DNA of 53,952 nt from assembly GCA_905480285.1 (NCBI GenBank), contig CAJQPT010000033.1:1-53952 (forward strand), written 5' to 3'. Positions within the stretch are counted from its first letter, which is position 1; each line of letters begins with the position of its first letter. The position numbers and the translations under genes are program-made. The notes below the pieces were generated by a model. That model ran no database searches, was not told the origin of the DNA, and saw nothing but the letters and a program-made list of their open reading frames with translations. This DNA comes from an uncultured bacterium. GTDB lineage: Bacteria > Planctomycetota > UBA1135 > GCA-002686595. Positions 1 to 53,952 of this stretch are shown here, in pieces.

Positions 1-1413
1 CGAATGCCCTTCGGGAAACTCGCTGACGAGGGCCTCGAGGAGCGCCCCTGACGAGGCACCCACGGCCTGCTGCGCCGCTGCGGCGGCCAGCTCCGAGGAC
101 AGCAGGTCCGCGCGAGGGTCCTGGAGTCCAGCGAGCTGAGCTGCCGCGCGGGCCGCCCGCAGCGCGGGGTCCGGCTCATCGGGATCCTCGAGCCGCGGGA
201 CCAGCTTCACGAAGGCGCCGCGCAGCTCGACTCCGCTCGTCCCGAGCAGCGCCGTGACGTTCTGGCTGGCGCTCCCCAGGTCCCCGGCCGCGATGATCCG
301 CGCGGAGTGCACCAGGCCGAGGCCAAGGAGGCCGGCCGCAGCGAGGCGCGCCAGCAGGTGCCCGGTCCCGTCCCCGAGCCCCAGGCGCAGCGCGGGCCCC
401 GCCGACATCGCCACCAGGAGCAGGCCGGTGTACACCAGCGGCGCGAAGCGGACGAATCGGTACCAGTGCCCCTCGGCCGTGATTCCGGGGACCATGCCGG
501 TCAGGGTGGCCACGAGCATCCAGAGCAGCGCAAACCCGAAGAGCAGGCCGAGCGCCCGGGCCCGGTCGCGCCCCGGCGGCACTGCGATCAGCCCCGCGAC
601 GGCGGCGAGAATCCCCAGCGCCGCGCCGCCCCTCGACAGGGTGGAGCTCAGGCCCACCCCGAGGGCGCCGATGAGCCGGGCGGCTCCGCCCTCCTCGCCG
701 ACCGGTGCGCCGTGAATGTCCACGACCTCGGCCCCCACCGAGAGGGCCATCCAGGCGAGCGGCAGCAGGCCCGCGAGCGTCGAGAGGACGAGCGCGGGCG
801 AGAAGATCCGGCGCCAATCGGTCCACGCCAGCAGGCCAATCACCGCAAGGACAGCGAAGGGCACCTGGTAGCTGAAGTAGGTGCCGAACCCCGAGGCGAG
901 TCCAAGCCCGACGAGGACGCCCCTGGGGGCGGCGCGCCCCGGCGGGACCGCGGCCAGCCGCAGCCCGAGGTCGAAGATGAGCGCCATCCAGAGGAGGCTC
1001 TCGAAGTGGATTCCCAGATGGAGCAGCGACTCGCGCTGGAAGTGCGCCGGGCCGAAGGTGAACAGCGCCGCCGCGAGGCACGCCGCGCCTCGGCCGGCGT
1101 GCCGGCCGACGAACCCCACAGTCACGCCGAGGATCAGCAGGCCCCAGGTGATCGCAGCCGCCTTGTGGGCGAGGACGCAGGGGCCGAGGACCCAGAAGAA
1201 GGGCAGCTTGAACCAGCTCGCCACGAACCCGCCCCCCTCGTAGGGGTGGTAAGGCAGCCGCGCCAGGGCCACGTCCGTCCCCCCCAGGAGCCCAAGGGAC
1301 ACCGCTCCCTTCTCCATCTCCTCGCCGTAGAAGAACACGTCCCCCAGCGCCAGCACCATCAGGGTGCGGACCACCAGGTAGGCGATGAGGAGAGCGGCGA
1401 GGATCCGAACCAT
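1..1413 (-). CDS. Polytopic membrane protein, glycosyltransferase-39-like (partial, C-terminus off the window)
   Basis: Reading the minus strand from ATG at 1413 gives 471 open codons to the window edge, so the C-terminus is missing. The N-terminus (MVRILAALLIAYLVVRTLMV) is a membrane segment, followed by about eight more hydrophobic stretches separated by short loops. This is the layout of GT-C/ArnT-like integral membrane glycosyltransferases, but I see no unambiguous catalytic DE or DD motif near the first loop. The region after about residue 370 is soluble and Ala/Leu-rich. It is divergent from the TPR membrane protein at 1470, with only 56 bases between the starts, so both may share a control region. 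The specific substrate cannot be read from the sequence; family assignment is tentative, but the coding call is firm. Confidence 0.75.
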   Translation of the reverse strand, partial: MVRILAALLIAYLVVRTLMVLALGDVFFYGEEMEKGAVSLGLLGGTDVALARLPYHPYEGGGFVASWFKLPFFWVLGPCVLAHKAAAITWGLLILGVTVGFVGRHAGRGAACLAAALFTFGPAHFQRESLLHLGIHFESLLWMALIFDLGLRLAAVPPGRAAPRGVLVGLGLASGFGTYFSYQVPFAVLAVIGLLAWTDWRRIFSPALVLSTLAGLLPLAWMALSVGAEVVDIHGAPVGEEGGAARLIGALGVGLSSTLSRGGAALGILAAVAGLIAVPPGRDRARALGLLFGFALLWMLVATLTGMVPGITAEGHWYRFVRFAPLVYTGLLLVAMSAGPALRLGLGDGTGHLLARLAAAGLLGLGLVHSARIIAAGDLGSASQNVTALLGTSGVELRGAFVKLVPRLEDPDEPDPALRAARAAAQLAGLQDPRADLLSSELAAAAAQQAVGASSGALLEALVSEFPEGHS

Positions 1414-1451
1414 GGGTCCGAGGGTACGGAATCAGCGCCGCCCGTTCCCGT

Positions 1452-1460
1452 CGCTACCAT
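1452..1460 (+). promoter_or_regulatory. Putative -10 element CGCTACCAT, leaderless-type
   Basis: TACCAT (1455-1460) fits the TANNNT pattern of a sigma-70-like -10 element and ends 9 bases before the GTG start at 1470. No Shine-Dalgarno sequence lies between them. The same SCTANNNT pattern recurs before other starts in the window. Confidence 0.4.
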
Positions 1461-1469
1461 CCAGGTCGC

Positions 1470-3344
1470 GTGTCCGCACCTAGCTCCCCCCCCCTGACCC
1501 ATGGCCCGCCCTCCGGCGGCGCGCTCGGGGTGACGTCGGAGGGGTCGACTCCCCCGGCTCAGGGTGCCCTCCGCCGGAGCTGGCTGGGGCTCGCGTGCCT
1601 GCTCCTGGTGACCCTCGTGATCTGGGGCCCCGCATCGATCCCGGAGGCTCCTGGCCCCTCCTTCGACGACCGGGAGGCGGTGATCGGTAACCCCGTGGTC
1701 GAGGGCTCGCTGCCGGCCGTCGCCGCCTTCGAGCGGGACTACTGGCACCACCTCGAGGATGCCGGCCACTTCCGCCCCCTGGCCTCGCTGCTCCTCCGCT
1801 GGGATCAGTCCCGCTCGGGCCCGCCCGCCGGGGAGCGGTCCGGCGCGGCACCGGCGAGCCGCTCCGGCGCCGAGCCCGACTGGGGAGCGTTCCGCGAGAC
1901 CAACGTGGTCCTGCACGCCCTCGTGATCCTGCTCCTGGGCGCCGCGCTGATCCGCCTCGATCGTGCCCATGGACTCCCGATCCCGTGGATCGGGCTCGGT
2001 CTCCTCGCGCTGCACCCCGCCTGCGCGGACGTGGTCGCGTGGGTCTCCGGGCGGACCTCACTGGTCTCCGCTCTCGGCGCAGGCCTCGGCCTCCTCGGCG
2101 CCACCTTCCTCGCACGGACGTCCCGCGCGCCAGGCCTCGGCGGCGCCGTACTCGCCTTCACGGCCTGCAGCGTCGCGCTCCTCGGCAAGGAGGACGGCGT
2201 CGTCCTCGTGCCCGTGCTCGCCCTGGTGGCTGCCCGCTGCGCAGGAGGCCGCGGGGGACTCGGAGCGCTCGCCGGCGGGCTCATCGCGCTCGCGGCGGTC
2301 GCGGCCCTTCGACAGCAGGCGCTCGGTTCACCGCTGCCCTCCTCCCCCTCGGCCCCGCTCGCCTCGCTTCCGCTGCTCGAACGGGTGCCGATCGGCCTCG
2401 CCGCGTGGTGGAGGGGGCTGATGGAGTTCCTCACCCCCTGGGCCGCCTGGCCCCCTTCAGCCCACCTCGCGGACCTGGAGTTGAGCCCGGGGGCTGGGCC
2501 ACGGGCGCTGGCGCTGATCGCGGTCTTCCTGGTGGCCTTCATGGCCCTTGCCCGGCAGACCGTACGCCAGACCGGCCGCCAGCGAGCCCGAGCCGCCGCC
2601 GGCCTCGCGAGCCTGGGGGCTGTACTGATCGCCATCGCGCCGCTCGTGCAGCTCGTTCCAGCGGGAGAGCTCTTCGCCCCACGCTTCCTCTATCAGCCCT
2701 TGCTCCTGGGCTGCTATGGCGTCGCCGCTCTGGCAGACACGGCCCTCGCTCCCCTGCGCTCCCGGCGCCTTCGGATCGCGGTCCAGGTCGGGATCCTCGC
2801 GGTGTGCGCGGCCGCCGCGCCCCGTGCGGCCGCCACCTACGAGGGGCGCGCCTCGTTCTGGAGCGCGCACCTCCCGGACCACAGCGAGGACCCCCGGGTC
2901 TGGAATGATCTGGGCAACGCGGCGCGCGAGGCGGGGGAGCTCGCCGAGGCGCGCGCCGCCTTCGAGAGAGCGGTCCAGCTGGACCCTGACTACAGCAGAC
3001 CACGCACCAACCTCGGCACGCTCGCGCTGGCGGAGGGAGACCTCCTGGAGGCCGAGCTGCAGCTGCGGGCGGCGGTCGCAGCGGGCCCCAGAAACCCCGT
3101 GGCCCGCGCCAACCTCGGCAACGTGCTCCTGCGCGCTGAGGCCTTCGAGGAGGCCGCGGAGGAGTACCGCCGGGCCACAGCCCTCGCGCCGGGACGAGCC
3201 GCATACCACCGCGGCCTGGGCCGAGCTCTACGCCTCGCCGGAGACGCCGTGGCCGCCCGCGCGGCGCTGCAGCAGGCGCTCGCCCTCGACCCAGGCGACG
3301 AGCGCGCCCGCGCGGAGCTGGGGCGACTGGGGACGGAGCGATGA
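1470..3344 (+). CDS. Polytopic membrane protein with C-terminal TPR repeats
   Basis: A 624-residue protein. After a short Pro/Ser-rich leader there is a membrane segment (about residues 37-55), then a soluble loop with a DDREA motif of the type seen in O-mannosyltransferase/TMTC-like proteins, then roughly eight hydrophobic segments to about residue 450. The last 160 residues are at least four tetratricopeptide repeats, with signatures such as WNDLGNAAREAGELAEARAA and NPVARANLGNVLLRAEAFEE. Known TMTC-like proteins combine a membrane glycosyltransferase core with TPRs; a sugar-transfer or envelope-assembly role is inferred. The GTG start at 1470 was chosen because a -10-like box ends 9 bases upstream. 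It is divergent from the similarly polytopic protein at 1-1413. Confidence 0.8.
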   Translation: MSAPSSPPLTHGPPSGGALGVTSEGSTPPAQGALRRSWLGLACLLLVTLVIWGPASIPEAPGPSFDDREAVIGNPVVEGSLPAVAAFERDYWHHLEDAGHFRPLASLLLRWDQSRSGPPAGERSGAAPASRSGAEPDWGAFRETNVVLHALVILLLGAALIRLDRAHGLPIPWIGLGLLALHPACADVVAWVSGRTSLVSALGAGLGLLGATFLARTSRAPGLGGAVLAFTACSVALLGKEDGVVLVPVLALVAARCAGGRGGLGALAGGLIALAAVAALRQQALGSPLPSSPSAPLASLPLLERVPIGLAAWWRGLMEFLTPWAAWPPSAHLADLELSPGAGPRALALIAVFLVAFMALARQTVRQTGRQRARAAAGLASLGAVLIAIAPLVQLVPAGELFAPRFLYQPLLLGCYGVAALADTALAPLRSRRLRIAVQVGILAVCAAAAPRAAATYEGRASFWSAHLPDHSEDPRVWNDLGNAAREAGELAEARAAFERAVQLDPDYSRPRTNLGTLALAEGDLLEAELQLRAAVAAGPRNPVARANLGNVLLRAEAFEEAAEEYRRATALAPGRAAYHRGLGRALRLAGDAVAARAALQQALALDPGDERARAELGRLGTER

Positions 3345-3419
3345 GCGAACCGGCGCGGCGAGAACCGTGAGTGACCCCTTGTGACGCGCGGGGGACGGAT
3401 GAATCGCAGCGGGCTCGCC

Positions 3420-3448
3420 TTGTCGGGCTCCAGTGACCGGCCTATATC
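3420..3448 (+). promoter_or_regulatory. Putative sigma-70-like promoter of the cytochrome gene
   Basis: TTGTCG (3420-3425) and TATATC (3443-3448) are separated by 17 bases, the optimal spacing for housekeeping sigma factors. The patch is AT-rich in a GC-rich background. Transcription would begin near 3455, at or next to the GTG codon at 3456. Confidence 0.5.
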
Positions 3449-3455
3449 TACTCCT

Positions 3456-3851
3456 GTGAGCCGCCCCCTTTTGACCCCAAGCATGACCCTCGCCGCGCTG
3501 ACGCTGGCGCTCGTGGGAGGGCTCGCCTCCTCGGGGTGTGACAGCGCATCGGCCTACGAGCAGCTCAGCGGCGAGCAGATCTACGCGCGGCTCTGCACCC
3601 AGTGCCACGGTACCGAGGGCCGCGCGCTCCACGGCCGAGGCGGCAGCTACCTGGGCAAGCGCAAGTACTGGACCCGGGCCACCCTGCTCGAGTACCTGGA
3701 GGATCCCCAGGCGTACAAGCGCAAGGCGCCCCACCTCTCGGCCGCCAAGTACATGCCGCCCCTCAACCGGTACGTCCCGCCCGCGGCCCGCGAGCGCCTG
3801 GTCGGCCACGTACTCGGCCTCATGGACGCGCTGGAAGCCGGCAGACGCTGA
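3456..3851 (+). CDS. Small c-type cytochrome lipoprotein
   Basis: 131 residues from GTG 3456; ATG 3483 is an equally possible start. A hydrophobic signal segment ends in a lipobox-like LASSGC, so the mature protein would carry a lipid on Cys28. A single haem-binding motif CTQCH (residues 47-51) follows, and KYMPPLNRYVPP supplies a candidate axial methionine. Size and layout match monohaem cytochrome c (class I) electron carriers facing the periplasm. It stands alone: downstream is a convergent gene, and upstream the TPR gene ends 111 bases away. A redox partner is not evident in this window. The stop codon lies inside a 13-bp tandem repeat. Confidence 0.85.
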   Translation: MSRPLLTPSMTLAALTLALVGGLASSGCDSASAYEQLSGEQIYARLCTQCHGTEGRALHGRGGSYLGKRKYWTRATLLEYLEDPQAYKRKAPHLSAAKYMPPLNRYVPPAARERLVGHVLGLMDALEAGRR

Positions 3852-3909
3852 CGGTAGGCGCTGACGGCAGGCGCAGTCGGTAGGCGCAGTCGGCAGGCGC
3901 AGTCGGCCG
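3845..3909. repeat. Five tandem 13-bp units between convergent genes
   Basis: Five consecutive 13-base units (3845-3857, 3858-3870, 3871-3883, 3884-3896, 3897-3909) follow the consensus GCGCWGWCGGYAG. The array starts within the last codons of the cytochrome gene, contains its stop, and ends two bases before the stop of the convergent dehydrogenase gene. Because 13 is not a multiple of three, growth of the array inside a gene would shift frame; here it fills the gap between two gene ends. Confidence 0.9.
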
Positions 3910-3911
3910 CC

Positions 3912-5069
3912 TCAGCCGCGGGACTGCTCGTCGACGTAGGCGAGCTTGACGAAGGGCCCGTTCAGGAAGGTCTCCGTCGGCACCTCGGACTGGAGCAGGG
4001 GCCCCTTGTGGCCGCCCTCCAGCACGATGCGTAGCACCTCGGCGATACCCGCCGCCGTCGTGGACTGGATCGCCCGCAGCCGCCGACCGCCGACCTCGAT
4101 GCTGGGGCAGAAGAGCGCCGCGCGCTCGGCGCGGAGCGCGCCGTCCTTGTCCCGGCCCTCGACCGAAGCGTAGACCACCACGAGGTCATCCTCGACGTGC
4201 GGGATGGCGGCCTCCATGGCCTCCTGCAGCCGCGCCGGGCGATCGTCTCCCTCGGGGATACCGGCCAGGACACCGTCGACCCATTCGTAGTGGCCGGGAT
4301 GCCGGAGCGTCTTGTAGTCCAGGTCCCGGACCTTGCCCGCCAGCGCCTCGGGCAGGTCCGCAGCCCCGCCGGAGGTCAGCGCCTCCTCGAAGGGGAAGCC
4401 GTGGAGCAGGACGGTCTTGCACTCGGTGAGAGACGGCAGCTCCACCGTCTCGAAGTCACGCACCGCGATGGCGTCCTTCACGTACTCCGTCGCCACCCCC
4501 ACGGGGCTCCAGGTCCAGCCGTAGAAGTGCGGCTCGGTGGCGTGGCGCGTGATGGCCCCCACTCGCATCTCCAGCTTATCCACGGTGTCGACGCCCCACG
4601 CCGAGGTGGCCCGCTGGAAGAGGTCGTTCCCGAGGATGTTGATGTAGCCCGGCGCGAGGCCGCACTGAAGCGCGAAGCAGGTCTCTGCACCCTCGGCGAT
4701 ACCGAGCACCTCGTTGGTCTCCGCCACGTACTCGGTGAGGTTGAGGTAGTGACAACCGTGCTCCTTCGCGAGCCGGGCCATGCGGGGCGCCTGGGCGCCG
4801 GGGAGGCAGTCCAGGATAGCAGAGGCCCCGTCGAGGATCCCAGCCAACTCGTCGCTGCTGCCGGTCGCGGGCATCGTGATGCCGCGGGCAGCCGGCGCGT
4901 CCGTGGGGACATCCACGTTCGCGAAGGCGCAGGCGTCATCCGCAGCGTCCTGAGACAGGTCCCCGAGGACCACCTCAGCCGCCATCCCCGAGTCGTTGCG
5001 AAGGAGCAGGGCGAGGGCACGGCCAATACCGCCAGAGCCGGCGATGAAGATGGTCGGACGGTTGGACAT
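3912..5069 (-). CDS. Saccharopine dehydrogenase-like oxidoreductase
   Basis: 385 residues from ATG 5069. The N-terminus is a Rossmann nucleotide-binding fold with GSGGIGRALALLL in place of the classical GxGxxG, then an acidic residue after strand 2 (VVLGD). The middle (DGASAILDCLPG, HCHYLNLTEY-like segments) and the long C-terminal half match the saccharopine dehydrogenase/homospermidine synthase-like family in length and order. Family members catalyse NAD(P)-dependent reactions on amino-acid adducts; which one this is cannot be decided here. It is followed by the repeat array and preceded by a 225-base gap, so it is probably transcribed alone from a -10-like box at 5111-5116. Confidence 0.8.
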   Translation of the reverse strand: MSNRPTIFIAGSGGIGRALALLLRNDSGMAAEVVLGDLSQDAADDACAFANVDVPTDAPAARGITMPATGSSDELAGILDGASAILDCLPGAQAPRMARLAKEHGCHYLNLTEYVAETNEVLGIAEGAETCFALQCGLAPGYINILGNDLFQRATSAWGVDTVDKLEMRVGAITRHATEPHFYGWTWSPVGVATEYVKDAIAVRDFETVELPSLTECKTVLLHGFPFEEALTSGGAADLPEALAGKVRDLDYKTLRHPGHYEWVDGVLAGIPEGDDRPARLQEAMEAAIPHVEDDLVVVYASVEGRDKDGALRAERAALFCPSIEVGGRRLRAIQSTTAAGIAEVLRIVLEGGHKGPLLQSEVPTETFLNGPFVKLAYVDEQSRG

Positions 5070-5110
5070 GGGAGTTCAGATGGGGTGAGGGATCCGGAAA
5101 ACGGGCGAGG

Positions 5111-5119
5111 AGGGTAGCC
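5111..5119 (-). promoter_or_regulatory. Putative -10 element GGCTACCCT
   Basis: On the minus strand GGCTACCCT (TACCCT, 5116 to 5111) matches the recurring SCTANNNT motif. It would start transcription about 35 bases before the dehydrogenase ATG at 5069. No convincing -35 element is visible. Confidence 0.35.
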
Positions 5120-5294
5120 GATGGCCCGCGCCCCCGACGACCCACCGGGGGCCGATTCTCACGGGGCTGGCGTCAGGGTGATCCAGGCTGCGTCTCGGCG
5201 CCGCCCCTGGACGCGCAGGTGCCTCAAGGGGATACGGCACCTCACCCCGGCGCCTCTCCACCACTTCCCAACCGCCTTCCAACCCCCTCAGGCC

Positions 5295-5708
5295 TCAGGC
5301 CTCGTCCCAGATGAACTGGACGGGGAGCTCGACGTTGCTGCCCAGGGTGGCGTGAACGGGGCAGCCCAGCGCGGCCTTCTCCAGCGCAGCCCTCGCCTGG
5401 GCGCTGAAGGCGCCAGGGATCTCGATCGTGACCTCGATCCGCGCGATGCGCCGCACAGGGTCCGCCGCCATAACCTTGGTGGCCGAGGCGGTGGCGCGGG
5501 TGAGGTCCCATCCGTGCCGCTCGGCCACGATGCCCATGATCGTGAGCATGCACGAGGCGAGCCCGGTGGCGACGAGATCTGTGGGCGAGAAGGACTCGCC
5601 CTTGCCCTGGTTGTCGACCGGGGCGTCGGTGACGAGCTTCGTGCCCGACAGGAGGTGGCTTGCTTCGGTCCGAAGCTCACCGCGATAGCTGCTCTTGATG
5701 GTCGTCAT
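5295..5708 (-). CDS. OsmC family protein
   Basis: 137 residues, the usual OsmC size. The two conserved redox cysteines are present in ATGLASCMLTIMG and LGCPVHATL, along with the FSPTDLVATGLASC motif that packs against the reactive cysteine in the dimer. Family members are cytoplasmic thiol peroxidases that reduce organic or inorganic hydroperoxides. It begins 12 bases after the stop of the amidohydrolase-like gene on the same strand, so the two are probably co-transcribed. The particular subgroup (OsmC versus YhfA-like) cannot be fixed; the short N-terminus and SPTDL motif favour the YhfA-like OsmC branch. Confidence 0.92.
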   Translation of the reverse strand: MTTIKSSYRGELRTEASHLLSGTKLVTDAPVDNQGKGESFSPTDLVATGLASCMLTIMGIVAERHGWDLTRATASATKVMAADPVRRIARIEVTIEIPGAFSAQARAALEKAALGCPVHATLGSNVELPVQFIWDEA

Positions 5709-5720
5709 GAATGGTCCGGC

Positions 5721-7463
5721 TCAGCGCCCGTCGTGGAGAATCTCTCCGTTGACCACGGTCATGAGGACCGTGGCTCCAAGTGCCCGCCTGGCGTCACCTG
5801 GCCCCAGCTGGGTCAGATCCACGTCGAGCACCGTCAGATCTCCACCATAGCCCCTGGCGAGGAGCCCGCGGCGGTCCTCCTGGGTGGCCGCGAAGGCGGC
5901 ACCGGAGGTCATTCCGCCGAGCACCTGGTTCGCTGTCAGGCTCTGGCCGAGGGTGAACGCCGCCTCGGCCGGCGCCGCGGCGGACCGGCGACTCACGCCG
6001 GCAAAGAACGTCACGCGTGGATCCGCCGCGCCCGCGGGGTAACCGCTTCCCAGGGCCAGGGGCTGAGAGGCCGCCGCCACCAGGCTCCGCCAAGCCTGGA
6101 GACCAAGCGTGCGGTCATTCCCAAGCCGCTCGACCGCCCACACCGCCTGCCGCGCGAGACGGCCGGGCTGCGCCGAGGGCACGATGGCGAGGGGCCCTAT
6201 CCGCGAGCGCTCAGACGCGGTGCAGAGGTCCACCCCCTCAAGGCGAGGGCGCAGGCCGATGAACCCGGGGAGGTCGGCGCGAGCCCGATCGTAGATATCA
6301 AGGGCGAGCCCGACGGCGCGATCACCCGCGCACTGGATCGCTGGCTGGCGGCCCAGGCGCGCCGCATCGGTCACGAGCTCACTCGCTCGGGCGAAACCGA
6401 TCGAGAGGGCCCCTCGCTGCCCCGGGGCATCGACGTAGGCCTCGTCCAGCGCCGCTCCGCCCACGGCAAGGGACCCATCGAGGCGGAGCGCGACACCGAC
6501 CATCACGAATCTGTCCGCGCCTGAGGGGTCGCGCTCCCACCCGCTCCACTCCTCGGCCGACGCCTCGGCCTCGGCATCAAGAAACCCGACAACGCGGATC
6601 CGCAGCCGGCCGTCCGCGCGCAGCTGCGACAGGGCCCGCGCCTCGTCAGCCTCCAGCCCCATGAGATGCACGCAGGTCACCCCCGCGCGCAGCAGCACCT
6701 CCTGGGCGCGAAGGATCCTTCGGGCTCGCTCGCTCGAGGACGGCGACGGAAGCTCTGTCAGAGCCGCGGCCGCGGCGGCTCCCTGCAGCCACCCTCCCGG
6801 CGACGCCGCGCGCGCCCCGGCCCCTTCTTCACCCGCTTGCAAAGCGCTCGCCCCGAGCCCGCACGCCGACCAGCCGGCGCCGTTCAGCAGGATGCCGTCC
6901 CCCGACACCTCGTGGAGTATCACAGGGTGGCCTGGCAGCGCCGCCGTGATCGCAGCCGCGAGCGACCGCCGGTCCTTGTCCGTTGCGCCGCCCTCCTCCA
7001 CGGAGCGCCACCCTCCAGCCTGCACCCAGCGCCCCACAGGGAGCGCCGCCGCGCGCGCCTGCAGCGCCTGGATCAACGCCGTCCGGCCTGCGCACGCCGA
7101 GAGGTCCACCCGCTCGAGGTCCCGCCCGAGTCGCTCCAGCTCACCGTGAGCATCCTGGAACCCCGGGTAGATGAAGCCGCCCGTCAAGTCGACCCGGCGC
7201 GCTGCCCGTCCAGCATCGAGCGAGGCGAGCTCACGCTCCCCCCCGATCCCGACGATTCGCCCTCCTTGCACGAGGATGGCAGACGATGTGCCCTGCCGGT
7301 TCAGCGGCTCTGCCCGCCGGCCGTCGAAGCCCGCAAACACCGTCGCGCCGGTGAACAGCGTGGCCTCGCGGGCCTCCTGCACGGCGAGGCCGCCCGGCGC
7401 CAGCATCACACCCGCGAGGCCGAGCAGTGCGAGCGAGTGAAGGGTCCGGAGTGGGTGTCGCAT
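5721..7463 (-). CDS. Exported YtcJ-like amidohydrolase homologue, probably catalytically dead
   Basis: 580 residues with an N-terminal signal peptide (cleavage likely after GGLAVQ). The order of blocks matches the YtcJ/LAF3-type amidohydrolase family from end to end: PGFQDAHGEL near 100-109, a VALRLDGSLAVGGAALDEAY block near 324-343, AIQCAGDRA near 375-382, RLEGV near 407-411, LGSGYPAGAADP near 471-482, TSGAA near 519 and the GGDLTVLD tail. Compared with the family consensus, the second His of HxH is Glu108, the GH in the substrate loop is GD (189), the KxxxDG lysine is Ala325, the IHA histidine is Gln377, the EH histidine is Gly410 and the GSD aspartate is Gly474. Only His106 of the usual ligands remains. 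The reading frame is intact, so it looks like a maintained non-enzymatic homologue. Co-directional with osmC, 12 bases apart. Confidence 0.85.
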   Translation of the reverse strand: MRHPLRTLHSLALLGLAGVMLAPGGLAVQEAREATLFTGATVFAGFDGRRAEPLNRQGTSSAILVQGGRIVGIGGERELASLDAGRAARRVDLTGGFIYPGFQDAHGELERLGRDLERVDLSACAGRTALIQALQARAAALPVGRWVQAGGWRSVEEGGATDKDRRSLAAAITAALPGHPVILHEVSGDGILLNGAGWSACGLGASALQAGEEGAGARAASPGGWLQGAAAAAALTELPSPSSSERARRILRAQEVLLRAGVTCVHLMGLEADEARALSQLRADGRLRIRVVGFLDAEAEASAEEWSGWERDPSGADRFVMVGVALRLDGSLAVGGAALDEAYVDAPGQRGALSIGFARASELVTDAARLGRQPAIQCAGDRAVGLALDIYDRARADLPGFIGLRPRLEGVDLCTASERSRIGPLAIVPSAQPGRLARQAVWAVERLGNDRTLGLQAWRSLVAAASQPLALGSGYPAGAADPRVTFFAGVSRRSAAAPAEAAFTLGQSLTANQVLGGMTSGAAFAATQEDRRGLLARGYGGDLTVLDVDLTQLGPGDARRALGATVLMTVVNGEILHDGR

Positions 7464-7516
7464 GGGGAGAATCCGGACCGATCAGCGCCGGCGGAAGGTC
7501 CGCGGCCAGAACCATC

Positions 7517-7541
7517 GTGCCCCGGCCACGGGCCGGGGCGC
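7517..7541. other. GC-rich inverted repeat in a divergent intergenic region
   Basis: GCCCCGGCC (7519-7527), a 3-base loop, then GGCCGGGGC (7531-7539), extendable by one wobble and one more pair. It sits between the divergent amidohydrolase-like gene (start 7463) and the SDR gene (start 7598), where a terminator makes little sense. It may be an operator-like dyad or a chance GC hairpin. Confidence 0.4.
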
Positions 7542-7582
7542 AAGGTCTGCGGGGCCGCGCTCCCCCGTGAGGGCCCGGACGA

Positions 7583-7591
7583 GGCTACACT
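7583..7591 (+). promoter_or_regulatory. Putative -10 element GGCTACACT, leaderless-type
   Basis: TACACT (7586-7591) is followed by exactly six bases and the ATG at 7598. Six bases is the normal gap between a -10 hexamer and the transcription start, so the message could begin at the A of the start codon. The six bases are all C, and there is no Shine-Dalgarno sequence. Confidence 0.5.
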
Positions 7592-7597
7592 CCCCCC

Positions 7598-8362
7598 ATG
7601 AACGATCAGCAGGCACAGTCCCCGCTCGCCGGCCGGCGCGCGGTGGTCACCGGCGCCTCGTCCGGGATCGGACGGGCCACCGCCCGGGCCCTCTCGGCCG
7701 CCGGCGCCAGCGTCCACCTGGTCGCGCGCCGGGAGGACCGGCTGCGTGAGCTGGCCGAGGAGCTTGGCCCGGGGACCACCTGCGCCGCAGCCGACGTCCG
7801 TGACGCGGCGGCGGTGGCCGAGGTCTTCGCTGACCAGGCCTTCGATCTCGTCGTCGCCAACGCCGGACTTGGGCGGGGCGTCGCGCCGCTCCATGAGGGC
7901 GACACGGACGACTGGGCCGACATGATCGACACCAACGTCAAAGGGGTTCTTCACACCGCCCGCGCGGCCCTCCCCGCCCTGCGCGCCGCCGGTCGCGGAG
8001 ACCTCGTCGTGCTCGGTAGCGTGGCCGGTCGCCAGGTCTACCCGGGCGGCAACGTCTACAACGCCTCCAAGCACGCGGTCCGCGCCATCTACGAGGCGCT
8101 GCGGCTGGACGAGTTCGGCTCTGGCGTCCGCTTCACCACGGTCGACCCCGGCCTCGTCGAGACCGAGTTCAGCCTCGTCCGCCTAGGCGACCAGGAGGCC
8201 GCAGATCGCGTCTACGATGGGATGACGCCCCTCACGCCCGAGGACGTCGCCGACGCGATCTGCTACGCCGTCACCCGCCCGCCCCACGTCAACATCGGTG
8301 AGATCGTCCTCTGGCCCACGGAACAGGCCAGCACCCGCGACGTTCACCGCAGCGGCCACTGA
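7598..8362 (+). CDS. Short-chain dehydrogenase/reductase (YdfG-like)
   Basis: 254 residues, standard for classical SDRs. It shows the cofactor loop TGASSGIG (about 19-26), VARRED after strand 2 (the paired arginines favour NADP), the NAG motif (about 88-90), and the catalytic Ser in LGSVAG with YNASKH supplying Tyr and Lys. The PGLVETEF stretch after the active site is typical of the YdfG/serine-3-dehydrogenase group, which oxidises 3-hydroxy acids such as serine or 3-hydroxypropionate. The substrate is inferred. A -10-like element lies six bases before the ATG. The S1-domain gene follows 28 bases downstream. Confidence 0.92.
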   Translation: MNDQQAQSPLAGRRAVVTGASSGIGRATARALSAAGASVHLVARREDRLRELAEELGPGTTCAAADVRDAAAVAEVFADQAFDLVVANAGLGRGVAPLHEGDTDDWADMIDTNVKGVLHTARAALPALRAAGRGDLVVLGSVAGRQVYPGGNVYNASKHAVRAIYEALRLDEFGSGVRFTTVDPGLVETEFSLVRLGDQEAADRVYDGMTPLTPEDVADAICYAVTRPPHVNIGEIVLWPTEQASTRDVHRSGH

Positions 8363-8390
8363 GCCGACCCGAAAGAAAGAGAATCCAGAA

Positions 8391-9593
8391 ATGTCCCAAG
8401 ACTCGCTCGACAAGGAAATCCAGGCCGCTCTCGACGGCGTCGACCTCCAGGCCCTCGGAAGCTCTCCCGACGAGGACGGCATGGACTCAGGCTCCAAGGC
8501 TGGCCGCGGCAAGGACGACCTCATGCCCGGTACCGTCGCCGGAGTCAGCGGTGACGACGTCATTGTGGACCTCGGCCCGCGCATGCAGGGCGTCTGCCCC
8601 CTGGCCGAATTCGACGCGAAGCCCGAGGTCGGCGAGCGCTTTCGCTTCATGCTCCGCGGACGGGAGGACGACCTATGGCTCCTCTCCATGCGTGCCGCCA
8701 AGGAGCTCGCGGCCTGGGAGCAGCTCGAGGTTGGATCCCGGACCAAGGCCCGCGTGACCGGGCAGAACCAGGGTGGCTTGACCCTGAAGATCGGCGCCCA
8801 CGAGGCCTTCATGCCCATGAGCCAGGTCTCCGTTCGCAGGGACGTCGAGGGCTCCGAGATGCTCGGGCAGACCCTGGTTTGCGAGGTGATGGAGATCGAT
8901 CGCTCCCGAAACCGCGTCCTGCTCTCTCGCAGGCGCGTCGAGGAGAGCGAGCGCATGGAGGCGATCGCCGAGAAGGTCGGCGGCCTCGAGCCGGGCGCGA
9001 AGATGTCGGGCAAGGTCATGCGGATCGAACCGTTCGGCGCCTTCGTCGACATCGGCGGCATCGAAGGCATGGTCCACGTCAGCCAGATCTCGCGTCAGCG
9101 AGTCGAGAAGATCGACGAGGTCCTGAAGGTGGGCCAGCAGGTCGACGTGATGGTCCTTGAGCTCAAGGAGGGCGGTAAGAAGATCTCCCTCGGCATGAAG
9201 CAGCTCGAGCCGGATCCCTGGGACGAGGTCCCCCACAAGCTCAACATTGACGGGCAAGTCACCGGCAAGGTCACCCGCCTGATGGACTTCGGCGCCTTCG
9301 TCGAGGTGCTCCCAGGCGTCGAGGGGCTGCTGCACATCTCGCAGATCTCCACCGAACGAGTGGTCAACCTCCAGAAGGTCCTCACCATCGGGGAGGAGGT
9401 GACGGTCCGCGTCACTTCCATCGACCCGGGGGCCCAGCGCATCAGCCTCTCGCGACTTGACCCGCGCGGCGCTCAGATCGGGTCGGAGGACTCGGTGGAC
9501 ACCTCGACCATCCAGCAGGCGCTCAACAGCTCCCGCGGTAACCTCGGGACGAACCTCGGGGACATCTTCAAGAAGGCCCTCGGCGACAGCTGA
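8391..9593 (+). CDS. S1 RNA-binding domain protein, ribosomal S1-like
   Basis: 400 residues from ATG 8391; a purine-rich GAAAGAAAGAGAA stretch 10-20 bases upstream supports this start over upstream in-frame codons. Four S1 (OB-fold) domains follow in order: a degenerate one at about 43-105, then about 112-185, 198-270 and 285-358. The last two are canonical, with GAFVDI/GAFVEV and HVSQIS/HISQIS motifs. A short acidic start and a tail with a NLGDIFKKALG ending complete it. Bacterial S1 binds mRNA on the 30S subunit; four-domain versions are common in lineages with reduced S1. Ends 4 bases from the convergent CheC-like gene. Confidence 0.88.
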   Translation: MSQDSLDKEIQAALDGVDLQALGSSPDEDGMDSGSKAGRGKDDLMPGTVAGVSGDDVIVDLGPRMQGVCPLAEFDAKPEVGERFRFMLRGREDDLWLLSMRAAKELAAWEQLEVGSRTKARVTGQNQGGLTLKIGAHEAFMPMSQVSVRRDVEGSEMLGQTLVCEVMEIDRSRNRVLLSRRRVEESERMEAIAEKVGGLEPGAKMSGKVMRIEPFGAFVDIGGIEGMVHVSQISRQRVEKIDEVLKVGQQVDVMVLELKEGGKKISLGMKQLEPDPWDEVPHKLNIDGQVTGKVTRLMDFGAFVEVLPGVEGLLHISQISTERVVNLQKVLTIGEEVTVRVTSIDPGAQRISLSRLDPRGAQIGSEDSVDTSTIQQALNSSRGNLGTNLGDIFKKALGDS

Positions 9594-9597
9594 GCGA

Positions 9598-10188
9598 TCA
9601 GGCGCCGACGTTCATCGCGAGCCTCGGCAGCACCAGCACCGCCTGAACGGGGGCCGCGTCCCCCATGCGGAGTGATGCGCGGCCCACAAGCAGCCGCGCT
9701 CCCTCCTTGTAATCCAGCCGCGGCGGGACCGCGGGCGGGACCCCCTGGCAGCCCTCGAACTCCACCCGGGCCTCCGGCAGACCCAGGGCTTCTGCCGCGG
9801 ACTGGATCGCCCCGGCCACGAACGCCCCGACCTCGAGGATCGCCTCGCGCAGGGGCCCATCGACCTCGCCCCGCTCCTGGAGCTCAGCGATTTGCGCCGG
9901 CCCCGCCATCATGAGGTTGCCACCCAGTGAGATGGACTCTGCGAGGGGGATCATCAGCGCGCCGTGCTCGACGCCGCCGCCCATCACGAGGGCGAACCGG
10001 AACGAGATGTTTACCCCCTCGTGGGACGAGGGGCGGTCGCTCCGCTCCTCGAAGGTGATCTCGCTGATCTCGATCTCGCGATCGCAGAGCATCGAGAGGT
10101 CCCCGCCGATACGCCGGAACATCTCACCGATGCCAAGGTTCTTTTCGGTCGTGCTGATCGTGCCCACGAGGGAGCCTTCGTCGTGCAC
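9598..10188 (-). CDS. CheC/CheX/FliY-like domain protein
   Basis: 196 residues from GTG 10188. The central part (about 60-140) resembles the CheC/FliY fold: GALMIPLAESISLGGNLMMAG and then LREAILEVGAFVAGAIQSAAEALG, which aligns with the signature helix ExxN of CheY-P phosphatases. The glutamate (119) is present, but the asparagine position is Ala122, so phosphatase activity is doubtful. No flagellar or chemotaxis gene lies nearby. It could be a non-catalytic member of the fold, perhaps a partner of a response regulator. panB ends 89 bases upstream on the same strand. Family assignment rests on pattern only. Confidence 0.55.
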   Translation of the reverse strand: MHDEGSLVGTISTTEKNLGIGEMFRRIGGDLSMLCDREIEISEITFEERSDRPSSHEGVNISFRFALVMGGGVEHGALMIPLAESISLGGNLMMAGPAQIAELQERGEVDGPLREAILEVGAFVAGAIQSAAEALGLPEARVEFEGCQGVPPAVPPRLDYKEGARLLVGRASLRMGDAAPVQAVLVLPRLAMNVGA

Positions 10189-10277
10189 ACCCGCGGATCT
10201 GAAGAGTCACCCGCACACTGCGGCGCCGCGCGCCCGAGCGGTCCCACCTTGATCCACCGCCACGACCCGGGGGCTAC

Positions 10278-11123
10278 CTAGTAGGACTCATCTTCGCTCG
10301 GAAAGTCGCGCCCGCGAACGTCCGCCGAGAAGCGCTCGAAGGCGCTCCGCATCTCGTCTGCGAAGTTGCCGTAGCGTCTCACGAAGCGCGGGTTGAAGCG
10401 CGTGCAGATCCCGAGCATGTCATGGCTCACGAGGATCTGGCCGTCGCAGCCGCCGCCTGCACCGATACCGATCACCGGCACGCTCACACTCTCGGTGACC
10501 TCCTGGGCGAGGGCCGCGGGAACCTTCTCGAGGACGATGGAGAAGACGCCCGCCTGCTCGAGCAGCTTGGCGTCTCGGCGCAGCTCGTCGGCCTCCTTGT
10601 CGTCCGTCGCCCGCACCTGGTACGTCCCGAACTTGTGAATCGACTGGGGCGTCAGCCCCAGGTGCCCCATCACCGGGATGCCCACGTCCACGATGCGGCG
10701 GACCGTCTCTGCGACGACCCGGCCGCCCTCCAGCTTGACCGCCTCGGCCCCCGCCTCCTTCACCATCCGGCCGGCGTTCCGCAGAGCCTCATCCGAGTTG
10801 ACCTGGTAGGACATGAACGGGAGGTCGGCCACGACGAGCGCCCGCTCGACCCCGCGGCGGACCAGGGACGCGTGGTAGACCATGTGCTCCATGGTCACCG
10901 TCACCGTCGTCTCCAGGCCCTGCATGACGGTCGACACCGAGTCCCCGACGAGTATGAGGTCGACGCCCGCCTGATCCAGGAGCTGGGCCATGGTGTAGTC
11001 GTAGGCCGTCAGGGCCGCGATCGGCGTGCCGGCCTCCTTCATCTGGGTCAACAGGTTGGTCGTGACCTTGCGGCCAGTGAACTCCGTCGACTCCGAGTTG
11101 CCGTGTTCCGGGTGCTGGGACAT
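10278..11123 (-). CDS. panB: 3-methyl-2-oxobutanoate hydroxymethyltransferase (PanB)
   Basis: 281 residues. It transfers a hydroxymethyl group from 5,10-methylene-tetrahydrofolate to 2-oxoisovalerate, giving ketopantoate in pantothenate/CoA synthesis; it works as a cytoplasmic decamer. Signatures: LTAYDYTMAQLLDQAG, LVGDSVSTVMQG (metal-binding Asp), VVADLPFMSYQ, AEAVKLEGG, VMGHLGLTPQS, VIGIGAGGGCDGQILVSHDMLG. The active-site glutamate lies in VLEKVPAALA. The first 20 residues are an unconserved polar extension. No panC or panD is in the window. A GGTACAAC box (11131-11138) lies 7 bases before the ATG. Confidence 0.97.
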   Translation of the reverse strand: MSQHPEHGNSESTEFTGRKVTTNLLTQMKEAGTPIAALTAYDYTMAQLLDQAGVDLILVGDSVSTVMQGLETTVTVTMEHMVYHASLVRRGVERALVVADLPFMSYQVNSDEALRNAGRMVKEAGAEAVKLEGGRVVAETVRRIVDVGIPVMGHLGLTPQSIHKFGTYQVRATDDKEADELRRDAKLLEQAGVFSIVLEKVPAALAQEVTESVSVPVIGIGAGGGCDGQILVSHDMLGICTRFNPRFVRRYGNFADEMRSAFERFSADVRGRDFPSEDESY

Positions 11124-11130
11124 GGACGAG

Positions 11131-11138
11131 GTTGTACC
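11131..11138 (-). promoter_or_regulatory. Weak -10-like element before panB
   Basis: On the minus strand GGTACAAC ends 7 bases before the panB ATG. The last base is C rather than T, so it is a poorer match than the other SCTANNNT boxes. The upstream FAD gene ends 49 bases away, so panB may instead be read from that transcript. Confidence 0.25.
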
Positions 11139-11172
11139 AACTGAGGGCAGGGAGCGGCGCCGCTCGGTGCCA

Positions 11173-12837
11173 TCAGCGGGCCGGGCTCGTCCCGGAACGG
11201 TGACCGCCGGCCACCGCAGCCCGAGCCGCGCGGGCCCCGTCGATGGCGGCGCTCATGATCCCGCCCGCGTAACCGGCGCCCTCGCCTGCCGGAAAGAGGT
11301 TGGAGAAGCCCTGCGCCCTGAAGGCGGTCCGATCCCGCGGGAGCCGCACCGGCCCGGAGCTGCGGGTCTCGATCCCCACGAGCAGGCCCTGATCCCCCGC
11401 GAAACCAGGGATGGCCCGCTCGAACCGGTCGAGCGCCCCAGCGATGGCCTCTCGCACCAGCCCGGGCAGCAGCGAATCCAGGCGCGCAGCGGTCGCGCCG
11501 AAGCCATAGCTGGTCCGCAGCTCCCCCGAGGATCGGCGCCTATCCAGGAAGTCGGAGGCCCGCTGCGCTGGCGCGGCGTAGGTTCCCCCACCCGCGTCGA
11601 AGAAGCGGCGCTCAAGCTCACGCTGGAGCTCGACGCCGGCGAGCGGTCCGCGATGCCCCAAGGCCTCCACGGCCGCCGGCTCGAGGGTCGTCACCAGCGC
11701 CGCGTTCGCCCACCGGGAGGAGTGCCGCGAGTTGCTCATGCCGTTGGTGCAGAGCCCGCCCGGCTCGCTGACGCTGGCCACGATCCGCCCACCCGGGCAC
11801 ATGCAGAAAGAATGGGCCGGCACCTCGGCACGGCTCTGGAGGTTGTACGAGGCCGGGCCGAGGACCTCGCCCCGGGGATCGGGGCCGTAGCGTCCACGGG
11901 TGATGAGCTCCTGGGGGTGCTCGATGCGGACCCCGACCTGGAAGGGCTTCGCCTCCATCGCGACGCCGGCCTCGGCGAGCCAGGCCCAGGTGTCGCGCGC
12001 GCTGTGCCCGATGCAGAGCACCAGGGCGTCCAGCTCGATCGCGCCGTCGGTGGTGAGCAGCGCGCGCACGGACCTCCCATCTGCGCCGTCGCTCGCCTCC
12101 ACTCCGGTGGCCCGGACCCCGTAGCAAAAGCGGACCCCGAGCTCCTCGAGCCGGCGCCGGAGCCGGGGCAGCATCCGGTGCAGCACGTCCGTCCCGATGT
12201 GCGCGCGAGCGTCAAAGGCGATGTCCGCCGGCGCCCCCGCCTGCACGAGCTCATCGATCACAGCCGTCTCGAGCGGGTCCGACACCCGCGTGTAGAGCTT
12301 GCCGTCGGAGTACGTCCCCGCGCCGCCATCGCCAAACAGCAGGTTGTTGTCTGGATCCGGGGCCGCGCCTCGGTGGAAGGCCACCACCTTGCGGCCGCGT
12401 CGCTCGATGGCCTCCCCGCGCTCGACAAGGGTCACTTCAGCGCCGGAGAGGGCCCCCGCCAGAGCCGCGAAGAGCCCGCCTGGCCCGGCCCCCACGACGA
12501 CGAGGCGCGACCCCGGCTCACCCTCGACGGCGAGGCCCTCGGGGCTCGGGGTCGCCGCCACCTTCCCGGAGCGAATCAGGCGTCGGAGCCGCGGGGTCTT
12601 CGGCCGATCCGGAACCACCAGATCGACCTGACAGACGAAGTGCAGGTCCCGCCCGCGTCCACGGGCGTCGATCGAGCGCCGCGCGAACCGCTGTCCACGC
12701 ACGGCCTCGGGCTCGATCCCAAGGGCCCTGGCGGCCCTCGCCAGGACCTCCCCGTCTCCCTCGTCGAGCTCCTGCCGGAGCCCGGAGACCCTCCATGAGG
12801 CCAAACCCCGCCCTTGCTGCTCTACCCCGTTGGCCAT
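11173..12837 (-). CDS. FAD-dependent dehydrogenase-like flavoprotein (COG2509 type)
   Basis: 554 residues from ATG 12837; an in-frame codon at 12954 is rejected because it would run into the divergent gene's leader. After an N-terminal region of about 95 residues (ARALGIEPEAV, VDLVVPD) comes the FAD-binding VVVGAGPGGLFAALAG. Then NNLLFGDGGAGTYSDGKLYTR, LVLCIGHSARD, HSFCMCPGGRIV, GLCTNGMSNSRH and a C-terminal second FAD block GLLVGIETRSSGPVRLPRD / NLFPAGEGAGYAGGIMSAA. These blocks define the NAD(FAD)-utilizing dehydrogenase family COG2509. The reaction is not known. It precedes panB by 49 bases on the same strand. Confidence 0.88.
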   Translation of the reverse strand: MANGVEQQGRGLASWRVSGLRQELDEGDGEVLARAARALGIEPEAVRGQRFARRSIDARGRGRDLHFVCQVDLVVPDRPKTPRLRRLIRSGKVAATPSPEGLAVEGEPGSRLVVVGAGPGGLFAALAGALSGAEVTLVERGEAIERRGRKVVAFHRGAAPDPDNNLLFGDGGAGTYSDGKLYTRVSDPLETAVIDELVQAGAPADIAFDARAHIGTDVLHRMLPRLRRRLEELGVRFCYGVRATGVEASDGADGRSVRALLTTDGAIELDALVLCIGHSARDTWAWLAEAGVAMEAKPFQVGVRIEHPQELITRGRYGPDPRGEVLGPASYNLQSRAEVPAHSFCMCPGGRIVASVSEPGGLCTNGMSNSRHSSRWANAALVTTLEPAAVEALGHRGPLAGVELQRELERRFFDAGGGTYAAPAQRASDFLDRRRSSGELRTSYGFGATAARLDSLLPGLVREAIAGALDRFERAIPGFAGDQGLLVGIETRSSGPVRLPRDRTAFRAQGFSNLFPAGEGAGYAGGIMSAAIDGARAARAAVAGGHRSGTSPAR

Positions 12838-12900
12838 GCTGTTCCGTCCGCGGGCAAGTCTAAGGCCCCAGCCGCGCCAGTCGCAGGGCAGTTCGCTCCG

Positions 12901-12908
12901 TTTAGAGT
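12901..12908 (+). promoter_or_regulatory. -10-like element TTTAGAGT in the divergent region
   Basis: TAGAGT (12903-12908) matches TANNNT and would give a leader of about 100 bases to the lipoprotein ATG at 13011. On the opposite strand CCTTAGACT (12857-12865) could serve the flavoprotein gene, 19 bases before its ATG. No clear -35 boxes. Confidence 0.3.
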
Positions 12909-13010
12909 CCTGCTTGGGCCCCCAGCAGCCGATGCTCCGGCATGGCACGGGCATCCCTCGCGCTCGGTCTCCGCTCGTCCTCTACCCCGGCACCCTCAGC
13001 CCACCCGTCG

Positions 13011-13547
13011 ATGAAGCACGTCCTCCAAGCTGCCCTTCTCGCGTGCCTCGCTGTCCCCTTCGCGGGGTGCCACAGCGTCTCCCCCGCCCTCATGGTCCCC
13101 GAGCAGGTGACCATCGAACAGAGCATCGGTGGGAGCGCCCAGGTCATGGCCAGGGGATCGGAGAAGCAGGGGCTGTTCGGACCCAGCATCGTCGACGACG
13201 AGGGCCTCGAGGCGGCGGTCACCGAGGCGCTGCTCGGCTGCGGACTCTTCGATGAGATCTCCACCTCAGGTCCAAGCCAGCACCTCGTCGAGGTCAGCGT
13301 CGAGGAGTTTGTCGCCCCCGAGGTGGGGTTCGACACGGCCTGCGAGGTGACCGTCCGCTGGCGGCTGAAGAGCGGGGACGGCTCGTCCACCTACTGGGCC
13401 AAGTCGATCACCACGTCCGCCTCGATGAACTCCTATGAAGAGATGGACTCCAGCCTCAGGCCCCAGCTCGTGATGGAGAAGGCGATGCGGGAGAACCTGG
13501 CCGCCGGGATCCGCGCGCTGTCCGCGGCCGCGCCGAAGGCGCCGTGA
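13011..13547 (+). CDS. Lipoprotein of unknown function
   Basis: 178 residues from ATG 13011. The signal peptide MKHVLQAALLACLAVPFAGC ends in a lipobox-like FAGC, so Cys20 is the expected lipidation site. The mature part has EQSIGGSAQV at its start, then an AVTEALLGCGLFDEI helix followed by beta-strand-rich sequence. This arrangement resembles small outer-membrane lipoproteins of the YajG/LptE-like kind, but I do not recognise a specific family. Its last four bases overlap the next gene (GTGA), so the two are translationally coupled. Confidence 0.75.
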   Translation: MKHVLQAALLACLAVPFAGCHSVSPALMVPEQVTIEQSIGGSAQVMARGSEKQGLFGPSIVDDEGLEAAVTEALLGCGLFDEISTSGPSQHLVEVSVEEFVAPEVGFDTACEVTVRWRLKSGDGSSTYWAKSITTSASMNSYEEMDSSLRPQLVMEKAMRENLAAGIRALSAAAPKAP

Positions 13548-15031
13548 GCGCCGGCGACTCGGACCCGGATGCCCAGGGCTCGACCCCCGAAGAAAAGGTG
13601 GGCGAAGAGAAGGTGGGCGAAGAAGAAGTGGCCGAGGAGGTCGTCCAGCTCCCCCCCCTCGATCCGCGCGGTCAGCTCCGCGCCCTGCTCGATGCGCCGG
13701 ACCGGGATCGCTGCCCGGGCGCGCGCCCCGTCGTCTCTGTGCACACCGAGGATGACCCGGACTTCATCGCGGAGGTGAACCAGCGCTGCGTGTCGGCACC
13801 GCGCCTCGTCCGGCGCGGCGCGTTCCACGGTGACTGGGCCGAGCTCCACGACGAGGACGGCTTCTTCCCCCGCGACCCCCTGCCGGCTCTCGCGGAGCGC
13901 TGGGAGCAAGCCCGCCCGATCATCCTGCACGATGCGCTGGATGACGACCTGCTCGACGAGGTCGACACGGATCGCTGGTCGGATGCCCTTCGAGAGCGCG
14001 GCGGGCTCGCCGACTTCCTCAAGGGGCGGACCTCCGACCTCGCGCCGGAATATCGCGTCCAGGGACCGCGCCAGCCGTCGGTCGCGGATGAGCGCGACAT
14101 CGAAGGCGCCAGGATCTCGTGGCGGGCCCCGAAGGGGCGCCCGACCCGCGGGCCCGAAGCCATCGACGACCTCTGGGCCAAGACCCAGCGCCTCTCCACC
14201 CACGCGGACGACCGCTCCCTCCGGCTACGCCTGTCCTTCGGTGATGAGGTCGAAGCCGACGCCAGCCGGGACATGGCGCGTCACCGCGCCGTGAGCGAGC
14301 TGGCGAACCGCCTGATCCCCGAGGTGGCCGCGCTCAACGCTGACCGGGAGCTCACGGGCCTGGTGACCGAGTGGATCCGGGGCAAGCCGCTCCTGACCCA
14401 GGCTATCGCATACTGGAACGCACCCAACGGCGGCGCACGCTTCCACCACGACGCCTTCGACGAGCCCTCCGACGGACGGCAGCGCGGGGTCCTGTACGCG
14501 CAGCTGACGGGCGCGACCGCCTGGATCGCCGTCTCCACCGACGACCTGCTGCGGCGTGCGCTGGAGTTCGCCGAGCTCCTCCAGGAAGGGGAGTTCCCCT
14601 GGGTACGAGAGCACATCGCGCCGGGCGAGGGTCGCCTCGAGTCCTGGCTGGATCTCCTCCATCAGCCAGAGCGCGCGCGGACGGAGCTCGGGGCGCCTGG
14701 AGGAGGGTTGCTCGGGCCCCTGATCGACCAGGGGCCGGAATTCACCTCGCTCCTTGCCGACGCCGGCCACGGGTTCGTGGTCGCCGCAGGAGACGTGATC
14801 CTGCTCCCCAACCACGGCCTCGGACAGACCTGTATGCACTCCGTCTTCTGCGCGAGCGAGGAGGAGGCCTTCAGCCTGTCTCTCGCCATCCGGGGGCAGG
14901 AGCGCACGGACAAGTCAGGAAATCGCAGGGGCAGCGCACGGCGAAGGGGCCGCCGATCCCGGGGGACCCCTGGGGCCGGCAGCCGGAGGGGCGGCCGCGG
15001 CTCTCGTCCCGGATCGAGCCGGCGGCGATGA
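13544..15031 (+). CDS. Possible JmjC/cupin-fold oxygenase-like protein with Arg/Gly-rich tail
   Basis: 495 residues; GTG 13544 overlaps the lipoprotein stop by four bases. The N-terminus holds an acidic repeat (three five-residue units of KVGEE type, residues 18-32). The core has GGARFHHDAFDE (298-307), giving an HxD pair (His301, Asp303), then YAQLTGATAWIAVS, GFVVAAGDVILLPNHG and TCMHSVF with His432. HxD plus a distal His within a jelly-roll-like pattern is what Fe(II)/2-oxoglutarate JmjC or cupin_8 hydroxylases show, but the match is not strong enough to name an enzyme. The last 40 residues are almost only Arg, Gly, Ser and Pro, suggesting nucleic-acid binding. Function unknown. Confidence 0.7.
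   Translation: MSAGDSDPDAQGSTPEEKVGEEKVGEEEVAEEVVQLPPLDPRGQLRALLDAPDRDRCPGARPVVSVHTEDDPDFIAEVNQRCVSAPRLVRRGAFHGDWAELHDEDGFFPRDPLPALAERWEQARPIILHDALDDDLLDEVDTDRWSDALRERGGLADFLKGRTSDLAPEYRVQGPRQPSVADERDIEGARISWRAPKGRPTRGPEAIDDLWAKTQRLSTHADDRSLRLRLSFGDEVEADASRDMARHRAVSELANRLIPEVAALNADRELTGLVTEWIRGKPLLTQAIAYWNAPNGGARFHHDAFDEPSDGRQRGVLYAQLTGATAWIAVSTDDLLRRALEFAELLQEGEFPWVREHIAPGEGRLESWLDLLHQPERARTELGAPGGGLLGPLIDQGPEFTSLLADAGHGFVVAAGDVILLPNHGLGQTCMHSVFCASEEEAFSLSLAIRGQERTDKSGNRRGSARRRGRRSRGTPGAGSRRGGRGSRPGSSRRR
13595..13639 (+). repeat. In-frame 15-bp minisatellite (KVGEE type)
   Basis: Three 15-base units (13595-13609, 13610-13624, 13625-13639); the first two differ at one base, the third is diverged. 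They encode KVGEE, KVGEE, EVAEE in the N-terminal acidic segment of the oxygenase-like protein. Confidence 0.9.
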
Positions 15032-15080
15032 ACACGATCGAGCCTCGACTCCGCGCCCACCAGCGGTCGATTCCTCCACT

Positions 15081-15089
15081 GGTTATCCT
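15081..15089 (+). promoter_or_regulatory. Putative -10 element GGTTATCCT
   Basis: TATCCT (15084-15089) lies 11 bases before the methyltransferase ATG at 15101. There is no Shine-Dalgarno sequence in the interval. Confidence 0.35.
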
Positions 15090-15100
15090 GGCTCCCCCGA

Positions 15101-16288
15101 ATGGTCGACTCCATCGAATCCCCCCCCACGGGGCCCCCCTCCATGGGCCCTCACTCTGCCCCGGGACCGCTCCCCACCGTCGGTGAGCTGGCCCCCGTGC
15201 TGGAGGCGCTCGGGCAGCCGGCCGGCGCGGTCCTGCCCCTCGGCACCCCCAACTCTCAAGGCCCGCGCCTCCACGTCGTTGGGCCAGGGGAGCTCCTGAT
15301 CGGCAAGCGGCTGCGGACGCTGGACGCGGAGCTCGGCAACGGCGATGCCCTGTACCTCGTCCTCATGGGGCCGTCGGATGAGAGCCGACTGGCGACCTGG
15401 CGGAACGCGCTCTGGCCGCTCCTCCACGTAAACCAGCTCGCGACCGTGAGCGGCGGAGCCGCCACAGTCCGCACCCTCGGGAGCCGGGATCGCTCCCAGG
15501 TGGACTCGGCCCTGGAGCTCTCGGTCCTCGTCGGCCGAAGGCGGACGCACGTGATGTCGGCCGACGAGACCGTCACCAAGTTCGACCTCAACGCCACCGG
15601 CTGGGACGGCACGCCGGGGAGCGCCGGCTATCCGCACTTTCGATGGATGCGGCGCCACGTCGGACGCTTCGTGGCCCCGCGCCTCGTGCGAGAGAGCGCC
15701 GATGAGCGAATCCGCATCCTGGACTTCGGATGCGGGGCCGGCTGGACCGGACTCGAGGCCGCCCTCTCGTCCCCGGGGGCGCACCTCTCGTCCTTCGATC
15801 CGAGCCCGGAGATGGTCCGTATCACGGGCGAGAACGCCGCCCGCCTCGGCATCGAGAGCTTCGAGGGGCGCCCCGGATTCGGAGAGGCCCCGCCCTTCCC
15901 CCGCGAGGGAGAGGAGCCCTATGACCTGGTGATCAGCTCAGGGGTGGTGAGCTTCTCGCCCGACGTTGACCGTTGGCTGGACGGCCTGGTCGCGACCCTG
16001 GCCCCCAGCGCCGACCTCGTCATCGGAGACATCAACCCGCACTCGCGGGGCTTCGAGCGGCGGAGACGCCGCAAGCCCCTGCTGCCCGTCCGAGAGCTCA
16101 ACGCCCGGCCGCGAGAGGAGATCCGCCGCGCGCTTGAGGCGCGCGGGCTGGTCCACATGCGCAGCGGCGCCTACCAGCTCACCCGCCCGATCCCGGAGGC
16201 CATGCACGTCAACGAGACTCGCCTGGCCGGAGTGCTCACGCGCCCGCTGCTGATGGCCAATCGAGTCGCGACGTTCGTGGACGCCTAG
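15101..16288 (+). CDS. Class I SAM-dependent methyltransferase
   Basis: 395 residues. The first 170 residues are a non-conserved domain (LGTPNSQGPRLHVVGPGELL, LATWRNALWPLLHVNQLA) of unknown role. The methyltransferase domain begins near residue 205 with motif I LDFGCGAGWTG, followed by the acidic end of strand 2 (SSFDPSPEMV) and YDLVISSGVVSFSPDVDRWLDGLVATLAPSADLVIGDINP. The GFERRRRRKPLLPVRELN segment after it is very basic. The acceptor cannot be predicted. It starts 69 bases after the oxygenase-like gene; both are on the plus strand but it has its own -10-like box. No terminator is obvious downstream. Confidence 0.82.
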   Translation: MVDSIESPPTGPPSMGPHSAPGPLPTVGELAPVLEALGQPAGAVLPLGTPNSQGPRLHVVGPGELLIGKRLRTLDAELGNGDALYLVLMGPSDESRLATWRNALWPLLHVNQLATVSGGAATVRTLGSRDRSQVDSALELSVLVGRRRTHVMSADETVTKFDLNATGWDGTPGSAGYPHFRWMRRHVGRFVAPRLVRESADERIRILDFGCGAGWTGLEAALSSPGAHLSSFDPSPEMVRITGENAARLGIESFEGRPGFGEAPPFPREGEEPYDLVISSGVVSFSPDVDRWLDGLVATLAPSADLVIGDINPHSRGFERRRRRKPLLPVRELNARPREEIRRALEARGLVHMRSGAYQLTRPIPEAMHVNETRLAGVLTRPLLMANRVATFVDA

Positions 16289-16595
16289 TTCGGCTCTCCC
16301 ATGCAGGACCACTTCGACTCGTGGGTGATGCACCTGCGGAGGCCTGAAGCGCCGGCCTGAGCCGAATCTCGGCCGCCGACTTCCCATCTGGCCTCTCATC
16401 TGGCCTCCAGCGGACTCGTCTCCTGTGGATCCGCTTCGGGATCAGCCTCAGGGGCTGCCGCGGAAGACCCGAGCGGAGACCCCTGCCGCCCAAGGCGAGC
16501 CTGCCTGCGGCGCTCCAAGCGGCGGACCCGGGAGGGCGGCCCCTCGACGATCCCGCGTCGGCGGGCCAAGGCCAGCTCGCGCCGGGGTTCGCAGG
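16289..16595. other. Convergent intergenic region, no gene seen
   Basis: This 307-base gap lies between the methyltransferase and accD ends. It holds a direct repeat of CATCTGGCCTC (16384-16394 and 16396-16406) and a few short GC dyads. No open frame with family features and no strong terminator is visible. Confidence 0.5.
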
Positions 16596-17642
16596 CTAGC
16601 CGCCGTGGGTCTCGGGCGTGTCGGACGTCTCGGGGGCCTCGCTCTTCGCCACGTCGCCCGGGCTGCTCCCGGAGGGGCTCTCGGAGTGCGCCTGCGGCGC
16701 GGAGGCCGGCTCGACCGGCGCCCCTGCCCGTGTCCTGCTCGCCGGGGCGGCGCCCGGCCGGCAGGCGCCGAAGTCGATCAACCGCGCGAGCATGTTCCGC
16801 ATCTCGTCCCTGGGCACGATCACGTCGACCTGCCCCTTCTCCAGCAGGAACTCGGATCGCTGGAAGCCCTCGGGGAGCTCCTGCTTGATGGTGCTTGCGA
16901 TGACCCGAGGGCCGGCGAAGCCGATCAGCGCCCCCGGCTCGGCGAGGGTGATGTCACAGACCATCGCGAACGAGGCGGTGACGCCACCGGTGGTCGGGTG
17001 AGTGAGCACACAGATGGAGAAGCCGCCGTCCTCGTTCAGCTTGGAGAGCGCCGAGCAGGTCTTCGCCATCTGCATCAAAGACAGCATGCCCTCGTGCATT
17101 CGCGCGCCCCCCGAAGCGGTGAAGAGCAGCAGGGGCTTGCCCTCCTTCCTCGCGACGTCACAGCACAGGGCGATCTTCTCACCCACGACCTCGCCCATCG
17201 ACCCGCCAAGGAACTTGAAGTCGAGGACCCCGAGGACCACCGGCCGACCAAGGACCTCGCCACGACCCGCGATGAGCGCCTCGTTCTGGCCGGTGCGCTT
17301 GACCGTGCGCTCGATCTTGTCCCCGTAGGGTCCGGAATCCACGAAGCCGAGGCGGTCCATGGCCTCGATCTCGGGGAACAGCTCCTCCCAGGTGCCCTCA
17401 TCCAGCGTGTGCCGCACACGATCGGCGCCGGGCATCGTGAAGTGGAAGCCACACGCCGGGCAGGTGTAGGCCTTCTCTTCGACCTCCTTGCGGAAGATCG
17501 TGCCGCTGCAGCTCTCGCACTTCAGCCAGAGCCCGCCGGGCATGTCCTTCTTGCGGAAGCGGAGGCGGTTGATCCGCCCGTCGCCGGCCGCTTCGCCGTC
17601 GCCTGACTTGGGTGCGTCTTTTGACATGCTCGTCTCGCTCAT
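16596..17642 (-). CDS. accD: Acetyl-CoA carboxylase carboxyltransferase subunit beta
   Basis: 348 residues from ATG 17642. The beta subunit pairs with AccA to move the carboxyl group from carboxybiotin to acetyl-CoA, giving malonyl-CoA for fatty acid synthesis. The N-terminal zinc ribbon is intact (CESC near 42-45 and CPAC near 61-64), followed by the crotonase-like core: FLGGSMGEVVGEKI, PLLLFTASGGARMHEGMLSLMQMAK, LTHPTTGGVTASFAM, ALIGFAGPRVI and LPEGFQRSEFLLEKGQVD. The last 60 residues are an Ala/Ser/Pro/Glu-rich tail not found in typical AccD. It overlaps the rpe stop by four bases (ATGA). accA, accB and accC are not in the window. Confidence 0.97.
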   Translation of the reverse strand: MSETSMSKDAPKSGDGEAAGDGRINRLRFRKKDMPGGLWLKCESCSGTIFRKEVEEKAYTCPACGFHFTMPGADRVRHTLDEGTWEELFPEIEAMDRLGFVDSGPYGDKIERTVKRTGQNEALIAGRGEVLGRPVVLGVLDFKFLGGSMGEVVGEKIALCCDVARKEGKPLLLFTASGGARMHEGMLSLMQMAKTCSALSKLNEDGGFSICVLTHPTTGGVTASFAMVCDITLAEPGALIGFAGPRVIASTIKQELPEGFQRSEFLLEKGQVDVIVPRDEMRNMLARLIDFGACRPGAAPASRTRAGAPVEPASAPQAHSESPSGSSPGDVAKSEAPETSDTPETHGG

Positions 17643-18364
17643 CCGACCCGGGCCTCAGAACTGGACGCCGCGATCGCGCTGGCTCGAAAGCCGTCGATCG
17701 CGGCCTTACGGTCGGGCGCGCCGAAGATCGCCGAGCCCGCCACGAAGACATCGGCGCCCGCCTCGGCGCAGCGCGGGATCGTCTCGGCGTTGAGCCCACC
17801 GTCCATCTCGACGTGCCCCCGGAAGCCCTGCGCCCTCAGCCAGCGCGTCTTCTCGAGCACGTGCTCCATGAAGCGCTGTCCGCCAAAGCCCGGGAACACG
17901 CTCATGACGAGCACGAGGTCCACCTCGTCGAGGATCTCGCCGAGGGGCTCGACCGGCGTGTTGGGGTTGATGGAGACGCCGACCTTGGGCACGCCCGCCT
18001 CTCGGAAGGCGCGGTTGGCCTGCCGAGCGCCGCGCGCGGTCCCGGCCCCGACCGTCTCCCAGTGGTAGGTCAGCACATGGGCGCCCGCCGCGGCGTACTC
18101 CGTCGCGTACTCCATGGGGTTGGAGACCATGAGGTGAACGTCGAGCGGCTTGCTCGCCGCGCGCCCCATCGCGGCCACGATGGGCGGGCCGAAGGTCATG
18201 TTCGGCACGAAGTGGCCGTCCATGACATCCACGTGGTGCCAGTCGGCCCCCTCGGACTCGATAGCTGCCATCTCCTCCCCGATACGGGAGAAGTCACAGG
18301 ACAGGAGCGAGGGAGCGATGATCGGGCCGGTGCCCGCGGACGCTTCGGGGGAATGAGAACCCAT
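17639..18364 (-). CDS. rpe: Ribulose-phosphate 3-epimerase
   Basis: 241 residues from ATG 18364; this start gives a normal family length and leaves a 10-base gap to pgk. The enzyme interconverts ribulose-5-phosphate and xylulose-5-phosphate in the pentose phosphate pathway. TIM-barrel motifs: APSLLSCDFSRIGEEM, HHVDVMDGHFVPNMTFGP (metal-binding His and catalytic Asp), LDVHLMV, VGVSINPNTPVE, VMSVFPGFGGQRF, VEMDGGLNAETI and FVAGSAIFG. Translationally coupled to accD downstream. Confidence 0.96.
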   Translation of the reverse strand: MGSHSPEASAGTGPIIAPSLLSCDFSRIGEEMAAIESEGADWHHVDVMDGHFVPNMTFGPPIVAAMGRAASKPLDVHLMVSNPMEYATEYAAAGAHVLTYHWETVGAGTARGARQANRAFREAGVPKVGVSINPNTPVEPLGEILDEVDLVLVMSVFPGFGGQRFMEHVLEKTRWLRAQGFRGHVEMDGGLNAETIPRCAEAGADVFVAGSAIFGAPDRKAAIDGFRASAIAASSSEARVG

Positions 18365-18374
18365 GGCGTCTATC

Positions 18375-19562
18375 CTAGGCGCGGAGGGCCTGGATTCCCG
18401 GGAGTACCTTGCCTTCCAGCAATTCGAGCGACGCACCGCCGCCCGTGGACACGTGATCCACGGCGTCAGCAAGCCCCAGGAGGTGGATCGCAGCGACGGA
18501 GTCGCCCCCGCCCACCACCGTGGTGCCCTCACAGGCCGCCATCGCCTCTCCGATCGTCTCGGTCCCCTTGCGGAAGCGCTCCATCTCGAACACCCCCATC
18601 GGGCCGTTCCAGACCACGGTCCGGGCCGTCCTGACGCGCTCCCCGTACAGTTCGCGGGTCCTGGGTCCGATGTCCAACCCCATCCAGCCCTCCGGGATGT
18701 CCACATCGACCTCTCGCGCCTCTGCGTCGGCGGCGAAGCGGTCAGCGATCACATGATCCACCGGGAGGAGGAGGTCCACCCCGCGCTCCGCCGCCTTCTT
18801 GAGCGCGGCGCGGCACATGTCCAGGCGGTCGTCCTCGACCAGCGAGGCGCCGACGGTGTGGCCCTGGACCTTCAGGAAGGTGTACGCCATCCCGCCGCCC
18901 ACGAGGATCGCATCGCAGCGATCCAGCAAGCTGTCGATGACCGTCAGCTTGTCGCTCACCTTCGCGCCCCCGAGGATCGCGACGAGCGGGCGCTCCGGGG
19001 CGTTGAGGACCTGCTCAAAGGCCGCGCACTCGCTTTGCAGGAGCGAGCCAGCCGCCGAGGGCAACAGCGACGCGACCCCGGAGACGGAGGCGTGCGCCCG
19101 GTGCGCGGCGCCGAAGGCATCCCCGACGAAGAAGTCCCCGAGGCGCGCGAAGCTCGCGGCCAGCTCAGGGTCCCCCTTGGTCTCTCCCGGATGGAACCGG
19201 ACGTTCTCGCAGAGCACCACGGCCCCAGCGGGCGCGGCGGCGACCGCCTCCTCGACGGCCGCCCCCACGCTCTCCTTGAGCGTGATGACCTCTGACCCGA
19301 GCAGCTCGGCGAGTCGGACCCCGATGGGGCCGACGCGCAGGCTCTCGACGACCTGCCCCTTGGGGCGACCGAAGTGCACCAGGACGACCGGGCGCCCGCC
19401 CCGCGCGAGGATCTCGCGCAGGGTCGGGAGCGCCGCGCGGATGCGCGTGTCGTCGGTGATCTCCCCGGCCTCGTTGACCGGAACGTTGAAGTCCGCCCGG
19501 ACGACCACCCGCTTATCGGTGAGGTCGCCGAGGCGATCGAGGCCAGGGACGTCGAGGTTCAT
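18375..19562 (-). CDS. pgk: Phosphoglycerate kinase
   Basis: 395 residues, full length for the family. It makes ATP from 1,3-bisphosphoglycerate in glycolysis. Signatures: KRVVVRADFNVPVNEAGEI, the substrate-binding VLVHFGRPKG, LCENVRFHPGET, VGDAFGAAHRAHASVSG, VAILGGAKVSDK, LVGGGMAYTFLK, GLDIGPRT, VWNGPMGVFE and the C-terminal GGGDSVAAI and TGGGASLELLEGK. It lies 16 bases downstream of gap and 10 bases upstream of rpe, so the four genes form one operon. Confidence 0.98.
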   Translation of the reverse strand: MNLDVPGLDRLGDLTDKRVVVRADFNVPVNEAGEITDDTRIRAALPTLREILARGGRPVVLVHFGRPKGQVVESLRVGPIGVRLAELLGSEVITLKESVGAAVEEAVAAAPAGAVVLCENVRFHPGETKGDPELAASFARLGDFFVGDAFGAAHRAHASVSGVASLLPSAAGSLLQSECAAFEQVLNAPERPLVAILGGAKVSDKLTVIDSLLDRCDAILVGGGMAYTFLKVQGHTVGASLVEDDRLDMCRAALKKAAERGVDLLLPVDHVIADRFAADAEAREVDVDIPEGWMGLDIGPRTRELYGERVRTARTVVWNGPMGVFEMERFRKGTETIGEAMAACEGTTVVGGGDSVAAIHLLGLADAVDHVSTGGGASLELLEGKVLPGIQALRA

Positions 19563-19578
19563 CGAAGGAGAGCGCCGC

Positions 19579-20622
<1,044 letters not shown>

Positions 20623-20806
20623 GATGAGTGGTTTGGGGAGGTCCTTGACCCGGACCAGGGAGGGTGCCAGGCGCCTCAGCAGAGGCTCTGGAATGGAGCA
20701 GGGACAGGGCCGGGCCGGTCACCGGTGGCGCTCAGCCCCTGGGGGCTGGCGATCCGGGCAGGGCCCTTCCAGGGTGCCCCTCAGGTCGAATCGGATGGGG
20801 ATGACG

Positions 20807-20821
20807 AATTCCGACCGAATT
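20807..20821. promoter_or_regulatory. Possible operator just downstream of the gap promoter
   Basis: AATTC (20807-20811) and GAATT (20817-20821) are inverted around a 5-base spacer. CGAATT also occurs as a direct repeat 11 bases apart (20805 and 20816), about one helical turn. The site lies at roughly +3 to +17 of the predicted gap transcript. CGAAT recurs at 20787 and 20848. Confidence 0.35.
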
Positions 20822-20830
20822 GGCGGCCAG

Positions 20831-20859
20831 AGAATACGGATGGCTACCGAATGGATCAA
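20831..20859 (-). promoter_or_regulatory. Sigma-70-like promoter of the gap operon
   Basis: On the minus strand TTGATC (20859-20854) and TATTCT (20836-20831) are 17 bases apart. This is the best -35/-10 pair in the window. Transcription would start near 20824 and give a leader of about 200 bases before gap. Confidence 0.6.
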
Positions 20860-21079
20860 CGGAAGCGGGCCGCACTCCCCCCATTGCCGCATCGCATCCG
20901 TCCCCCATCCCTGCTTTGGCAGGCTCGAGAGTGCCCTCCCAGGTGCCCTCGGACCCGCCTCGCGCACCCCTGACGGCCACATCTCCACCGTTCCACGCGC
21001 CCCCAAGCGCACCTGGATCGACTCACGGAGGACGGGGCTTGTCTCACCCCATGCCCCGACGGCTCGGGCCGTCCGCAAC

Positions 21080-22918
21080 GTGACCGGAAGCGCCAAGAAC
21101 AACCACCTCTCCCTGCCCGATCACGCCGAAGCGGGTCAGGGGAGAGCCGAATCCCTCCCCGTCGACCGCCTCCCGGCCGACCCCCTTCCGGCCGACCCCC
21201 TTCCGGCCGACGGGGCGCTCGACCGCGCCCGCGGCCTGGACCTCCCCGTGGAGCGCAGCGGCGCTCCGGGCCACGAGGGGTCCCCGCGCGGAGAGGCTCG
21301 CCCAGCGATCGAGAGGGCAACGTCCGGCGATCGGGACGGCGACGCGCGCTCACCGGAGCCCGACGCCTCACTGGCAGAGACCGCCGCGCCCAGCGGGCCG
21401 TGGTCCTCCCGCTGGAGTCGCCTGGCCCATGGGCTGGGAATCGCCCCCTCCACGCCGGTCGCGGTCGCCCTCAGCGGAGGCGCCGACAGCGTCTACCTCC
21501 TCCATCTCCTCGCTCGTGCGGAGAACCGCCCCAAGGTCCTCGCCATCCACGTGGACCATCGCCTCCGGGGCGATGAGTCCCACGATGACGCGGCCTTCTG
21601 TGCGCGCCTGTGCGCCAAGCTCGGGGTCCCCTTTGCCCGGCGCGTGGCCGAGATCGACCCTGAGGGTGGTGACGTGGAGGGCCGGGCCCGCGAGGCTCGC
21701 TACAAGGCCCTCTCGGCCGAGGCCTCTGCGGCAGGCATCGCGGTGGTCCTCACCGGACACCACGAGAACGACGCCGTGGAGACCCTGCTCATGCGCTGGA
21801 TGCGCGGTTCGGACATCGGGGGCCTCGCCGGCCTCCGGCGCGAGACCGTCCTGGGCAAGGGCCACGTCTCCGGAGACGCCCGCCCCGCCGGGATCCGCGT
21901 CCTGCGTCCCCTCCTCGGGATGCGCCGAGAGGAGGTCCGCAGCGCCCTGCGCCGTGAACAGCTTGGATGGCGAGAGGACAGCTCGAACGACGGGGCTCAG
22001 TTCAGCCGCAACCGCGTCCGCAACGAGGTCCTCCCCCAGATCGAGGAGAGCTGCGGCAAGGAGGGCGTCGAGAACTTCTTCGAGTTCGCCCGGGCCATCG
22101 AGTCGTTCGAGGATGAGCTCGCCGACCGCACCGGCCACGTCCAGTGGCAGCCCGTGGCCCACGAGGCCGCGCGCCGTTCGACCGCCATGCCGGAGCTCGG
22201 TGGGACCATCGACCGGTCCGAACTCGAGGCCCTTGGCGGCCCGCTGCTCCGGCGCGCGCTCGGTCGGCTGATCGGCGAGGGCACCGGGCGTCGCCCCACT
22301 CGTGGCCTGCTCGCCGAGCTGGGAGACAGCATCGAGCAAGGTCGGACCCTGCGCCTCGACGTCCACGAGGGCTGGACCGTCCAGCTCCGCTCCGATGCGC
22401 TGCACCTGACCCCGCCTGCCGAGCGGCTGCACCCGGCGGGTGCAGAGAATGGCGGTGCGATCCCCGCGACCTCGACCGGCACCGGCACCGGCCAGGAGCT
22501 GTCGTCAGCGCCCATTGCGGGCGCCGGCCTGACGCTCGGGATCCCTGGCGCCGTCCAGCTGGAGGATGGTCGCTCCATCTGCGCTGAAGTCGTGACCGGA
22601 GAGTCAGACCTCGATCCTCTTGACCCCACCTCAGTGGAGATTGACGGGGACGGGATCGGTGAGCTCCGGGTTCGCTTCGCTCGCCCCGGAGACCGGTTTC
22701 AGGCCGCTGGCGCCCCCGGGCACAAGCCCGTGAGGCGCTTCCTGGGAGAGGCCGGCATCCCCCGCGAAGAGCGCGGCCTGGTCCCCATGGTCCTGGCGGA
22801 CGAGGAGGTCGTCTGGGTCGCCGGCGTCGCTGTTTCCCAGCGCCGAACGGTGACGAATGGGGCCAGCCGGGTGATCCGACTGTCTCTCGACGGTGCCAGA
22901 GGCAAGTCCGTCCGATGA
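21080..22918 (+). CDS. tilS: tRNA(Ile)-lysidine synthase with long N-terminal extension
   Basis: About 612 residues from GTG 21080; the true start is uncertain (GTG 21248 is also in frame) because no ribosome-binding site or conserved N-terminus marks it. TilS converts C34 of tRNA-Ile(CAU) to lysidine with ATP and lysine, which changes both codon reading and charging. The PP-loop motif ALSGGADSVYLLHLL begins near residue 130; VDHRLRGDESHDDAAFC, TGHHENDAVETLLMRWMRGS, RPLLGMRREEV and WREDSSNDGAQFSRNRVRNEVLP follow in order. The C-terminal domain with VRFARPGDRF, RFLGEAGIPREERGLVPMVL and VWVAGVAVSQR is complete. The N-terminal ~120 residues are low complexity and include a 15-bp repeat. Confidence 0.93.
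   Translation: MTGSAKNNHLSLPDHAEAGQGRAESLPVDRLPADPLPADPLPADGALDRARGLDLPVERSGAPGHEGSPRGEARPAIERATSGDRDGDARSPEPDASLAETAAPSGPWSSRWSRLAHGLGIAPSTPVAVALSGGADSVYLLHLLARAENRPKVLAIHVDHRLRGDESHDDAAFCARLCAKLGVPFARRVAEIDPEGGDVEGRAREARYKALSAEASAAGIAVVLTGHHENDAVETLLMRWMRGSDIGGLAGLRRETVLGKGHVSGDARPAGIRVLRPLLGMRREEVRSALRREQLGWREDSSNDGAQFSRNRVRNEVLPQIEESCGKEGVENFFEFARAIESFEDELADRTGHVQWQPVAHEAARRSTAMPELGGTIDRSELEALGGPLLRRALGRLIGEGTGRRPTRGLLAELGDSIEQGRTLRLDVHEGWTVQLRSDALHLTPPAERLHPAGAENGGAIPATSTGTGTGQELSSAPIAGAGLTLGIPGAVQLEDGRSICAEVVTGESDLDPLDPTSVEIDGDGIGELRVRFARPGDRFQAAGAPGHKPVRRFLGEAGIPREERGLVPMVLADEEVVWVAGVAVSQRRTVTNGASRVIRLSLDGARGKSVR
21170..21214 (+). repeat. In-frame 15-bp minisatellite (LPADP type)
   Basis: Three 15-base units (21170-21184, 21185-21199, 21200-21214) encode LPADP, LPADP, LPADG in the N-terminal extension of the tilS frame. 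Confidence 0.9.
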
Positions 22919-22934
22919 CTCCGGCACGCGTGGG

Positions 22935-22943
22935 GGCTATGCT
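22935..22943 (+). promoter_or_regulatory. Putative -10 element GGCTATGCT, leaderless-type
   Basis: TATGCT (22938-22943) ends 8 bases before the GTG start of yggS at 22952. It lies just after the tilS stop, so the downstream genes could be transcribed independently of tilS. Confidence 0.45.
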
Positions 22944-22951
22944 CCCTCCCT

Positions 22952-23806
22952 GTGCCTCCGCTCCTCCGACTGACCCCAGCCGCCATCCATACGCCCGATG
23001 GGAGCCCCCACAGCGGTTCGCCGCCGGTGGACCCCCGGCGGGCAGCTCTCGTGCGCAACCTGGACGCGGTCCGCGGCATGCTGAATGAGGCGGCCAGCGC
23101 TGCGGGTCGGAGGGCTCCAAACCTGGTCGCGGTGACCAAGGCTGTGGACGACGACATCGCGGCGTGGGTCCTCGACGCCGGCTGCCGGGACCTCGGAGAG
23201 AATCGGGCGGACGCGTTCGCTCGACGAGCCGAACGCTTCGCCAGCGCGGGTCTCGAGGCCCGGTGGCACTTCATCGGGCACCTGCAGCGCAACAAGGTCC
23301 GCCGGGTCCTGGAGCACGTGCACGTCCTGCACTCGGTCGACTCGGAGCGCCTCGCGGACGCCGTCGCGCGCGTTGCCGAGGAGCTCGGGCGCCAGATCGA
23401 CGTCTTCATCCAGGTCAACCTGACCGGGGAGGATGAGAAGCACGGCTTCGGAGGGGACGAGGCCGCCGCCGCCGCTCTGCGGCTGGCGGAATCTCCCGCC
23501 ATCAGCGTCCGTGGATTGATGGCCATGGGCCCGCTTCGCTCGCATCGCACGGCACGAGAGGTCTTCGAGGAGGCGCGCGAGCTCGCCCGGAGCCTCGAAG
23601 ATGAGGTACCCGAGGCCTTCCACCAGCGCCGCTGCGAGCTCTCCATGGGGATGAGCGGCGACGCGGCCCTCGCCACCGAGCTCGGCTCTGACCTCGTCCG
23701 GGTTGGGTCCGCTCTCTTCGTCGATCTTCCACACCCTGCGACGCTCGACCAAGCGCCCCAGCCCCCATTGACTACGGATGCCCTCAAGCGGGCCGAGGAC
23801 GACTGA
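22952..23806 (+). CDS. yggS: YggS/PLPBP family PLP homeostasis protein
   Basis: 284 residues from GTG 22952, with about 25 extra N-terminal residues. The family binds pyridoxal phosphate in a single TIM barrel without known catalysis and controls PLP and amino-acid pools. LVAVTKAVDDD carries the PLP lysine; LGENRADAF, WHFIGHLQRNKVRRVL, LHSVDSERLA, VFIQVNLTGEDEKHGF, VRGLMAMGPL, ELSMGMSGDAALATELGSDLVRVGSALF are the expected blocks. Its stop overlaps the kinase start by one base (TGATG). The neighbourhood (tilS, kinase, purine genes) is not the usual cell-division context. Confidence 0.94.
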   Translation: MPPLLRLTPAAIHTPDGSPHSGSPPVDPRRAALVRNLDAVRGMLNEAASAAGRRAPNLVAVTKAVDDDIAAWVLDAGCRDLGENRADAFARRAERFASAGLEARWHFIGHLQRNKVRRVLEHVHVLHSVDSERLADAVARVAEELGRQIDVFIQVNLTGEDEKHGFGGDEAAAAALRLAESPAISVRGLMAMGPLRSHRTAREVFEEARELARSLEDEVPEAFHQRRCELSMGMSGDAALATELGSDLVRVGSALFVDLPHPATLDQAPQPPLTTDALKRAEDD

Positions 23807-26800
23807 TGGAACCGCTCTACATCGAAGTGGTTGGGTCCAGCGGAGCCCCCGCCGAGCTCCCACGCCAGGGCAAGCTCGTGATCGGCTCGTCCAGCGAGAA
23901 GGCCTCGTTCGTCGTACCTGGCCAGGGCGTCGCGGGTGTCCACTGCGCGATCGGGCGCATCAAGGGAGGAGGCTGGGCCTTGCGCGACCTGGGCTCGGAG
24001 TTCGGCACGCTGCTCAACGGTGCCCCCGTGGAGGCCACGCGCCTGAGCGAGGGCGACGAGATTCTCCTCGGGTCCAAGAAGCTCCGCATCTTCTCGCTCG
24101 CCTCGGCCAAGGGGACGCCTGCCGGAGGCGCTCCCGGCTCCGCAGGCGGCCAACAGGAGCCCGCGCTCGAGGAGCCCGCGCACGAGGAGCTCGCCCTGGA
24201 AGAGGTCGAGGAACTCGTCCTTCCGGAGCCCGCCGCCCCGGCGGCGCCTCCCACAGCTGAGCCTCCCACAGCCGCGCGGACCCGCTCCTCGTCCACGCCC
24301 GCGAAGCCGAGGCCGGCCGCCCAGCCGGGCGCTCCCGCGATCACGGGTTATCAGGTGGACCGCTTGCTCGGACGCGGTGCCATGGGCGACGTCTATCTGA
24401 GCACGCAGGAGAGCCTCGACAGGAGGGTTGCCCTGAAGGTGCTCAAGCCCAAGCTCGCCGGGGACCAGGTCTTCGTCCAGCGCTTCAAGGATGAGGCCCG
24501 CGCCGCCGCCCGCCTCAACCACCCGAACATCGTCACCGTCTTCGACGTGGGCCAGGCAGGAGACCACTACTTCCTGTCCATGGAGTTCATGGCCGGCGGG
24601 TCCATCGAGGCCAGGCTCGAGGAGCTCGGCCCGCTCCCTTGGCGCGAGGCCCTTGACGTCCTCCGGGACTCAGCTGCGGGGCTGGTCTACGCAGAGTCAC
24701 GGGGCATCGTGCACCGGGACATCAAGCCAGAGAATCTGATGCGTAATCAGGACGGGGTCACCAAGATCGCGGACCTGGGGCTGGCGGTGCAGGTGGAGCA
24801 GGAGACCGTGGACTCCAGCGGCGGGAAGATCTTCGGGACGCCGCACTTCATCGCTCCTGAGGTGGCCAAGGGCCAGCCCGCTGACGCGCGCGGCGACCTG
24901 TATGCGCTCGGTGTCACTGCCTACCGCGTCCTCTCCGGCAAGACCCCCTTCGAGGGTCCGACCTCACGGGACATCCTCCGCGCCGCCATGACCGAGGAGC
25001 CCGCCCGGCTCGGGACGCTGGTCCCCGGCCTCCCCGCGCGCCTCGAGGCGACCGTCCATCGACTCCTCGAGAAGGACCCCGACAAGCGTCCGCCCTCCGC
25101 TTCCATCCTCCTGAAGGAGCTGGAGGCCATCCGCTCGGGCGACCTCGGCACGGCCCCGACAGGCGGCCTCACCGCCGGCAAGAGCTCCAAGGGTGGGGTC
25201 ATCGCAGGGGTGGTCGCCGTGGCGGTCGCCGCCGCGGGCTACCTGGTCATCAGCGGCGGGGACGAGCCCGCCCCCGAGCCGGAACCCTTCAAGACCGGCG
25301 GCGCCGCCACGACAGCCAGGGCCGACGAGGAGCAGACCAGCCCTGGCGGCAGTGGCCGTGGCAGCGGCATTGGCACTGGCAGCGGCATTGGCACTGACAG
25401 CGGCAGTGGCACTGACAGTGGCACAGGCCTGGCCGCCCCTCCCTCGGCCGGCGGGTCCGATGCCGCGACGGGTCCGGATCCGGAGGAAGGCGGGGAGAGC
25501 TCCGCGAGCGGCGGAGCGTCCAACGGCGTCACCATCCGTCAGGGCGCCCCCGCTGCTGAAGCCGAGCTGGAGTACCAGGCCGAGCGCGCCACCCTGGCCC
25601 TCAACGAGGAGCTGCTCACCCCCGCAGATCGCGCCGCCCGGCTGCGCCTCCTGGCCGAGCAATTCGCCGGGACCGACGCGGCGGCGCGCGCCTTCGAGGA
25701 GGCCGTGCTCATCGAATCTGGTGCTTCCGCCGCCACCGACGTGGCCCAGGCACGGGCTGCCGGGATCAGCGCGGCGCTGGAAGCCCTGACCGCCGCCGCC
25801 AACTTCGAGGCGAGCCCCTTCCACCCTGGCCAGGCCCTGCGCGCCATGAACCTGATCGTCGCGCCGGCGAATCTGGCCACCGACCCCGAGTTCATGGCTG
25901 CACGCACGGCCCTGGTGGACCGGGCGATGAAGATCGGGCTGACCCGGGGCGAAGCCGCCATGGCCGCCGCCGACAAGGCCGCGGCCCGCGGCGACCTCAG
26001 CGGGACGCGCGCCCCGCTGCGCGATTTTGTCGGCCTCGCGGACCTGCCCACCGCGGAGGAGGCTCCCCTGCTCTTGGGCGTGGGCGCCCCCGCTTCGGTC
26101 AGTGAGCTTGAGGCGCTCGCCGCCGCCGCCAGGGAGCGCCTGAACGACCTCCGGGGAAGCGAGGAGGCGTTCGACGCGATCCGCAAGGCCAAGGAGCGCA
26201 CCGCCGTCGCGGCCTCGCTAGGTGCTGAGCTCGAGTCCGACTTGCGCCAGCTCTCCTTCGCCAGCGCGGGCCAACGGCTTGGCCAGGCCGCCGAGCTCTC
26301 CAGCGATCCCGAGCTCGCCAGTCGACTCCGCGACATGGCCGCGAGCCTTCAGAAGAGCGAGCTCGCCCTGAGCGCGCTCCTCACCGGCTGGGCTGATCCG
26401 GGCTGGCGTCGGCGCGGCGTGATGGATCCGAGGGGAACTGGGAACGTCAGCGTCCTGGGAACCGCTCCCGGCGGGCTCATGCTCGAGGCCGACGGCGCCC
26501 CCGATCGCGTCCCGCTCTCCGCCTGGAGCTCGAATACCAAGGCCCTCGACAACCTGTTCAAGGGGCGACTCGACCGCAGCTGGACCGAGGACGAGGCGGA
26601 GGGTATCGCCACCCTCATGGGCCTCAGCGCCTCACTACAACTGATCGACGCCCTCGACCCGGCGCTGAGCAAGAATGGGCGACGGGTCACCAGAGGCGCC
26701 GCGACCAAGGCGCTGCAGTCCTTCTCCGAGGTCCAGGAGTGGGTGGAGCGGGCACCCGGTAGCGGCTCCTATGCCGCCCGCCAGCGCGGCGCCGCGCGAC

Positions 26801-26934
26801 TCCTGGCTGACGCGATCCTCGCCCGACAGGATGGAGACTGGAGCCTCTGCACCTCCCTCCTGGGGCGCCTCGTCAATGAGAACCGGGACACCTGGGTCGT
26901 CATGCTCCTCTCGGACGGCGGAGCGGAGCAATGA
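23806..26934 (+). CDS. FHA-domain Ser/Thr protein kinase with membrane anchor
   Basis: 1042 residues. An N-terminal FHA-like domain (about 20-97) keeps LGSEFGTLLNG but has lost the usual Ser of SxxH (GVAGVH). An acidic Pro-rich linker follows. The Hanks-type kinase domain (about 180-440) shows GRGAMGDVYLS, catalytic Lys211, HRDIKPEN (303-310), DLG at 323-325 in place of DFG, GTPHFIAPE and DARGDLYALGV. One membrane helix (about 464-485, VIAGVVAVAVAAAGYLVI) separates kinase from an external part of some 550 residues that starts with a Gly/Ser/Thr repeat and continues with Ala-rich helices of unknown function. It is inferred to sense something outside the membrane. Its last four bases overlap the next gene (ATGA). 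Confidence 0.93.
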   Translation: MEPLYIEVVGSSGAPAELPRQGKLVIGSSSEKASFVVPGQGVAGVHCAIGRIKGGGWALRDLGSEFGTLLNGAPVEATRLSEGDEILLGSKKLRIFSLASAKGTPAGGAPGSAGGQQEPALEEPAHEELALEEVEELVLPEPAAPAAPPTAEPPTAARTRSSSTPAKPRPAAQPGAPAITGYQVDRLLGRGAMGDVYLSTQESLDRRVALKVLKPKLAGDQVFVQRFKDEARAAARLNHPNIVTVFDVGQAGDHYFLSMEFMAGGSIEARLEELGPLPWREALDVLRDSAAGLVYAESRGIVHRDIKPENLMRNQDGVTKIADLGLAVQVEQETVDSSGGKIFGTPHFIAPEVAKGQPADARGDLYALGVTAYRVLSGKTPFEGPTSRDILRAAMTEEPARLGTLVPGLPARLEATVHRLLEKDPDKRPPSASILLKELEAIRSGDLGTAPTGGLTAGKSSKGGVIAGVVAVAVAAAGYLVISGGDEPAPEPEPFKTGGAATTARADEEQTSPGGSGRGSGIGTGSGIGTDSGSGTDSGTGLAAPPSAGGSDAATGPDPEEGGESSASGGASNGVTIRQGAPAAEAELEYQAERATLALNEELLTPADRAARLRLLAEQFAGTDAAARAFEEAVLIESGASAATDVAQARAAGISAALEALTAAANFEASPFHPGQALRAMNLIVAPANLATDPEFMAARTALVDRAMKIGLTRGEAAMAAADKAAARGDLSGTRAPLRDFVGLADLPTAEEAPLLLGVGAPASVSELEALAAAARERLNDLRGSEEAFDAIRKAKERTAVAASLGAELESDLRQLSFASAGQRLGQAAELSSDPELASRLRDMAASLQKSELALSALLTGWADPGWRRRGVMDPRGTGNVSVLGTAPGGLMLEADGAPDRVPLSAWSSNTKALDNLFKGRLDRSWTEDEAEGIATLMGLSASLQLIDALDPALSKNGRRVTRGAATKALQSFSEVQEWVERAPGSGSYAARQRGAARLLADAILARQDGDWSLCTSLLGRLVNENRDTWVVMLLSDGGAEQ
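25360..25413 (+). repeat. In-frame 18-bp minisatellite (GSGIGT type)
   Basis: Three 18-base units (25360-25377, 25378-25395 identical; 25396-25413 diverged) encode GSGIGT, GSGIGT, DSGSGT just outside the kinase membrane helix, probably a flexible linker. Confidence 0.9.
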
Positions 26935-27824
26935 GCTCGAACGAAGACCTTCGCGCGGACTGGAATCCGCTGGACCGGTCGGTGGCGCGGGCCGCGGACG
27001 CGCTCCGTGACTCCGAGGTCGGCTCCCCCGACGCTCTCCTGCTGCTCGCCACCGGACCCGGCGACCTCCCCGCCAGGATGACCGACTCCGTGGTGGTCCC
27101 CCTGCGCGAGGTCCCCGGCGTCCCGGCGGCCTGGCACGGAGTGACCCTCCGCGCAGGCCGCCTCGGCGTAGCTTTGGTCTGGCTCATCGAGGACGACGCG
27201 GACCTCGAGCACGGCCCTGAACCGGACTGGAACCGCGCGTTCCCCGTCTGGCTCGCCGGCGCCGCAGGTGCCCGGCTGATGATCCACACCTCCGCCGGGA
27301 CCGCGCTCGGCTCCACGAGCCCGGACGGCGCGACCCTCGTCGCCGGAGACGTCGTCCGCCTCGTCGACCATCTCAACCTCTCCGGGCGTTCCCCCCTCCG
27401 GGGGCTCGGAGAGAGTCGACTCGGTCCGCTCTTTCCCGACCAGACGCGCGTCCACGATGAGCGGCTTGGCGAGCTGGCGTGGGACGCCGCGAAGCGCCGC
27501 GGCCTCGACCTGACCAACGGGATCGCGGCCTGCACCTCGGGCCCCGCCCTCTGCACCCCGGCGGAGCTGGCCTGGCACAAGACCGCAGGCTGCGACGTGT
27601 CGGTGCAGCGTCTCGGCGACCCGTTGATCGCCGCCGCCCATGCGGGGATGGCGTGCCTCGCCCTCGTGGCCATCACGGACGTCGCCGGCGAGGACGACCT
27701 CGACGTCGCGGCCATCGTGGCCCGCGCCGAACACACGGCCCCCGTGCTCGATCAGCTGGTGGACGACGTCGCCCGACAGGTCGGCCCCATCGCCCGAGAG
27801 CGCGCTGCAGAGGTGGAGGCGTGA
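26931..27824 (+). CDS. Purine nucleoside phosphorylase-like protein with altered active site
   Basis: 297 residues. The order of blocks follows trimeric purine nucleoside phosphorylase: LLLATGPGDLPARM, LMIHTSAGTALGS, AGDVVRLVDHLNLSGRSPLRG, TSGPALCTPAELAWHKTAGCDVSV, DPLIAAAHAGMACLALVAITD. Key positions have changed: the phosphate-loop GSGLG is GPGD (42-45), the GRxHxYEG block is replaced by IEDDADLEHG, the purine-contacting Glu of GPS(Y/F)ET is Cys208, the MSTVPE block is QRLGD and the Asn of ITN is Asp250. So fold similarity is clear but ordinary phosphorolysis is doubtful. It overlaps the kinase by four bases and purN by four bases (GTGA), so production is tightly coupled to both. Confidence 0.78.
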   Translation: MSSNEDLRADWNPLDRSVARAADALRDSEVGSPDALLLLATGPGDLPARMTDSVVVPLREVPGVPAAWHGVTLRAGRLGVALVWLIEDDADLEHGPEPDWNRAFPVWLAGAAGARLMIHTSAGTALGSTSPDGATLVAGDVVRLVDHLNLSGRSPLRGLGESRLGPLFPDQTRVHDERLGELAWDAAKRRGLDLTNGIAACTSGPALCTPAELAWHKTAGCDVSVQRLGDPLIAAAHAGMACLALVAITDVAGEDDLDVAAIVARAEHTAPVLDQLVDDVARQVGPIARERAAEVEA

Positions 27825-28405
27825 GCCACCGCCTGGCTGTCCTGGTGTCCGGCACCGGACGGCACCTGGAGAACCTGGCGACGCTATCGACGGATCCAGC
27901 CGCCGACTTCGACGCCGAGATCGGTCTTGTGATTTCGAACCGCCCTGGCGTCGGCGCCCTGGATCGAGCCGCGCGCTTCGGTCTCCGAGCCGAGGTGCTG
28001 CAAGGGGTCGAGGGGGAGTCGGACGAGGCCTACGGGCGACGCGTCTTTGACCTGATCCGAGCGGCCGATGCGGACACCGTGATCCTCGCGGGCTTTCTCA
28101 AGAAGCTGTGGATCCCGGAGGACTTTGCGGGGCGCGTGATCAACATCCACCCATCGCTCCTGCCCGCCTTTGGTGGCAAGGGCTGCTACGGGGCGCGGGT
28201 CCACCGCGCGGTGCTCGCACGCGGATGTCAGGTGACGGGCTGCACGGTTCACCTCGTGGATGAGGTCTATGACAACGGGCCGATCCTGCTCCAGCGCTGG
28301 TGTGCGGTGCACCCCGAGGACACCCCCGAAGCGCTGGCTGCCCGGGTCTTCGAGGAGGAGCTACTCGCTCTCCCCGAGGCCCTGCGCCGCTTCTGGCGCC
28401 GCTGA
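27821..28405 (+). CDS. purN: Phosphoribosylglycinamide formyltransferase
   Basis: 194 residues from GTG 27821, which overlaps the preceding stop as GTGA; longer in-frame readings lie inside the upstream gene. PurN transfers a formyl group from 10-formyl-tetrahydrofolate to GAR in purine synthesis. LVSGTGRHLENL matches the substrate-binding start. ILAGFLKKLW, RVINIHPSLLPAFGGKG (Asn and His of the catalytic triad), YGARVHRAVLARG, TGCTVHLVDEVYDNGPILLQ (catalytic Asp) and EEELLALPEALRRF follow. It is the last gene of the operon, and its 3' end overlaps the convergent mrfB gene by 45 bases. Confidence 0.96.
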   Translation: MSHRLAVLVSGTGRHLENLATLSTDPAADFDAEIGLVISNRPGVGALDRAARFGLRAEVLQGVEGESDEAYGRRVFDLIRAADADTVILAGFLKKLWIPEDFAGRVINIHPSLLPAFGGKGCYGARVHRAVLARGCQVTGCTVHLVDEVYDNGPILLQRWCAVHPEDTPEALAARVFEEELLALPEALRRFWRR

Positions 28406-29902
28406 GGCCGCCCGCCGCGACGCGAGCCGCCGGGCTCGGTCCCGCAGGCGCTCCTGCTGCCGTGCGGTCAGCCCGAGCCGCACCCCCGCCTCCAAGGCTC
28501 GCTCCGCGAGGCGGTGAGCGCTGGCCAGATCACCGACCTGGCGCTCCAGGAGCATGGACCCGCCCGTGAACAGCTCCACCGCGTGGCGGTCCTCGGCGCC
28601 CTCCTCCAGAGCGACCCTGTAGGCGGCGCGGGCCGCCTCGACCCTCCCCGCGCGGCGGTGCAGGTGCGCCTGACGGACCTGGAGCCGACGACGGGGCTCG
28701 CCCGCCGCGCCGCGGGCGAAGGCCGCCTCGATCCAGCGCAACTCCTCGGACTCGTCGGCCGCGGTCTCCGCCAGCGCCACCGCCCGCTGAGAGGGTGCGC
28801 CCGCCAGCGGCTCGCCGTCCAGGCGCGTCTCTTCCTCGGCTCGGCCGAGGTACGCGGCCAAGGCGGCGAGGGAGAGCACGTCATGGTGGTTGTGCTCGAA
28901 GACCCCCTCCAGCCGGTGGGGCCGCTCGGCCAGGAAGTCGAACCAAGCGGCAGGAGCCAGGCTCCCCGGCAGGTCATCCACCCGGTGGAAGCCGAGGAGC
29001 TCCCGCTCCATGGTCTGGAGCCGACCGTCGGGGAGCGTGCCCTGGGTCAAGCGCCGGAGCGGATGGTAGAGGTCAAGGTGCGCCAGGCCGTCGAAGGGGG
29101 CTGTCACTCCGGCGATGCGCATCTTGTCCTCGAGGCGATGACGATCGAAGGACTTGCCGAAGAACGAGACCATCCCGGGGGCGGCGCGCAGCCGCTCGGC
29201 CACCGCGGCGAGCATGGCCCGCTCCTCCCCCGGCTCCCTGAGGAACCCCTGCCAGCTCACGAACTCATCCCCCTCGAACCAGCCGAGGCCCACCATGTAG
29301 ACATACACACCGGCCCCCCCCGAGAGCCCGCTGGTCTCGGTGTCCAGGTAGACCGCCTCTCGCAGCGGCATCTGCACCAGCGCCGCGTCGCGTGCCAGCC
29401 GCGCGATGGTGGCCGTCCCGGCCCCGTCCACCTCATCGAGGCGCCAGTCGCCGTGCTGCCAGCGACCGACGTCCACGCGAGTCTCCCGCGCCGCGAAGCT
29501 CCCCTCGGCTCGCCGCACCTCCTCGAGCCCGGAGGGAGGTGCCGAGCTCGCCTCCCGCAGCCCATCTGCCCCGCCCTCGGGGGCGGCGCCTCGGGAGCCT
29601 GGCCCGCTGCCCGGCACGCGACGAGCGCCGGGTGTGCGCCCCCCCAGGCGCGCCTTCAGACTCGCGGGCATCGCGGCCGCAGCACCCGAGGCCCCGGGGA
29701 CTGGAGCCCCGGGGGTTGGAGCCCCTGCGCTCGGCAACCCCGCTGTCAGAGCCCCGACGTCCCGATCGCCTGCGCTGGGGTCCTCTGCGCTGGGGTCCTC
29801 TGCGCTGGGAACCACAGCCGCGGTCTTCCCAGACGCGTCCGAGCGCAGGCGGTCCCCCTCACGCCGTAGCCGGGCGAGCTTGGAACGAAAGCCGTCCTTC
29901 AT
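28361..29902 (-). CDS. mrfB: MrfB/YprB-like RNase H-fold exonuclease with TPR-like tail
   Basis: 513 residues. Residues 1-140 are a low-complexity Ala/Pro/Gly-rich segment with an EDPSA repeat. The RNase H-like exonuclease domain (about 175-350) has AVYLDTETSGLSGG (Asp187 and Glu189), YMVGLGWFEGD, MVSFFGKSFDRHRLEDKM (Asp253), LDLYHPLRRL, LQTMERELLGFHRVDDLPG and FEHNHHDVLSLAAL (Asp341), the YprB_RNaseH_like set. The C-terminus (about 375-500) is helical and TPR-like. In Bacillus subtilis, MrfB is the metal-dependent exonuclease that acts with MrfA in mitomycin repair. Here it starts 8 bases after mrfA, supporting the same pairing. Confidence 0.85.
   Translation of the reverse strand: MKDGFRSKLARLRREGDRLRSDASGKTAAVVPSAEDPSAEDPSAGDRDVGALTAGLPSAGAPTPGAPVPGASGAAAAMPASLKARLGGRTPGARRVPGSGPGSRGAAPEGGADGLREASSAPPSGLEEVRRAEGSFAARETRVDVGRWQHGDWRLDEVDGAGTATIARLARDAALVQMPLREAVYLDTETSGLSGGAGVYVYMVGLGWFEGDEFVSWQGFLREPGEERAMLAAVAERLRAAPGMVSFFGKSFDRHRLEDKMRIAGVTAPFDGLAHLDLYHPLRRLTQGTLPDGRLQTMERELLGFHRVDDLPGSLAPAAWFDFLAERPHRLEGVFEHNHHDVLSLAALAAYLGRAEEETRLDGEPLAGAPSQRAVALAETAADESEELRWIEAAFARGAAGEPRRRLQVRQAHLHRRAGRVEAARAAYRVALEEGAEDRHAVELFTGGSMLLERQVGDLASAHRLAERALEAGVRLGLTARQQERLRDRARRLASRRAASAAPEAAQGLGESE
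29771..29815 (-). repeat. In-frame 15-bp minisatellite (EDPSA type)
   Basis: Two identical 15-base units (29771-29785, 29786-29800) and a diverged third (29801-29815). Read on the minus strand they encode EDPSA repeats in the N-terminal linker of the exonuclease. Confidence 0.9.
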
Positions 29903-29910
29903 CTGCGCGC

Positions 29911-32592
29911 TCAGAGCCCCTCCGTGGCCGCGCCGCGGGGCAGCGGACCGAAGTCCGCGGGCTCCTCCTCAGCGGGGGCCTCAAGGTCTCCGACGTCCGC
30001 CACCGTGGGCGACGGCCCACCCGCCAGGTGCTTCAGAAGCCGCTCCACGGTCTCCTTGCCCAGGGGCCCGACCTCCGCAGTTGGCCCCACGCAGGCGGGG
30101 CACCCCGCCGGGCACGAGCAGCGGGTCACGACGTCCAGCGCCGCACCGAGGAGATCCCGATGCGCGTTGAAGAGCAGCTCCCCGAGCCCGACGCCACCCT
30201 GGACCTTGTCGTAGAGGAACAGCGTCGGCCTGCTGAAGTGTGGCGACTTCACGTGGCTGGAGAGGCCAAGGTCAGAGGGCTGGCAACGGATGAACAGGGG
30301 CGCGACCCGCCGCAGCAGCTCCCCGAGCGCCCGCCACGCGGCCCCGCGGTTCCCGCCAGCCAACCCGAGCTCGTCCGCCGTTGGCTCGGAGAGCGTCATG
30401 ACGAAGGCCTCGGTGTCGAGCTCCTCGGGGGGCAGGTGGATATCCCCGGCCCCCACGTTCTCGCGGGTATAGAAGCGGATCTTCTTGTACAGGGTCGCCA
30501 CCGTGGTCACGTGCACCTCTCCACGCCAGCCCGAGTAATCCTCGCCCTCACGGGGTCCCTCAGGGGGAACCGGCGACTCCACGCGCGCCACCGCACGGTC
30601 CCGGCGTGAGCGCTCCTCGAGGCGCAGCACGCGCACCTCGGTGTCCGTCTGCGCGTCCGTGTAGTAGTCCGACTCCACCTCCCGCACGTAGGCGCGTCGA
30701 TTCTTGTAGTCGAAGCGCTCCACCCGCCATGTGACCCCCTGGACCTGGTAGATGGCGCCCTCGTGCACGGTGGTGATGGAGGACTCCCGATCCGTCTCGC
30801 CGATGGCGCGCTCGGTGCCCTGCTCGAGGATGAGCACGTTGTCGATGTCCCCGCCCGCGAGGGACACATCCTGAGCGGGGTAGGCGTCGGCCATCCAGAA
30901 CCAGGTCTCCCCCCTGCGGTGCAGGAAGCCAGATTCATCGGCGAGGTAGTCCAGGATCTCGGGAACGTGCGGCGCGAGCTCGAACTCGGCTTCGTTCTCC
31001 AGCACCTCGGCGCCATCCTCGCCAGCCCGGTCTTCAGTAGCCCCAAAGTCAGCAGCCCCATCGTCAGCAGCTCTGTCCTCAGCAGCTCTGTCCCCAGCAG
31101 CTCTGTCCTCGGCACCCCGGTCCTCGGCAATCTCGGCCGCCGCCCGGAAGGGCAGCTCGAAGGCCGCGCACTTCACGTGCTCGCTGAGCAGCACGAGGTT
31201 GTTCGGATCGACGCCCAGGCGCTCCCGCGGCGCCTCGAACAGGAACTCGGGGTGGTGGACGAGGAACTGGTCCACCGGCTCGCTGCGGGCGATCTGAATC
31301 ACCAGGCTCGGCTTCCCGCGGCGGCCGACCCGCCCCGCCCGCTGCCAGAAGCTCGCCTGGCTCCCCGGGTAGCCCACCAGAACGGCGACGTCCAGGGCCC
31401 CGATATCCACGCCCAGCTCGAGGGCGTTGGTGGACACGACGACCTTGACCTTGCCCTCCTTCAGGCCGGACTCGATCTCCCGCCGCATGTCCGGCAGGTA
31501 CCCGCCCCGATAGCCGCGGATCTCGCTCGGCTTGAGCCCCAGCTGCTTCGCGGTCTCCTTCAGGTACCGGGTCAGCACCTCGACCGCCGTGCGGCGACCG
31601 CAGAAGAAGATGGTCTGGTGCCCGGGCCCCACCACCTCCCGAGCCAGCTCCCTGGCCTCCTCGAGGGCGTTGGCGCGGAGCCCCGCCACCGGGTTCACGA
31701 CGGGCGGCTCGTAGACGCCAAAGATGCGCTTGCCGGCGGGTGATGCGTCCTCATCCACCACCGTCACGGGCCGTCCGAACAGGCGCTCGGCGTGCCCCTT
31801 GGGGTCCGCCACCGTGGCCGATGAGGCGAGGAACCTCGGGTTCGCGCCGTAATGCCGGGCGATGCGCATCAGGCGTCGGAGCACGTTGGCCACGCTGGAG
31901 CCGAAGACCCCGGAGAGCGTGTGGACCTCGTCCACCACGACGTACCGGAGGTCGCGGAAGAGCTCCGCCCACTTGGCGTGGTTGGGCAGGATGCCCTGGT
32001 GGAGCATGTAGGGGTTGGTGAGCACCATGTGCCCGCGGTCCCTGAGGGTGCGCCGAACGCTCGGCGGCGTATCGCCATCGTAGGTGAACGCGTGCCAGTC
32101 CCTCGCGCCGGTGGCGTCCCCGTGGCGGGAGACGAACTCCTCCACCAGCCCCGTGAGGCCCACGGTCTGATCCTGAGAGAGGGCCTTGGTCGGGTAGAGG
32201 AACAGCGCTCGGGAGGCGCCGTCGGATTCGAGCAGCGACTGCAGGACCGGGGCGGTGTAGCACACGGTCTTGCCGCTGGCCGTCGGCGTCGCCACCAGCA
32301 CGTCCTCGCCCCGCAGCGCGGCCTCGATGGCGGCCGACTGATGGGCGTAGGGCTCCTCGATCCCACGCGCCTTGAAGACCTCCACGAGTCGCTCGTCGAG
32401 GGCCTCGGGCCAGGGGGAGGTCCGACCAGGCCTCGCGGCGGCCTCGCGCCAGTGCACGATGCGTCCCTTCCAGGGCGGCTCGGTCCCGAGGCGATGCGCG
32501 ATGGCCTCGACGCCCTGGGCCCTGCGGGCCCGCCGCTCGCCGCCGGACCGGACCGACGCGCTCCCCTCCCTCTCATGGCTGCTCCCCATCAT
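29911..32592 (-). CDS. mrfA: MrfA/YprA-like DEAD/DEAH-box helicase with DUF1998
   Basis: 893 residues. Superfamily 2 motifs in order: AHQSAAIEAALRGEDVLVATPTASGKT (Q-like motif and Walker A), YPTKALSQDQ (Ia), TNPYMLHQGILPNH, VVVDEVHTLSGVFGS (DEVH), FLASSATVADP (SAT motif), then in the second RecA domain VVVSTNALELGVDIGALD and WQRAGRVGRRGKPS. The C-terminal DUF1998 has the cysteine cluster CSCPAGCPACVGP that binds a metal in MrfA. Between the two halves lies an acidic insertion of AEDRA repeats. MrfA in B. subtilis removes mitomycin adducts and crosslinks together with MrfB; the same adjacent pair here implies DNA repair. A -10-like box lies 9 bases before the start. Confidence 0.93.
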   Translation of the reverse strand: MMGSSHEREGSASVRSGGERRARRAQGVEAIAHRLGTEPPWKGRIVHWREAAARPGRTSPWPEALDERLVEVFKARGIEEPYAHQSAAIEAALRGEDVLVATPTASGKTVCYTAPVLQSLLESDGASRALFLYPTKALSQDQTVGLTGLVEEFVSRHGDATGARDWHAFTYDGDTPPSVRRTLRDRGHMVLTNPYMLHQGILPNHAKWAELFRDLRYVVVDEVHTLSGVFGSSVANVLRRLMRIARHYGANPRFLASSATVADPKGHAERLFGRPVTVVDEDASPAGKRIFGVYEPPVVNPVAGLRANALEEARELAREVVGPGHQTIFFCGRRTAVEVLTRYLKETAKQLGLKPSEIRGYRGGYLPDMRREIESGLKEGKVKVVVSTNALELGVDIGALDVAVLVGYPGSQASFWQRAGRVGRRGKPSLVIQIARSEPVDQFLVHHPEFLFEAPRERLGVDPNNLVLLSEHVKCAAFELPFRAAAEIAEDRGAEDRAAGDRAAEDRAADDGAADFGATEDRAGEDGAEVLENEAEFELAPHVPEILDYLADESGFLHRRGETWFWMADAYPAQDVSLAGGDIDNVLILEQGTERAIGETDRESSITTVHEGAIYQVQGVTWRVERFDYKNRRAYVREVESDYYTDAQTDTEVRVLRLEERSRRDRAVARVESPVPPEGPREGEDYSGWRGEVHVTTVATLYKKIRFYTRENVGAGDIHLPPEELDTEAFVMTLSEPTADELGLAGGNRGAAWRALGELLRRVAPLFIRCQPSDLGLSSHVKSPHFSRPTLFLYDKVQGGVGLGELLFNAHRDLLGAALDVVTRCSCPAGCPACVGPTAEVGPLGKETVERLLKHLAGGPSPTVADVGDLEAPAEEEPADFGPLPRGAATEGL
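31021..31125 (-). repeat. In-frame 15-bp minisatellite in mrfA (AEDRA type)
   Basis: Seven 15-base units in a row; the three central ones (31066-31080, 31081-31095, 31096-31110) are nearly identical and the outer ones are diverged. Read on the minus strand they encode an acidic AEDRA-type linker between the helicase core and DUF1998 region. Confidence 0.92.
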
Positions 32593-32601
32593 GTTAGGGA
32601 T

Positions 32602-32610
32602 ATGGTAGGG
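32602..32610 (-). promoter_or_regulatory. Putative -10 element CCCTACCAT, leaderless-type
   Basis: On the minus strand TACCAT (32607-32602) ends 9 bases before the mrfA ATG at 32592, within an AT-rich stretch that also contains TATCCC. No Shine-Dalgarno sequence is present. Confidence 0.45.
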
Positions 32611-32791
32611 AGGCCGGTCGCTACAGGGAAGGACCTGGGCCGCGATCTCGCCCGGAGCCGCTCGCCCTCACTCCTCCGGCGGCCCCACAGGGCTGCCCGC
32701 CTGCCGCTCCGCCGCTCTTTCTCCCAGCCCGTCCGTCGCCGGGCCCACCAGCCGCTGGACCCAACGATCGGCCACCCGGCCAGGCAGCCGG

Positions 32792-32863
32792 TCCGTCATA
32801 CGGACCGTCATACGGACCGTCATACGGTCCGTCACCCGGTCAGTCACCCGGTCAGTCACCCGG
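32792..32863 (-). repeat. Six tandem 12-bp units spanning the DUF4340 gene stop
   Basis: On the minus strand the units are CCGGGTGACTGA (32863-32852 and 32851-32840), CCGGGTGACGGA (32839-32828) and three CCGTATGACGGT/A units (32827-32792). The first unit contains the stop codon of the DUF4340 gene and the second repeats it. Beyond that the frame reads PGDG and PYDG units and stays open to a TAG at 32621. Confidence 0.92.
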
Positions 32864-34642
32864 CCGGTCCGGCTTGCGGTCCACGATGGCCTGCAGGTCC
32901 CCGAGCAGCTCTTGCCGGGACAGCACGGCCCGTAGCGCGCCGAGCTGAACCTGGGCTTCCCCGCTCGCTGTCCGGCCGAAGCGAGCCTCGTGGACCTCGC
33001 CGTCCCCCCCGACAAAGCGCACCTCGACGGGGCTCAAGAGTTCCTCTCGCTCGCCTTCGGCGATGTGCCGCTCGGCCTTCAGGAAGAGCAGGTGATCGAG
33101 CACAGGGTCGAGCTCCCTCGCGGGGATCTTGGTGCCCTTCGGACGCCAGTCGAAGGAGTTGGCCCGGACCCACTCGCGAGCCCTCCCGTCCTGCTGGATT
33201 CGAAGCTGTCGCAGCCGAACATTGGAGAGGGTCCAGAGCTCTCGGTCGAGGAGGCTCTCGAAGGGCAACTCGAGGATCTCGGCGAAGGTCGGATCCAGCG
33301 CCCCCATGATCTTGTCTCCGTCCCGCAGGAGCGGGAGCACCTCCGTCCCCTCGGCGTTGCGAGTCGCCTTGGCGATGGCGCCGCCTTGAACGAGGCCGTC
33401 CACGGTCTCCACCCAGACGCCACGGTCCCGGGAACCCACGGGGAAGAACTCACTCCCGTCCGTGTCGATGAAGTACTGCACCACCGGCGCGTCCTCGAGG
33501 GTCGAGATCAGATCCTCGATTCGACGGCGGTCCCCGGGGAGGTCCGCCGAATACTCCGCGACCCCCTCTGATCGCCTGGAGACGGACCAGCCGTCTCCCA
33601 CGGGTCGAAGGCGAACGGAGCGCGCGCCCCGCCCGATCAGGATCTCCTTGAGCTCATCCCGCTTGAAGCGCACGAATTGGCCCTCCAGAAAGCTGGTCAC
33701 GGGCTCGCGCAAGCGGAGCACATCGAGCGGTTCCAGCTCGAAGACGGCCTTCTCTTCTCCGCGCCGGCAGAAGACCCGCCCCTCCTCGGAGGCGACCTGG
33801 ATGGTCTGCACGACCCCGCTCAATGACGTCGCGCTGATCGACATCCACGGGGCATCCAGGCCGAAGAGCGCGAGGTCCACGTCGGAGCGATCGCTCGCGA
33901 TCCTCTTGGCCTCTAGCCGGTTCAAGAAGCGGGTCCAAAGCGTGAAGAGCTCCGGGTCCCCCTGGGCCTGGGAGGGAGCATCAATCCGCCAGCCAGCCCC
34001 TGCGCGGAAGGCCCGCATCCCGAGGCCCTGCTGCTCACCCTGGTCGTACCACCCACCGATGCGTTCGAGGGCCACGACCTCATCCGCCCGGAGCGCGAAG
34101 ATGCGCTTGGAGCGGTACTCGTTGAGGCCCAGCGTGAAGGGCGTCTCGAAGTTCCGGAGGGTCCGGTAGATCTTGCCGTCGCGGCGCACATAGACGCGCA
34201 TGCCGTCGAGGTCCACGGCGCCGAGCTCGACGCGCGTGCGGCGAGGTTCGCCGCCCTCGATCTCCTCCTCCACCTCGATGAAGCCCTCGGGCGGCTCGAA
34301 GGACCTGCTCGCTTGCTCCACGAGGGCCTCCGGGACCGCCACCACGCGGTTGCGCAGGACCACCTCCACGATCTCAAGGACCTGGTTCTGCTCCGCAGGC
34401 CAGGCGATGGGGTCGGTGATGAACCACTGCCCCGCCACGTCGCGCTCGAAGCGCAGGTGCATCGAGCCCTTGATGTCCTCGAGCCGAATCGCGGCGAGCC
34501 GGCTCCGGTCCACGCCGGGGAAGAGCGCCTCCGAGGCACCGTCGGCCGGGCCCGTCTGGGCCTCGCGCTCGGTCTGCAGGTAAGCGACCGCGCCGAGGGC
34601 GAGGACCGCGACGAGGAGGATCAGTGTGGTCAGGCGATTCAT
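32852..34642 (-). CDS. DUF4340 domain-containing membrane-anchored protein
   Basis: 596 residues. An N-terminal membrane anchor (TTLILLVAVLALGAVAYL, residues 4-21) precedes a long periplasmic region made of repeated DUF4340-type units: LFPGVDRSRLAAIRLE, GQWFITDPIAWPAEQNQVLEIVEVV, DGKIYRTLRNFE, SVSRRSEGVAEYSADLPGDRRRIEDLISTL. DUF4340 proteins usually sit beside GldG-like proteins and an ABC exporter; their job is unknown. The ATG overlaps the GldG-like stop by four bases (ATGA). The stop lies in a 12-bp tandem repeat that carries two in-phase TGA codons. Confidence 0.88.
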   Translation of the reverse strand: MNRLTTLILLVAVLALGAVAYLQTEREAQTGPADGASEALFPGVDRSRLAAIRLEDIKGSMHLRFERDVAGQWFITDPIAWPAEQNQVLEIVEVVLRNRVVAVPEALVEQASRSFEPPEGFIEVEEEIEGGEPRRTRVELGAVDLDGMRVYVRRDGKIYRTLRNFETPFTLGLNEYRSKRIFALRADEVVALERIGGWYDQGEQQGLGMRAFRAGAGWRIDAPSQAQGDPELFTLWTRFLNRLEAKRIASDRSDVDLALFGLDAPWMSISATSLSGVVQTIQVASEEGRVFCRRGEEKAVFELEPLDVLRLREPVTSFLEGQFVRFKRDELKEILIGRGARSVRLRPVGDGWSVSRRSEGVAEYSADLPGDRRRIEDLISTLEDAPVVQYFIDTDGSEFFPVGSRDRGVWVETVDGLVQGGAIAKATRNAEGTEVLPLLRDGDKIMGALDPTFAEILELPFESLLDRELWTLSNVRLRQLRIQQDGRAREWVRANSFDWRPKGTKIPARELDPVLDHLLFLKAERHIAEGEREELLSPVEVRFVGGDGEVHEARFGRTASGEAQVQLGALRAVLSRQELLGDLQAIVDRKPDRPGD

Positions 34643-36249
34643 CTCGCGTCTCCCTCGGAGTTGGGCGTCTTAGCGATCACTCGCCGGCTGCCGCGCATGC
34701 GGCGCCACCACACCAAGGCGCCCGCCAGGAGCGCGCCCAGGGGGAGGTAGTACTGGGCAACATTCATGACCCAGACCGCGCCCTCGGGTCGATCGAGGGG
34801 GAGGTACCGCAGGTCGGCGCCCTTCTCCTCCATGACGATCCGGTGCTCCCGATCGAGCAGCCAGTTGAAGGCGGCACGGAAGAGGTCCGCAGCGCGCATC
34901 GAAGGTTCCCCGAGGGCGGTGTTGGAGAGCATGAACTGCGAGCCCAGCGCCACGATCCGGATCTTGGGGTCGACCTCCAGCCCCTTGGGCGCGTCGACCT
35001 CCACCATCGGCGGCCTGTGGACCGTGGCCGCGAGAGGGAAGGAACGGAACGTCCCGTCCAACGCGGGGTCGTGATATCGGTCACCGGGCGGAGCATCCAG
35101 CCAGGAGGCCGGGGAGGACATGAACAGGTTCTGCGCCACGCCATCCTCTGGCTGCAGACCCACCTGGATCCGATGGGAGTAGTTGAACTGGAAGGCCTCC
35201 CCTGCGGTCCGCATGGCGCGCAGGATCGGGTGCCGGCTCATGAGGTCCGGCGTCACGACGTTCCACTCGCACCGGGGGTCGCCCCCTTCAACGAGGATTC
35301 CACGCTGCGAATAGAACGCGCCCGCGATGCGCCCCTCGCTGACCTCCAGCCCGAAGTGCTCCAGGAGGTCAGGAACGACGCTGTTGCGGAGGCCCTCAGC
35401 ATCCACCGCCGGGGCCACCAGGAGGCGCCCGCCGGCCTCCACGTAGCTCACGACCTCGGCGTACATGTCCTCCGGCCAAGCGACATCCGGCCCGACCACT
35501 GCCACGGCGTCGCAGTCCTCGGGCAAGGGGCCATCCTCGAGGTAGTTCCAGCGGTGCACCCGCAGTCCGTCCCCCTCGAGCTCCTCCGAGAGCAGCCCCA
35601 GCCCGAATGGGTCGACGCTCTCCAGGGCGTCGGGCTCGCCGAACCCGTGGGTGAAATAGACGTGCCGTTCGGCCCCCTTCGTCACGTCCAGGATCGCCCC
35701 GATGATGGCCCGCTCGGCATCGAACTCCACGACCTTGGGGGGCAGCTTCGCCACGGGGTTGCCGAGGTCGAACACCGCGAGGTCCCCCGACATGGCCAGG
35801 AACTCGCGGCGCTCCCCGTTGGAGATGACGAGCCCGTTCTCGTAGCCCCGAAGGCGCAGCTGCTGCTGCCGGACGCGCCAGGCCTCCTGATCCGCGGTGT
35901 CGACCGCCTGGATCGCGACGCGGCCCGCGGCGGCCTCCTCCATCATCACCAGCAGTCGATCGGTGCGGACCAGGACCTCCTGGCCGAGCGCCGTCAGCGG
36001 CGCGTCCATCGGTCGGAAGAGGATGTCCACCTGGATGTCCGATTCCAGCTGCTCCAACACCCCCAGGCTCGCCGTGGAGAGGGTGTTGCTGCCCGCCGAG
36101 GTGAGGTCGATCCGGTGACGGAGTCCGGGCCTCGCCACGAGCCAGTTCACCAGCAGCAGCGCGGCCAGGGCGAGGACGACGGTGAGGAACACCTGGACGC
36201 CAATCCCGAACCGCGAGAGGCCGCCGACCCGTGCGTTGGAGCCGCTCAT
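34639..36249 (-). CDS. GldG-like ABC transporter auxiliary protein
   Basis: 536 residues from ATG 36249, chosen over a GTG nine bases upstream because it forms an ATGA overlap with the permease gene. An N-terminal membrane helix (about 15-35) is followed by the hallmark RHRIDLTSAGSNTLSTASLGVLEQLESDIQVDILF. Then come a GldG/ABC_transp_aux domain with ENGLVISNGERREFLAMSGDLAVFD, VYFTHGFGEPD, DCDAVAVVGPDVAWPED and GGRLLVAP, and a C-terminal membrane segment before a basic tail. In Bacteroidota GldG helps gliding; homologues elsewhere have no assigned role. Confidence 0.9.
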   Translation of the reverse strand: MSGSNARVGGLSRFGIGVQVFLTVVLALAALLLVNWLVARPGLRHRIDLTSAGSNTLSTASLGVLEQLESDIQVDILFRPMDAPLTALGQEVLVRTDRLLVMMEEAAAGRVAIQAVDTADQEAWRVRQQQLRLRGYENGLVISNGERREFLAMSGDLAVFDLGNPVAKLPPKVVEFDAERAIIGAILDVTKGAERHVYFTHGFGEPDALESVDPFGLGLLSEELEGDGLRVHRWNYLEDGPLPEDCDAVAVVGPDVAWPEDMYAEVVSYVEAGGRLLVAPAVDAEGLRNSVVPDLLEHFGLEVSEGRIAGAFYSQRGILVEGGDPRCEWNVVTPDLMSRHPILRAMRTAGEAFQFNYSHRIQVGLQPEDGVAQNLFMSSPASWLDAPPGDRYHDPALDGTFRSFPLAATVHRPPMVEVDAPKGLEVDPKIRIVALGSQFMLSNTALGEPSMRAADLFRAAFNWLLDREHRIVMEEKGADLRYLPLDRPEGAVWVMNVAQYYLPLGALLAGALVWWRRMRGSRRVIAKTPNSEGDAR

Positions 36250-37034
36250 CCTCGCCACCTCCGGGCCTCGATGGAGCGCGCCGTGAGGAAGAGGAAGAAG
36301 CTGATCCAGGTCAGGAAGAAGACCAGCTCGGAGCTATCGAGGACACCCAGCTGGAACGAGCGCCCGAAGTGCCGGAGGGCGTCCATGCTCGCCACGATGT
36401 TCCCCATCAGATCCGTCAGGGCGGCCTGCCCCTCCGCCGAGGAGGTGAGGAGCGGCACCAGGTAGAGCATGAGCTGCGAGGCGAGGAAGGGGAGCGCGAT
36501 CCACATCAGGCAGGCGATCATGCTCAGGAAGGCGGCCAGCAGCGGCGTCGACGTGAGGGTCGCGGCCAGCATTCCGATGGAGACGAACAGCCCCGACACC
36601 AGGATGGTCCCGAACCACGTCCCGAGCACCGCGGGCCAGTCCGGCGGCCCACCGGCGAGGTGCAGGGACAAGGCGTAGATCAGGGAGGACGACCAGATCA
36701 CGGCCAGGAAGCCGGTGGCGGCGAGGAACTTCCCCACCACAACCGCCGCGTCGCTGACCGGCGCGGTGAGCAGGTACTCCAGGGTGCCGCTCCGCGACTC
36801 CTCGGCGACCAGCCGCATGGACAGCAGCGCCGGCAGGAAGATCATCCAGAGCCAAAAGCTCGCGCCCGTCATGGCGTCGGTGAGCGAGGCCGTGACGTTG
36901 AACTGGGTCTGATACAGGGTGTTCGAGAAGAGCAGCCCGTTGAGGAACAGCACCACGAGGAGGATGACCCACGTGAACGGAGCCATGAACAGGCCGCTAA
37001 GCTCCCGGCGAGCGACGGTGAAGGTGCCGATCAT
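36246..37034 (-). CDS. ABC transporter permease (GldF-like, ABC-2 type)
   Basis: 262 residues with six hydrophobic segments, the usual ABC-2 permease layout. MIGTFTVARRELSGLFMAPFTWVILLVVLFL begins it; RLVAEESRSGTLEYLLTAPVSDAAVVVGKFLAA is the conserved cytoplasmic coupling region that contacts the ATPase. Four-base overlaps on both sides (ATGA with the ATPase upstream and the GldG-like gene downstream) show it belongs to a single translational unit. Confidence 0.94.
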   Translation of the reverse strand: MIGTFTVARRELSGLFMAPFTWVILLVVLFLNGLLFSNTLYQTQFNVTASLTDAMTGASFWLWMIFLPALLSMRLVAEESRSGTLEYLLTAPVSDAAVVVGKFLAATGFLAVIWSSSLIYALSLHLAGGPPDWPAVLGTWFGTILVSGLFVSIGMLAATLTSTPLLAAFLSMIACLMWIALPFLASQLMLYLVPLLTSSAEGQAALTDLMGNIVASMDALRHFGRSFQLGVLDSSELVFFLTWISFFLFLTARSIEARRWRG

Positions 37035-38323
37035 GACTCGCCCTCGCCCGAATCGTCCGCTTCGTCCCCCGCCCCGCTGGCCTCATTGGCCGGCGCATCC
37101 ACCGAGACGGGCTTCGAGAGATCACGCGACGCCCCCCGGTCGAACGGGTTGAGGCTGTAGATGATCTTCGAGCCCGTGTTCCCAGGCGTCCCCAGCGGCA
37201 GCGGCGAGGTCTCGGTCGGGGCCTGAGAGAGCTCCAGGCCCGACGCAGGGACCCCCGCGTCGGGGGCAGCGGCGTCGGCAGCGGCGGCGTCAGCGGCGGC
37301 GGGCGAGGCCAACTCGCTCGCTGCGACCGGAGACGGTGCTCCCGCTCCGGTGAGCGACGCAGCCCCCGGGCCAGTCAGGTCGTCGAGGCTGCGGCCCGTC
37401 ACGAGCCGGGTGAACAGCTGCTCCAGGGTCGGGCGCTGCCAGGAGAGCTCCCGAAGGGCCCAGCTCTGGGTCATGGCGAGGGCGCCGATGTCCTCCCGGA
37501 GGTCCCCCTCCCCGCGCACCTGAAACGACTGGTGGATCCCGACGCGATCGCCCGTCGCCACCGACTCCACGCCGGGGAGGGTGCCGATCAGCGAGGCCAT
37601 GTCCTCGGCGGACGCCGCACCCATGACCTCGACCGCCACGTGGCCGCCGCCCCCGAGCGAGGCGGCGAGCTCTGCGGGCTTCCCATCGGCGACCTTACGG
37701 CCCTCGTGGAGAATGATCACTCGGGGGGCCACCGACTCGACCTCTGCGAGGATGTGCGAGGACAACAGCACGGTGCGGTCGTCAGCGAGAGAGTGAATCA
37801 GATCCCGAACCTCGCCGCGCTGGATGGGGTCCAGCCCGCTCGTCGGCTCGTCGAGGACGAGGACCTCCGGGTCGGGCAGCAGCGCCACGGCGAGACCGAC
37901 TCGCTGCTTGAGTCCGCGGGAGAGGGTCCCCACCAGCTGCTTCCCACGGTCCTGGACGCCGACCCGCTCGAGCACCTCGGGGATGCGGCTTCGCATGGTG
38001 TGTCGGTCCATGCGATGCAGTCGCCCCTGAAAGCGCATCATCTCCACGACTCGCAGCTCGGGATAGAGCGGGACCGACTCCGGGAGGTACCCGATCGAAC
38101 GGCGCACGCCCATGGAGTCCCGCTGCACGTCGTGCCCAGCCACCACGAGGCGCTCCGCCTTGGTGGCCGCCAGGTAGCCCGCGAGGATCCGGATGGTGGT
38201 GGTCTTGCCGGCACCATTGGGACCGAGGAACCCGACGACCTCGCCGCGGCCGACCTCGAAGCTGAGGTCGTCGACGGCGGTCAGCGCGCCGTACCGGCGG
38301 GTCAGGTTGGCCACTTCGATCAT
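37031..38323 (-). CDS. ABC transporter ATP-binding protein with long C-terminal tail
   Basis: 430 residues. Walker A GPNGAGKT (about 34-41), Q-loop region GYLPESVPLYPELRVVEMM, signature LSRGLKQR, Walker B VLVLDEPTSGLDP and switch His in LLSSHILAEVE are all present. After the normal end of about 310 residues there is a 120-residue tail: an Ala/Asp/Pro-rich stretch, then GSKIIYSLNPFDRGASRD and an acidic finish. Such tails are unusual for GldA-like ATPases. It drives the permease at 36246-37034. A clear promoter is not visible in the 213 bases before it. Confidence 0.94.
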   Translation of the reverse strand: MIEVANLTRRYGALTAVDDLSFEVGRGEVVGFLGPNGAGKTTTIRILAGYLAATKAERLVVAGHDVQRDSMGVRRSIGYLPESVPLYPELRVVEMMRFQGRLHRMDRHTMRSRIPEVLERVGVQDRGKQLVGTLSRGLKQRVGLAVALLPDPEVLVLDEPTSGLDPIQRGEVRDLIHSLADDRTVLLSSHILAEVESVAPRVIILHEGRKVADGKPAELAASLGGGGHVAVEVMGAASAEDMASLIGTLPGVESVATGDRVGIHQSFQVRGEGDLREDIGALAMTQSWALRELSWQRPTLEQLFTRLVTGRSLDDLTGPGAASLTGAGAPSPVAASELASPAAADAAAADAAAPDAGVPASGLELSQAPTETSPLPLGTPGNTGSKIIYSLNPFDRGASRDLSKPVSVDAPANEASGAGDEADDSGEGES

Positions 38324-38536
38324 GGTCTGGTGGGGGTGCTCGGTTTGGAGTCTGGGCCTGGATGCTCGATCTGCCCGGCATCCGTTGGGGTGGAGCGTGG
38401 GCCTACGGATCCGCCAGGCTCCAGTTGGGGCGCGTAAGGGTAGTCGCGGGAGGTCTGGTTACAAACCGTGTGCCGCGCCGAATCGCCCGCGCCGTGTACG
38501 GTGTGCGCTCAGGTCCCCTCTCCCGCCCCCTTCCCC

Positions 38537-39472
38537 ATGCAACGACGCCACTTTCTCCGCGGAGCCGCCGCAGCCGCGGCCACCGCCGCAGCGCCCTCCG
38601 TGTTCGCCTCCGCCCTCGGGAGTGAGCGACTCAGCACATCACCCCCTGCGCGCCCCGCCCAGGGATTCGGCCTGCGCTACGCCCCCCACTTCGGGATGTT
38701 CCGTGCCCACGCTGGCGACGATCTGGTGGACCAGCTGCGCTTCATGAAGGACGAGGGCTTCACCGCCCTCGAGGACAACGGGATGAAGGGCCGGGACGAC
38801 GCGACCCAGGATCGCGTGGCCGCCGCGATGGCCGAGATGGACATGGCCATGGGCGTCTTCGTGGCCCACGTGGACATGCGCAACCCGACCTTCGTGGAGC
38901 CCCCCGCCAAGGCCCGTGAGCGCATCGAGGCGGACATGAAGCGCTCGGTGGAGGTGGCCAAGCGCGTCAACGCAAAGTGGTGCACCGTCGTCCCGGGCGC
39001 CATGAAGCGAAACGTGCCCCACGAGTACCAGATGGCCAACGCCATCGACAACCTGCGCTTCGCCGCGGAGATCCTGGAGCCCGCCGGCCTTGTCGCCGTC
39101 CTCGAGCCCCTCAACCCCTGGCGCGATCATCCCGGGCTCATGCTGCGCGGCATGCCCCAGGCGTACATGATCTGCCGGGCGGTCGACTCGCCCTCGGTCA
39201 AGATCCTGGACGACCTCTACCACCAGCAGATCACCGAGGGGAACCTCATCCCGAACCTCGACCGCTCCTGGAGCGAGATCGCCTACATCCAGGTCGGCGA
39301 TAACCCTGGGCGCAAGGAGCCCAGCACCGGCGAGATCGGGTATCGCAACGTCTTCCGCCATCTGAAGAAGAAGGGCTACACCGGTATCGTCGGCATGGAG
39401 CACGGCAACGCCTCCGGCGGAAAGGAAGGCGAGCGAGCCGTGATCGACGCGTACATCGACGCCGACAGCTGA
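38537..39472 (+). CDS. Tat-exported sugar phosphate isomerase/epimerase-like protein
   Basis: 311 residues from ATG 38537, which gives a twin-arginine signal MQRRHFLRGAAAAAATAAA; longer in-frame readings would bury it. The mature part is a xylose-isomerase-like TIM barrel: APHFGMFRAHAGDDLVDQLRFMKDEGFTALEDNGMKGRDD, KWCTVVPGA, VAVLEPLNPW (metal-binding Glu), VKILDDLYHQQITEGN (Asp and His), WSEIAYIQVGDNPGRKEPSTGEIGYRNVF and GIVGMEHG. Closest in pattern to hydroxypyruvate isomerase (Hyi)-type proteins. The export signal suggests it acts outside the cytoplasm, perhaps on released sugars. Confidence 0.88.
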   Translation: MQRRHFLRGAAAAAATAAAPSVFASALGSERLSTSPPARPAQGFGLRYAPHFGMFRAHAGDDLVDQLRFMKDEGFTALEDNGMKGRDDATQDRVAAAMAEMDMAMGVFVAHVDMRNPTFVEPPAKARERIEADMKRSVEVAKRVNAKWCTVVPGAMKRNVPHEYQMANAIDNLRFAAEILEPAGLVAVLEPLNPWRDHPGLMLRGMPQAYMICRAVDSPSVKILDDLYHQQITEGNLIPNLDRSWSEIAYIQVGDNPGRKEPSTGEIGYRNVFRHLKKKGYTGIVGMEHGNASGGKEGERAVIDAYIDADS

Positions 39473-39737
39473 GCACCCGCGGCGGCGGCCCGTCCCGGCC
39501 GCCTCGCCCCTCTCCCTTCAAAATTCTCTCCACCCCTCTGGCTCCAGGGCCTTCTGCACGAGCCTCTCTGCCTGGGCCTTCCCCCCGGGTCTCCTCATCC
39601 GGCCTCCTGAGGCCTCCCTCCATCCAGTCTCCCCGCTCGCTCGCCTGACGCCACCGCCCCGACCGGGCAGCCGGCGCCCAGGCAGGTGGCAGCAGGGGCG
39701 CACCATCGAGATCACGCCGACGCAACGGCGCACGCAC

Positions 39738-41300
39738 ATGAGCAACACCGAGATCGACGAACTGAAGCGTGAGGTCGCGGCCCTGCGCGACGAGCTCCAC
39801 CGCACCCGACAGCAGGCCGATACGAGCTACTACTTCTCGGAAGAGGCGGAGCATGACCTCTCCGGCGAGGCGCACATGCCCGACGCCGGCCTGCCCGCCA
39901 AGACCGTCAAGACCCTGATCGAGAACGCCCACTCCCTCGACTTCGATCAGAAGCTCAACACGTCGTCGTACGTGAACGTGAGCTTCGAGCCCGAGGAGGA
40001 GGAGGTCGCGCTCATGGGGCTGCAGGTCAACCTCGCGGACCAGACCGTCTACCCCAAGTCGTACGCGATCCACGACTCGGTGGTGAACATGATCGCGACC
40101 CTGTGGAACTGCCCCAAGCCCGACGACTTCGACGAGTATGGCGTCTACCCCGGCGCCGGCACGGTCGGCTCCACCGAGGCCTGCCTGCTCGCAGGCCTCG
40201 CCCTCAAGTTCCGCTGGCGCGCCTGGTATCAGAAGCGCCACGGGCTGAGCGACGACGAGGTCCGCGCCATCCGGCCCAACGTCGTGATCTCCACCTGCTA
40301 CCAGGCGGCGTGGGAGAAGCTCTTCAAGTACCTCGACATCGAGCCCCGCCTTGTCGCGCCCTCTCGCGACACCTTCAAGGTCGACCCGGAGGGCGTCCGC
40401 GAGGCCATCGACGAGAAGACCATGGCCGTGGTCTGCATCATGGGCAACCACTACGGCGGCCAGTACGACCCCGTATGGGACGTGGACAAGGTCGTCACCG
40501 AGGTGAACGGCGCCAACGGCTGGCAGGTCGGCATCCACGTGGACGCCGCCTCCGGCGGCTTCATCGCGCCGTTCCAGGATGACCTGCCGGCCTGGGACTT
40601 CCGCCTCGCGAACGTGCTCTCCATCTCCTCCAGCGGGCACAAGTACGGGGAATCCTGCTGCGGCACGGGCTGGGTGGTCTGGCGCGAGCGCCACGACCTC
40701 AGCGAGCACGTGGCGATCTCCGTCACCTACCTCGGAGGCAAGGCCGACTCCTACACGCTCAACTTCTCACGGCCCGCCAGCGGGGTCTACGTGCAGTTCT
40801 ACAAGCTGCTGCGCTTCGGCATGGCCGGCTACCGCCAGTGCGAGGAGAACATGATGCGCAACGCCAGCTTCCTGCGGGACGGGCTACGCGCCATGGACCA
40901 CGACGGCAAGCCGCGCTTCGTCCTCCTGGATGACGGCGACGAGCACTGCCTCCCGGTGGTCACCGCGATGCTCAACCCCGACGCGGGCTTCACCTTCGAT
41001 GACATCGACCTCCAGCACGTGCTCTCCCAGCACCACTGGTACGTCAGCGGCTACAAGATGAGCTACGAGCATCCGATCAGCGAGGACACCCTGCCCCTCT
41101 TCCACGACGCGAAGGCGGACCAGTCCATGTTCCGCATCGTCGTGAAAGGCAACCTCACCCGGGACATGGCCGAGGACCTCCTCGAGTCCTTCAACGCCGC
41201 TCTGAGCTTCCTTGACTCGGTGGACTTCTCAAGCCTGCACGGCGTGTCCACCCGGGACATGCGCCACAAGGACCAGCGCATCGTCAGCAACCACTGCTAG
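39738..41300 (+). CDS. PLP-dependent glutamate decarboxylase-like enzyme (group II)
   Basis: 520 residues, slightly longer than GadB because of an N-terminal coiled-coil-like segment (residues 1-30). The PLP fold is complete: GVYPGAGTVGSTEACLLAGLALK, STCYQAAWEKLFKYLDIE, VCIMGNHYGGQYDPV, HVDAASGGFIAPF (267-279), and SISSSGHKYGE with the Schiff-base Lys302. GadB-type substrate elements differ: the NLATFCQT segment reads NTSSYVNVSF, and the SGHKYGLVYPGVGW loop reads SGHKYGESCCGTGW. So it belongs to the GAD family, but glutamate may not be the substrate. A 265-base leader region with an AT-rich patch (TTCAAAATTCT near 39518) precedes it; a strong hairpin follows. Confidence 0.85.
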   Translation: MSNTEIDELKREVAALRDELHRTRQQADTSYYFSEEAEHDLSGEAHMPDAGLPAKTVKTLIENAHSLDFDQKLNTSSYVNVSFEPEEEEVALMGLQVNLADQTVYPKSYAIHDSVVNMIATLWNCPKPDDFDEYGVYPGAGTVGSTEACLLAGLALKFRWRAWYQKRHGLSDDEVRAIRPNVVISTCYQAAWEKLFKYLDIEPRLVAPSRDTFKVDPEGVREAIDEKTMAVVCIMGNHYGGQYDPVWDVDKVVTEVNGANGWQVGIHVDAASGGFIAPFQDDLPAWDFRLANVLSISSSGHKYGESCCGTGWVVWRERHDLSEHVAISVTYLGGKADSYTLNFSRPASGVYVQFYKLLRFGMAGYRQCEENMMRNASFLRDGLRAMDHDGKPRFVLLDDGDEHCLPVVTAMLNPDAGFTFDDIDLQHVLSQHHWYVSGYKMSYEHPISEDTLPLFHDAKADQSMFRIVVKGNLTRDMAEDLLESFNAALSFLDSVDFSSLHGVSTRDMRHKDQRIVSNHC

Positions 41301-41348
41301 CGGCACGGCGCCGCACGGCGGTGGCCCCGGACAACCGTTCCATCCAAC

Positions 41349-41380
41349 ACAGGTGCCATCCAAGGACAGGTGCCATCAAG
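41349..41380. repeat. Direct repeat ACAGGTGCCATC x2
   Basis: ACAGGTGCCATCCAAGG (41349-41365) and ACAGGTGCCATCAAG (41366-41380) lie head to tail. The second copy runs into the left arm of the terminator hairpin. Confidence 0.85.
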
Positions 41381-41417
41381 AAGGCGGCGGCTCCCACACG
41401 GGAGCCGCCGCCTTCTT
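41378..41417. terminator. Perfect 18-bp hairpin, bidirectional terminator
   Basis: Left arm 41378-41395 (AAGAAGGCGGCGGCTCCC), 4-base loop ACAC, right arm 41400-41417, complementary at every position. It sits between the convergent decarboxylase (ends 41300) and lipase-like gene (stop at 41460), so it can stop both. There is no long T tract on either side. Confidence 0.88.
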
Positions 41418-41459
41418 CGCGCCTTCCCCCCCCCGCGGCGCCGGGCCTCGCAGCGCGGA

Positions 41460-43412
41460 TCAGCGGGCGGCGAGGGCGTCCATCACGCTGTTCCGACCGC
41501 CGTCCTCGCACTGGGGCGGATCGGCCATCAGGACCGTGTGGCACCAGCCGGAGACGTGTCCCTCGTTCTGGGCACCGGGGAGTTGCCCCCGGCTCCGCTC
41601 CGTGGTCCCGTCCTCGGGGTTGGCGAGCAGCAGCGCGGTCAGCAGCTGACAGGCGAAGAAGCCGCCCTCTTCCGTGGTGTGGTAGTAGACCTCCGCGCGC
41701 GCCCAGCTCGGAATCCCCGCGAGCCAGACGGGTCCGCCGCCGGTCGTCAGGTTGTTGTTCACACCGCAGGCGAAGAAGCCCAGGGATGCCAGGGGCGTGC
41801 CCTGGTACGGGGAGCCCACGCTCTGGATCCTGCGCGGCCCCTCGGCCCGGTCGAGGGGGCTCTGGTAGTAGGTCAGCAGGTGGAGCGCGGCGTTGCCTCC
41901 TTGGCTGTGAGCCACGACCCCGAAGGACGTGTAGGCCGAGGCCTGATTGGCGATGCGCCGCGCGAACTGGTCATGACTCCGGTTCTGCGACGTGTCCTGG
42001 AAGACGAAGAGCGGGGCGCTGAAGTCCGAGGTCGGGAAGGGATTCCCGGAGGCGCAGTACCCATGGGAGAGCACCAATCCGGGGTTCGGGAGGATCGGCG
42101 AGATCAGGACGGCCGTGGTGGGTGTCGGGGGCGCCGAGGCGTTCGCCGTGACCCCGAAGAGTGACTCCGGAGCGACCAGCCCACGGCCCGCGAGGGGCGG
42201 CAGGGCCCCGGTCGGCACCGGCAGCATCTCCGCGCGAGCGAGGACGCCGAGGTGGTCGGGGTCCTGGACGCGCACGTTCCTCAGCTCGAGGGGCGGCCGA
42301 AGCCCTGCGTGGGAGAACCACCCGGCGTCGAGCCAGAGAGAGAGGTTCCAGTGGCCCGCCTGGCGAGCGTCCGCCCGCGGGGCGTCGATGCGTGAGAGCC
42401 AGGTCATGGGCCGGGCGGCGCCCGAGGCGTCGTGGGCCCAGACCTCCGCGGAGACCTGTAGCCGCCGCGGGTCGCCGAGCATGACCGCGTCCAGATCCAA
42501 CCGTAGACGCCGCGCGTCCAGCACCTCACTTTGGACGCCGCCTGTCAGCACGACCGCGGGCTCGTCCACCGTGAAGGTCACCCGGGTCGTCCGAAGGAAG
42601 CGCGTGCCCCCCTGGGTCCCCGCGAGCTCGACGCGGGCCGTGAAGTCTCCGCTCATCTCCGCCGGCAGAAGGACACCAAAGCGTCCGTCCCCTGCGGCCC
42701 CGTCGCCGCTCAGCCCATCGTCCGCCAGCCGGAGCCGGGTCGAGCCGGTGGGCCCTGCGACCTCGGCCCAGGCGCGATCCACCACGGGCACCGGAGGCTC
42801 GACCCCCACCCCGCTGTGGTTCCACTCCACCTGCGCCGCGAGAGCGAAGGGCCGTCCCACCACAAGCTCGTGGCTGTCGATGAACGCCGCGGCGGTCAGC
42901 TCCTGATGATCTCGCACCACGAGCCGCGCTCGCGGCGGCTCCGGCGCCGCCGCGAAGCGCACCGTCACCCGCGCCTCTCCACCCCGACGCAGGCCAACGT
43001 CCCACCGCTGCACCTCCTCGCCGCCGGCCTCAGGCGATAGCACCTGATCCGAGCGCACGGCGCCGCCACGCCCATGGAGCAACCGGCGCCCCCGGACCGC
43101 GAGCTCGATCTCCATGCCGCCGGCGCCGTGGGCCTGCAAGGCGAGCGCGAGGGGTCCAGGGGCCACCGGGAGCGCGGCCTCACTCCGCCAGCCGCCCGCT
43201 CCATCCGCGGTCCACTCCAGCTCGAAGAGCGCCGCGCGAGATCGGACCGCCCCGGCCGCGGGCTCGGGCAATCGCAGCAGCCCGCTCTCGATGTCCGAGG
43301 CCGGCGCCGCGACCTGCCGTGGCGCGGGACCGTCGCCCCACGTCTGGGCCAGCAGCGGCGATGCTGCGCAGAAGAGGGCGAGCGAGGAGAGGTAGAGCTG
43401 GTGTCGAAGCAT
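41460..43412 (-). CDS. Secreted alpha/beta-hydrolase (lipase-like) with N-terminal beta domains
   Basis: 650 residues from ATG 43412. A signal peptide (LYLSSLALFCAASPLLAQ) shows export. Residues ~40-420 are beta-rich with repeated Ig-like or anchor-type blocks, including a RLRLADDGLSGDGAAGDGRFGVLLP calcium-loop-like stretch and a following TARVELAG strand. The C-terminal 220 residues hold an alpha/beta-hydrolase: PGLVLSHGYCASGNPF, FGVVAHSQGGNAALHLLTYY (nucleophile Ser in HSQGG), SVGSPYQGTPLASLG, and a late His in NEGHVSGWCH. This resembles the 'conditioned medium factor'-type proteins with an anchor domain and lipase. Substrate unknown. A CCCTAGACT box lies about 40 bases upstream. Confidence 0.8.
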   Translation of the reverse strand: MLRHQLYLSSLALFCAASPLLAQTWGDGPAPRQVAAPASDIESGLLRLPEPAAGAVRSRAALFELEWTADGAGGWRSEAALPVAPGPLALALQAHGAGGMEIELAVRGRRLLHGRGGAVRSDQVLSPEAGGEEVQRWDVGLRRGGEARVTVRFAAAPEPPRARLVVRDHQELTAAAFIDSHELVVGRPFALAAQVEWNHSGVGVEPPVPVVDRAWAEVAGPTGSTRLRLADDGLSGDGAAGDGRFGVLLPAEMSGDFTARVELAGTQGGTRFLRTTRVTFTVDEPAVVLTGGVQSEVLDARRLRLDLDAVMLGDPRRLQVSAEVWAHDASGAARPMTWLSRIDAPRADARQAGHWNLSLWLDAGWFSHAGLRPPLELRNVRVQDPDHLGVLARAEMLPVPTGALPPLAGRGLVAPESLFGVTANASAPPTPTTAVLISPILPNPGLVLSHGYCASGNPFPTSDFSAPLFVFQDTSQNRSHDQFARRIANQASAYTSFGVVAHSQGGNAALHLLTYYQSPLDRAEGPRRIQSVGSPYQGTPLASLGFFACGVNNNLTTGGGPVWLAGIPSWARAEVYYHTTEEGGFFACQLLTALLLANPEDGTTERSRGQLPGAQNEGHVSGWCHTVLMADPPQCEDGGRNSVMDALAAR

Positions 43413-43451
43413 GGGGAGGCAAACGGGCCCGGAGAGCATTCGGGGCCCCCC

Positions 43452-43460
43452 AGTCTAGGG
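43452..43460 (-). promoter_or_regulatory. Putative -10 element CCCTAGACT
   Basis: On the minus strand TAGACT (43457-43452) matches TANNNT and would start transcription about 33 bases before the lipase-like ATG at 43412. Confidence 0.35.
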
Positions 43461-43757
43461 CCCAGACGGCGGTATTCAGTACCTCCTTGCCCGGCTCGCT
43501 TCCTCGGAGTGCCGCAGGAGTCGCGGGACGATGCATGGGCGGCCAGGCAGGTCTCACCAGTGGCTCGAGGCCCCCACGCCGAAGTGGCGCCGCGGCCCCC
43601 CCCCGGGCAAGGGGCCTCGAGCCGTCCAGCGGGCTCCCACTCCCCCCTGAGTCGGGGGCGGTTCCCGTCGGCCGGCTCCGGGCCCTTCAGGGCGCAGCAC
43701 GCACCGATGTCGACACCTCTCCCCCCCCATCCGGTGGCATTGCCACCTGAAGGCCCT

Positions 43758-43785
43758 CTTGGCCCGACAGGAGGCCGCTTAGAAT
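43758..43785 (+). promoter_or_regulatory. Putative promoter of the HEAT-like gene
   Basis: TAGAAT (43780-43785) is a good -10 box; CTTGGC (43758-43763) lies 16 bases upstream as a poor -35. Transcription would begin near 43792, about 50 bases before the ATG. Confidence 0.4.
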
Positions 43786-43841
43786 CGCTTCGCGCCCCAA
43801 ACGCCCCTGTCGTCCTGGGGCAGCGATCGCGCAGCCTAAAC

Positions 43842-44660
43842 ATGTCGAACCTCCTCGCCCTCGCTGCGCTCATCCTCCTCCCCGCAGCGCCCCTCGACGA
43901 GTGCGAGGCGTGCCGGCGGAGCAAGGTCTGCACACCGCACAAGAACCAGGACAAGGCCGAGCTCAAGCGACTCGCTCCGCTCCTCGCGTCGAAGGACGCA
44001 GGGCAGCGCATGAGCGCGCTGAGCGTCGTCGCGGAGTTGACCGAGGAGCACGAGAATGCGCCGGGCAAGGACGTCGCCAAGGTCCTGGCCAGCGCCCTCG
44101 CCGATGACCGGCTTGAGGTCCGAGAGTTGGCCATCGAGCTGCTCGTGGACGGACAGCACGCGGACACCGCCGTGACCGCCGTCGTAGCGCAGCTGAAGTG
44201 GTTCGAGAAGAACATGTGGTCGCTCGTGGGGAGCATGACGGGGCCAGATAACGAGCACGGCACTCCCGAAGATGCCATGCAGTACCTGGAGGCCAGCATG
44301 AGGGCGTGCAGGGAGTTGCCGGACGATCGGGTGGTGAAGGCGCTCTCCTCTCTGCTCGGCGCCTACCCCGCGGAGATGCGCGGCGAGCCCGTCGCCATGG
44401 CCGCCACCCACTCGCTGCTGGAGCTCCAGACCCAAGGCGCCCTTGAGGCCGTGATCAAGCAGCTCGCCAAGGGCAAGGACACGACACGCCTGCGGAGGAT
44501 CCACATGTCTCTCGTACGAGTGGCCGACGAGAAGGAGATCGAGAAGCGCCCGGCCTTCGGGGACAAGGTGGAGCGAGAGTGGACGGTCTGGCTCCGCAAG
44601 AACAAGCGAGCCTTCCCTGCCAAGCTGGGCAAGTGGGACGGCGTGCGGGACGAGGGCTGA
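43842..44660 (+). CDS. Exported HEAT-repeat-like protein with Cys motif
   Basis: 272 residues from ATG 43842. A short signal peptide (MSNLLALAALILLPAAP) is followed at once by ECEACRRSKVC, a CxxC-x5-C arrangement that could bind metal or form disulfides. The rest is alpha-helical: KRLAPLLASKDAGQRMSALSVVAELTEE, KVLASALADDRLEVRELAIELLVDG and similar helix pairs suggest HEAT-like repeats. No enzyme motif is visible. The TMEM43-TerB gene follows after 214 bases on the same strand. Confidence 0.7.
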   Translation: MSNLLALAALILLPAAPLDECEACRRSKVCTPHKNQDKAELKRLAPLLASKDAGQRMSALSVVAELTEEHENAPGKDVAKVLASALADDRLEVRELAIELLVDGQHADTAVTAVVAQLKWFEKNMWSLVGSMTGPDNEHGTPEDAMQYLEASMRACRELPDDRVVKALSSLLGAYPAEMRGEPVAMAATHSLLELQTQGALEAVIKQLAKGKDTTRLRRIHMSLVRVADEKEIEKRPAFGDKVEREWTVWLRKNKRAFPAKLGKWDGVRDEG

Positions 44661-44719
44661 GCGAGCGAGTCGGCCACTGCCGGACCATCACCGCCCGATC
44701 CGGTCGGGATCTTCCCCCC

Positions 44720-44749
44720 TTAAGAGCGGCGCCTGAGATCTGCTAAGCT
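44720..44749 (+). promoter_or_regulatory. Weak promoter-like pair upstream of the TMEM43-TerB gene
   Basis: TTAAGA (44720-44725) and TAAGCT (44744-44749) are 18 bases apart, and the -10 is preceded by TGC as in extended -10 sites. The leader to ATG 44875 would be about 120 bases. Confidence 0.35.
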
Positions 44750-44874
44750 CGTTGGCGAGGGGCCCAGCAGGGGCCCGTTACAGACCGCAGCCACGCCCCG
44801 CGGGCGCCGGTCTGACCCGGTCCAGCCGGCTCGCCGAGCGCAGCTGGCTCCACCTTCATGCCCGGCACTTCCCC

Positions 44875-46389
44875 ATGGGATTCAGCATCGGCCTCGGCTC
44901 CCGCCGCAAGAACCGAGGAAACAGCATCGTCCTCATCCCGATGCTCATCGGAGGAGGCATCCTCGCGCTGTGGGAAAATGAGGGGCGATTCGACTACGCC
45001 GAGACCGCCGCAGACGCCCGCGCCATCTCCACCGCCAGCGACGCCCGTGGGGATGAGCCCATCTCCCTCACCGGTCCGCTCCCACCCGGCGGGACGCTGA
45101 CGCCGCTCTACCTCGAACCGCTCACCGGCTGGCACCAGGTCGTCGCGATCGCCGAGATCTATTGCTGGGACGACGAGAGCGACGAGGACGATCTCATGGA
45201 CGACATGGAGCTCGATTGGCGCGCCCACGTCCCCAGGGTGACAGAGAACAACGAGGTCACCCAACGGCTCCGCAGCGGGACCGCGCGGCTCGACCGGGTC
45301 GTGATCGGGGAGACCACCGTCGAGCCCGCCAAGCTGAAGCTCATCGACGATGACCAGGCGCTCGACCTGACCAGCTTGTCGCTGAGCACAGAGGCCGTAG
45401 AGCTCGGATTGGTGAGAGTCGGCAACCAACTAGTGAACCGGGCGCAGGCACTAGACGACCCCAAGTTAGGCGACGAGCGGGTCATCTACCGAGCCATACC
45501 AGCCGCGGCCACTGGCACCTACTTTGGTTCGATCCGAGACGGCAAGGGACACCCTCTCGACTTCGAGATCGAGCAATCGATCATCTCCGGCTTCATCGGC
45601 AACGACGGCATCTTTCACTACCTCGTCAATGGCGAGCGAGCAGAGGCCGTCCAGAAGATGGCGGCCAGCATCTCTGCCCTCAAGTGGCGCGTCCGCGGGT
45701 TCGGCATCCTCGCGGTCATCGGCGGCATTTACGTCGCGCTCAGCGCCGTCGCGAGCCTGCTCTACATGATCCCTGTCATCGGCGACCTTGCCAATGGAGC
45801 GGCCTTGGTCGTCAGCGGCGTGGTCGGCGGGACGGTCGGGCTGCTCGTGATCCTCTCCAGCGCACTCTTCCACCATCCCATCGCCCTCGTGATCCCACTT
45901 GGCGGCCTCGCTGCCGTCGCCTTGTACCTGAGGAGCCTCAAGGGCAGAGCAGCAACGAGCGCCCGTCGACGCCGCGCGGGGGCATCCAGCGCAGCCATGA
46001 GTCCTCCCGGGGAATCGTCAAGAGACCCCTTCGCCGACCGCGACCAGGCGGCCCTCGAGGCGTTGGTCCATGTCGCCATGAGCAACGGTGACATCTCCAA
46101 GCGTGAGCGCAGCTTCCTCGACCGATGGGCCGACGCCGCTGCGATCGACCAGGACACGCTGGAGCAGATGATCGAGGCAGAGGCGGCGGGAGACACGACC
46201 CACGAGCTCGCCGGGCGCGAGGACCTCGTAGACCTCATCGAGCTCGCCCTCGCCGACGGTTCGCTCTCGTCCAAGGAGATCAAGCTCCTCCGGCGCATGG
46301 CAGCCTCGATCGACATCGGCGCCCGCGACTTTCGGGCTCTGGTCCGCGAGGTCGTGGGGGCCGCCCCCATGGAGCCCGCCTCGGCCTGA
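44875..46389 (+). CDS. TMEM43 family membrane protein fused to a TerB-like domain
   Basis: 504 residues from ATG 44875. One membrane helix (about 18-33), a soluble region of about 230 residues including DWRAHVPRVTENNEVTQ and FGSIRDGKGHPLDFEIE, then three to four helices (about 275-295, 305-332, 336-352). This matches the TMEM43/LUMA layout of an N-terminal helix, a large external domain and a cluster of C-terminal helices. After a basic linker comes a TerB-like domain (about 385-495): LEALVHVAMSNGDISKRERSFLDRWA and then ELALADGSLSSKEIKLLRRMA, the paired acidic helical motifs of TerB/DjlA-type modules. TerB-like domains often link membrane proteins to stress or signalling complexes. Role here unknown. 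Confidence 0.78.
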   Translation: MGFSIGLGSRRKNRGNSIVLIPMLIGGGILALWENEGRFDYAETAADARAISTASDARGDEPISLTGPLPPGGTLTPLYLEPLTGWHQVVAIAEIYCWDDESDEDDLMDDMELDWRAHVPRVTENNEVTQRLRSGTARLDRVVIGETTVEPAKLKLIDDDQALDLTSLSLSTEAVELGLVRVGNQLVNRAQALDDPKLGDERVIYRAIPAAATGTYFGSIRDGKGHPLDFEIEQSIISGFIGNDGIFHYLVNGERAEAVQKMAASISALKWRVRGFGILAVIGGIYVALSAVASLLYMIPVIGDLANGAALVVSGVVGGTVGLLVILSSALFHHPIALVIPLGGLAAVALYLRSLKGRAATSARRRRAGASSAAMSPPGESSRDPFADRDQAALEALVHVAMSNGDISKRERSFLDRWADAAAIDQDTLEQMIEAEAAGDTTHELAGREDLVDLIELALADGSLSSKEIKLLRRMAASIDIGARDFRALVREVVGAAPMEPASA

Positions 46390-46823
46390 CCGTGGAGCGG
46401 CCGCTGGCGCGGTCACTTGTGCGGCCTTGCCGCCACCGCCCGGAGTGCGGCCCGCAGGCGAGCGCCTTCACCGGCTGGCGTCGGAGGGCACTCCAGCCCC
46501 TGAGGGCCGGAGCCGGAAGGTGCCCGTGGGCGCGCTGGTCCTCCGCATGAGCAAGGCGCTCGGGCGCGAGCCGCTCGAGAGGCTGGGCCGAACCGGTATA
46601 GATCGGCCGCTCATCTCCAGCACCTGAACGAGCAGCTCCAGCCGTGTGCTCTCGACGGCCTCGGCGCGCTCGTGCCCGATGGCAAACCGAACCCCAGCAG
46701 ATCCGCCAGGCATCGGCCGCGGCTGCGCTGGATTCCAGAGCTTGGGACCTACCCGGTCCTCATTCCGGAGTGAACGCCGCCCGTGGCCAGAGAGGCCGTG
46801 ACCCATCTAGCCGATGAAGCGGG
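46390..46823. other. Intergenic region without a recognisable gene
   Basis: 434 bases between the convergent TMEM43-TerB and AlkB-type genes. A minus-strand frame (46468-46806) and a plus-strand frame (46427-46627) are open but resemble nothing known and have no ribosome-binding site. A TATAGAT box occurs near 46597. It might be a decayed gene, but I cannot show it. Confidence 0.45.
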
Positions 46824-47867
46824 TCAAGTCGGCCGACCGGCGCCCGCGTCGAGCAGCGGGTCAACCCGCTGGAAGAAGAGCGGGGGCACCAGGGCCGTGA
46901 GCATCATCGCCGGATAGCCCGCGGGGAGCAGCGGCGCCTCGCCGGGGAGGGTGCGCAGCCGGTGGTAGGGACGGCTGGCGTTCGCGTGATGGTCCGAGTG
47001 CCGGGGGAGCTGAAACAGGTGGGCGCTGCTCACCACGTGGCTGCTGTTCCACGAGTGGTGGGGCTGCACCCGTTCGTAGCGGCCGGGGCTGAGCTCCTTG
47101 CGCGTGAGCCCGTAGTGCTCGATGTAGTCCACGGTTTCAAGCAGCAGCACGCCGAAGAGGGCCTGGCCCGCGTAGAAGGCGAAGCCCGCCGGCCCGAAGA
47201 ACCAAAGGAGCCCACCGGCGAGCGCGAGCTGGCTCAGGACCATCCGCAGCCGCCGGTCCCGCAGCGTCCACGTGATCCCGTGCTTCTCCACCCGCCGCGC
47301 CTCGAGGCGCCAGGCGCTGGGCAAGGACTGCACGATGGAGCGGACCCAGAAGGCGTACACCCACTCGCCGCGGCGAGAGGTGGCAGGGTCCTGGGGCGTG
47401 GCCGCGTTCTTGTGGTGGCCGAGCACGTGCTCCACGCAGAAGTGAGCGTAGAAGACGCTGGTCATCAGCAGCTCGCCGAGGCCCCGGTGGGCGAGCTTGC
47501 TGCGGTGCATCAGCTCGTGGGCGACGTTGATGCCGCCCGCCCCGGTGACCAGCCCCATGGAGAGGCCGAGGCCAACCCACTCGTACCCGACCGGCGGCCG
47601 CGTGTGGATCTGCACCATCGTCCAGGCCAGGACCGCCAGCTGCATGGGCGCCCACAGCTCCAGCCACAGGTCGTGGATCCGGGACTCCTTCGGCCGGGCG
47701 TCGGCCTCCGCATCATCGTCGCGTGCTGCGCCCACCAGGCGATCCCCGAGCGGGATCAGCCCGAACACGTACGCGAGCGGCAGCCAAACCCACGGCCCGC
47801 GCAGCTCCAGGGCCGCCAGGTGGACCACCGGGAGCAGATAGGCGATGGCGAATAGCAGGCGGGACAT
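46824..47867 (-). CDS. alkB: AlkB-type alkane/fatty-acid membrane hydroxylase
   Basis: 347 residues with about six hydrophobic segments. The di-iron histidine motifs are present: HELMHR, HFCVEHVLGHHKN, and LPRHSDHHANASRPY. The AlkB signature NYIEHYGL appears as DYIEHYGL, with Asp for Asn. AlkB enzymes hydroxylate terminal alkane carbons in the membrane with electrons from rubredoxin. No rubredoxin or rubredoxin reductase gene is in the window. A GGCTAGAGT box ends six bases before the ATG. Confidence 0.88.
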   Translation of the reverse strand: MSRLLFAIAYLLPVVHLAALELRGPWVWLPLAYVFGLIPLGDRLVGAARDDDAEADARPKESRIHDLWLELWAPMQLAVLAWTMVQIHTRPPVGYEWVGLGLSMGLVTGAGGINVAHELMHRSKLAHRGLGELLMTSVFYAHFCVEHVLGHHKNAATPQDPATSRRGEWVYAFWVRSIVQSLPSAWRLEARRVEKHGITWTLRDRRLRMVLSQLALAGGLLWFFGPAGFAFYAGQALFGVLLLETVDYIEHYGLTRKELSPGRYERVQPHHSWNSSHVVSSAHLFQLPRHSDHHANASRPYHRLRTLPGEAPLLPAGYPAMMLTALVPPLFFQRVDPLLDAGAGRPT

Positions 47868-47873
47868 GCCCCC

Positions 47874-47882
47874 ACTCTAGCC
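47874..47882 (-). promoter_or_regulatory. Putative -10 element GGCTAGAGT, leaderless-type
   Basis: On the minus strand TAGAGT (47879-47874) is followed by exactly six bases and the ATG at 47867. TTCGGT lies 17 bases upstream of it as a possible -35. Same geometry as the site before the SDR gene. Confidence 0.5.
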
Positions 47883-47941
47883 CTTGCCCGGGCCAAACCG
47901 AACCCGCGCAATCCGGATGCCCCCTGGAGCGAGACAGGCCC

Positions 47942-49756
47942 TCAGGGGGCCTTCAGATCGTCCAGGCCGATCCGCACCGAGGCGATCCAGGGCGGCGCTC
48001 CCTCGGTCCAGTGGCCGTAGGTGGTGGCGACGAGGGTGCCATCCTCCAGGAGCTCCAGGGCGGGGTAGGCGCAGTCGGCGCGGACGAGGTTGTCCATCAG
48101 GCGCAGGCGGAGGTCCCCCTGGCCTCCGGAGACCACGTCCTCGAAGGTGCCCACCCAGGCGACCCAGTCCCCCCAGCGCGGGCTATCGAGGCCTGTGTCC
48201 CGATAGCTGATGAAGAGCCGCCCGTCCGGCAGCTCGAGGACCTGGTGGCGGTCGCCGGTGAGGGCGCCGGAGAGGGGCCGCGGCGCGGACCAGGTGCGGC
48301 CATCGTCGGTGGACTCGATGAACTGGCTGTTGCGCTGACGGCTGTTCTCCCGGAGCAGGAGGACGGTACGCCCGTCGCGGCGGATCACGCCCGGCTCGCA
48401 GAGGTGCCCGTGGGGCCAGCGGCTGATGGCCCGCGGTGCGGACCAGGTGACGCCGGCGTCGATGGACTCGGTCTGGTAGACGGTGAAGCCCGACCAGTTG
48501 CCCCCCGGCCCGAAGAACCGGCCATCGTCGTGGAACCACGCGCAGGTGCGCCCGTCGGCCATGCGCTGGTGATCCCCCATGACCACGATGCCGCCCCAGG
48601 GCGCGTCGCCGCCCACGGGCTCGAGCTCGGTCCAGGTGCGGCCGTCGTCGGAGGAGAGCGCGCGCCGGGCGGGGAAGAGCCCCGACCACAGGATCAGGTT
48701 GGAGGCCTCCCCGTCCTGCGAGGTGATGCGCTCGATGACCGGGACCTCCATGGACGTCTTGAACGACTCGGGGAGCGGGAGGCGCTCACTCCAGGTGAGC
48801 CCGCCGTCCTCCGACCGCTTCATGCAGATGCCGCCCTTCCCGTGCCCCTTGGGGTACACGCAGAGCATCGTGCGGCCGTCGTCCAGCAGGTACGTGGTCG
48901 GGTGGCCGAGGTACTGGCCCGGGTCGCGGTCCACCATCACCAGGCGATCCTCATCGCCGGCGAGGTCCAGCTCGGGCACAGTCCATCCGCGGGAGGGCGC
49001 AGCGTGCTCTGAGAGGCGGCGCGCCTTCGCGTCCCCGCTCTCGATCCGCGCCACCAGCGCGTCGAACACGGCCTGCGCCTGGAACGCGCTCGCCTCATCC
49101 GTGGGGTGCCAGCCGTCCGTGCGCAAGGCCGAAGTGGCCACAGGCCCGCGCGCGCGGTCCGCGTCGTGCACCGCCACCAGGGGCACCCGCTGGCTGCCTG
49201 CGGTCCGCCGCGCGACCTCCGCATAGGACTCGACCATGCGGTCGAAGCCCCAGGGGTCCTCGACGCCGTAGGGATAGCTCCCATGGCTCTCCCGCAGGGC
49301 GTCGGTCCACATGGTGGCCGAGGGCTGGAGAAGGATCACGTCGGAGTCCGCGCCGCGCACGGTGGTGATCATGTCGATGAGGTTCGAGCGATACGCCCCG
49401 GGAGCGATGGCCGGAAAGTCCTCTCCCCGCGGGATGTCCACCACCGAGTCGTTGACACCAAACTGGATCACCACAACGTCAGCGTCTCGGCTGAGCACGT
49501 CCCTTCCCAGGCGGCGCAGGGCCGACGACGAGGTATCTCCGGGGCGGCCTGCGTTCTCGACCTCGATGCGCATGTCCGGGTAGCGAGCCTCGAGGAGCGC
49601 GTCCAGCCGCGCAGGCCAGGGCGTCTTGGCGTCTCGGCGCTGGGAGGTGAAGGAGTCTCCGAAGGCCACCACCCGCAGGGTCATGGGGTCCGTGACGTCT
49701 GGCGCAGGAGCCCCCGCCTGGGACGTGAGGAGGAGGAGCGGGAGAGCGAGGAGCAT
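47942..49756 (-). CDS. Secreted SGNH hydrolase-sialidase fusion
   Basis: 604 residues with a signal peptide (MLLALPLLLLTSQAGA). The first domain (about 25-250) is an SGNH/GDSL esterase: VVAFGDSFTSQ, IQFGVNDS, and ALRTDGWHPTDE with the catalytic Asp and His. The second (about 270-600) is a six-bladed-propeller sialidase-like domain with four Asp boxes (SEDGGLTWSE, SSDDGRTWTE, SIDAGVTWSA, STDDGRTWSA). Esterase plus sialidase in one chain suggests removal of O-acetyl groups from a sialic-acid-type sugar followed by its release; that order of action is inferred. It starts 53 bases after the fucosidase stop, on the same strand. Confidence 0.88.
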   Translation of the reverse strand: MLLALPLLLLTSQAGAPAPDVTDPMTLRVVAFGDSFTSQRRDAKTPWPARLDALLEARYPDMRIEVENAGRPGDTSSSALRRLGRDVLSRDADVVVIQFGVNDSVVDIPRGEDFPAIAPGAYRSNLIDMITTVRGADSDVILLQPSATMWTDALRESHGSYPYGVEDPWGFDRMVESYAEVARRTAGSQRVPLVAVHDADRARGPVATSALRTDGWHPTDEASAFQAQAVFDALVARIESGDAKARRLSEHAAPSRGWTVPELDLAGDEDRLVMVDRDPGQYLGHPTTYLLDDGRTMLCVYPKGHGKGGICMKRSEDGGLTWSERLPLPESFKTSMEVPVIERITSQDGEASNLILWSGLFPARRALSSDDGRTWTELEPVGGDAPWGGIVVMGDHQRMADGRTCAWFHDDGRFFGPGGNWSGFTVYQTESIDAGVTWSAPRAISRWPHGHLCEPGVIRRDGRTVLLLRENSRQRNSQFIESTDDGRTWSAPRPLSGALTGDRHQVLELPDGRLFISYRDTGLDSPRWGDWVAWVGTFEDVVSGGQGDLRLRLMDNLVRADCAYPALELLEDGTLVATTYGHWTEGAPPWIASVRIGLDDLKAP

Positions 49757-49809
49757 GGGGCAGGGCGTCAGGGTTCGGTGGAAGACAGTCGGCGGCTCGG
49801 GACCCGGGT

Positions 49810-51969
49810 CTAGCGGAAGAGAGCGTCGTCAGGGATCGCGACCTCGGCGCCGATCCCGGGCCCCGCCCAGCGGACCTCGAGGCCCGCGCCGCCGCGGGAG
49901 TTGAACCACTCCACTCTCAGAGCGTGGTACCCCGCTCGCAGAGCGATCTTGCCCGCGCGGCGGTCCATGCCGTGCAGCCCGTCGTTCTCCACAACGAGCT
50001 CTCCGTCGATGAACAGTCGGCTGCCGTCATCGGATCGCGTCGCGAAAGTGAACAGGCCATCCTCCGGCACGTTCACGAAGCCCTCGAAGGCGATGGCGCA
50101 CTGCTCGGAGCGCGTGGCGAGGCCGATGTCGAAGGTCACGGCGTCACGGGTCTCCACGGGCGCCCGACCCTCCATCTGATCAAGGGTCTGCCAGCCTCCC
50201 TCGTAGAGCTTCGCGCGCAGCCCCTGGGCAGGCGGGACGAGGAACTGGGTGGCGGCCTTCCACTCGTCGGGTCCCAGGACGCGGTAGCTGGCCTGGGCGG
50301 GGAAGGGGCTCGCGCCGCGCCCGTCGAAGGCCCGGGCGCGCAGGGTCAGCGAGCGGTCTACTCTCACGGGCCCCTCTGCAACGGGGGACTCTGCGGTCGG
50401 TTCGGAGCCGTCGAGGGTGTAGCGGGCGACCGCGCCGAGCCGGGTGGAGACAGAGACCTCCACCGGCGACACGGCCACCGCGCCGGCGGGCTCGATGGCG
50501 ACCCGGGGCGGCGAGAGGTAGAGGGACACCCGCGAGAGCGCCGGCGCCGCCTGGCTCCCGAGGATCTCCACCCGGAGCCCGGTGGTGGTCTGCTCTCCCA
50601 CCGTGAGCCCTCGGGCGGGGCCGATGGTGGTGCCAGCGCCGATGGGCTTCCACCTCCCCTCCGGACCGCGGCACAGGACCCGGAAGCGCTCGACCCGCTG
50701 ACCTAGCTGGATGGGCTCCCCCAGCCAGACCTCGTCGAACGTCACAGGGGAGGCGAGATCCCACTCGGCCCAGGCGCGCACGGGGCCCCCCGGGTCATGG
50801 TCATCGTCCACCGCCCAGAAGGTGTCACGGCCAGGGTCGAGGACCTGGCTGGCAGCGAAGCGGGCCTCGCCGCCGCGCACGTTCGAGGCCCGTGCCACGA
50901 CCCCGCCCCCCTCGGCGAGGGCGGCTAACGCGCAGCGCCCGTAGGTCGCATCGAGCACCTCACCCAGGGCGGCAAGCCGCGCCACGTCGGTGTCCGTGAT
51001 GAGCCCTCGGTCGTCGGGGGGGATGTTCAGGAGGAAGTTCCCGCCGCGCCCCACGGACGCGCGGTAAGTCTCCATGAGCACGTCCAGGCTCTTCACCCCG
51101 TCGTCGAGCCCCGCCTTCCAGAACCAGCCCGGCCGGATCGAGGTGTTGAACTCGGCTGGCACCCAGTGGGTCCCGTCCGCGTGGCCGCGGTTGAGCTCCG
51201 CGGTCTTCGAGGTCCCCACCGAGATCTCATCCCGCCGCAGGGTGGCCCAGTTGGTCTCGCCCCCGATGGCGCGTTCGTTCCCGCACCAGCGCACGTCCGG
51301 GCCGGCGTCCGAGAAGATCACCGCGTCCGGCTGGTGCTCGCGCACCGTGGCGATGTAGCGCGGCCAGTCGTAGACCTGACGCTTGCCGTTGGGCCCCTCC
51401 CCGCAGGCGCCGTCGAACCACACCTCCTTGATGGGCCCGTAGCCAGTGAGGACCTCCGTGAGCTGCGTCACGAAGTGATCGTCGTAGGCCTCGCCGGTGC
51501 CGTAGCACGCCTCGTGGCGATCCCACGGGGACAGGTACACGCCCAGCCACAGCCCCTCCGCGGCGCAGGCCTCCGAGAGGTCGGCGAGGACGTCGCCCTC
51601 ACCGCCGCGCCAGCTCGAGGACGCCACGTCGTGCTCGGTGACCGCCGAGGGCCAGAGGCAGAACCCGTCCTGGTGCTTGGCGGTGATGACCACCCCGCTC
51701 ATGCCGGCCGTCTTGAAGGCGCGCACCCACTGCCGCGCGTCCATCTCTCCAGGCTGGAAGACCTCTGGGTCCTCCTGGCCGCCGCCCCACTCGACCGCGG
51801 TGAAGGTGTTGGGCCCGAAGTGGATGAAGGCGTAGAAGCGCCGGTCATGCCAGTCGAGCTGGCGCTGGACGGGGACCGGCGCGAGCGGCGCGAGGTCAGG
51901 GGTGTCCTGAGGAGCCGCAGCGTGGACCGCGGGCGAGGTAACGAGGCAGAGGGCGCTGGAGAGGAGCAT
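49810..51969 (-). CDS. Secreted alpha-L-fucosidase (GH29) with chitobiase-like and PA14 domains
   Basis: 719 residues from ATG 51969, which begins a proper signal peptide (LLSSALCLVTSPAVHA); the GTG at 52008 is less likely. GH29 core (about 35-350): FYAFIHFGPNTFTAVEWG, GVVITAKHQDGFCLWPS, LGVYLSPWDRHE, GPIKEVWFDGACGEGPNG (nucleophile Asp in WFDG), GGNFLLNIPPDDRG. Then an F5/8-type beta region, a chitobiase-like unit (ARYTLDGSEPTAESP) and a C-terminal PA14 domain (LFTFATRSDDGSRLFIDGELVVEN, GYHALRVEWFNSRGG). Such accessory domains bind carbohydrates. Followed by the SGNH-sialidase gene. Confidence 0.93.
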   Translation of the reverse strand: MLLSSALCLVTSPAVHAAAPQDTPDLAPLAPVPVQRQLDWHDRRFYAFIHFGPNTFTAVEWGGGQEDPEVFQPGEMDARQWVRAFKTAGMSGVVITAKHQDGFCLWPSAVTEHDVASSSWRGGEGDVLADLSEACAAEGLWLGVYLSPWDRHEACYGTGEAYDDHFVTQLTEVLTGYGPIKEVWFDGACGEGPNGKRQVYDWPRYIATVREHQPDAVIFSDAGPDVRWCGNERAIGGETNWATLRRDEISVGTSKTAELNRGHADGTHWVPAEFNTSIRPGWFWKAGLDDGVKSLDVLMETYRASVGRGGNFLLNIPPDDRGLITDTDVARLAALGEVLDATYGRCALAALAEGGGVVARASNVRGGEARFAASQVLDPGRDTFWAVDDDHDPGGPVRAWAEWDLASPVTFDEVWLGEPIQLGQRVERFRVLCRGPEGRWKPIGAGTTIGPARGLTVGEQTTTGLRVEILGSQAAPALSRVSLYLSPPRVAIEPAGAVAVSPVEVSVSTRLGAVARYTLDGSEPTAESPVAEGPVRVDRSLTLRARAFDGRGASPFPAQASYRVLGPDEWKAATQFLVPPAQGLRAKLYEGGWQTLDQMEGRAPVETRDAVTFDIGLATRSEQCAIAFEGFVNVPEDGLFTFATRSDDGSRLFIDGELVVENDGLHGMDRRAGKIALRAGYHALRVEWFNSRGGAGLEVRWAGPGIGAEVAIPDDALFR

Positions 51970-51982
51970 GGAGGTGACGCCC

Positions 51983-51992
51983 AAGGTACCTT
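51983..51992. promoter_or_regulatory. Palindromic AAGGTACCTT, possible bidirectional -10
   Basis: A perfect 10-bp palindrome between the divergent fucosidase (start 51969) and deacetylase (start 52014) genes. Each strand reads TACCTT, a TANNNT -10 match, 13 bases before the fucosidase ATG and 21 bases before the deacetylase GTG. Confidence 0.4.
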
Positions 51993-52013
51993 CTGTGCTC
52001 TCCACCACGCCCT

Positions 52014-53048
52014 GTGACTCACCTCCTCGCTCCCCACCCGGCTCTCCCGGCGCCTCGCCGCGTGGCGATCCTGGCGCTGCTCCTCGCCGCCGCCTGCGCC
52101 TCGCCCGCCGCAGAGGAGGAGATCCGCCTCAACCGCGCCAGCTTCGAGCCCCTCACCGATGAGGCCCCGAAGGTGCTGGTGGTCGTCGCGCATCCCGATG
52201 ACGAGCTGGTGGCAACGGGCGCCCTCTATCTCACGGGCGCGCGACTGGGCGGCGCCTGCGACGTACTCACGATCACGGATGGCCAGGGGGGGTTCAAGTA
52301 CGCGAGCTTCGCCGAGGCGCTGCACGGCATGCCCCTCACAGAGGAGGAGGTCGGGCGCCGCGAGCTCCCCGCCATCCGGCGCGAGGAGCAGCGGCGCTCC
52401 CTGGAGCTCCTGGGAGCGCGCATGCTCGTGCGACTCCAGCAGACCGACCACCGCTACACCCAGGACCGCATGGAGGTCCTGGCAGAGGACGCGGGGGTCT
52501 GGGACCTCGCCGCCGTGCGCGCCAGCCTCGACCGGCGCCTCGCTGACGAGCGGTACGACTTCGTCGTGACCCTCGCGCCCACCGCCACCACCCACGGCCA
52601 CCACCAGGCCGCGAGCCTGCTGGCCCTCGAGGCGGTCGCGCGCATGCCCGAGGCCGATCGAGCGATCGCCCTGTGTTGCCAGGTCAAGGCGGCGGACGCC
52701 GAGGACATCGGGGTGCCGCCCGTCCTCGTCGACGCCGGAGCAGAAGGGCAGGACCTGACCGCCCTCCGCGCGACGCCGGCCCCTTTCACGGTCGACCGCA
52801 ACCAACCGTTTGGCCACCGGGACCGCCTGACCCTCAAGGCCATCGCCAGCGTCGCCATCGCCCAGCACCTCAGCCAGGGCACCATGCTGGGCTACATCGG
52901 CGCCGGGGACGTGGAGGAGTACTGGCTCTTCGACGTCTCGCCGCCCCTCGCCGCAGCGCGCGCTGCGGACTGGTTCGTCCAGCTCCAGGATCCCGCCTTC
53001 CCCGAGCGCGAGTACAGCTCGTCCGCGGGCACCAACGCCTCCCGCTGA
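52014..53048 (+). CDS. PIG-L family deacetylase, lipoprotein
   Basis: 344 residues from GTG 52014. A signal peptide ends in a lipobox-like LAAAC (Cys28). The zinc-binding PIG-L motif AHPDDE occurs at 59-64, with DRYDFVV-like and THGHHQAA (second His) blocks further on, and a late GHRDRLTLK. Family members remove N-acetyl groups from GlcNAc-containing lipids or sugars. Being lipid-anchored outside the cytoplasm fits action on envelope or imported glycans. The HGSNAT-like acyltransferase starts 10 bases downstream, so the two are almost certainly one transcript. Confidence 0.92.
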   Translation: MTHLLAPHPALPAPRRVAILALLLAAACASPAAEEEIRLNRASFEPLTDEAPKVLVVVAHPDDELVATGALYLTGARLGGACDVLTITDGQGGFKYASFAEALHGMPLTEEEVGRRELPAIRREEQRRSLELLGARMLVRLQQTDHRYTQDRMEVLAEDAGVWDLAAVRASLDRRLADERYDFVVTLAPTATTHGHHQAASLLALEAVARMPEADRAIALCCQVKAADAEDIGVPPVLVDAGAEGQDLTALRATPAPFTVDRNQPFGHRDRLTLKAIASVAIAQHLSQGTMLGYIGAGDVEEYWLFDVSPPLAAARAADWFVQLQDPAFPEREYSSSAGTNASR

Positions 53049-53058
53049 CGAACCCGCG

Positions 53059-53952
53059 ATGAACGAAGCCCCCCAAGACTCGACCGCACCGCGGCGGATC
53101 CTCTCCATCGACGCCCTCAGGGGCCTCGACATGATGATGATCCTGGGCCTCCGGGAGGTGGTGCTTGCCCTCTGCCTCGCGTTCGGACTGGGCGGCCTCC
53201 ACGACGCCCTCGACGCCCAGGCGCACCACCCCGAGTGGAACGGCTTCACCGCTTGGGACCTGATCTTCCCCCTGTTCCTGTTCCTGGCGGGGGCCTCCAT
53301 GCCCCTCTCCTTCGACCGGAGGCTGGAGCGCGGCGACACGCGGGCCACCCTCGCCCTCCACACGGCGCGCCGTGCGGCGCTGCTGGTGTTCCTGGGCGTC
53401 GTCTACAACGGGCTGCTCTCCCTCGAGCTCGAGGGCCTGCGCTACGCGAGCGTCCTCGGGCGCATCGGCCTCGCCTGGGCCGGCGCCGCCCTCGCGGTCC
53501 TCTTCCTGAGCCTCCGCGGGCAGGCCATCGCCTTCGGGCTCGTGCTCGCCGCGCACTCCGCCGCCCTGCTCCTCATCCCCGCTGCGCAGGGCCTCGACGC
53601 CCCCAGCCTCGAGCCCGGCCAGACGTTCGGGGACCTCTTCGACCGCATGACCGTGCCGGGGCGCCTCCACATGGTCGACCGGGATCCCGAGGGGCTCTTC
53701 GGGGTCCTCTCGGCCATTGGCACCGCGCTGCTCGGCTCCTTCGCGGGGCGCTGGCTCCGCCGGCAGGACGTGCCCGACCGGCGGCGGGTGGGCTGGCTTC
53801 TGGCAGCCGGCCTGCAGTGCCTGCTCCTGGGATGGCTCCTGGACGCCGCGGGACTGCCCGTGAACAAGAACCTGTGGACCGCGAGCTTCGTGCTCGTGGC
53901 GGGCGGCTGGAGCCTCGTGCTCCTCGGCCTCTTCCACCTGATCTTCGACGTG
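53059..53952 (+). CDS. HGSNAT/NagX-like membrane acyltransferase (partial, C-terminus off the window)
   Basis: 298 codons from ATG 53059 to the window edge. The start RRILSIDALRGLDMMMI and the following EWNGFTAWDLIFPLFLFLAGASMPLSF are typical of the heparan-alpha-glucosaminide N-acetyltransferase/DUF5009 family. Further hydrophobic segments (about eight so far) match its polytopic layout. Human HGSNAT moves acetyl from cytosolic acetyl-CoA across the membrane to a glucosamine amino group. Next to a deacetylase, it may re-acetylate or pre-acetylate amino sugars here; that is inferred. Confidence 0.88.
   Translation, partial: MNEAPQDSTAPRRILSIDALRGLDMMMILGLREVVLALCLAFGLGGLHDALDAQAHHPEWNGFTAWDLIFPLFLFLAGASMPLSFDRRLERGDTRATLALHTARRAALLVFLGVVYNGLLSLELEGLRYASVLGRIGLAWAGAALAVLFLSLRGQAIAFGLVLAAHSAALLLIPAAQGLDAPSLEPGQTFGDLFDRMTVPGRLHMVDRDPEGLFGVLSAIGTALLGSFAGRWLRRQDVPDRRRVGWLLAAGLQCLLLGWLLDAAGLPVNKNLWTASFVLVAGGWSLVLLGLFHLIFDV

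Follow-up and report, generated by a model that had tools for sequence, protein, structure and literature searches.

A degenerate homologue of trimeric purine nucleoside phosphorylase between an FHA-type kinase gene and purN in a planctomycete

The window analysed here is a stretch of 53,952 nt from an uncultured planctomycete. On its plus strand, at 26931..27824, it carries the gene for a degenerate homologue of the trimeric purine nucleoside phosphorylases (PNPs), a protein of 297 aa which we call pseudo-PNP and which was characterised through its ORF, Pfam, NCBIfam and PDB searches, an AlphaFold2 model, a fold search and its orthologues. Judged from these comparisons, it is probably (at a probability of about 0.6) a non-enzymatic pseudoenzyme with the trimeric PNP fold, acting as a protein-protein module linked to the neighbouring kinase. 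At this locus, and within one phylum, a series is found that leads from an intact enzyme via an apparently dead enzyme and a pocketless remnant of 224 aa to clean deletion. The series is graded and stays at one fixed, kinase-linked place; therefore, the transition from a metabolic enzyme to a non-catalytic protein can be read from it. Planctomycetes possess many uncharacterised FHA-type Ser/Thr kinases, and for a kinase of this type the locus offers a candidate partner protein. In the open-licence full text searched, neither a PNP pseudoenzyme nor a PNP-kinase-PurN cluster was found to be described for planctomycetes.

The locus and the fold of its PNP-like protein

The start of the pseudo-PNP gene shares the bases ATGA (26931–26934) with the end of the kinase gene, and its stop shares GTGA (27821–27824) with the start of purN, giving a 4 bp overlap on either side. 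The initial annotation had described a PNP-like ORF at this position with such overlaps, and the gene, with 297 codons, is real. The kinase (23806..26934, plus strand) consists, according to Pfam and a motif and TM scan, of an FHA domain (7e-13), a Ser/Thr kinase domain (Pkinase, 9e-47) with the motifs HRDIKPEN and DLG, a transmembrane helix at about residue 464 and a long C-terminal region. At nearly all loci, and across classes, the DFG motif of the kinases is changed to DLG or, in rare cases, DMG. Downstream, at 27821..28405 on the plus strand, follows PurN, phosphoribosylglycinamide formyltransferase, with a GTG start (TIGR00639, 1.1e-40, 139 bits against a cut-off of 150). Upstream, the conserved cluster also includes a YggS-like PLP-binding protein (22952..23806, plus strand; TIGR00044, 1.3e-40, over the cut-off), whose gene is found in the same place in other planctomycete classes. 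At most loci TilS and YggS precede the kinase. Start codons across the loci are predictions; in the window, the TilS-like ORF at 20510–22918 has a long extension 5' of the ATPase motif (GTG at 20510), and its true start probably lies much later.

The initial annotation had tied the protein to the kinase and to purN, and the order of the three genes is indeed conserved. In the family of the window (f1) an FHA/Ser-Thr kinase gene precedes it in 28 out of 32 loci that are informative, and purN follows immediately in 31 out of 31; the corresponding values for the families f6 and f7 are 16/18 and 19/21. The link to PurN is the tighter one in f1, since in four genomes of this family the kinase does not adjoin pseudo-PNP. 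Wherever a kinase at a PNP-bearing locus was examined, it had both an FHA and a kinase domain, and the C-terminal halves are homologous (hhalign, 99.8% between f1 and f6/f7 and 98.7% between f1 and other classes). In other planctomycete classes, the arrangement YggS-kinase-PNP with a fully intact PNP was present at 11 of 32 sampled loci, two near-relative pairs (L160/L204 and L166/L197) being included among the 11; in two cases PurN came directly after the PNP. The kinase and the intact PNP overlap by 4 bp in L166 and L197, too. Because an intact PNP stands beside the kinase in these classes, the kinase-PNP pair must be older than the loss of catalysis.

That the protein is PNP-like and has kept the order of the sequence blocks, as had been proposed, is borne out by profile and structure searches alike. 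It matches Pfam PNP_UDP_1 with an E-value of 8.7e-18, and its best NCBIfam model is that of trimeric PNP (PRK08202), with 107 bits and hence below the curated cut-off of 218; TIGR01697 gave 89.5 bits (cut-off 197.1), and all curated cut-offs were missed. The top matches in a sequence search of the PDB were all PNPs, the first being the planctomycete enzyme 4m1e (3.6e-22). Structure prediction, which the initial annotation had named as a check, yielded an AlphaFold2 model based on 33 orthologues with a pLDDT of 92.3 and a pTM of 0.92. Foldseek and VIA-align consistently returned trimeric PNPs, the best being 8swu with a Z of 32.2 and an rmsd of 2.0 over 262 residues; 4m1e had a Z of 31.4. The protein thus has both the PNP fold and full-length homology to trimeric PNP (PNP-I).

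Assignment to another subfamily, with an active site of its own, had been considered as an objection. MTA phosphorylase and methylthioinosine phosphorylase belong to the same superfamily (PF01048) but score far lower: 22.5 bits for the former (TIGR01694, cut-off 274.9) and 18.4 bits for the latter, compared with 107 bits for PNP, and the structures all rank as PNP. Both identities were rejected. Models of futalosine hydrolase (MqnB) or other NP-I hydrolases were not listed at E ≤ 1 in NCBIfam, an absence that does not amount to exclusion. The closest known system is the PNP of Planctomyces limnophilus (PDB 4m1e) with its relatives, which have the fold, the trimer-interface loop and the block order in common with pseudo-PNP and whose intact members are found at this YggS-kinase locus in other classes of the phylum.

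Loss of the catalytic set and retention of the trimer interface

The difference from 4m1e lies in the active site. We aligned 119 homologues and scored positions in human PNP numbering. In the window protein His64 falls into a gap, and Arg84, His86 and Tyr88 are replaced by Asp89, Asp91 and His94, Glu201 by Cys208, Met219 by Gln226 and Ser220 by Arg227. On the plus strand, the alignment places the remnant of the phosphate loop at 27051..27059, where the position of Ser33 is taken by Thr41, a normal variant. The former GRxHxYEG block at 27180..27215 now reads WLIEDDADLEHG; Arg84, His86 and Tyr88 are lost from it and it contains the invariant Trp84. In the segment GPALCTPAE (27540..27566) the catalytic Glu201 has become Cys208 and the interface residue Glu205 is the invariant Glu212, and the former GMSTVPEV block has turned into VQRLGDPL (27603..27626). 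Of the replacements listed in the initial annotation, those in the GRxHxYEG block, at Cys208 and in the MSTVPE block therefore hold. Those at Thr41 and Asp250 do not: both Thr at position 33 and Asp at position 243 (human numbering) occur in 11 out of 11 intact same-locus PNPs of the 4m1e type. Asp being normal in intact planctomycete PNPs, the change from Asn to Asp250 was discarded as a rewriting of the active site.

Arg84, His86, Glu201 and Ser220 are all present in 57 out of 57 other planctomycete PNPs, 46 from elsewhere and 11 from the same locus. Among the 62 locus proteins of the window's order the full set of four residues does not occur once (0/34 in f1, 0/21 in f6/f7, 0/6 in the genus g55, 0/1 in f8), and the contrast of 57/57 with 0/34 in f1 is far beyond chance; Arg84, His86 and His64 are missing in all 62. 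None of the 34 proteins of f1 has Arg84, His86, His64, Tyr88 or Met219, Glu201 is retained in 13 and Ser220 in 4. The Glu201 column of f1 holds Glu 13 times, Ser 7 times, Cys 5 times and others, and Cys208 is shared by only a few close relatives. The idea that this cysteine serves as a new nucleophile in catalysis was rejected, as orthologues have Glu, Ser, Cys, Thr or Asp here. In f6/f7 the pocket is altered otherwise. There, Arg84 is Pro, Glu201 is Pro and Asn243 is Gln in 21/21 proteins, Ala118 (human numbering) is likewise new and invariant (21/21), Met219 and Ser220 are kept and Tyr88 mostly so. Further degenerate versions occupy the same place in one genome each of f3 (L209) and f8 (L101). 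The genome of the window encodes a separate, complete canonical PNP on contig C287, and in most genomes of f1, f6 and f7 a canonical PNP likewise accompanies the locus copy, making two homologues. Since the catalytic set is lost and a separate, complete PNP exists, pseudo-PNP is in all likelihood not a salvage phosphorylase, in agreement with what had been supposed initially.

The part of the protein that is kept corresponds to the trimer interface. In calf PNP this interface is formed mainly by the loop 141–168 against residues 87–91 and 196–205 of the next subunit (PMC9916683). Its counterpart in pseudo-PNP, DHLNLSG..PLRGLG....GPLFPDQT, extends from Asp146 to Thr172 (27366..27446, plus strand), and the scored residues of the loop are kept at 82–100% per site in f1. 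For the interface residues scored in the loop 134–160 and in the segment 197–205, the share of sites retained is 97% in f1 and 98% in f6/f7; for catalytic or ligand-contact residues it is 33% and 42%, respectively, versus 98% in intact PNPs. As the scored positions were hand-picked from the literature after the motif blocks had been seen, the contrast of 97% to 33% is descriptive and no blind test. In g55 the scored interface retention is weaker, at 55%. Within f1 Glu201 is variable while the interface residue Glu205, only four residues further, is invariant (34/34). Furthermore, f1 has four tryptophans of its own, Trp84, Trp100 and Trp107 in 34/34 and Trp68 in 32/34 proteins. Trp is not the common residue of other PNPs at any of these positions, and at 107 all 30 intact PNPs examined have Arg.

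Shrunken and deleted versions and the origin of the gene

In the genus g55, which belongs to f1 (L189–L194), the gene between kinase and PurN codes for only 223–258 aa, about 224 aa. Missing from these proteins are the phosphate loop, the GRxHxYEG block, TNAAG and the Glu201 segment, which leaves no pocket; FPVW, SPLIGLG, LFPDRT and AAAHxG are kept, as are all four tryptophans in 5–6 of the 6 proteins. These proteins match the f1 profile with E-values from 1e-12 to 1e-22, and the three tested had no Pfam match at E ≤ 10. They would probably be annotated as hypothetical, and their origin from a PNP is revealed only by synteny together with the f1 profile.

In family f5 (6/6) no PNP is found between kinase and PurN, and at most about 14 bp separate the kinase stop from where PurN is matched. 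The same holds for the one genome of f2, with 26 bp between kinase and PurN, and for the f8 genome G043, where a gap of 351 bp separates the two genes. The surveyed genomes are mostly incomplete metagenome assemblies and therefore single gene absences mean little; the families f2, f3, f4 and f8 are represented by one or two genomes each. The f5 kinase beside PurN (L210–L215) has no recognisable FHA domain and another N-terminal segment instead. The joint loss of FHA and PNP in f5 was not accepted as proof of binding between the two, because one f8 genome still has the FHA domain after losing the PNP; it counts as a lead only.

Where the gene is present, it is under purifying selection. Compared with four relatives in the genus, its dN/dS is 0.09–0.18, that of PurN being 0.10–0.12; close pairs within g55 have 0.30–0.36. 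Orthologues were found in 34 of 36 genomes of f1, where the first survey gave identities of 40–90%, and hardly any genome of f1, f6 or f7 is without the gene. Saltatorellus ferox Poly30 (CP036434, L010) also encodes an orthologue. The dN/dS values and the retention of the ORF in nearly all f1 genomes rule out a pseudogene.

In a maximum-likelihood tree the locus copies and the intact 4m1e-type PNPs are split from the canonical PNPs of the order with a support of 100, which rules out a recent paralogue of the latter. The degenerate locus proteins lie together on one side of a branch whose support of 78 is not decisive, and the branches are long. Gene order leads to the same conclusion as the tree: the window gene derives from the locus PNP, which has probably lost its activity here, and did not arise by copying the canonical PNP.

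Possible functions of the locus protein

Pseudo-PNP would then descend from an active PNP at the same YggS-FHA/Ser-Thr-kinase-PNP locus and have lost phosphorolysis. It may still be trimeric and would then work by binding other proteins. The likeliest partner is the neighbouring membrane kinase with its FHA domain, for which pseudo-PNP could serve as scaffold, substrate or regulator, and PurN is a possible second one. New contact surfaces may be marked by the four tryptophans specific to f1 (68, 84, 100 and 107). Against this reading counts that the gene is dispensable in principle, considering its absence in f5, f2 and one f8 genome, that the kinase is not its neighbour in four genomes of f1 and that g55 retains the interface less well. 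For a nucleoside-phosphorylase-like protein with a role other than salvage there is a precedent in the bark and vegetative storage proteins of poplar, which store nitrogen (PMC3751785). These plant proteins, with no known linkage to a kinase or purN, are a conceptual precedent only.

The initial annotation had favoured purine or nucleotide sensing. In a wider form, the remodelled pocket would bind another nucleoside-like ligand or catalyse another reaction and report to the kinase or to purine synthesis, which we regard as conceivable though rather improbable. PurN as a neighbour would fit, and so would the pocket positions Thr41, Ala122, Gln226 and Asp250, which are conserved at 85–100% in f1 and also count against a pure protein-protein module; the invariant new residues at 84, 118, 201 and 243 in f6/f7, next to the retained Met219, Ser220 and mostly Tyr88, point in the same direction. 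However, the pocket is conserved less than any other part, the changes in f1 and f6/f7 are incompatible with each other, and the Glu201 position is free to vary in f1. What speaks most strongly against ligand sensing being the conserved function is g55, where the gene is kept in place and the pocket is missing. In lineages other than g55, sensing via a remodelled pocket is possible.

A second alternative, quite unlikely in our opinion, is that the locus PNP is slowly decaying and that what remains of it survives mainly as an overlapping frame that carries translation from the kinase to purN. The ATGA and GTGA overlaps, the stepwise course from intact to degenerate, shrunken and deleted versions and the higher dN/dS of g55 agree with such a role. 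It is hard to reconcile with the dN/dS in the genus of the window, which is about at the level of PurN, with four new near-invariant tryptophans, with the presence of the gene in nearly all f1, f6 and f7 genomes and with f5 and f2, which join kinase and purN directly without a PNP. A phosphorylase still active by means of substitute residues, for which the fully kept fold and the Glu201 of 13 out of 34 f1 relatives might speak, is most improbable given the lack of Arg84, His86 and His64 in 62/62 locus proteins, the Arg in place of Ser220 in the window and the canonical PNP in the same genome.

Returning to the protein-protein module, a more specific, rather improbable version can be proposed tentatively: pseudo-PNP could be the kinase's dedicated trimeric signalling subunit, for instance phosphorylated and then read by the FHA domain, and could couple membrane signalling to purine synthesis via PurN. 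If it were such a dedicated partner, the active PNP-kinase pair of other classes would be a moonlighting precursor.

For the locus copies the automatic label 'purine nucleoside phosphorylase' misleads. Of the f6/f7 copies, L076, L078 and L094 were examined, and they reach 223.6–244.5 bits with PRK08202, over the equivalog cut-off of 218, and Arg84, His86 and Glu201 are gone from them; calling them 'purine-nucleoside phosphorylase' is likely a misannotation.
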